The notes below the pieces were generated by a model that saw only the letters and a program-made list of their open reading frames with translations, had not been told where the DNA came from and searched no databases. From NCBI GenBank assembly GCA_028709955.1, contig JAQUTD010000007.1, positions 1 through 36,430 of the forward strand: a stretch of 36,430 bases of DNA. The letters are read 5' to 3'. The DNA is from Bacteroidales bacterium. Lineage in GTDB: Bacteria > Bacteroidota > Bacteroidia > Bacteroidales > P3. The translations under genes and the position numbers were made by a program. How positions within the stretch are numbered: the stretch's first letter is position 1; the number at the start of each line of letters is the position of its first letter. Shown one piece after another: positions 1 to 36,430 of the stretch.

Positions 1-7
1 AATCTAT

Positions 8-15
8 TAAATTTG
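8..15 (+). promoter_or_regulatory. Bacteroidota-type -7 element (TAAATTTG) upstream of the TfoX-like gene
   Basis: TAAATTTG matches TAnnTTTG, 26 bp before the ATG at 42; the -33 element would lie outside the window. Confidence 0.45.
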
Positions 16-41
16 CATTTATAAATTTTAATATTCAATCT

Positions 42-386
42 ATGGCAACAAGTGTTGAGTTTATGGAATATGTTTTCCAACAAATTAATGGTGTTGGAGA
101 TATAACTTATAAAAAAATGTTTGGAGAATATGGCGTTTGGTATAAAGGAAAAATTATTGGTCTTGTTTGTGATAATCAATTCTTAATAAAAAAAACAAAG
201 GCGGGTAAAGATTTACTTCCAAATTCAGAGGAATTACCCCCTTACAAAGGCTCAAAACCTTGCATATTGATTGAAAACCTCGATGACAAGGCTCTTATTA
301 AAGAACTTATTATAAAATCCTATCAAGAACTTCCTGAACCTAAACCCAAAAAAGTAAAGAGCGAAAAATTAAAAACTAAAAATTAA
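42..386 (+). CDS. TfoX/Sxy N-terminal domain family protein
   Basis: ITYKKMFGEYGVWYKGKIIGLVCDNQFLIKKT...PPYKGSKPCILIENLDD resembles TfoX_N. Confidence 0.8.
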   Translation: MATSVEFMEYVFQQINGVGDITYKKMFGEYGVWYKGKIIGLVCDNQFLIKKTKAGKDLLPNSEELPPYKGSKPCILIENLDDKALIKELIIKSYQELPEPKPKKVKSEKLKTKN

Positions 387-393
387 ATGTTAT

Positions 394-732
394 ATGGAAA
401 ATTGGGCGAACGAACTGCCTTTTATGGCTATTACTATTTCGGATAAAGATGGTAAGATAATTGAAATGAATGATAGAAGCGCAATGACGTTTCAAAAATC
501 GGGAGGAAGAGAATTAATAGGCAAACAACTTATGGATTGTCATCCTGAAAAGGCTCAAATGATAATAAGGGAAATGATGTCAAGTCCTAAAACAAATGCA
601 TATACTATTGAAAAAGAAGGATTGAAAAAACTTATCTATCAAACTCCTTGGTACGAAAATGGAGAATTTGGAGGATTAGTTGAATTTTCAATAATTATTC
701 CTATGGATATGCCTCACTTTAAAAGGGGATAA
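394..732 (+). CDS. Small single-domain PAS protein
   Basis: PFMAITISDKDGKIIEMNDRSA...GKQLMDCHP, PAS-fold pattern; 112 aa with no output domain. Confidence 0.7.
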   Translation: MENWANELPFMAITISDKDGKIIEMNDRSAMTFQKSGGRELIGKQLMDCHPEKAQMIIREMMSSPKTNAYTIEKEGLKKLIYQTPWYENGEFGGLVEFSIIIPMDMPHFKRG

Positions 733-756
733 AATTAGAATCAAATTAGAAAACAA

Positions 757-1476
757 TTAATCGTTTAGTTTAAAAAACAATGTATTATCTGCTTTTGAGC
801 AAAGTGAATAATTTTTTGTATTTAGATATTGAGCTACTTCACAATTTAATGAAGTTTTAATGTCTTTTGCTGTTGTTAAAGATTCAATTACTATTATTGT
901 TGGTTTGTATTTGTCCCAGTTATTAGATTCTAATACTTCTAAGTCTAACCCTTCCACATCAATTGACAGAAAATCTATCTTTTTAATGTTTGAAGGGAGA
1001 TATTTATCTAAAATATCTGAAAGTGGATTTGTTTCTAATTGATATATTTTTTTTGCCTCTCCCCTTTCTTTTGCTAATTCTTCACTAAAAGTATTTAATG
1101 CTGGTTCATTATAAGTGTAGAAAGACATTGTTTTCTTTTCTTTTGCAATTGGTATTTCTAAATTTATATCCTCTTTTCTATACTTATTAAATAATCCCAT
1201 GCTATTTGGCATTGCATCAATATTCATTCCTCTCCACCCTTTTAAATAGAATTTATAAGTATTGGAAAATCGAATTGGATGATGGGCTCCAATATCTATA
1301 AAAAACCCATTTTCAACCCCTTCTAATAATTTTCCTAATATAATATCTTCACCCTCTTGAGCAAATGAAATTGAAGCAAAACCTAAAAAATTAGTTTTTT
1401 TTAATGTTTTATCCTGATAACCTGAAGGTAACATATTTAATAATTCATTCTTTAAGTATCTAATTACACCTGCCAT
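757..1476 (-). CDS. FkbM family methyltransferase
   Basis: FAQEGEDIILGKLL...GFFIDIGAHHPIRFSNTYKFYLKGWRGMNIDAMP...FLSIDVEGLDLEVLES. Confidence 0.85.
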   Translation of the reverse strand: MAGVIRYLKNELLNMLPSGYQDKTLKKTNFLGFASISFAQEGEDIILGKLLEGVENGFFIDIGAHHPIRFSNTYKFYLKGWRGMNIDAMPNSMGLFNKYRKEDINLEIPIAKEKKTMSFYTYNEPALNTFSEELAKERGEAKKIYQLETNPLSDILDKYLPSNIKKIDFLSIDVEGLDLEVLESNNWDKYKPTIIVIESLTTAKDIKTSLNCEVAQYLNTKNYSLCSKADNTLFFKLND

Positions 1477-1519
1477 ATTTTATTTTTTATTTATGTTTTT
1501 ATATAAAACTTATTTGATG

Positions 1520-1527
1520 CAAATTTA
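1520..1527 (-). promoter_or_regulatory. Candidate -7 element (TAAATTTG on the minus strand) upstream of the FkbM gene
   Basis: CAAATTTA on the + strand, 44 bp upstream of the start codon. Confidence 0.35.
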
Positions 1528-1556
1528 CAATTTTATTATTATAAATTCATTAATTT

Positions 1557-3452
1557 TTACTCATTTACACTAAGTATTCCATCGTTTAAAACAATGATTT
1601 CGTCATCTAAGAGCTTACGAATGATTGGTACTACAACTTCTTTTGAGCCATAAGTTAAGTTATTTGCAAAGTAATGTAGAGGTTGGGGCGAGTTTAATAA
1701 TTCTTGATATATTTTATCTGCAAGAGATTCTTTATTTTCTGTTTGCTTTTTTGATATACAAACATCACATTTATTGCATTTTTCTGATTCGATATTGAAA
1801 TATTTTAAAAGCTGTCGCTCTCTGCACTCATGTGATTGAACATATCTAATTAGCTCTTCTGCCTTTTGTTTGTTGGTTTCTTTTATTTCGTAATATTTTT
1901 CTTGTGAGAGTTCAAATGTATCATTGGACAATCTATTTTGAGTGAATATAATCTGAGGTTGAATTGATTTTGGATCGTAAAAAAGAATAGTATATTTTTC
2001 TAACTTTTTTAGCGATTTATATATATTTGCTTCTGTATCATAACATATTTTAGCAAGTTTTTTTTCATCAATCTGTGTGAACTCTGTCATTATTCCGCTA
2101 TAATTCCTCCTAAGTGCTTCAAGTAGAGGAAAATATTGGGGATACTCTAACATAAATTGGTATAGGGGCTCTCTCTCTGTATGTATAAATATCTTTGACA
2201 ATGGATTCCTGTTTTCTACCAATTCAATTAAACCTGAGTTTTGAAGAGTTCTCATAGAAGAAAATACTAAATATGGGTCTAAATTATAGGACTGAGAGAA
2301 TGTTATGATATCAAAATCAAATCTTAAGTCTTGTCCTGTTCCTGATGCTATTTTATAGTAGTTTCCTAAGGCGTTATATATGTTTTGAATATATTTCTTT
2401 TCAGGAAAGTTTGATTCGATTGTTTTTCTTAAAGAAGCAATGTCCTTTAAATTATAGAGTAAAATTCCATAGGCTTTCATCCCATTCCTTCCTGCCCTTC
2501 CAACTTCTTGAACGTAAGCTTCAATGCTTTCTGGAAGGTCATAATGTATAACATAGCTAACATTATTTTTATCAATTCCCATTCCAAAAGCTGTTGTTGC
2601 AACAATAATATCAATTTCGTCATCTTGCCATTGTTTTTGGTGATATCTTCTAATTGCCAAAGTTAATCCAGCATGATATGGAGTTGCTTTTATTCCTATG
2701 GATTGTAACTTTTGAGACAACTCTATAGTTTTTTTCCTTGACCTTACATAAATTAATCCTGAGCCTCCAACATTTTCAGTAATTGCTTTTATTCTTGCTA
2801 TCTTATCATTTTCCTCAAAAACAGTGTAAGAAAGATTTTTTCTTTGAAAGCTTGAGGTTAAGATATTTATTTCTTTAAAAAGTAGTTTTTCTTGAATATC
2901 ATCCACCACTTCTTGTGTTGCAGTTGCGGTAAGTGCAAGAATGGGAGCTTGTGGGTGGTATTGTCTAAGATTTGCTATATTAAGGAAAGATGGTCTAAAG
3001 TCATATCCCCATTTTGAAATACAATGAGCCTCGTCCACTGCAATAAGATTAACTTTCATCTTTTCAAAATAGGAAATAAATAATTTAGAACTTACTCTTT
3101 CGGGGGAAATATATAATATTTTCACCTTGCCATATATACAGTTATTTAAGGCAATTTCAATTTCTTGATTGCTTTGCCCAGAATATATTGCTCTAACTTT
3201 AATCCCTTTTGATTTTAATGATTTTTCTTGATCTATCATTAGGGCTATAAGAGGAGAAACAACAATACAAATTCCTGGCCTGCAAAGAGCTGGCAATTGA
3301 TAGCAAAGTGATTTTCCTGCTCCAGTTGGTAATAATGCAAGGGTATCTTTATTAGATAAAACTGAGGATATTATAGCTTCTTGATTATATCTGAAACTAT
3401 CGTATCCCCAGTATTTTTTTAGGATTTCGTATATTTTTTCTTTGTTAGCCAT
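1557..3452 (-). CDS. recQ: RecQ family ATP-dependent DNA helicase
   Basis: LLPTGAGKSLCYQLPA Walker A, DEAH box, GMGIDKNNVSYVIHYDLP, QEVGRAGRNG, RQC cysteines CRERQLLKYF...CNKCDVC; no obvious HRDC domain. Confidence 0.92.
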   Translation of the reverse strand: MANKEKIYEILKKYWGYDSFRYNQEAIISSVLSNKDTLALLPTGAGKSLCYQLPALCRPGICIVVSPLIALMIDQEKSLKSKGIKVRAIYSGQSNQEIEIALNNCIYGKVKILYISPERVSSKLFISYFEKMKVNLIAVDEAHCISKWGYDFRPSFLNIANLRQYHPQAPILALTATATQEVVDDIQEKLLFKEINILTSSFQRKNLSYTVFEENDKIARIKAITENVGGSGLIYVRSRKKTIELSQKLQSIGIKATPYHAGLTLAIRRYHQKQWQDDEIDIIVATTAFGMGIDKNNVSYVIHYDLPESIEAYVQEVGRAGRNGMKAYGILLYNLKDIASLRKTIESNFPEKKYIQNIYNALGNYYKIASGTGQDLRFDFDIITFSQSYNLDPYLVFSSMRTLQNSGLIELVENRNPLSKIFIHTEREPLYQFMLEYPQYFPLLEALRRNYSGIMTEFTQIDEKKLAKICYDTEANIYKSLKKLEKYTILFYDPKSIQPQIIFTQNRLSNDTFELSQEKYYEIKETNKQKAEELIRYVQSHECRERQLLKYFNIESEKCNKCDVCISKKQTENKESLADKIYQELLNSPQPLHYFANNLTYGSKEVVVPIIRKLLDDEIIVLNDGILSVNE

Positions 3453-4000
3453 TAATATTTGAATGGCGAATTAAAATCTTTAAATAATGGTGATATTTTA
3501 TCTTTTTCAGAAAGTATTGGATTTTCAATATTCCATTTTATCCCAATAGTTTCATCTGACCATAATAATGAGCCTTCAGATTCTTTATTATAATAATTAG
3601 TACACTTGTACGCAAATATAGTATCTTCTTCCATTGTTAGAAAACCATGAGCAAATCCTTCTGGGATATAAAACATTCTCTTTGAAATTGCATCCAATTC
3701 AACTGCATGATAAGACCCATAGGTTGGAGAACCTTTCCGAATATCTACCGCAACATCTAAAACCTTTCCTTGAATTACTCTAACTAATTTTCCTTGAGCA
3801 AATGGTGGTTTTTGAAAATGAAGACCTCTGAGAACATTTTTTCCTGACTTAGATTCATTATCTTGAACAAATTGCATTTGCATATTGTTATTAAAATAAC
3901 GTTCTTGATTGTATACTTCAAAGAAATATCCTCTTTGATCATTAAACACGCTTGGTTCAACAACTAAAAGATCTGGGATTGGTGTTTTTATTATTTTCAT
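3452..4000 (-). CDS. rfbC: dTDP-4-dehydrorhamnose 3,5-epimerase
   Basis: DQRGYFFEVYNQ, QDNESKSGKNVLRGLHFQKPPFAQGKLVRVIQGKVLDVAVDIRKGSPTYG, FYIPEGFAHGF. Confidence 0.95.
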   Translation of the reverse strand: MKIIKTPIPDLLVVEPSVFNDQRGYFFEVYNQERYFNNNMQMQFVQDNESKSGKNVLRGLHFQKPPFAQGKLVRVIQGKVLDVAVDIRKGSPTYGSYHAVELDAISKRMFYIPEGFAHGFLTMEEDTIFAYKCTNYYNKESEGSLLWSDETIGIKWNIENPILSEKDKISPLFKDFNSPFKY

Positions 4001-4006
4001 AAAAAT

Positions 4007-5398
4007 TTAACCATGAATTGCTTTTCCATAAGCGGCTTCAATAGCTTCCATCATTGCCTCGGACATTGTTGGATGTGGATGAACAGCATCAATTATATGA
4101 TGAGCAGATATATTGTTTTCTCTTGCCACAACGGCTTCAGCAATCATTTCAGTTACATTATCCCCTATCATGTGACAACCAAGAAGTTCATCTGTATTTG
4201 CATCAATAACAACTTTAACAAACCCGTCTCTATTTCCACTTGCTGAAGCTTTTCCTGAGGCCATGTACATAAACTTACCAACTTTTACTTCTTTTCCTTC
4301 TTGTTTAGCTTTTTCTTCAGTAAGTCCAACTGATGCAATTTCTGGTGTGGTGTATGTACAACCTGGAATATTATCGTAGCGTAAAGGTCTTGGATTTAAG
4401 CCATTAATTGCATCAACACAAATCAAAGCTTCTTTCGATGAAACATGAGCAAGTGCAGGTCCATGAACAATATCACCAATTGCATAAACTCCTTCAATAT
4501 TTGTTCTGTAGAAATCATCAACCACAACTTTTGTTCCACTTATTTCAACTCCGGCTTCTTCCAATCCAATATTATCAATATTTGTTGTTACCCCAACTGC
4601 CGAAAGAACAATATCTGTTTCAATAATTTCTTCACCTTTCTTTCCTTTTAGCGTTACTTTGCATTTATCTGAAGAAGTATCAACACTTTCAACAGAAGTT
4701 GAAGTGTAAATTTTCATTCCATTTTTCTTAAAACAACGTTGAAGAGTTGAAGAGACTTCCGCATCTTCATTTGGAACAACAGAAGGCATAAATTCAACAA
4801 GAGTTACTTGTGTTCCTATTGATTGATAGAAATGAGCAAACTCACTTCCTATTGCACCTGAGCCAACAACAACCATCGTTTGAGGTTGTTCTCTTAAAGT
4901 CATAGCTTCACGATAGCCAATAATTTTCTTCCCATCTTGAGGAAGGTTTGGCAATTGACGTGAACGAGCACCTGTTGCAAGTATTATGTGTTCAGCTTCA
5001 AATATTTCTTTCCCTCCTGCATTCAATTCTACTTCTATTCTCTTTTCTTTAAGAAGTTTTCCATTTCCTTCAATAACTTCAATTTTATATTTCTTCATCA
5101 AAAATTGAACACCCTTACTCATATTCTCTGCAACCCCTCTACTGCGAGTTACAATAGCATCCATATTTGGTTTTGCGGAACCTTCCAAATCAATACCATA
5201 ATCAGATGTATGTTTTAAATAGTTATACACTTGAGCTGATTTTAAAAGGGCTTTTGTTGGTATACATCCCCAATTTAAACATATTCCACCTAAGTTTTCT
5301 CTTTCAACAATTGCGGTTGAATAACCTAATTGTGCAGCACGAATAGCTGCCACATATCCTCCAGGACCAGATCCTAAAACTATTATATCAAATTTCAT
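4007..5398 (-). CDS. lpdA: Dihydrolipoyl dehydrogenase
   Basis: GSGPGGYVAAIRAAQLG, redox motif GGICLNWGCIPTKALL, YAIGD, C-terminal HPHPTMSEAMMEA. Confidence 0.95.
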   Translation of the reverse strand: MKFDIIVLGSGPGGYVAAIRAAQLGYSTAIVERENLGGICLNWGCIPTKALLKSAQVYNYLKHTSDYGIDLEGSAKPNMDAIVTRSRGVAENMSKGVQFLMKKYKIEVIEGNGKLLKEKRIEVELNAGGKEIFEAEHIILATGARSRQLPNLPQDGKKIIGYREAMTLREQPQTMVVVGSGAIGSEFAHFYQSIGTQVTLVEFMPSVVPNEDAEVSSTLQRCFKKNGMKIYTSTSVESVDTSSDKCKVTLKGKKGEEIIETDIVLSAVGVTTNIDNIGLEEAGVEISGTKVVVDDFYRTNIEGVYAIGDIVHGPALAHVSSKEALICVDAINGLNPRPLRYDNIPGCTYTTPEIASVGLTEEKAKQEGKEVKVGKFMYMASGKASASGNRDGFVKVVIDANTDELLGCHMIGDNVTEMIAEAVVARENNISAHHIIDAVHPHPTMSEAMMEAIEAAYGKAIHG

Positions 5399-5412
5399 TT
5401 CAATTTATTTAA

Positions 5413-7101
5413 TTATTCATGTACTTTTTCAACAGCCTCTGTAACATTAATTGCAAAGTCGGCTAATTTTTCATATTGAGCATATAAACTGCTATAATAA
5501 ATACCAGTTTGATAAGGGTATGCATTATTTTTAATAGCTTCAGTATGTTCATCCCTTAATTGATCTCTATACTTATTAATTTTGTATTCTAATTCATTAG
5601 CTTTCTCAGCAGTTATTTCTGAATAATTTGTTTGTAAATTTTCATCCATCAAAATCAAAGCTTCACGAACATATTCAAACATAATATTCAGTTTATCTCT
5701 CAAATCTTGTTCAAACCAACTACCTGTCTTCCTTTTATTATCAATTGTAATTGCAATTTGATTACAACTATCACCAATGCTTTCAAGATTATCAACAATT
5801 CTTAACATTGAACTAATGTATAATGATGCTTTATGACTCAAATCATGTTCTGAAGCTTTAGTAAGATAGTTTGCAATTTCTACTTCCATCCTATCTGTAA
5901 TTTCTTCATATTTAATAATTCTCTCATAAATTTCTTTATATTTTTTGTCTTCTCTTGTCTTTATTAAATCTGGTATCATATCATACATCTTCAATATCCT
6001 CTTTGAAAACGTTTCAATTTCTTTTTTTGCAGGTTCAATTGCTAATTCTCCAGCTGACATATAACCCGAAGGAATAAATTTTAAACGGAATTCCTCATCA
6101 TCGTCTTTCTTGATTGGAACCATTCTTTCAACAATCTTAATAATTTGAGGAACAAACCATACTAAAATAAATGAGTTAGATATATTAAAGAAACTATGAA
6201 ATATGGATAAAGCAACAGGAATTGCACTACTATTATTTAGAGGAGAGCCTCCTCCAAATGAAATTGAAAAATTATCTATAAGCCTAAGTACAGGATTGAA
6301 AAGAATTAAAATCCAAATTACTCCAATAAGATTAAAAATCAAGTGAGCTCTTGCAGCTTGTTTAGCAGTTTTATTTGCCACAGAGGCAGCAATATTTGCA
6401 GTTATAGTTGTTCCAATATTTTCTCCTAAAACCAAAGCTGCTCCCATTTCAAAAGGTATAAGTCCCTTAGCACACATAACCAGTGTTACTGCCATCATTG
6501 CCGAAGAGGATTGAATTATAAAAGTAAAAACTGTTCCGACAACAACAAATAAGAGGGTTGAAAAATAACCATATTCCTTCATATTGGCAATAAATTCAAG
6601 AACGCCAACGTATTTTGGATCAGTAAAATCAGGAACATTATTTGTTAGCATTTGTAATCCCAGAAACAATAGAGCAAATCCAATTAAAAACTCTCCAAGA
6701 TTTTCTTTAGATTTAATAAATAAAAATGGAGTCGCAATAGCAATAATTGGAAGCACAAGTTCAGAAATATCAAATTTAAACCCAAGTAATGAAACAATCC
6801 ATGCCGTTACAGTAGTTCCAATATTTGCACCCATAATGACTGTAACTGCTCCCGCTAAAGTAAGAGCACCCGCATTAACAAAACTTACAACCATAACAGT
6901 TGTGGCTGAAGATGATTGAATTATTGAAGTAATACCTAAACCAGTTAAAATTCCTCTAAAGCGGTTGGCAGTCATTTTAGATAGGATATTCCTTAAATTA
7001 TCACCAGTTATCCTTTGTAAAGAATCGCTCATTATTTTCATTCCATATAGGAAAAGGCCTAAACCACCTAAAAGCGTCAAAATTTGAAATACTACATTCA
7101 T
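5413..7101 (-). CDS. Na/Pi cotransporter family protein with PhoU-like C-terminal domain
   Basis: GLGLFLYGMKIMSDSLQ, QSSSATTVMVVSFVNAG, GANIGTTVTAW, second QSSSAMMAVT repeat, helical C-terminus. Confidence 0.9.
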   Translation of the reverse strand: MNVVFQILTLLGGLGLFLYGMKIMSDSLQRITGDNLRNILSKMTANRFRGILTGLGITSIIQSSSATTVMVVSFVNAGALTLAGAVTVIMGANIGTTVTAWIVSLLGFKFDISELVLPIIAIATPFLFIKSKENLGEFLIGFALLFLGLQMLTNNVPDFTDPKYVGVLEFIANMKEYGYFSTLLFVVVGTVFTFIIQSSSAMMAVTLVMCAKGLIPFEMGAALVLGENIGTTITANIAASVANKTAKQAARAHLIFNLIGVIWILILFNPVLRLIDNFSISFGGGSPLNNSSAIPVALSIFHSFFNISNSFILVWFVPQIIKIVERMVPIKKDDDEEFRLKFIPSGYMSAGELAIEPAKKEIETFSKRILKMYDMIPDLIKTREDKKYKEIYERIIKYEEITDRMEVEIANYLTKASEHDLSHKASLYISSMLRIVDNLESIGDSCNQIAITIDNKRKTGSWFEQDLRDKLNIMFEYVREALILMDENLQTNYSEITAEKANELEYKINKYRDQLRDEHTEAIKNNAYPYQTGIYYSSLYAQYEKLADFAINVTEAVEKVHE

Positions 7102-7175
7102 TCTTTTTTAAATTTAATATTTTTAAAACCTTGCAAAAGTACGGATTTATAATAAAACTACAATACATAAAAGAA

Positions 7176-7205
7176 AAAAGACTATACAATTAAGTATAAT
7201 CTTTT
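7176..7205 (-). terminator. Intrinsic terminator downstream of dnaA
   Basis: AAAAGACTATAC-AATTAA-GTATAATCTTTT: 12-bp stem with one G:U wobble in the minus-strand RNA, followed by a U-rich tract. Confidence 0.65.
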
Positions 7206-7223
7206 AACTAACCATTATTTATA

Positions 7224-8651
7224 TTAATTTGCTATTCTTTTTTCCAAATCATCAACCCAAGTCTTGTATTTTTTATCTGTATTGTATAGGTTTGTTACTG
7301 CCTTACATGCATGAAGAACGGTCGCATGGTCTTTGTTTCCGCACTTTGAACCGATAATAGCTAATGAGTTTTTAGTGAGTTTTTTTGAAAAATACATTGC
7401 AAGCTGACGAGCCTGAACAATCTCTCTTTTCCTTGTTGAGGATTGAATTTTTGCAATTGGTAAATTAAAATAGTCAAATACAACTTTTTGAATATATTCA
7501 ATTGAAACTTCTCTCACATTACTTCGAACAAACTTATCAATCATTTCTCGAGCGAGATCAATTGTAATTATCTTTTTATTGAATGATGATTGAGCTAAGA
7601 GAGAAATTAATGCACCCTCCAATTCTCTAACACTTGTATTAATATTGTATGCCAAATATTCAATAATATCATCAGGCATTTCAATACCATCCTTATATAA
7701 TTTACTTTCTAATATTTTAATTTTTGTTTGACTATCAGGTAATTGAAGATCTGCACTTAAGCCCCATTTCAAACGTGATATAACCCTTTGTTCAAAGTCA
7801 CATAACTCTGCAGGAGTTTTGTCTGATGTAATGATTATTTGTTTTCCTGTTGAGTGAAGTGAGTTAAATACTTGAAAAAATACATCTTGAGTCCCCGTTT
7901 TCTTTGCAAAAAATTGGATATCATCAATAATTAGTAAATCTATCATCTGATAGAATTGTAAAAAATCGTTTCTTGTGTTGTTTTTGCATGAATCAGTATA
8001 TTGATGAACAAATTGCTCAGCTGAAACATAAAGGACAATTTTATCAGGAAAATTCTTTTTTGTTTCAAGTCCAATTGCATGAGCAAGATGGGTTTTACCT
8101 AAACCCACTCCTGAATAAATAAAGAAAGGATTAAAAGAAGTTTTTCCTGGATTTTGAGCAACAGCATAACCAGCACTTCGAGCCAAACGATTACATTCTC
8201 CTTCAACAAAATTGTCAAATGATAAAGCTTCATTAAGTTGAGAATTTATTTTAATTTTCTTTAATCCTGGTAAAATAAATGGATTAGGAAAATCTTTTGT
8301 GGGGTTAGAATTAATGTTTATGGGAACATTAACTGGGTTATTTGAAGTAGCATATTTATCTTCAGAGGGTTGAATTGTAGAATATTGAGATTGAGAATCA
8401 AGCACAATACTATATTGAAGCATAGCAGATTGTCCTATTTCTCTTCTAATTGTTTTTTTAAGTAAATTTACGTAGTGCTCCTCTAAAAACTCACAAAAAT
8501 ATTGACTTGGAACTTGAATAGTTAATACTTTACTTTCAAGTTTTAATGGACGTATTGGTTCAAACCAAGTCTTGTAAAGAAATTCGTTTGCAAGATTATC
8601 CTTAATAATTTGTAAACAATTATTCCATACTTCTTCGTGTCCTTTTTGCAT
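7224..8651 (-). CDS. dnaA: Chromosomal replication initiator protein DnaA
   Basis: NPFFIYSGVGLGKTHLAHAIG Walker A, LLIIDDIQFF Walker B, C-terminal KKLTKNSLAIIGSKCGNKDHATVLHACK domain IV. Confidence 0.97.
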   Translation of the reverse strand: MQKGHEEVWNNCLQIIKDNLANEFLYKTWFEPIRPLKLESKVLTIQVPSQYFCEFLEEHYVNLLKKTIRREIGQSAMLQYSIVLDSQSQYSTIQPSEDKYATSNNPVNVPININSNPTKDFPNPFILPGLKKIKINSQLNEALSFDNFVEGECNRLARSAGYAVAQNPGKTSFNPFFIYSGVGLGKTHLAHAIGLETKKNFPDKIVLYVSAEQFVHQYTDSCKNNTRNDFLQFYQMIDLLIIDDIQFFAKKTGTQDVFFQVFNSLHSTGKQIIITSDKTPAELCDFEQRVISRLKWGLSADLQLPDSQTKIKILESKLYKDGIEMPDDIIEYLAYNINTSVRELEGALISLLAQSSFNKKIITIDLAREMIDKFVRSNVREVSIEYIQKVVFDYFNLPIAKIQSSTRKREIVQARQLAMYFSKKLTKNSLAIIGSKCGNKDHATVLHACKAVTNLYNTDKKYKTWVDDLEKRIAN

Positions 8652-8792
8652 TTCAGTTGGTAAAAATTATGATAAATACTATATAAATAAACAATCTTCG
8701 ATTTAGGTTTTCAAAATTATAAATTATCAATAACAAATAAATATTTATTTTCTCTTGATTTATTCAAGTATTTTTTATAGTGAATCCTAAAT

Positions 8793-8825
8793 CAAATTTA
8801 TCCAAAAAAAGGACAAGATATCAAA
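8793..8825 (-). promoter_or_regulatory. Candidate dnaA promoter: TTTG-N21-TAAATTTG
   Basis: On the + strand CAAATTTA (8793-8800) and CAAA (8822-8825) with 21-nt spacing, matching the Bacteroidota -33/-7 consensus. Confidence 0.55.
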
Positions 8826-8991
8826 TACAACTAAACATAGATAGTTATCAACATAATTACTAACAACCCCAATTTGCGGCGGAATTTAAATATTTATTCT
8901 GAATAAAAAAAATATTTAAGCATCTTTTTTTATGTTTTTTTCAACAAGAACATTTAACAAACATCCATATTTTAAAGGGAAAGTAGTAAAA

Positions 8992-9004
8992 TTGGCCTTG
9001 CCAA
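8992..9004 (-). terminator. Possible weak terminator downstream of the YigZ-like gene
   Basis: Minus strand TTGGC-AAG-GCCAA followed by TTTTA. Confidence 0.4.
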
Positions 9005-9037
9005 ACTCAGAAAAAGAATAAAAATAAATATTTTCTG

Positions 9038-9649
9038 TTAACATAAGTTCATGAATTTAACCTTTACACCATCAATTGAACATAAAGTATCAACTACTTT
9101 AATTGCGTCTGACTTTCTAACTTGAAATTCAAGATAACAATCGTTCTCAAATCTATGATTTAATTGAGGCAAATCAAAATCTTTAAGCACTTTCATAACT
9201 CTATTCATTAAAGTATATTCAAAACTAATTGAATACACTTCATTTAGAGTTTTTTGAATAATTTTAGCGTTGTTAATTGAATCAAGTGCAGCTTGTTTAT
9301 AAGCATTAATCAGTCCACTTACACCAAGCTTTATTCCCCCAAAATACCTTACAACTACAATCAAAATATTCGTTAAATTATTTGAAAGTAATTGGCCATA
9401 AATAGGTTTCCCTCCTGTTGATGAAGGTTCACCATCATCATTCATCCTAAAAACTGACTTATCGTGACCTATGATGTATGCATAGCAATGGTGTCGAGCA
9501 TCAAAATACTCTTTCTTAATACTCTTTATAATCTCTTTTACGTTATCTTCATTTGATACCGGAAAGGCTAAAGCAATAAATTTACTCCCTTTTTCTTTAT
9601 ATATTCCTTGAGATTTTTCTTCAATTGTTAAGTATGTATCATCAAACAT
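9038..9649 (-). CDS. YigZ/IMPACT family protein
   Basis: GSKFIALAFPVSNEDNVKE, ARHHCYAYIIG, FRMNDDGEPSSTGGKPIYGQL, NILIVVVRYFGGIKLGVSGLI. Confidence 0.93.
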   Translation of the reverse strand: MFDDTYLTIEEKSQGIYKEKGSKFIALAFPVSNEDNVKEIIKSIKKEYFDARHHCYAYIIGHDKSVFRMNDDGEPSSTGGKPIYGQLLSNNLTNILIVVVRYFGGIKLGVSGLINAYKQAALDSINNAKIIQKTLNEVYSISFEYTLMNRVMKVLKDFDLPQLNHRFENDCYLEFQVRKSDAIKVVDTLCSIDGVKVKFMNLC

Positions 9650-9654
9650 AATAA

Positions 9655-10701
9655 TTATGCATTAGTATAGTTCTCAATCCAATCCTCACCATAAGAAATC
9701 TTAAATACGGGTTTGCTTTTAATTAAACTCTTTGGTGATATAAGTCCATTATTAAAAATCTTATTACCAACCAAAACATTAGCTTCATCCCATAAATTTT
9801 CTTCAATAAAACTTTCTAAAGTGAATTTACCCCCTTCAACAATTAGGGACGAAGCCTTAATTCCGTTATATATATAATGTATGATTTGTTCTAAAATACT
9901 CTTTTCAAAATCCAATTTAACATAAGTAATCTCGCCTTGAACAAAATCTTTCTTTGAATTAAAAATAATTGTCTTTTGAGTATTATCGAACAAAAACCTA
10001 TCAGTAGGAATAGTTAAATCTTTATCAATAGTCATACGAATTGGGTTACGACCACTAAAATAACGAACATTCAAATTAGGATTATCATTAATTATTGTAT
10101 TCTTTCCAACCAAAATACAATCCTCAATAGATCTTTGCCTATGAACCCAAACTCTTAAAGCATCATTTGTTATCCAATAATCTTTCTTATCTTTATCTCT
10201 TCTTTCAATATCCATAAACCCATCCAAGGTTTGAGCCCATTTCAAAATAATATAAGGGCGATTCTTTTCATGGCGAGAAAAAAATCTCTTATTCAATTCC
10301 CTACCCTCCTTTTCTAAAACACCACAAATTACTTCAATGCCTGCATCTTTTAAAATCTTTATACCACCTCCAGCAACTTTAGGATTTGGATCATAATTAC
10401 AAATAACAACTTTTCTTATCCCGCTTTGAACAATAAAGTCTGCACAAGGAGGAGTTTTACCCCAATGACAACAAGGCTCGAGGCTAACATAAAGAGTGGC
10501 GTTCTTAAGTAAGGTTTTGTCCTTAACAGAGTTTATAGCATTAGGTTCAGCATGTGAGAGTCCATAAACTTTATGATATCCCTCACCAATAACCCTATTA
10601 TTATATACCACAACAGCTCCAACCATTGGATTTGGACTAACATAACCTCCTCCCAAAGAAGCCAACTGCAAACACCTACTCATTATTAACTCATCATTCA
10701 T
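9655..10701 (-). CDS. ribD: Bifunctional diaminohydroxyphosphoribosylaminopyrimidine deaminase / 5-amino-6-(5-phosphoribosylamino)uracil reductase
   Basis: MSRCLQLASLGGGYVSPNPMVGAVVV, HAEPNAI, SLEPCCHWGKTPPCAD; start placed at MNDELIMSR (10701), since the longer ORF (to 10893) runs into divergent prmC. Confidence 0.93.
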   Translation of the reverse strand: MNDELIMSRCLQLASLGGGYVSPNPMVGAVVVYNNRVIGEGYHKVYGLSHAEPNAINSVKDKTLLKNATLYVSLEPCCHWGKTPPCADFIVQSGIRKVVICNYDPNPKVAGGGIKILKDAGIEVICGVLEKEGRELNKRFFSRHEKNRPYIILKWAQTLDGFMDIERRDKDKKDYWITNDALRVWVHRQRSIEDCILVGKNTIINDNPNLNVRYFSGRNPIRMTIDKDLTIPTDRFLFDNTQKTIIFNSKKDFVQGEITYVKLDFEKSILEQIIHYIYNGIKASSLIVEGGKFTLESFIEENLWDEANVLVGNKIFNNGLISPKSLIKSKPVFKISYGEDWIENYTNA

Positions 10702-10776
10702 ATCTATCGTAAAATAAAAAGCAAATATACTACTTAATCCAATAATACTAAAATTCCTTGATTGGGATAAATATAG

Positions 10777-10784
10777 TAATTTTG
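10777..10784 (+). promoter_or_regulatory. Candidate -7 element (TAATTTTG) for prmC
   Basis: TAnnTTTG match 12 bp before the ATG at 10797. Confidence 0.4.
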
Positions 10785-10796
10785 CAAAAAAAGATA

Positions 10797-11663
10797 ATGA
10801 GGATAGCATCAAATAGGATTGAAGATATATTAAAATTTGCACTACAAGAACTTGAAGGCATTTATTCAATAAACGAAATAAAACAAATGACATATAGTCT
10901 AATTACTCATTTTTGTAATATCCCCAAAACTTCAATTTTGGCTAACAACAAACAAACCATTCTTGAATCGGAACTATTGAAACTTAACTTTGCAATCAAA
11001 GACCTTAAGAAAGAGAAACCCCTTCAATATATAATAGGATATACTGATTTTTATAATATTAGAATAAATTTAAGTCATAAGGTATTAATTCCTCGTCCTG
11101 AAACAGAAGAATTAGTTGATTTAATAATTAAGGAGAATAGAGATAGAAAAGGTTTAAAAATAGCAGACTTAGGTTGTGGAAGTGGAGCAATAGCTTTAGC
11201 TTTGAAAAAGAATATTCCAGAGTGTGAAGTTTGGGCATTTGATTTTGATGATAATGCAATTAATCAAACAGAGGAAAATGCAAAATCTCTTCATTTAGAT
11301 ATTAAAATTGAAAAGAAAGACCTTTTAAAAGAGAATATCACTAATCTTTTTTTTGATATAATTGTATCAAATCCGCCCTATGTTATGGAAAAGGAAAAGA
11401 ACCTGATGAGAGATAATGTTTTGAATTATGAACCCCATCAAGCTCTTTTTGTGAAAGATGATAATCCCTTAATATTTTATCAAGCAATAGAAAAACTATC
11501 CCAATTGAATCTCAACCCTAAAGGAAAAATTTACCTTGAAATCAACGAAAATCTTGCAAATTCAACAGCCCTATTATTTAATAAACATAATACCAAAATA
11601 GTAAAAGATATGTTTGGGAAAGACAGATTTATAATGGTTACAACAAAGTTAATTAACAATTAG
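10797..11663 (+). CDS. prmC: Peptide chain release factor N(5)-glutamine methyltransferase
   Basis: LIPRPETEELV, IADLGCGSGAIALAL, DIIVSNPPYV; start set at MRIASNR. Confidence 0.93.
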   Translation: MRIASNRIEDILKFALQELEGIYSINEIKQMTYSLITHFCNIPKTSILANNKQTILESELLKLNFAIKDLKKEKPLQYIIGYTDFYNIRINLSHKVLIPRPETEELVDLIIKENRDRKGLKIADLGCGSGAIALALKKNIPECEVWAFDFDDNAINQTEENAKSLHLDIKIEKKDLLKENITNLFFDIIVSNPPYVMEKEKNLMRDNVLNYEPHQALFVKDDNPLIFYQAIEKLSQLNLNPKGKIYLEINENLANSTALLFNKHNTKIVKDMFGKDRFIMVTTKLINN

Positions 11664-13079
11664 TTTCTTTGTTTGAGAGTATTTACCACTTCTTATGTTT
11701 ATAAAATAAGTACCTTTCTTAAATTTAGAAACATCAACACTTAATTCCAATTTATTCCCAATTGGTTTTTCTACCAAACTTAAGACTTCCTTGCCTTGAA
11801 TATCAATAATTAATATTTTAATCTCTGTTCCAACTCCTTCAAGACTAATTATAGTTTTCTCATTGGTTGGATTAGGATACAAGATTAAATTAGTTCCATC
11901 ATATAGTATATTAGTTGGTAAGGTGAGGATAAAAGTTTTTAAAGAATAGTTATAAATATTTGTGTCATAAGACCAAGTACTCTCATTAGAAGGTTCATAA
12001 TTATTTGCATTAATATAATGAGTAAGCATATGATTGTAGTTATCAAGATAGCTCTGAGTATAATTTAATGGAGATGGTTTAAATTTTAATATCTCATCAG
12101 AGGTATAATTATAATCAAAGTTATAAATAAATTTATGATTACACAACAAATCTACGCCCCATTGAACATAAGCTTTTACAAGAACTTTATTATCATAATT
12201 ATCATAGAAAAAAGAATCAATACTATGGAGATTCCAATTATTATTATACATATAATTATATCTTGACAACATCAAATCATTTGAATTGTAGGATAATTCC
12301 ATCTTATATGAAGGCAACCAGGTTGAACCATTATAAATACTGTAATTTTCAAACAATTGTTCTGTTAACAAATTACTACTATCATATATAAAATAGGTTT
12401 TCGATCCATTAACTAAGGCAGAAGTATCGTTAAATTGTTCATATAATGAATAAATCATATTATCATTTTGATCGTAAGTATTGGATATCTGACTTTCTAT
12501 ATGTTCATTACCGTAATTGTCAAAGTAGTAGGAATTTTCGTTAATTAATAAATTATCTGTGTTATAAACAAAATCTCTTTTAGAAGACATAATCCAAGCA
12601 TTTGAATCTGTGTTGAAGAAATAATCAATCTGCCTTGTTTTATACCCATTGGTATATTCATAATTTCTTCTATAATTTGTTAGCCAAATATTGTCAATAT
12701 TTACAGTCATAACCTCTTGAACTAATAGACGGTTATTATCATAAGTAAATTCCATAAACTCATGTTCTCTATATTGGTTTGAATCATAATCCCAAATATA
12801 ATAAAGAGAACTTATCAACAGACTATCAACATTATAGGCATTCTCGGTCTTAGAAAACACATCTTTAATTAGAGTGAGATTACCTCTCAGATCATATTCA
12901 AAAATAGTGGGTTCATTTGGTGCCAAACAATAAGTAATACTGTCCAAAGCCATAAGGTCAATAGTGGTTTTGGAACCAGAGGGAGATTTCGATTCCCTAT
13001 TCTCAATATAATTTTGAGAAAACGTATCTTGCATCCCAAATAATAAGAAACACAAAATAAAAAAATAATACTTTTTCAT
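11649..13079 (-). CDS. Secreted Tyr/Asn-rich repeat protein with T9SS type A sorting domain
   Basis: Signal peptide MKKYYFFILCFLLFGMQDTFSQ; C-terminal LYPNPTNEKTIISLEGVGTEIKILIIDIQGKEV...FKKGTYFINIRSGKYSQTKKLIVN. Confidence 0.85.
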   Translation of the reverse strand: MKKYYFFILCFLLFGMQDTFSQNYIENRESKSPSGSKTTIDLMALDSITYCLAPNEPTIFEYDLRGNLTLIKDVFSKTENAYNVDSLLISSLYYIWDYDSNQYREHEFMEFTYDNNRLLVQEVMTVNIDNIWLTNYRRNYEYTNGYKTRQIDYFFNTDSNAWIMSSKRDFVYNTDNLLINENSYYFDNYGNEHIESQISNTYDQNDNMIYSLYEQFNDTSALVNGSKTYFIYDSSNLLTEQLFENYSIYNGSTWLPSYKMELSYNSNDLMLSRYNYMYNNNWNLHSIDSFFYDNYDNKVLVKAYVQWGVDLLCNHKFIYNFDYNYTSDEILKFKPSPLNYTQSYLDNYNHMLTHYINANNYEPSNESTWSYDTNIYNYSLKTFILTLPTNILYDGTNLILYPNPTNEKTIISLEGVGTEIKILIIDIQGKEVLSLVEKPIGNKLELSVDVSKFKKGTYFINIRSGKYSQTKKLIVN

Positions 13080-13382
13080 ATTAAAGGTTTTATATTATAA
13101 TATGCAAATATACAAAATTCAAGAGCAAAAACCTATACCAAATCAAATATAAATTGTTTCAATAACCAGATTATATCCATTAAATCATGTACAACAATTA
13201 AGAAACTCCATTTCAGACAAGGATGAAATTTTTTATTTAGTATAACAAAAATGAGGCTCTCTTTAATACAATGTTTCAATACAGCCCCGACGGAAAGTCG
13301 CTTCACAAAACAGAGAAATCCCACACAACTGGAAAACATCAAGTTTAGTTGAATTTAAACTTAATATATTTCAAAATAGATT

Positions 13383-13424
13383 AAGGAAAAATTTATTTTT
13401 ATCAAGGAAAAATTCTTTTTTATC
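13383..13424. repeat. Two tandem 21-bp repeats plus a degenerate third
   Basis: AAGGAAAAATTTATTTTTATC / AAGGAAAAATTCTTTTTTATC (19/21 identical), then AAGTATAAATTTTGAG. Confidence 0.6.
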
Positions 13425-13475
13425 AAGTATAAATTTTGAGTAAGCTTTTTTTGTAATAAAAGGGTTAAAAACAGA

Positions 13476-13502
13476 AAAAGAGGCTGTCAGACAGCCTCTT
13501 TT
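13476..13502 (-). terminator. Intrinsic terminator downstream of the M3 peptidase gene
   Basis: AAAAGAGGCTGT-CAG-ACAGCCTCTTTT, perfect 12-bp stem with 3-nt loop; U-rich flank in the minus-strand RNA. Confidence 0.8.
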
Positions 13503-13539
13503 ATATTTGTTTTGCAAATTAAGTTCGCGTTAGAGATGT

Positions 13540-15645
13540 TTATTTCTTCATTCCGTTGTTTCTTAGAACTGCATCAATTGATGGTTCTTGACCACGAAAA
13601 CGTTTATACATTTCCATTGCGTCATCGGTACTTCCTCTTGAAAGAACTTCATTTTTAAATTTATCAGCTGTTGTTTTATCAAATATGTTGCCTGCTTCTA
13701 AAAATGCATTGAAAGCATCTGCATCAAGAACTTCCGACCATACATAAGAATAGTATCCAACTGCATATTCTCCTCCAAAAACGTGTGCAAAATAGGTTGA
13801 ACGATATCTTGGTGGAATTTGAGAGATTAAGCCTATCTTATCCATTGCTTTCTTTTCAAATGCAGTTACATCTTGTATTTTATCCTTTGATTTTATTACA
13901 TGATATTCTAAATCAAGGTAAGCAGCGGCATAGCGTTCTGTCATTCCATAAGCAACATCAAATTTTGCAACTGATTCAATTTTCTTAATTAATTCTTGAG
14001 GGATAACTTGTCCTTTTTCGTTTTTAGCAAACATCTTTAATACTTCTGGTTGTGAGCACCAATGTTCAAATACTTGTGATGGTAGTTCGACAAAATCTCT
14101 TGGGACTGAAGTTCCTCCTGTTGATATATATGTACAATTGGAAAGAAGAGTATGGATTGCGTGTCCCATTTCGTGAAATACTGTTGAGGCTTCTTCTGAG
14201 GTAAGTGTTGTTCTGCCTGAAGGTGATTTTGCATAGTTAAAACATACTGTTGTTATTGGGGTAATTTTCTTTCCTGCTTTAACATATTGTTCTCTATAGC
14301 TATTGCACCAAGCTCCACCTACCTTTGAAGCTCTTGTATATGGATCCCAATAAAGAATACCTACATGTTCGCCTTTTTCATTTTTGCATTCATAAACTTG
14401 AACATCTTTTTCGTAGGTTGGGATATCTTTTCTTTCTGTGAATGTTAATCCATAAAGTTTTGTTACAACATCAAAACATCCTTGACGTACATTGTTTATT
14501 TCAAAATAAGGCCTTGTTTCTTCTGCGTCAAAATTAAATTTTTGTTTCTTTAGTTTATCTGCATAATATGACCAATCCCATGCTTCAAGTGTAGCACCTT
14601 TTTGATCTTTATCAAGTAGTTTTTGAAGTTCAACAACATCTTTCTTTGCTGCAGGAATAGAATATTTCAATAAACCTTCAAGTAAGTTATATACCTCTTG
14701 AGGTGTTTTATTCATTCTTTCTTCAAGAACATAATCTGCAAAAGTATTATAGCCTAATATTTCAGCTTTTTGAGCTCTTAGGTTGGTTAATTTTGTTATT
14801 ACTTCTTTGTTGTCTGTTGCGCCTCCATTATTGCAACGATTGTTCTTTGCATTAAATATTTTTTCTCTCAAAGTTCTATTTTCTGAAAATTGGAGGAAAG
14901 GGAATACTGATGGATTATCTAAGGTAAAAACCCATTTTCCTGCTTTTGATTGTTCTTTAGCTGTTGCCTCTGCTTGGTCTATTAGCCATTGAGGAAGTCC
15001 TTTTAAATCTTCTTTCTTTTCAATAACAAGAGAGTAAGCTTTTGTTTCTTTTAACAGGTTTGCAGAAAATTTGGATTCTAATGTTTTTATTTCTCCATTT
15101 ATTTGTTTTAGTTTGTCTTGTTTTGTTTTATCTAACAAAGCTCCCGAACGAACAAATTTCTTATAGGTTTTATCCAAAAGCATTGATTGTTCTTTGTTTA
15201 GGTTTTCATTCTCTTTATTATCCCAAACTTTCTTAACTCTTTCAAATAGTTTAGCATTCATAGTGATTTCGTCAGCATGTTTTGCAAGCATTGGTCCTAT
15301 TTTTTCTTCCAACTTTTGCAATTCTTCATTAGTGTTGGCTGCTGTCATATTAAAAAATACTCCAGCAACTTTACCTAATAACTCACCACTTAGGTCGTAA
15401 GACACAATCGTATTTTCAAAATTAGCAACCTCTTTGTTGTTGATAATTGCATCTATCTCTTTGTTATGAACCTTCATTGCTTCTTCGAAAGCAGGGAGAT
15501 AATCTGATGTTTTAATTTGATCAAATGGAGGTGTTCCAAATGGAGTGTTCCATTCTTTTAATAGAGGATTATCAGAATTTTCTTTCTTGCCACAACCTCC
15601 AAATAATAATGCTGCACTTAGCATAAATAAAATTGTCTTTTTCAT
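13540..15645 (-). CDS. M3 family metallopeptidase (peptidyl-dipeptidase Dcp-like), probable lipoprotein
   Basis: Lipobox LLFGGC; HEMGHAIH zinc motif; PLLKEWNTPFGTPPFDQIKTSDYLPAFEEAM N-terminus; FAHVFGGEYAVGYYSYVWSEVLDADAF. Confidence 0.93.
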   Translation of the reverse strand: MKKTILFMLSAALLFGGCGKKENSDNPLLKEWNTPFGTPPFDQIKTSDYLPAFEEAMKVHNKEIDAIINNKEVANFENTIVSYDLSGELLGKVAGVFFNMTAANTNEELQKLEEKIGPMLAKHADEITMNAKLFERVKKVWDNKENENLNKEQSMLLDKTYKKFVRSGALLDKTKQDKLKQINGEIKTLESKFSANLLKETKAYSLVIEKKEDLKGLPQWLIDQAEATAKEQSKAGKWVFTLDNPSVFPFLQFSENRTLREKIFNAKNNRCNNGGATDNKEVITKLTNLRAQKAEILGYNTFADYVLEERMNKTPQEVYNLLEGLLKYSIPAAKKDVVELQKLLDKDQKGATLEAWDWSYYADKLKKQKFNFDAEETRPYFEINNVRQGCFDVVTKLYGLTFTERKDIPTYEKDVQVYECKNEKGEHVGILYWDPYTRASKVGGAWCNSYREQYVKAGKKITPITTVCFNYAKSPSGRTTLTSEEASTVFHEMGHAIHTLLSNCTYISTGGTSVPRDFVELPSQVFEHWCSQPEVLKMFAKNEKGQVIPQELIKKIESVAKFDVAYGMTERYAAAYLDLEYHVIKSKDKIQDVTAFEKKAMDKIGLISQIPPRYRSTYFAHVFGGEYAVGYYSYVWSEVLDADAFNAFLEAGNIFDKTTADKFKNEVLSRGSTDDAMEMYKRFRGQEPSIDAVLRNNGMKK

Positions 15646-15687
15646 TTTGTTAATTATTTATTAATCTAATATTTTTATAATTTCCAG

Positions 15688-16368
15688 TCATTCATCCACT
15701 GTTTTCTTAAACCTGAACTTAGGCTCTTCCTTTTTTAATAATCTTTTTATATTTTTTCTGTGAGTGTAGGGTATAAACAAAGCAACCATGCAAGTGAAAA
15801 CAATTAGGGGGATATAAATATTATAGTTGAGCCAATGTTCACAAGTTATATAAAGTATTGGAAATGCAATTGAGGTTGTTATTGAGGCTAAGGATATGAA
15901 TTTTGAAAAAACAAATGTAACTATAAAGATTGCCAAAATAAGAGGTAGCAGGGGTTCAAAAATCCCAATTATTACACCAAGCATAGTTGCAACTCCTTTG
16001 CCTCCCTTAAAACCAACATATATTGGTAACGCATGCCCAATAACTGCAATAACTCCAAGAACTAATTTATAATAGGTAAGATATTCTGCTCCAGAAACCA
16101 TGCCCCAAATATCTGTGTAGAAACGTCCAAAAAAGTTTGCAATATATACTGCTATCCAACCTTTAAAAGCATCAATACCTAATACAAATAGACCTGGTAG
16201 TAAGCCTAAAACTCTAATTGTGTTTGTTGCTCCTGAGTTTTTACTCCCCTTCTCTCTTACATCAACCCCATAGAATGATTTCCCTATCCAAACTGCTGAT
16301 GGTATTGAGCCTATTAGATAAGCAAATATACCTCCAACACCTAACATAATATAATGTATTAGTGTCAT
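15688..16368 (-). CDS. plsY: Acyl phosphate:glycerol-3-phosphate acyltransferase
   Basis: YLIGSIPSAVWIGK, DVREKGSKNSGATNTIRVLG, GHALPIYVGFKGGKGVAT. Confidence 0.95.
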   Translation of the reverse strand: MTLIHYIMLGVGGIFAYLIGSIPSAVWIGKSFYGVDVREKGSKNSGATNTIRVLGLLPGLFVLGIDAFKGWIAVYIANFFGRFYTDIWGMVSGAEYLTYYKLVLGVIAVIGHALPIYVGFKGGKGVATMLGVIIGIFEPLLPLILAIFIVTFVFSKFISLASITTSIAFPILYITCEHWLNYNIYIPLIVFTCMVALFIPYTHRKNIKRLLKKEEPKFRFKKTVDE

Positions 16369-16374
16369 AATTTT

Positions 16375-19300
16375 TTATTCTTGATTTTTATCTTGTTCTT
16401 CAATTTTTTCAAGTTTTCTTATAAAATCTCTCTTTTCATTTGGTGTTGAGAGTCTATAAGTATATATCTTTCCGTCTTCTCCCTTAAATTCTCTATCTTT
16501 GGAAGGAACCGCTTTTATATATTCATTAAAGATTTCATAGGAAGAAACTGCACTCATCGAAGCTCCATTATATGTAAAGAAATACCAATGGTCAGGATTA
16601 GCTTCAACATATATTCTAATTTCATTAGAAATAGAAGTTTTTAGAAGCTGTATTTTGGCTCTTATCATTTTATTCATTTGATATTTCCCTACCATGCTTA
16701 ATTCAACATCACCATAAGAAACATAAGAATTTAGGATTGGGTCCCATTGCATTCTAACGTTGGAAAAATAAAGTGTATAATTCATATCTTTAGGAATTTC
16801 CTTCCATTCTCCAGTTATAAGTAAATCTTCATATAGTTCAACTCCTTTTTCACCAAACATTGCAAATAGTTGATCCTTGTATTTTGAAGTTTCCAATTCT
16901 ATTGGAATAAGATTCATATCCTCATATAGTTCAACTCCCATATAATCTAATGCTTGTTGATTGAATGGAAACCTTAAACCAAGGCTCATATTAATATCGG
17001 CAGTTGCATTAGAGTTATTAATTTTAATCTCTCCATAGTTATTCATACTCACAACTCCCCCCTTATTAAATCCAACACTTATCATGCCTTGTCCTTTTGC
17101 GTCGCAAGTAGATTTATTTAAAACAAGATAATCCCCTATCTCCCCTTGCATATCTTCTAATTTCTCCATGGAAGCAATTCTATATTCATTGGATGCCTTA
17201 TCGTAGGTCAAAAATCCTTTAGAACTCATAAAAGTATTGTCTGCTTCAACATCTGTTGTAAGGAATGCTGATCTTGGTTCCATATTTTTTGGATTAAACT
17301 GAAGCGATGCAGTTATCCTTTGTCCTTCAACTGAGGTTGGTGCTTCTGGAATTGGTATAAATATATTCTTAGAATCTACTCTTGACTTAAACTTTACCCA
17401 TGCAAGATTTTCATTGCAATTATGTGTTAGTTGTAATCCCCCATCAAAAAGGAAATTTGTGTCTTTTGCATCAACTTGAACTGTTCCATAGAAATTAAAT
17501 GCAGAATTAAGAGGTATTGAAATATCTTTATAAACAGAACCTATTGCTCTTGTATATGTTGGGTCTGGATTAATTTTTGTCATAAAGATAGGATGTTTCT
17601 TCTTATTTTCATCCACAAAGTCAATATAACCATTTGCAGAATAAAGTACTGAAGAAAAAATATGAACTCTTGCATCATAGAACTGGTGTAGTTTTGTTTC
17701 TGTATCAACAAGGATTTTAGCACTTTCAATTGTATCCATTTGAGCTCCAGGACGAATTATAATTGTTGCATCTGATGGACTAATGGCTGCGTCAGCACTT
17801 CTAACAAGAAATACTTGGTCGGCTGTAAGTTTATTTGTTTTTAAACTTAGTGTTGCATGAACAGAATTAAATGTTAGACCTTTTTGAAGAGGGTTTGTTG
17901 CAATAAACTTTGCTCCAGGTTGTTCCAATTCAACTAAACTTTTTATGTCCTTATTAGGAAAATCTCCCGCTTGAACGCTCATTGAGTTCAAAAGAGCAAG
18001 TTCTTTTGAATCCATTTGCCAATCAAATTTATCTACCTCACAACTATATTGCAAATAAGTTAAATCACATGGCTTAACTCCTTCAATTGAAGTAAATTCT
18101 CCTTTTCTGGTTTTAAAGTCAACATATGATTTTACTTCTTTTGCCTTAAAAGCAATATCATTTCCATTTAATGACATTAAAGTAAAATTAGCAGTATCTG
18201 AACTATATGTAATATTTTTAAACTTAAAGTTAGTTGCATCAACTATCATTTCTCCTACTTTATTGCTTCCATTTCCTGTCAATCCACTTGGCCTAACTAT
18301 TAAACTTCCACTATGCAGTGAATTTCCAGAATACATATAGAATGGTTCAGCTTTTTGATCAACTTGCATATAATCTTTATAAGGGTACCAATTAGCAAAG
18401 GTTTTTGTTACTGTAACATCTGGAAACTCAACTGCTCCTTTATTAGTGCAAATAAACTTATCAGTTGTGCAATACATTGAATCAGGAAGGAAAACAAACA
18501 TTCTTGAATCACTACGAGAAGCAATATATTCCAAATAACCTGCTCCCAAAAGTCCTTGTAAACTAAGGTCAACTCTATTATAGAATTTTCCCTTTCCTCC
18601 ATAAGCTAACATTCCAACTTGAGGCGTTTCTATAACAAAACCAAGAGAGTAATCCTTCATTACTTTTAATGGTTCTTTTATATCTGGAAATATTCCCGCA
18701 GACTTAAAAACTCCGGTAAATTTAACACTATCTGTCTTGAAAGTCATCAAGTCTTTCAATTTGAAAGGGTCTAATTTGTAATAAAATTTATCTCTTAAAT
18801 AAGCACCATTTTGAATTCTTGTTTGGTCGTAATACACGTAAGAATCTTCAAGAGAAGATAACATTGGATAACCTGGTACTTTTTTTATACTACTCTTATT
18901 CTTAGGGTCGTCAATTAATAATTCACAAACCAAATTTTGAAGAGGAGTTTGAATTTTTACAATTTTATTTGTGTCTTCAAACAATGGAACATAAAATGCC
19001 ATAGAGTCTATCTTAGGCAGATTTAGAGCGAATCTTTCATAATCAAAATAACATTTTTCTCCACCCATATTAAATCTTCCTGCAGTTATTCTTCCATTAA
19101 ATTCAAAGCTTCTATTTTTCTTCATTACTATTTCCCCTTTAACTGGAGCTATATTAACAAAATGAGTGTCGGATAATGAGAAAGTTTCTATCCCATACAT
19201 TCTTAAATCCATATCCAATATGTTTAAGACTGCATTTGCTTCTTTCTTGGTTGAAGAAACAAAACGGATATTATCGTAGTCTTGTTTTTTGGTGTTAGCT

Positions 19301-20862
19301 TTTATGTAATCGTATATTTTTTCTTTTACAATTGCAGTTTTACGATAGGATTCATAGTTGATAAAGCCACTTATTGCAAGACGCATAAGCATAACTTCGG
19401 CTTGAGTTTCATCCATTGAGATATATCTTGCGAATTCTTTAACTGGGATATTCTTTTTCTTATATTTATCAGCAAATCCTTTTATTCTATAAATAGGATT
19501 AACATCATCTATTCCTTGTAGTTTATCCCATTTCGATTGAGTATAGTAATTATTTGACTCAAAAGATGCAAACGAAACGCTATTTGTTGGACCTTTAATT
19601 GAAGTAAATTCAATTGTATGTCCATCCAATTTGACATAAACTGCTTCTGTATAAACATCAATTGAATGATAAGAATCAACCCAAGGACTTGCAGAAATTC
19701 CTTCCTTATTATTTATCCCAGCAATTTCTCTTGAACTCTTATTGTATCGCATTAGAAGTCCAGGATGGTAGATTGAGTCATTATTGATATAAAAAGTTAT
19801 TTGACATTCTGCAGAAGCAATTCCATCCTGGCTAAAAGGGTGAACGATTGCTTTTGCCCTGCAAAATAGTTTACCTTCTTTCTTAAATACCAATTCTGCA
19901 GGTTCTTGTGCATTTCCTGTTCCTAAAAACTTTCCTCCTTGCTGAGTAAATCCTCCAACATAATCAACCTCTGGGAATATATTCTTAATTATTTCTTCTC
20001 TTTTATAGGAATAGAAACGAGGAAAAGTTGGATCTGAAGTTTTATCAGAACATTGGTCTTCAAAACTTCCTTTTAGTTTGTGTTGGAAATACTCTTTATT
20101 GGTAAACTGAACAGAATCGGCATAAATCGCAGCTCGTTTTAATGAAACACTGTATTTAGATAATTCTGCAAAAACCTGATCTTTTGGTAACCCTGCTCTT
20201 GAGAAATCAACTTTTCCTCCTTCGGCTTCAAATGTTTGTTCTACTATATAAAATTTACCTCTTGTTGCATAAATTGTATTCTGGTCTTTTTGTGATGAAT
20301 ATGTTAAATCTATATTTGAAGTAAATTCGGCATATGGACCTCTGGCAGTATCTATTCGGATTGTATAACCACTATGTTTGGCTGCCCAATTAATAGTTTT
20401 TGAAGAATACAAAGAATTATACTTTACTAAATTAAGAGATGATGATACTGCATTATTAAATCCTCCTAAGGTAGAAGATTCTATTGTCCACTGAAGACCT
20501 TTAAACCATTGATTAAAGCTTTCTTTCGATTGATTTGTTGTTTGAAAAGCAACCTGAGTTTCAATAAAATCATAAAACCCTGGCAAAGGACGTACTCTTT
20601 TTTTAAGCATTTCATTTGAAAGTATCATAACATCTTTCTTCTGCTGAGTTGGTAGTCCATTCCAAAGATTCGCGTATTGTAAGATAAGGGCTTCATAATC
20701 TTTTTGCTTATCTTTTTTCATATTAACATCGGATTGATAAAATTCGGTAAGCTCCGCTATGTAAGTGTCTGCATTTCCACTAAATTCCTTAAATCTTTGT
20801 GCAAAAATATTTAAACTCATACACAATATAGACAAGGTTAAAATCAATCTCCTAATTCTCAT
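16375..20862 (-). CDS. Large (1495 aa) exported protein of unrecognised family
   Basis: Single long ORF with signal peptide MRIRRLILTLSILCMSLNIFAQR; beta-rich body; no motif I can assign. Confidence 0.8.
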   Translation of the reverse strand: MRIRRLILTLSILCMSLNIFAQRFKEFSGNADTYIAELTEFYQSDVNMKKDKQKDYEALILQYANLWNGLPTQQKKDVMILSNEMLKKRVRPLPGFYDFIETQVAFQTTNQSKESFNQWFKGLQWTIESSTLGGFNNAVSSSLNLVKYNSLYSSKTINWAAKHSGYTIRIDTARGPYAEFTSNIDLTYSSQKDQNTIYATRGKFYIVEQTFEAEGGKVDFSRAGLPKDQVFAELSKYSVSLKRAAIYADSVQFTNKEYFQHKLKGSFEDQCSDKTSDPTFPRFYSYKREEIIKNIFPEVDYVGGFTQQGGKFLGTGNAQEPAELVFKKEGKLFCRAKAIVHPFSQDGIASAECQITFYINNDSIYHPGLLMRYNKSSREIAGINNKEGISASPWVDSYHSIDVYTEAVYVKLDGHTIEFTSIKGPTNSVSFASFESNNYYTQSKWDKLQGIDDVNPIYRIKGFADKYKKKNIPVKEFARYISMDETQAEVMLMRLAISGFINYESYRKTAIVKEKIYDYIKANTKKQDYDNIRFVSSTKKEANAVLNILDMDLRMYGIETFSLSDTHFVNIAPVKGEIVMKKNRSFEFNGRITAGRFNMGGEKCYFDYERFALNLPKIDSMAFYVPLFEDTNKIVKIQTPLQNLVCELLIDDPKNKSSIKKVPGYPMLSSLEDSYVYYDQTRIQNGAYLRDKFYYKLDPFKLKDLMTFKTDSVKFTGVFKSAGIFPDIKEPLKVMKDYSLGFVIETPQVGMLAYGGKGKFYNRVDLSLQGLLGAGYLEYIASRSDSRMFVFLPDSMYCTTDKFICTNKGAVEFPDVTVTKTFANWYPYKDYMQVDQKAEPFYMYSGNSLHSGSLIVRPSGLTGNGSNKVGEMIVDATNFKFKNITYSSDTANFTLMSLNGNDIAFKAKEVKSYVDFKTRKGEFTSIEGVKPCDLTYLQYSCEVDKFDWQMDSKELALLNSMSVQAGDFPNKDIKSLVELEQPGAKFIATNPLQKGLTFNSVHATLSLKTNKLTADQVFLVRSADAAISPSDATIIIRPGAQMDTIESAKILVDTETKLHQFYDARVHIFSSVLYSANGYIDFVDENKKKHPIFMTKINPDPTYTRAIGSVYKDISIPLNSAFNFYGTVQVDAKDTNFLFDGGLQLTHNCNENLAWVKFKSRVDSKNIFIPIPEAPTSVEGQRITASLQFNPKNMEPRSAFLTTDVEADNTFMSSKGFLTYDKASNEYRIASMEKLEDMQGEIGDYLVLNKSTCDAKGQGMISVGFNKGGVVSMNNYGEIKINNSNATADINMSLGLRFPFNQQALDYMGVELYEDMNLIPIELETSKYKDQLFAMFGEKGVELYEDLLITGEWKEIPKDMNYTLYFSNVRMQWDPILNSYVSYGDVELSMVGKYQMNKMIRAKIQLLKTSISNEIRIYVEANPDHWYFFTYNGASMSAVSSYEIFNEYIKAVPSKDREFKGEDGKIYTYRLSTPNEKRDFIRKLEKIEEQDKNQE

Positions 20863-20870
20863 TTTCAGTT

Positions 20871-21710
20871 TTATTTATTTTTTATCAATCTTAATGCCGC
20901 CCAATTCTCTTTCGAGAGTTGAATATCCAAGTCAAACCCGTATTTTCCAGCTTCTTCAACTAACATATCAACATCATTTGTGTAGAATCCACTCAAAAAC
21001 AAGACTCCATTTTTTCTTATATGGTTAGCATATTTTGAAATGTCTTGAAGAAGAATGTTCCTATTAATGTTGGCAATGAAAATATCATAATCCCTATCCA
21101 ATAGATCAGCATCTCCATATCTTACAACAATTTCAGAATTGTTTCTATCAATATTTTCTTTAGCATTGTTAAACGCCCATTCATCATTATCAATAGCCTC
21201 AACATAAGAAGCCCCTTTCATTTTGGTAAGAATTGCTAACACGCCCGTTCCACTTCCCATATCCATAACATCCTTTCCTCTTACATCCTCGTTTTGTAGG
21301 AGTTGGATAATTTGAAAGGTTGTGGGATGATGAGCTGTGCCAAAGGACATTTTGGGTGAAATCTCTATATTGTACTCTACTTCTTTAATTGGCTCATGAA
21401 AACTTGCATGTACATAACAAAAATCATTGATTAATACAGCTGGATATGACTTTTCCCACTCTGCATTCCAGTCTTGTTGTTCTATTTCCTTTATTTTTGT
21501 GGAAATATCAACTTCTGGATTCAATTCAATGAATCTTGCTATCAAAAGCTTAAATTCTTTCTCACTATAAAGCCCCTCCTGGCAATAAGCTAAAAAGCCC
21601 TCAAATGTATCCATAAAACTTTCAAATCCAATATCACATAAATCAGATTGTAAAATCTCGGAGTAAATTTGAAGAGGCTCTAAGCAAAACTCTACTTCAA
21701 TATATTTCAT
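20871..21710 (-). CDS. prmA: Ribosomal protein L11 methyltransferase
   Basis: MSFGTAHHPTTFQIIQLL, DVMDMGSGTGVLAILTKMKGA, IFIANINRNILLQ. Confidence 0.93.
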   Translation of the reverse strand: MKYIEVEFCLEPLQIYSEILQSDLCDIGFESFMDTFEGFLAYCQEGLYSEKEFKLLIARFIELNPEVDISTKIKEIEQQDWNAEWEKSYPAVLINDFCYVHASFHEPIKEVEYNIEISPKMSFGTAHHPTTFQIIQLLQNEDVRGKDVMDMGSGTGVLAILTKMKGASYVEAIDNDEWAFNNAKENIDRNNSEIVVRYGDADLLDRDYDIFIANINRNILLQDISKYANHIRKNGVLFLSGFYTNDVDMLVEEAGKYGFDLDIQLSKENWAALRLIKNK

Positions 21711-21743
21711 TAATAATTGACTTTATTTATTTCTTTTATCCTT

Positions 21744-22499
21744 TTAGAAAGATTTAATTATGGCTAAGAAATCTTCTGCTTTCAAAGAAGCTCCACCTAT
21801 CAATCCTCCATCAACATCCTTATTTGCGAACAATTCTTTTGCATTTTTAGCATTACAACTACCTCCATAAAGTATAGAAATTTCTTCTGCTACTTCATTC
21901 CCATACTTTTTATCTAATAAAGAACGAATAAAGGCGTGCATTTCTTGCGCTTGAAGACTTGTCGCCGTTTTTCCAGTTCCTATAGCCCAAACTGGTTCAT
22001 AAGCAATAACAACATTTAATATTTCCTGACTTGTTAAATTAAAAAGGCTTTCCTCAAGTTGTTTTTGCACAACATCAAAATGTTTTCCAGATTCTCTCTC
22101 TTCCAAAACCTCACCAAGACAGAATATTGGCTTAATATCATCTTTCAATAGTTTTGTAATTTTTGTTGCAATCTCTTGATTAGTTTCATTAAAGTATTTC
22201 CTTCTTTCACTATGTCCAACGATGCAATAATCAACGTTCATTGAAGCCAACATTTTTGAAGAAACCTCTCCAGTATATGCGCCATTATCAAAAGAGGCAA
22301 CATTTTGAGCCCCTGCAAAGAAGTTTGACTCCTGTGCTAAATCTGAAGTTAATTCAAGGTAAGGAAAAGGTGGACAAATAACGACATCCGCATTTAATTC
22401 AACAGAGTCTAATTTTTCAGCAATATCGTTTACCAAATCATCTGCTAATTCGAAACTTAAGTTCATCTTCCAGTTTCCAGCAACTATATTTCTTCTCAT
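21744..22499 (-). CDS. tpiA: Triosephosphate isomerase
   Basis: AGNWKMN, YCIVGHSERRKYFNETN, VIAYEPVWAIGTGKTA, ISILYGGSCNAKNAKEL, GGLIGGASLKAEDF. Confidence 0.97.
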   Translation of the reverse strand: MRRNIVAGNWKMNLSFELADDLVNDIAEKLDSVELNADVVICPPFPYLELTSDLAQESNFFAGAQNVASFDNGAYTGEVSSKMLASMNVDYCIVGHSERRKYFNETNQEIATKITKLLKDDIKPIFCLGEVLEERESGKHFDVVQKQLEESLFNLTSQEILNVVIAYEPVWAIGTGKTATSLQAQEMHAFIRSLLDKKYGNEVAEEISILYGGSCNAKNAKELFANKDVDGGLIGGASLKAEDFLAIIKSF

Positions 22500-22543
22500 A
22501 ATTTTATTGTATTAATTTGTTAATTTAATGTAGTAATTAATTG

Positions 22544-22573
22544 CAAATATACACGAAATTTATGAAAAGCCAA
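22544..22573 (-). promoter_or_regulatory. Candidate tpiA promoter (TTG-N19-TATATTTG)
   Basis: + strand CAAATATA (22544-22551) and CAA (22571-22573), 19-nt spacing, 45 bp upstream of the tpiA ATG. Confidence 0.5.
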
Positions 22574-22807
22574 TTCTATATAGAGCTAAAAAGGATAGGG
22601 AAAAGAAATATGTATTCTTAAATTTTTAATTTTATTTCAATATGTCAATCGATATAACCATTTAGAAACATCTTTTTAATATAAAATTCAATCCGTTTAA
22701 TCCATAAAGTCGTGATTTTAGTTTATATTAAATAAGAAAAAGGATTACAATAAACAATTTTTAATCAAAACTCATGTTAAATTAATTTAATCCTAATCTA
22801 TTTTCAT

Positions 22808-22866
22808 TATGTTGCCAACATAACGTCACTATGTTGCCAACATATCACTCATATGTTGGCAACATA
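22808..22866. repeat. Array of three 15-bp palindromes TATGTTG(C/G)CAACATA at exact 22-bp period
   Basis: 22808-22822, 22830-22844 (centre C) and 22852-22866 (centre G), separated by 7-bp spacers acgtcac and tcactca. Confidence 0.9.
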
Positions 22867-22899
22867 CAAAGATTAAATAAGGGAAAAATATAAAAAAAT

Positions 22900-23976
22900 T
22901 TATTTACCTATCCTTACTCTTGGATCTAAAACACCATAAAGGATATCAACAACAATGTTGATTATAACTAAAAGAACACAAATTATTAGAAGCGCCCCCA
23001 TAACAACTGGAAAATCGTATTTTTCTAAGCCGTCAACAATAACAACTCCCACTCCCTTCCAGTCAAAAATATATTCCACAAAAACTGCTCCAGCCAAAAG
23101 AGAAGCAAACCATCCTGAAACTGAAGTTAAAACCGGGTTCATGGCATTTTTAAGAGCATGACGACGAAGTATTTGAAATCTGGAGAGACCTTTTGATTTT
23201 GCAGTACGAATATAGTCTTGAGAAAGGACGTCTAATAGAGCACTCTTGGTAAGTTCGGAGATTACGGCAAGAGGTCTTATGCCTAAGGTGAATGCGGGAA
23301 GAATTATATTCTTAAGGTCAAGGTTTTCACCCCGTCCAAAATCATCAACAGAAAATAGGCTACCAAACATACTCAGTCCTGTGTAGGGAGCAAGGACGTA
23401 TGCGAAGAGCCATGCAAAAATGATGGCTGCAAAAAATGATGGCAAAGACATTCCAAGAACAATTACACTAAGATTTATCCTATCAAACCAACTATCCTTA
23501 AAAATTGCTGAAAGACTGCCCAAGCTTACACCCACAACAAAGGCAAAGAGCATACTGACTAATGCTAATATAATTGTGTTTGGAAAGGCTTCAGAAAGAA
23601 TATCAGTTACTTGACGTTTGGATTGGTAACTTCTTCTTAAGTAGGGCTTCTTTAAAACTACAACGTTCTCTTCTGAGGAGTAGATTTTATTGTAAGAATA
23701 CTTAGTTTTGTCTAAGTATCTTGATTCTTCTTTCGAAGTTTTATGAAAGGAAATGGGGGACAAATCGTTTAGGTAGTAGAGGAATTGAATTCCAAGAGAT
23801 TTGTCAAGTCCCAAGTCTTTATTAATTATCTCAACGCTTTGCTGATCTGCTCTTTGACCTAACATCATTCTGGCAGGATCGCCAGGAAGTACATTAAACA
23901 AAAAGAATACCAGAGTTACAACCCCAAGCAAAACTAAAAAACCATAACCTATTCTTCTTAATATAAAGTCTAACAT
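22900..23976 (-). CDS. ABC transporter permease (DppB/OppB type)
   Basis: RRIGYGFLVLLGVVTLVFFLFNVLPGDPARMMLG; RTAKSKGLSRFQILRRHALKNAMNPVLT EAA loop; DILYGVLDPRVRIG C-terminus. Confidence 0.92.
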   Translation of the reverse strand: MLDFILRRIGYGFLVLLGVVTLVFFLFNVLPGDPARMMLGQRADQQSVEIINKDLGLDKSLGIQFLYYLNDLSPISFHKTSKEESRYLDKTKYSYNKIYSSEENVVVLKKPYLRRSYQSKRQVTDILSEAFPNTIILALVSMLFAFVVGVSLGSLSAIFKDSWFDRINLSVIVLGMSLPSFFAAIIFAWLFAYVLAPYTGLSMFGSLFSVDDFGRGENLDLKNIILPAFTLGIRPLAVISELTKSALLDVLSQDYIRTAKSKGLSRFQILRRHALKNAMNPVLTSVSGWFASLLAGAVFVEYIFDWKGVGVVIVDGLEKYDFPVVMGALLIICVLLVIINIVVDILYGVLDPRVRIGK

Positions 23977-24032
23977 TAAAAACTGTTGTTCAAAAATTTC
24001 TATTTCTACTCTCTTTTCAACCTTTTCTAAAG

Positions 24033-25205
24033 TTATTCTTGGATAGGCTCTTGCTTTTCTATTTTCAAATCCTTAAAATCGGGCAAACATCTCCATGACC
24101 ATTTCTTTTGAACAACTCCATCTTTAATCATAACAACACCTGGATTTGAACGCATCATGGTTTCTATAGCTTTGTCGTCGGTTGAATACATTAAGACGTT
24201 ATTCCAATTATGTTTTTCAGTAAATTCAGCCCATTTCTTAACAGAAGAAGCGGTTATGATAGCAGTTTGGCAGCCGTGGTTAGTAGCTTCTTTTTCAAAC
24301 TTAGCAATTTTTTGTATTGCCTTTTTGGATGGTGAGTCTAAATTTACAATTGTAAAGATAAAGCTGGTTCCAGGATGGGATAGAATTTCAAAAGATTGGT
24401 CATGGTCATTTAACACACCAATCATTGAAAAGCCATCAGCTGCAATAGTATTGGTATTTAACACTCTACTACTGATAAATGTCCAATTGGAAATAAAATT
24501 GGGATCTTCTTCATATGCTTTCATCAGTTCTTCCATTCCAAATTCTCTTTCCAAAGACGTATTATTGTTTTTGTATAGAGCATAACTCACGGGAGGTTTT
24601 TGATCTTCTGCTTTTGGAACCATTCTATTGCCTTCTTTCCATGGGCGAAAGTCAATTATTGGTTCATAAACAGCATTTAGAGAGGAAAAACATAGAACCA
24701 TAAGTATAACAAATCCTCCAATCAGTCTGCCGTAACTTCGGTTAATAGGCGGTGAAAGTTTTAATTTATCGAAAATAAACGACAGGATAAGCAATATATC
24801 AAGAATAATATTTTTCCAGAAGGTTTGCCAATTGGTTAATTTTATTGCATCACCAAAACAACCACAATCTGAAACCTTATTTGTTAGTGCGTCAATTAAT
24901 GTAATGACTGTGAAGAACAGCATCATAAGGCCAACTAACCAATTTACCGACTTTTTAAAATAGCCCAAAACCAATAGAATCCCTATAATTAATTCTAAAC
25001 TACATAAAAAAATGGATAATATAATAGGTAACCATGGCATAAAATTAATAATATCAATTAAGCCAAAGGCCCCAAAATACTCCGTAATTTTATACGCTGT
25101 TCCAAAAGGGTCAACTGATTTTACAAAGCCAGAGAAGATAAAAACTAATCCGACAATTATTCTAAATATTCTTCCTAAATACTTCATAATGTTCTTATAT
25201 AACAA
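24033..25205 (-). CDS. DoxX/MauE-like membrane protein with C-terminal extension (BT_3928-like)
   Basis: GLVFIFSGFVKSVDPFGTAYKITEYFGAF, KVSDCGCFGDAIKLTNWQTFWKN; the start could also be the downstream ATG at 25187. Confidence 0.8.
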   Translation of the reverse strand: MLYKNIMKYLGRIFRIIVGLVFIFSGFVKSVDPFGTAYKITEYFGAFGLIDIINFMPWLPIILSIFLCSLELIIGILLVLGYFKKSVNWLVGLMMLFFTVITLIDALTNKVSDCGCFGDAIKLTNWQTFWKNIILDILLILSFIFDKLKLSPPINRSYGRLIGGFVILMVLCFSSLNAVYEPIIDFRPWKEGNRMVPKAEDQKPPVSYALYKNNNTSLEREFGMEELMKAYEEDPNFISNWTFISSRVLNTNTIAADGFSMIGVLNDHDQSFEILSHPGTSFIFTIVNLDSPSKKAIQKIAKFEKEATNHGCQTAIITASSVKKWAEFTEKHNWNNVLMYSTDDKAIETMMRSNPGVVMIKDGVVQKKWSWRCLPDFKDLKIEKQEPIQE

Positions 25206-25210
25206 AATTA

Positions 25211-25747
25211 TTATTGAATTTTAATGCAGGCAAATACGCCATAATTTATAATATCGTAGTAATTTGCATCAATTCCTTCAGAAACAAAAACTTTTCCTTC
25301 ATTATCTTCAATCTGTTTTAATCGCATTATTTTCATAAGAATTAAATCCAAAATAGAACTAACCCTCATGCTGCGCCAAGCTTCTGAGTAGTCGTGATTC
25401 TTATCTTCCATCAACTTTTTTGCTCCTTTTGAATATTTATCAAAAAGCTCCAATGCAATTGAATTATCGAGTTTATCTTTATTATCGTTTACGACACCTA
25501 ATTCCAATTGGATAAGTGCTATGATTGAGTAGTTAATAATTCCTATAAATTCGGAGAGGATTCCTTCTTCAATTTTCATTACTCCAGATTCTTGAAACTG
25601 TCTAATACGGTTGGCTTTTATGAATATTTGATCAGTAAGAGAAGGGAGTCTAAGAATGCGCCAGGATGCACCGTAATCTTTAAGCTTGGCAGAGTACAAA
25701 TCCCTACATTGTTTTATAACCTGATCATACTCTTTTGATGTGTTCAT
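25211..25747 (-). CDS. DUF1599 (nucleotide modification associated domain 1-like) protein, internally duplicated
   Basis: DYGASWRILRLPSLTDQIFIKANRIRQFQ...IGIINYSIIALIQLE and DYSEAWRSMRVSSILDLILMKIMRLKQIE...YDIINYGVFACIKIQ; start set at MNTSKEYDQ. Confidence 0.85.
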   Translation of the reverse strand: MNTSKEYDQVIKQCRDLYSAKLKDYGASWRILRLPSLTDQIFIKANRIRQFQESGVMKIEEGILSEFIGIINYSIIALIQLELGVVNDNKDKLDNSIALELFDKYSKGAKKLMEDKNHDYSEAWRSMRVSSILDLILMKIMRLKQIEDNEGKVFVSEGIDANYYDIINYGVFACIKIQ

Positions 25748-25793
25748 ATTATTTTTTCTTATTGATATAAATAAATAATCTCTAATATTTATG

Positions 25794-25801
25794 TAATTTT
25801 G
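25794..25801 (+). promoter_or_regulatory. Candidate -7 element (TAATTTTG) for folP
   Basis: TAnnTTTG match 25 bp before the ATG at 25827. Confidence 0.4.
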
Positions 25802-25826
25802 CTTTTCAAAAAAGGCAAAACACACT

Positions 25827-26699
25827 ATGAATTCAATCGATAAAATTACAAATTTATCTTATAATAGCACCATAAATTTGCAAGGAAAATTAATTTCTCT
25901 TCAAAACCCTCTCATAATGGGTATCTTAAATCTAACAACTGATTCTTTTTTTGATGGTGGTAAATATGTAAATAATATTGAAAAAGCACTATCTCGCACT
26001 AAGGAAATGATTGATCAAGGGGCTGACATAATTGATATAGGCGCTTGTTCAACACGTCCAAATGCAATTTTGGTTAGTCAGGAAGAAGAATTAAAACAAC
26101 TTATCCCCGTGGTAAGAGAAATTAGAAAAGAATTCCCTGATATTATAATTTCAATTGATACAGTTTGGTCAAAAGTTGCTCTGACAACAATTCAAGAGGG
26201 AGCAAATATAATAAATGATATTTCAGGAGGGCAATTTGATTCAGAGTTATTCAAAATACTTCCTTCGCTAAAAGCTCCTTACGTACTTTCACACACTCCT
26301 ACCACGCCAGACAAAATGCAAAAGAATACTAATTACGAAAATATTTTCTTAGATATTTCTAATTACTTTTCAGAAAAAATTAACCAACTACATAAATTGG
26401 GAGTTTATGATATAATCCTTGATCTTGGATTTGGATTTGGAAAAACAATTGAGCAGAACTATTTTCTATTGAACCATCTTGAAGATTTCAAGACTTTTGG
26501 GTTACCAATTTTAACAGGAATTTCAAGAAAAACTATGATATATAAACCACTATGCCTTTCGGCTCAAGAAGCATTAAATGGAACAACTTTTCTACATGCT
26601 TTTGCTCTAATGAATAATAGTAACATTTTAAGAGTTCACGACGTTAAAGAAGCTAAACAATGCGTTGAACTCTACAAATTAATTGAGAACAACAAATAA
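25827..26699 (+). CDS. folP: Dihydropteroate synthase
   Basis: LIMGILNLTTDSFFDGGKY, GADIIDIGACSTRP, ISIDTVWSKVA, ANIINDISGG, LDLGFGFGKT, TGISRKTMI. Confidence 0.95.
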   Translation: MNSIDKITNLSYNSTINLQGKLISLQNPLIMGILNLTTDSFFDGGKYVNNIEKALSRTKEMIDQGADIIDIGACSTRPNAILVSQEEELKQLIPVVREIRKEFPDIIISIDTVWSKVALTTIQEGANIINDISGGQFDSELFKILPSLKAPYVLSHTPTTPDKMQKNTNYENIFLDISNYFSEKINQLHKLGVYDIILDLGFGFGKTIEQNYFLLNHLEDFKTFGLPILTGISRKTMIYKPLCLSAQEALNGTTFLHAFALMNNSNILRVHDVKEAKQCVELYKLIENNK

Positions 26700-26709
26700 A
26701 ACTAAATAA

Positions 26710-27501
26710 ATGATTGAATTATTGGCCCAGCCTTTTCCACTTAGAATTATTGATTTACTTGATATCTTTCTATCTTGCATATTAATTTACTTTATTTATA
26801 AATTGCTTAAAGGAACAAATGCTCTAAGTATAGTAATAACATTTCTTATTATATATTTAATTTGGATTATAGTATCATTCCTTCAAATGCGAATACTTAC
26901 AGAAGTAATTGGACAATTTATAAGTGTTGGTGCAATAGGAATAATTATAATTTTCCAACCCGAAATAAGAAGATTTTTTGCAATGCTTGGTTCAAAAAGT
27001 ATTGAAAGAGGAAAGAAAAATAAGTTTTTCTTTTGGAGAATTAATAAAAACGAAATTGATAACTTTAACACAACTGCTATTGTTCAAGCCTACCAACATC
27101 TTTCTCAATCAAAAACTGGTGCATTAATTGTAATATCAAAATACAACGATTTAGATACTATTATCCAATCAGGAGAATTGCTAAATTGTCAAATTAACTC
27201 TCAACTAATTGAAACAATATTTTTTAAGAACTCTCCTCTTCATGATGGAGCAATGATTATTAAAGACAATACCATAAAAGCTGCGAGGTGTATCTTACCT
27301 GTAAGTTCTAACTATAATATTCCAGCCAATTTAGGATTACGTCATCGTTCTGCAATTGGAATAACAGAGCAAACTGACGCAATTGCAATAATAGTAAGTG
27401 AACAAACAGGACATATTTCAATTTCAAAATCAGGAAACTTACAAGAGGGAGTAACACCTTCTCGCCTCCAAGAATTCCTTGACCAAGAATTTAATTCATA
27501 A
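26710..27501 (+). CDS. cdaA: Diadenylate cyclase (CdaA/DacA type)
   Basis: Three N-terminal TM segments, then IIFQPEIRRFFAMLG, TGALIVISKYNDLD, FFKNSPLHDGAMIIKDNTIKAARCILPVS, LGLRHRSAIGITEQTDAIAIIVSEQTG. Confidence 0.94.
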   Translation: MIELLAQPFPLRIIDLLDIFLSCILIYFIYKLLKGTNALSIVITFLIIYLIWIIVSFLQMRILTEVIGQFISVGAIGIIIIFQPEIRRFFAMLGSKSIERGKKNKFFFWRINKNEIDNFNTTAIVQAYQHLSQSKTGALIVISKYNDLDTIIQSGELLNCQINSQLIETIFFKNSPLHDGAMIIKDNTIKAARCILPVSSNYNIPANLGLRHRSAIGITEQTDAIAIIVSEQTGHISISKSGNLQEGVTPSRLQEFLDQEFNS

Positions 27502-27529
27502 AAAAATCGAGTTCAAAAAAATAAAAGAA

Positions 27530-27563
27530 ACTTATTTGAAAATAAGTCTTATTTATTTTCAAA
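27530..27563. terminator. Overlapping alternative hairpins between convergent genes, possible bidirectional terminator
   Basis: ACTTATTT-GA-AAATAAGT (27530-27547) overlaps TTTGAAAATAA-GTCTTAT-TTATTTTCAAA (27535-27563). Confidence 0.45.
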
Positions 27564-27596
27564 CAAACAGCGTTTTTTTCAAGCTAAAGTGGCTTG

Positions 27597-28712
27597 TTAT
27601 CTAACAGCCTTAATTCCTCCTGTTTTAATATCAAAAATTATGTTTTGCTTTTTAGAGTTAAAGGATTTTATTATACCATATTGATTTAGCTCAACGGTTG
27701 AAGAGTATGTCTTTTTTGGAGTTTCAACACTCACTTGAACTTGTTCAGGAATTGAATAGTAAACTCCATCTATACCTGATATTTCTTTATTCTTAAGATT
27801 TACTACTAATGAAGAGTCTGTTTTATCCATAACAACACTCCTATTTATTATACTTTCTGTTTGATTATTGGTATGAAAGCGAGCTAAAAGAGGAATTGGA
27901 GAATTAGATAATTGCAGAACTAAGTCTTCTTCTGAGATTAATGGTTTGTGAGGGACAAGTTTATATATGAAGGTTTCTTCAACGATAGTTTCTGTTCCAG
28001 TGAATAAAGAAACATAACCATCTATTATCTCATCCAATTGTTTATACATAAAGTCAATTGTTGTGTTTATATAAGTTCCATCGAGTCCAGACGATAGAAT
28101 ATCTATTTGTTTATCTCTCAAATGCTCGATTCTTGTTATAACTTCCTCAGCAGTAAGATTCATTTTTTCCAACATTCCTTTTTGTTGTAGTCTTGTTTCA
28201 AAAATTGGTTTGGTTGGCAAAGATTGATTAGCTTGTATTTGATTTTGAATATTTTTTTGCTCAGAAAATTTTTGCTCAGAAGAATTATTATTATAATTTC
28301 CGCAATCTTCATTTGCAACTTCTTTAGTTTGTAATTTAATACTTTTCAAAGTTCCTATTGTTGATTTTTCTACAATTAGATTATCATTATAAAGCAATAA
28401 AGCAAATTGTTGAATTGGTTCGTGTTGAGGTTTTGTGCTTATATTAATATCTTTTACCGAGTATATAACTTCATCGTTTAAAATTACATTCTTAACTCCC
28501 AATAGGTTGCTTTTATTTGCAAAAATTCCTTTTTGTCTTATCAGTTTTGTGTAAGCTACTTCAAAAACAACTTCTGTTGAAGCTGGAATTGAATAATAGA
28601 TTGTTGTTTTTGTATTGTTTTTTGGAATAGATTCTATAGGGTAAGATTTATACATTGAGGAACATGAGCTAACAAAAATTGCAATAAGTGCAATTAGAAT
28701 AATCTTTTTCAT
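27597..28712 (-). CDS. DUF4831 family lipoprotein
   Basis: Lipobox IFVSSCSS; YYSIPASTEVVFEVAYTKLIRQKGIFA; GVYYSIPEQVQVSV pattern. Confidence 0.8.
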   Translation of the reverse strand: MKKIILIALIAIFVSSCSSMYKSYPIESIPKNNTKTTIYYSIPASTEVVFEVAYTKLIRQKGIFANKSNLLGVKNVILNDEVIYSVKDINISTKPQHEPIQQFALLLYNDNLIVEKSTIGTLKSIKLQTKEVANEDCGNYNNNSSEQKFSEQKNIQNQIQANQSLPTKPIFETRLQQKGMLEKMNLTAEEVITRIEHLRDKQIDILSSGLDGTYINTTIDFMYKQLDEIIDGYVSLFTGTETIVEETFIYKLVPHKPLISEEDLVLQLSNSPIPLLARFHTNNQTESIINRSVVMDKTDSSLVVNLKNKEISGIDGVYYSIPEQVQVSVETPKKTYSSTVELNQYGIIKSFNSKKQNIIFDIKTGGIKAVR

Positions 28713-28717
28713 AATTT

Positions 28718-30448
28718 TTATTTTTTTATTTTTACTTCTTTTATTGCTTTTAAACGAAATACCCCATACTTATCATTTTTTCTAATATATTGATAACTTT
28801 TACCTTTTTTGAAAGAAACATAAAGTAGATTTGCTAATTGTTCAAGCTCAGATTTTATTAATCCCGAATCAATTATATTAAATACTTTATTATAATTATT
28901 ATCTATAACAAATAACTCTTTACCATTAACAGCAAAAGCATAACCCCTATGGAGTGGAGTTAAGTAGTCAAAATATTGTTTGGTTATTGGAATAAATGTT
29001 TTTCTATTGGCATATGTCCATCCTTTAGAATTCTTAACAAGAATAATTGAATCAAAAGCTAATCCTATTTCATTATATCTTACATTAAGAATCTTTGATT
29101 TAGGCTGAATAATATTATTTCTTATAATTGATTTTTTTAATTTTGAATCTTCAACATAGGTTAAATTTGAATCTTGAATATCAACTATTAAATTTAGACC
29201 ATCATAAATTTTATCTCCTTTTGTCCCAAAAATTGTAAATCTATTATTTCTTCTTGCAACAAAAAAAGTATCTGATTCAATATAAGCTTTAACATCATCA
29301 AATTCAGGCATAACATACATTACTCCTTTGTCACTAATTATACCTTTACCTCCATTTTGAATTTGATTATAGAAATTAGGATGGTTTGCAGGCTCAATAT
29401 CATCATAATAAGCTTGAAAAATCGGTTTTCCTCTTTTATTTAATACTGCAGTTTTGTTGTTAGAATTTTTTGTTTTAATGTATTGAACATTATTGTATGT
29501 TTCAACATGGAATCCTTCAAATTGTGAATTAGTTAATATTTTTCCATCCTTATTCATTAATCCCCATTGATCATTTAACTTATAAGAATAAACCTCGTCT
29601 TCAATAACAACACTCATATCTTGATATTTTGGCTCCACAATAATATTCCCTTCATAATCCATCATTCCAACAAGTGAATTAACCCTAAATAGCATTCTAT
29701 ACCAATCAAACTTTACAACATCTTTTGCACTAATTTTTATCGATTTTTCCTTTACTTGGTCTCCTTGTCTGTTTAATATTTGCATTTTATCTCCATTTCT
29801 AATGTAGAAATTTCCACCCCCTAAATATTTCACAACATCACAATTAGGTTCTGCAATCCATGCAAAAGGAAGTAATGAAGTATTGAGAACTTCAACAAAT
29901 GAAATCAAAGTGTCTGCATCAAAATATTCAACAATTTCACTGTTAGTGTTAAATACCATATTTTTTTCTTCAATTGTTGCAACAAAAAAAGTATCTTCAT
30001 CAATCAACACTTTCACTGTATCAAATTCTGGGTAGAGATATCCCAATCCATCAAAATTAACTATTCCATATTTATTATTATACATTGTAAGAAGCAAATC
30101 TTCCTTTGTAATAAATAAATCTTCAAACATTGGCTGAATCAACACCTTGCCATCAGTATTCAATAATGCCATTCTTCCATTAGGCATTTTCCCTTTAATA
30201 TAAATAACATCATTAACTTCATAAGCAGAAACACTTTCAAAATATGGTTCATAAACTAAAAAACCTAATCTATCTATTAACCCCACTTTACCTTTTGAAG
30301 TAAAAGAAAATAGGGTTGATGGTTTTAATTCCTTTAGATCATATACTGAATCATATTTTATTGAAAGTTCTCGCATTAATTCTTTCTCTTGAGAAAATAA
30401 GGAGAAACTCAAGCCAAACAAAGATATAAATAAGAATATTTTTTTCAT
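28718..30448 (-). CDS. WG repeat-containing exported protein
   Basis: Signal peptide plus degenerate WG-like repeats (KGKVGLIDRLGFLVYEPYFESV, NKYGIVNFDGLGYLYPEFDTV, NSLVGMMDYEGNIIVEPKYQDM, DQWGLMNKDGKILTNSQFEGF). Confidence 0.85.
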   Translation of the reverse strand: MKKIFLFISLFGLSFSLFSQEKELMRELSIKYDSVYDLKELKPSTLFSFTSKGKVGLIDRLGFLVYEPYFESVSAYEVNDVIYIKGKMPNGRMALLNTDGKVLIQPMFEDLFITKEDLLLTMYNNKYGIVNFDGLGYLYPEFDTVKVLIDEDTFFVATIEEKNMVFNTNSEIVEYFDADTLISFVEVLNTSLLPFAWIAEPNCDVVKYLGGGNFYIRNGDKMQILNRQGDQVKEKSIKISAKDVVKFDWYRMLFRVNSLVGMMDYEGNIIVEPKYQDMSVVIEDEVYSYKLNDQWGLMNKDGKILTNSQFEGFHVETYNNVQYIKTKNSNNKTAVLNKRGKPIFQAYYDDIEPANHPNFYNQIQNGGKGIISDKGVMYVMPEFDDVKAYIESDTFFVARRNNRFTIFGTKGDKIYDGLNLIVDIQDSNLTYVEDSKLKKSIIRNNIIQPKSKILNVRYNEIGLAFDSIILVKNSKGWTYANRKTFIPITKQYFDYLTPLHRGYAFAVNGKELFVIDNNYNKVFNIIDSGLIKSELEQLANLLYVSFKKGKSYQYIRKNDKYGVFRLKAIKEVKIKK

Positions 30449-30467
30449 TTTATATTTTTAAAAAGTT

Positions 30468-31502
30468 TTATAATTTTGGTTCTTGTTGACTTAGACAATG
30501 AAAAGAACCTAAGCCCCATATAATTTCAGTAGAATCAATGCCTATAATTTTTCTATCTTTAAAGCATTCTTCTAAAATGTAGATTGCCTTATTGTCGTTT
30601 TTCGAATTAAAAATTGGAACTATAACACTTTCATTTGCAATGTAGAAATTTGCATATGAAGCTGGCAATCGTTGGTCTTCCCAAACAACTTCATCTGGCA
30701 TAGGAAGCTCAACAATATTCATTTGTTTACCATTTTCTAGTCTTGCCTTTGTTAGAAGTTTCAAATTTTCTTGAAGAGGATGATAATTTTTATCTCTCTT
30801 ATTTTCTTCAATAACAGTAATAATTGTATCTTCATTAATAAAACGAGTAATGTCATCAATATGTCCATCTGTATCATCACCCTCAATTCCATCCCCAAGC
30901 CATATCACATTGTCAACTCCGTAATAATTAATCAATTTTTCTTCTATCTCAGCTTTGTTAAGATTAAAATTTCTATTTTCATTCAAAAGACAAGATGTTG
31001 TAGTAATAAGAGTTCCTTTACCATTAAAATCAACAGATCCTCCTTCCATAATAATACCTGGGTTAAATGTAAAAAGGTCTAATTCTTTTGCAATTAAAGA
31101 AGGTATTTTATTATCTAATTCAGAAGGGTATTTACCTCCCCAAGCATTATATTCCCAGTCAACAATTGCTTTCTTGTTTTCTTTTTTGTTAATCACAAAA
31201 GCAGGACCATGATCCCTACACCAAGCATCATTTGTTGGAAAAGAGTGAAAACGGATATTTGAGAGATTAACTTCAATTAAGTTAAGTTCCATTTCAACAT
31301 TCTTTAACATTTTTTGATTAAGAATATTTATATTTACAATCTCATTTTTAGCAAGCTCTTTAATAAAAAGGTTGTAGAAAGGAAAGATTGTATGAATTTT
31401 ATCAGGCCAAGAATTCTCATTATGAGGATAAGAAAGCCATGTACTTTCGTGCTTATGCCATTCAGCAGGGAAATAATATCCTAATTCTTTTGGTGTTTGC
31501 AT
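30468..31502 (-). CDS. aguA: Agmatine deiminase (peptidylarginine deiminase-like family)
   Basis: YYFPAEWHKHESTWLSYPHNENSWP, NDAWCRDHGPAFVIN, WEYNAWGGKYP, MEGGSVDFNGKGTLITTTSCLLNENRN, GDDTDGHIDDITRF, terminal GSFHCLSQQEP. Confidence 0.93.
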   Translation of the reverse strand: MQTPKELGYYFPAEWHKHESTWLSYPHNENSWPDKIHTIFPFYNLFIKELAKNEIVNINILNQKMLKNVEMELNLIEVNLSNIRFHSFPTNDAWCRDHGPAFVINKKENKKAIVDWEYNAWGGKYPSELDNKIPSLIAKELDLFTFNPGIIMEGGSVDFNGKGTLITTTSCLLNENRNFNLNKAEIEEKLINYYGVDNVIWLGDGIEGDDTDGHIDDITRFINEDTIITVIEENKRDKNYHPLQENLKLLTKARLENGKQMNIVELPMPDEVVWEDQRLPASYANFYIANESVIVPIFNSKNDNKAIYILEECFKDRKIIGIDSTEIIWGLGSFHCLSQQEPKL

Positions 31503-31512
31503 TTTTATTATT

Positions 31513-31520
31513 CAAATTTA
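31513..31520 (-). promoter_or_regulatory. Candidate -7 element (TAAATTTG) upstream of the agmatine deiminase gene
   Basis: CAAATTTA on the + strand, 11 bp before the ATG at 31502; no clear -33. Confidence 0.3.
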
Positions 31521-31582
31521 CTTATTAAATCATACATGATAAATCAGACGCGATAAATAGCATCTCTATTGTCCAATATTGT

Positions 31583-32449
31583 TTATTCGTTATCTATATA
31601 TCTTTTTGTTATTGGTTGATAAGAATCTATTCTTCTGTCTCTTAAAAATGGCCAATGTATTCTATAATGATTTGTTAGTTCAGTATCTAATTCAATAACA
31701 TGAATTTTTTCATCAAAATGTGGTGCCTGATAGAGAATTGAACCAAATGGATTCGAAACAAAACTTCCTCCCCAAAACTGCATTCCCCCTTCAATTCCTG
31801 TCCTATTTACAGAAACTGTATGAACTCCATTTGCAACTGCATGTGAACGTTGTATGGTTTGCCAAGCATTGTATTGTTCAATATTTGTATTTTCATCCTG
31901 ATTTAATGCCCAACCTATTGCTGTTGGATAAAATAAAATCTCGGCGCCCATGAGTGCTGTTATTCGACTTGCCTCAGGATACCATTGGTCCCAACAAATT
32001 AAAACTCCAATTTTTCCATACTTTGTTTCAAATACCTTATATCCTAAGTCACCTGGAGTAAAATAAAACTTTTCATAATATCCAGGATCATCTGGAATAT
32101 GCATTTTCCTATATTTTCCTAAATATTCTCCATCTGCATCAATAACAGCAGTTGTGTTAAAATATAGACCTTGAGCCTTTTTTTCAAACATTGATGCAAT
32201 AATAACAACTTCTAACTCTTTAGCTAAGTCTTGAAACCTTTTTGTTGTTGGGCCAGGAATTGATTCTGCTAGATTGAAATTATCGTAATCTTCAACATCG
32301 CAAAAATATAATGATGAAAATAATTCTTCTAAGCATATAATATTTGCACCTTTTTTTGCAGCAGTACGAATATCTTCGAGAGTTCTTTTTATGTTATTTT
32401 CCTTATCCCTCTCACAAGATGTTTGAACTAATCCTACTTTCACTTTCAT
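31583..32449 (-). CDS. aguB: N-carbamoylputrescine amidase (carbon-nitrogen hydrolase)
   Basis: IICLEELFSSLYFC, KYRKMHIPDDPGYYEKFYFTPGD, GVLICWDQWYPEASR, nitrilase-superfamily E-K-C triad. Confidence 0.93.
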   Translation of the reverse strand: MKVKVGLVQTSCERDKENNIKRTLEDIRTAAKKGANIICLEELFSSLYFCDVEDYDNFNLAESIPGPTTKRFQDLAKELEVVIIASMFEKKAQGLYFNTTAVIDADGEYLGKYRKMHIPDDPGYYEKFYFTPGDLGYKVFETKYGKIGVLICWDQWYPEASRITALMGAEILFYPTAIGWALNQDENTNIEQYNAWQTIQRSHAVANGVHTVSVNRTGIEGGMQFWGGSFVSNPFGSILYQAPHFDEKIHVIELDTELTNHYRIHWPFLRDRRIDSYQPITKRYIDNE

Positions 32450-33354
32450 GATATATGTTTATTTAATTTTTTCCTTTTAAAATCAATTTGACTTAAAAAC
32501 ACTCCTAATATAACGATTATTATTCCTAAAATTTTACTTATAGTCAATATTTCTTTGCCCAAAATTACTACAAAAATTATAGTTACAATTGGAACTGCAT
32601 TAGTAAACACAGTTGTTTTTGTTATAGTAAGTCGTTTTGCTGAATATGAATAACAGATAAAAGCAACTGAAGAACAAAGTATTGCAAGTGCAAACAAAGG
32701 ATAAAGAGTTTCAATATCAAAATTAAGTTTTGATATGTTCTTATATTCAAACACAAAAAATAGTGGCAAATAATAGATGGCTCCAATAATATTTTGAGTC
32801 GTTGTTATTGTGATTGCTTCATATTTTTGAATAACTTTAAACAAAACAACACTATACCCTGCTGCTGAAAAAACAGCTAAAAACATAAAAGCAATTCCCT
32901 TACCACTAACATTAAATGTTAGGTCTGATGAAATTGACATTATTCCTAATCCAATAATGGTTAAAAACACACCTATAAGAATTTGCCAACGAAGTTGCTC
33001 CTTATGAAAGAAAAATAACATAAAAGGTACAAATACTGGAATAGTTGAAATGATTATTGAACCTAAACTTGCATCAACATATTTCAAACCCCAGTTTTCA
33101 CCAAAAAAATAAAGAAAAGGCTCAAAGAAAGCAAGCAACATAAATAATTTATAGTCTTTTTTTTCTATTTTGTCTAATTTACCAGACAATTTAAAAACTA
33201 CATAAAGGAGAATGGCAGAAATAACTAATCGAAGAGTTATAATAATAATTGGAGTAAAACCGGCATTTAGTAAATCTTTAGTCCAGATAAAACTCATTCC
33301 CCAAAAAAGCATTGAGAAAAAAATTGCAATGTAGGCGTATAGTTTTTGAAGCAT
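32446..33354 (-). CDS. DMT superfamily (EamA) transporter
   Basis: Ten-TM pattern, MLFWGMSFIWTKDLL, WGLKYVDASLGSIIISTIPVFVPFM, GLGIMSIS. Confidence 0.88.
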   Translation of the reverse strand: MLQKLYAYIAIFFSMLFWGMSFIWTKDLLNAGFTPIIIITLRLVISAILLYVVFKLSGKLDKIEKKDYKLFMLLAFFEPFLYFFGENWGLKYVDASLGSIIISTIPVFVPFMLFFFHKEQLRWQILIGVFLTIIGLGIMSISSDLTFNVSGKGIAFMFLAVFSAAGYSVVLFKVIQKYEAITITTTQNIIGAIYYLPLFFVFEYKNISKLNFDIETLYPLFALAILCSSVAFICYSYSAKRLTITKTTVFTNAVPIVTIIFVVILGKEILTISKILGIIIVILGVFLSQIDFKRKKLNKHIS

Positions 33355-33407
33355 AATTAATAATATATTTAATTTGCAAATATCCGAAAAATTTATATTT
33401 TAATTGC

Positions 33408-33415
33408 TACATTTG
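33408..33415 (+). promoter_or_regulatory. Candidate -7 element (TACATTTG)
   Basis: TAnnTTTG match 26 bp before the ATG at 33442. Confidence 0.4.
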
Positions 33416-33441
33416 CAAAACTAATAGAATTAAATTTATTG

Positions 33442-33933
33442 ATGAAAACAATTGGACTACTTTCTGACACCCACGGCTCTATTCCAAAGCAAGTCTACAC
33501 TTTCTTTGAAGAAGTGGACATAATTCTTCACGCAGGTGATATTGGCTCAACTGACGCTTATGAAGAATTGAAACATTTTAAACCATTAGTTGCTGTATAT
33601 GGAAATATTGACGGATACGAATTATACTCACAAATAAAAAAAATAGAGACTATCAATATTGAAGAAACAAAAATAATAATGACTCATATTGGAGGGTATC
33701 CAAAACACTATGAAAAGCATATTAAAGAATTTTTGAAAATAGAGAAACCTAAAATATTCATCTCAGGACATAGCCATATACTAAAAGTAATTTACGACAC
33801 TGAATTAAATCTTCTTCATATAAACCCAGGTGCAGCTGGCAAATATGGATTTCATAATGTGTGTACAATGATTAGATTTAATGTTGAATATGGGAAACCA
33901 AAAGACTTAGAAGTTTTGGAATATGCTAAATAG
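33442..33933 (+). CDS. YfcE/MJ0936-type metallophosphoesterase
   Basis: LLSDTHGSIPKQVYTF, ILHAGDIGS, AVYGNIDG, MTHIGGYP, ISGHSHI; the listed ORF begins at TTG, ATG is at 33442. Confidence 0.92.
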   Translation: MKTIGLLSDTHGSIPKQVYTFFEEVDIILHAGDIGSTDAYEELKHFKPLVAVYGNIDGYELYSQIKKIETINIEETKIIMTHIGGYPKHYEKHIKEFLKIEKPKIFISGHSHILKVIYDTELNLLHINPGAAGKYGFHNVCTMIRFNVEYGKPKDLEVLEYAK

Positions 33934-33959
33934 TTAATCGTAAGTTTAAATTATTTTAC

Positions 33960-33967
33960 TAATTTTG
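33960..33967 (+). promoter_or_regulatory. Candidate -7 element (TAATTTTG)
   Basis: TAnnTTTG match 24 bp before the ATG at 33992. Confidence 0.4.
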
Positions 33968-33991
33968 CAGCAAATAAACTAAGAAATAGGA

Positions 33992-34822
33992 ATGAGAAAA
34001 ATTTTATTGATAGCATTGCTAAGTTTTTTAACCTTACACACCTCTGCACAATTCATAAACAAATCGGAATTTGGATTAATTGTTGGGGGAGGAAACTATA
34101 TTGGAGACATTAATCCTAATTACAATTTCTACAACACAAAACTGATGGTTGGAGCAATCTATCGTTATAATATCAATCCGCGTTGGGTATTAAGAGGAAG
34201 TCTATTATTTGGATCTGTTGAAGCAGAAGATTCTCATTTCGGGAACATTAGAAATCTTAGTTTTCAATCGAAAATTAACGAAATTTCTGCAACATGTGAG
34301 TTTAACTTTTTTGATTACCAAACTGGAAGCAAAAAACATAGAATTAGTCCTTATATTTTTGGAGGGATTGGAGTATTTGTTATGAACCCAAAAACTCTAA
34401 TTAAGCATCCATTAACCTATGAAACAGAATGGGTAGAACTCCAACCCCTTTCAACTGAAGGGCAAGGCATGGAAGGATACTATTCCCCCTACTCACTTAC
34501 TCAAATTTCAATCCCCTTCGGATTAGGTGTTAAATTTAGTGTTAATAAATATGTATGCGTTGGTATAGAATGGGGACTTAGAAAAACTTTCACAGACTAT
34601 ATTGATGATGTTAGTAATAATTATGTTGATAGATTGGAGCTTTTGGAGTGGAGTGGTGAATTAGGGCAAGCAGCAGCTGACAGAACAAATGAAATAAAAG
34701 AAAACACTTACAATTCGGCAGGCTCAATGAGAGGAAATCCTCAAACAAAAGATTGGTATCAATTCTTTGGTTTAACCATAACTTCTAAAATCCCTCACAA
34801 AAACAAATGTATTACCTTTTAA
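33992..34822 (+). CDS. DUF6089-like outer membrane beta-barrel protein
   Basis: Signal peptide ...LHTSAQF; FGLIVGGGNYIGDINPNYNFYNTKLMVGAIYRYNINPRWVLRGSLLFG; barrel-like alternation. Confidence 0.8.
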   Translation: MRKILLIALLSFLTLHTSAQFINKSEFGLIVGGGNYIGDINPNYNFYNTKLMVGAIYRYNINPRWVLRGSLLFGSVEAEDSHFGNIRNLSFQSKINEISATCEFNFFDYQTGSKKHRISPYIFGGIGVFVMNPKTLIKHPLTYETEWVELQPLSTEGQGMEGYYSPYSLTQISIPFGLGVKFSVNKYVCVGIEWGLRKTFTDYIDDVSNNYVDRLELLEWSGELGQAAADRTNEIKENTYNSAGSMRGNPQTKDWYQFFGLTITSKIPHKNKCITF

Positions 34823-34893
34823 GATAATTCTTTGCTTAGATTTATTTATTTTAATCTTCGATTCTTAAGAAGAAATATTACACAAAAGCTTAC

Positions 34894-35814
34894 TTAATAA
34901 TCCAAAAAGAAGAAAAGAGTTGAAAGGCTAATTATTAACCAAAGTATAATTCCCAACAAAAAAGCTCTTAGTCCTGCTGTTTTCATATCTTCAAGCGAGA
35001 ATGAAGTTCCAATTAAGAATAATGCTATAACCATACCTTTCTTTCCTAACCAATTTAAATGGTTAAAAGTTTCAGCATAAGATGGTAAATAATAGGCTAG
35101 AATTATTGCTATCACAAAATAAAGAATAAACCATGGAATCTTAACTTTTCCACCTTTTGATTCTTTCCTATTAATAAATAAAACAAGGAAAGAAAGTGGG
35201 ATAATCCATAAGGTTCTAGTAAGTTTTACAGTTGTTGCAATTTCCAATGCCTCAGAACCATAAGCAGCACCAGCTCCAACAACAGATGAGGTGTCATGAA
35301 TTGCAATTGCCGACCAATAACCAAAGCTTTCTTGGCTCATTCCCAAAGCATGACCAATAATAGGAAATATAAAAAGAGCTATTGCATTAAGCACAAAAAT
35401 TACAGTTAAAGCAAAGGTAATTTGATTATTCTTAGCATTAATAATTGGAGAAACAGCAGCAATTGCACTCCCTCCACAAATAGCAGTTCCAGAAGAAATC
35501 AACATTGTAGTATTCTTCTCCACTTTAAACAAATAACCCAAAGCCAAGCCAAAAAGAAATGTAAGAAATACAGATGTAGCCGTTAATAAAACCCCAGTTT
35601 GAGAAGTTTCCACAACCTTTTGCAAGCTCATTCCAAATCCCATCAACACAATTGACCATTGAAGAATCTTGGAAGTGTATTTCTTAATTTCGTATGGTTT
35701 TTCTACTTTTAATAATGTTAATAGAATTCCTGCTGCTAATGCTATTGGTGCTGTAAAGAAAGGCATTAAACATAGGAAAGGTATAACATAATAAAGAACT
35801 GATAGTTTTTTCAT
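34894..35814 (-). CDS. YeiH family putative sulfate exporter (UPF0324)
   Basis: LGYLFKVEKNTTMLISSGTAICGGSAIAAVSPIINAKNNQ, AIHDTSSVVGAGAAYG, GTSFSLEDMKTAGLRA. Confidence 0.92.
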   Translation of the reverse strand: MKKLSVLYYVIPFLCLMPFFTAPIALAAGILLTLLKVEKPYEIKKYTSKILQWSIVLMGFGMSLQKVVETSQTGVLLTATSVFLTFLFGLALGYLFKVEKNTTMLISSGTAICGGSAIAAVSPIINAKNNQITFALTVIFVLNAIALFIFPIIGHALGMSQESFGYWSAIAIHDTSSVVGAGAAYGSEALEIATTVKLTRTLWIIPLSFLVLFINRKESKGGKVKIPWFILYFVIAIILAYYLPSYAETFNHLNWLGKKGMVIALFLIGTSFSLEDMKTAGLRAFLLGIILWLIISLSTLFFFLDY

Positions 35815-35856
35815 ATTGTTATATTTAAGTTTAATGGCTGCAAAATTACAACTTAT

Positions 35857-36430
35857 TTATGACTTCTTATAATCTCCTGGAGTTATTCCGGTTTGGTGCT
35901 TGAAATACTTGCAAAAGAAAGATTGTGATACAAAATTCAAATAATCAGCTATTTCTTTTATTGTCATATCAGAGTATTTTAAGAGTGTTTGTGCTTCCAA
36001 AATTACATACTGATCTATCCACTCTGCTGCTGATTTAGCAGAGGTTTCTTTAATAAGTTTAGAAAGATATTTTGGAGTAATATTTAGTTTATCTGCATAG
36101 AATCCAACTGAACGCTCTGTTTGATGATAATCATTTAAGATAGTCATAAATTGTTCAAAAAGCAGAGTTTTTCTCATATTTTTATTAATGCTTAGATTGG
36201 AGACTATTGTGTTTGATTTATGAAGCCCATCCATTAGTGCATAACAAACTGCTGAAATTAATCCTTGAACAACTTCCAATTTATGTGAAATGTTTGGCGA
36301 AATAATTATTTGCTTAGTGAGATTAAAAAATTTGTTGTAAAGTTGTATATATTCTCTGTCAAGTGCTTGACATGATTGATTATGTACTTGCATATAGAGT
36401 GGAAGTATGTTTTTTATATCAATATGAATG
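35857..36430 (-). CDS. AraC family transcriptional regulator, truncated by the window edge
   Basis: C-terminal HTH: ITPKYLSKLIKETSAKSAAEWIDQYVILEAQTLLKYSDMTIKEIADYLNFVSQSFFCKYFKHQTGITPGDYKKS; the frame stays open through 36430 (reads ...DIKNILPLYMQVHNQ). Confidence 0.9.
   Translation of the reverse strand, partial: IHIDIKNILPLYMQVHNQSCQALDREYIQLYNKFFNLTKQIIISPNISHKLEVVQGLISAVCYALMDGLHKSNTIVSNLSINKNMRKTLLFEQFMTILNDYHQTERSVGFYADKLNITPKYLSKLIKETSAKSAAEWIDQYVILEAQTLLKYSDMTIKEIADYLNFVSQSFFCKYFKHQTGITPGDYKKS

Follow-up and report, generated by a model that had tools for sequence, protein, structure and literature searches.

The window analysed here is a 36,430-nucleotide stretch of the genome of a Bacteroidales bacterium (contig JAQUTD010000007.1, assembly GCA_028709955.1). 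Within it, a 400-bp gap (22500-22899) separates the triosephosphate isomerase gene tpiA from a DppB-like ABC permease gene, both on the minus strand. This gap contains three perfect copies of the 15-bp palindrome TATGTTGSCAACATA, TATGTTG-S-CAACATA, repeated at exact 22-bp steps. The array continues on both sides into symmetric AT-rich flanks that keep the 22-bp phase, as deduced from the consensus over the arrays of this genome.

Table 1. Features of the palindrome array and its neighbouring genes.
Position	Strand	Feature	Evidence
21744..22499	-	triosephosphate isomerase gene (tpiA); start 309 bp from the array	PF00121, E 4e-95
22786..22807	.	left AT-rich 22-bp flank unit (TTTAATCCTAATCTATTTTCAT), inverted counterpart of the right flank	symmetric flank consensus over the genome's arrays
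22808..22822	.	palindrome unit 1, TATGTTG-C-CAACATA	sequence
22823..22829	.	7-bp variable spacer ACGTCAC	sequence; spacers not conserved between orthologous arrays
22830..22844	.	palindrome unit 2, TATGTTG-C-CAACATA	sequence
22845..22851	.	7-bp variable spacer TCACTCA	sequence; spacers not conserved between orthologous arrays
22852..22866	.	palindrome unit 3, TATGTTG-G-CAACATA	sequence
22867..22895	.	right edge CAAAGAT plus AT-rich 22-bp flank unit TAAATAAGGGAAAAATATAAAA	symmetric flank consensus over the genome's arrays
22900..23976	-	DppB-like ABC permease gene; stop 34 bp from the array	PF00528

Phased palindrome arrays in the genome and its relatives

The first-pass annotation had described a triple palindrome on a strict 22-bp period with no other copy in the window, and this observation was correct. 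The only other match in the window was one with 3 mismatches at position 12259. In order to evaluate whether the array could arise by chance, we computed a three-unit phased-palindrome score, which reached 35 of 35 at this site, while the best scores over periods 17-30 in 60 dinucleotide shuffles of the window averaged 23.5 with a maximum of 26.5. The annotation had also proposed that many unphased single copies scattered through the genome, or a lack of phasing in sister species, would argue against it. Neither was the case. The whole genome (G000) holds 18 exact copies and all 18 lie in eight intergenic arrays with the same 22-bp phase, located on contigs C15, C28, C57, C78, C118 (the window), C138, C146 and C155. 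The only lone copy with at most 1 mismatch was found at C43:10872. The neighbours are ordinary genes, namely RNase P RNA, a tRNA and a transglycosylase gene, hisS, bcp, purM/aroA, a Fic gene and tpiA, in convergent, tandem and other orientations.

Arrays of the TATGTTG type with 3-5 units were also present in the sister species G003 (6 arrays), G004 (10) and G005 (6) and, in another genus, in G184, while a collection of named organisms added the MAG Md513_bin13. Some of them occupied orthologous loci: G003_C44, G004_C31 and G005_C115 corresponded to each other, G000_C15 and G004_C20 were both located upstream of RNase P RNA, and four loci were shared by G004 and G005. Apart from these orthologous loci, no neighbouring genes were shared between species. 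At shared loci (G003_C44 with G004_C31, and G000_C15 with G004_C20), the palindrome arms were about 93-95% identical whereas the 7-bp spacers fell to about 30%. In one G004/G005 pair (G004:C37 and G005:C48), three units had switched from TATGTTG to TCCATTG on both arms while two spacers stayed identical, so here the palindromes changed faster than the spacers. The palindromes are therefore under selection as such, and their sequence can change concertedly. Array orientation with respect to the flanking genes was unconstrained (convergent, tandem or divergent), although arrays in the genus of the window were often placed between convergent genes and those of G205 and G184 mostly between divergent genes.

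The same architecture was found with other palindromes. The reversed-pattern control of one search exposed G205, a relative that carries 11 arrays of GCAAAACSGTTTTGC with 7-bp spacers, again at 22 bp. Two of its contigs, C4 and C7, share identical stretches of at least 10 kb that include an array, which reflects either a duplication or a redundant assembly (contamination estimate 9%). In the arrays of G205 and G003, minor half-sites (GCAAGAC; TATCTTG) recurred at the same positions, suggesting that position within the array matters. We then built a de novo scorer of phased palindromes, which separated known arrays (38-47.5 of 49; one masked by N) from the background in a 295-kb sample of the motif-negative genome G001 (at most 32.5, apart from one 21-bp tandem repeat scoring 38). 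This sample gave no 22-bp array; contig C7 of G001, a genome without TGSCA arrays, carries a 21-bp AT-rich tandem repeat (CGTTTTAATAAATTATTTCTT). The scorer also recovered further palindrome classes as bycatch. Over all the sequences retrieved, 72 of 79 strong arrays had a period of 22, 6 of 21 and 1 of 23, with no other period between 15 and 40. A pattern for TGSCA-centred arrays alone counted 18-163 hits in nine genomes of the genus and none in G001 and G007, with controls of 0-2.

Linkage of the arrays to HU-HIG genes

Inspection of the genes next to the arrays revealed members of HU-HIG (PF18291/TIGR01201), a Bacteroidales-expanded HU-like DNA-binding family, directly beside arrays in G000, G184 and G205 and, by coordinates, in G203. 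In G000, the array on C155 ends 40 bp upstream of an HU-HIG gene (C155:3415), although an N gap in the assembly (3225-3324 of this locus) covers part of it and hides its true number of units. In G184, G205 and G203, the HU-HIG genes were preceded by arrays with their own palindromes, one of the 11 G205 arrays among them. The protein encoded at C155 (140 aa) is a full-length family member, with 97 bits against a cut-off of 26.2 for PF18291, and is predicted by AlphaFold with high confidence (pLDDT 91.9) as an HU fold with an additional N-terminal beta-hairpin. The nearest solved structures found by Foldseek were 4fmr, a Bacteroides vulgatus putative DNA-binding protein, and HU/IHF.

To determine whether the linkage was general, we used HU-HIG as the query. 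All 22 genomes tested from the same family of species carried it, with 4-50 copies each. Among 66 HU-HIG genes of this family, phased arrays were detected upstream in 36 and downstream in 1, counting odd and even palindromes and periods 18-30, nearly all of them 21-23. When only odd palindromes were counted, there were 18 upstream at period 22 and 0 downstream. The remaining 30 genes showed no clear upstream array. In contrast, none of the control loci had arrays (0 of 24 canonical HU loci and 0 of 19 ParB loci). Upstream of or near HU-HIG genes, three loci also showed 22-bp tandem units with an even palindrome, GATGTACATC, a second architecture beside the 15+7 one. The palindromes differed between paralogues, for example CCCAAAGWCTTTGGG, CCTAACTTAGTTAGG, ATAAGTCAGACTTAT, TATAATGSCATTATA and AAACATGSCATGTTT, and half-site similarity followed protein similarity (Mantel r = 0.34, p = 5e-5, 23 genes), a correlation that could also arise by joint descent of a gene and its upstream DNA. 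In the relative G010, three palindrome classes each included one array upstream of an HU-HIG gene plus dispersed ones.

The association was weaker in other Bacteroidales families, where arrays occurred about equally upstream (4 of 25) and downstream (5 of 25). However, annotated HU family genes of Bacteroides finegoldii (WP_007747515), Parabacteroides distasonis (WP_008779936) and Phocaeicola massiliensis did show upstream 22-bp inverted-repeat arrays, of CAC-N4-GTG type, while an HU family gene of Prevotella nigrescens (NZ_CP082843.1), located between a D-Ala-D-Ala carboxypeptidase gene and a 'smalltalk protein' gene, lacked a clear upstream array. The weak point of the linkage is found in G003, G004 and G005, where TATGTTG arrays exist but no HU-HIG gene with such an array was found. 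In these species, the nearest homologues of the C155 protein carry AAACATG or TATCATG arrays, or none, and no HU-HIG gene lies within about 5 kb of the TATGTTG arrays.

A putative binding array for an HU-HIG paralogue

Altogether, we consider it probable, with fair confidence, that the array is a cooperative DNA-binding array for one paralogue of the HU-HIG family, the likely paralogue being the one encoded at C155. In this view, one dimer would bind each 15-bp palindrome through its two 7-bp half-sites, and three to five dimers placed two helical turns apart would line up on one face of the DNA and spread weakly into the phased AT-rich flanks. Each paralogue appears to have its own palindrome, with one array in its own upstream region, which would give autoregulation, and further copies (seven in this genome, the window array among them) dispersed at intergenic sites. 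The latter most likely nucleate local nucleoprotein structures that organise the chromosome or affect neighbouring transcription. The architecture, phasing, conservation and dispersal of the arrays and their linkage to HU-HIG genes come directly from the computations, whereas binding by HU-HIG, dimer stoichiometry, autoregulation and the purpose of the dispersed copies are inferred. A point against this reading is that HU proteins are classically non-specific binders.

The interpretation given in the first-pass annotation was thus partly supported. Its proposal of a cooperative dimeric regulator bound on one face of the helix is supported by the period of 22 bp, fixed across species and palindrome sequences, and by the DNA-binding family linked to the arrays. 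Its alternative, a terminator or processing element, is not supported. The annotation, which was made from the window alone, could not see that the array is one of a family, that it extends into phased flanks or that it is tied to a protein family.

More speculatively, and with somewhat less than even likelihood, HU-HIG proteins could be a large, fast-diversifying set of sequence-specific chromatin proteins in Bacteroidales, in which each paralogue has a private 22-bp-phased palindrome code, an autoregulatory array and up to dozens of dispersed chromosomal arrays, giving one bacterium several parallel, mutually insulated nucleoid-marking systems. HU-family proteins are treated as largely non-specific architectural proteins, and no known sites for the HU-HIG paralogues were found in the papers searched. 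A readable site next to many of the genes gives each paralogue a predicted target and makes specificity, autoregulation and chromosome-wide role testable at once, and because related arrays also precede HU genes in Bacteroides and Parabacteroides, this can be addressed in cultured gut bacteria. Close species whose orthologous arrays switched palindrome, such as G004 and G005, would also show how a DNA-binding specificity and its sites change together.

ALTERNATIVES. Other explanations and comparison with known systems

The best surviving rival, although unlikely, is that an unrelated sequence-specific regulator binds the arrays and that HU-HIG genes are only frequent targets of such regulators. 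The three species with TATGTTG arrays but without an HU-HIG gene next to any of them, together with the lack of a functional theme among the genes flanking dispersed arrays, would fit this possibility. However, one regulator cannot explain a different palindrome at each HU-HIG paralogue, and HU-HIG is the only DNA-binding family found repeatedly beside arrays in different genomic contexts. An Lrp/AsnC octamer was also considered before the HU-HIG linkage appeared, and the resemblance of the half-site (TATGTT) to Xer/dif was dropped since other species use unrelated half-sites in the same architecture.

It is less likely that the arrays are remnants or copies of a mobile repeat (REP/BIME, MITE or BrickBuilt-like minisatellite) with no host role. 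They are indeed multicopy, intergenic, palindromic and lineage-specific, their flanks are inverted, and REP and BrickBuilt elements look superficially alike (PMC8266576, PMC4596501). Nevertheless, Y1/RAYT transposases were absent from G003, G005, G184 and G205, no phage match was found at the DNA level and no array was found in viral contigs. In addition, fully diverged spacers with retained palindromes and arrays at shared loci in different species are the pattern of selection, not of recent transposition.

A function as RNA, with hairpins acting as terminator, processing or stability elements, is also improbable. The minus-strand RNA across the window site folds strongly (z = -6.5), but any set of palindromes would do so. 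No terminator-like site, that is, a GC-rich stem followed by a T run, was found in 22000-23500 (0 sites) and the window had no Rfam match. Many units in sister species mix two half-sites and so break the hairpin (e.g. TACCTTGCCAACATA; seen in G004/G005), arrays also lie between divergent genes, where no transcript need cross them, and hairpins do not need a fixed 22-bp period. Finally, centromere-like parS sites of a ParB/KorB-type protein are very unlikely, since, although one G004 array lies about 2.4 kb from parB, nearly all genomes have a single standard chromosomal ParB (G004 has one further distant hit), most have parS-like TTTCACGTGAAA sites, and array-bearing and array-free genomes do not differ in ParB.

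With respect to known systems, the closest is the HU-HIG branch of the HU/IHF superfamily, to which the linked protein belongs. HU is known as non-specific and IHF for one asymmetric site, whereas in the papers searched we found no mention of PF18291, TIGR01201 or a paralogue-specific, 22-bp-phased palindrome array for such proteins, although an earlier mention, for instance in the likely key paper on the family (Burroughs et al. 2017), cannot be excluded. Operator arrays are already known; what differs is that these would serve an HU-family protein, with paralogue-specific codes. REP/BIME elements with RAYT (TnpA_REP) are likewise intergenic, palindromic and lineage-specific, with several per genome (PMC8266576), but most array-bearing genomes lack RAYT, and the arrays have a strict 22-bp period, a few dozen copies at most and a link to HU-HIG genes. 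The BrickBuilt minisatellite/MITE of Porphyromonas gingivalis is a Bacteroidales intergenic element with about 20 copies per genome, and the same study mentions undescribed 22-nt tandem repeats in strain W83 (PMC4596501). It consists, however, of 23-nt direct repeats without spacers, with IS5-type terminal inverted repeats and a conserved leader and tail, and not of a palindrome plus variable spacer. parS/ParB, KorB and phage-type multiple operators share several palindromic sites for a dimer and cooperative binding, some with centre S as in KorB operators, but ParB was not supported as a partner and the arrays described here combine a fixed 22-bp period with many paralogous specificities.
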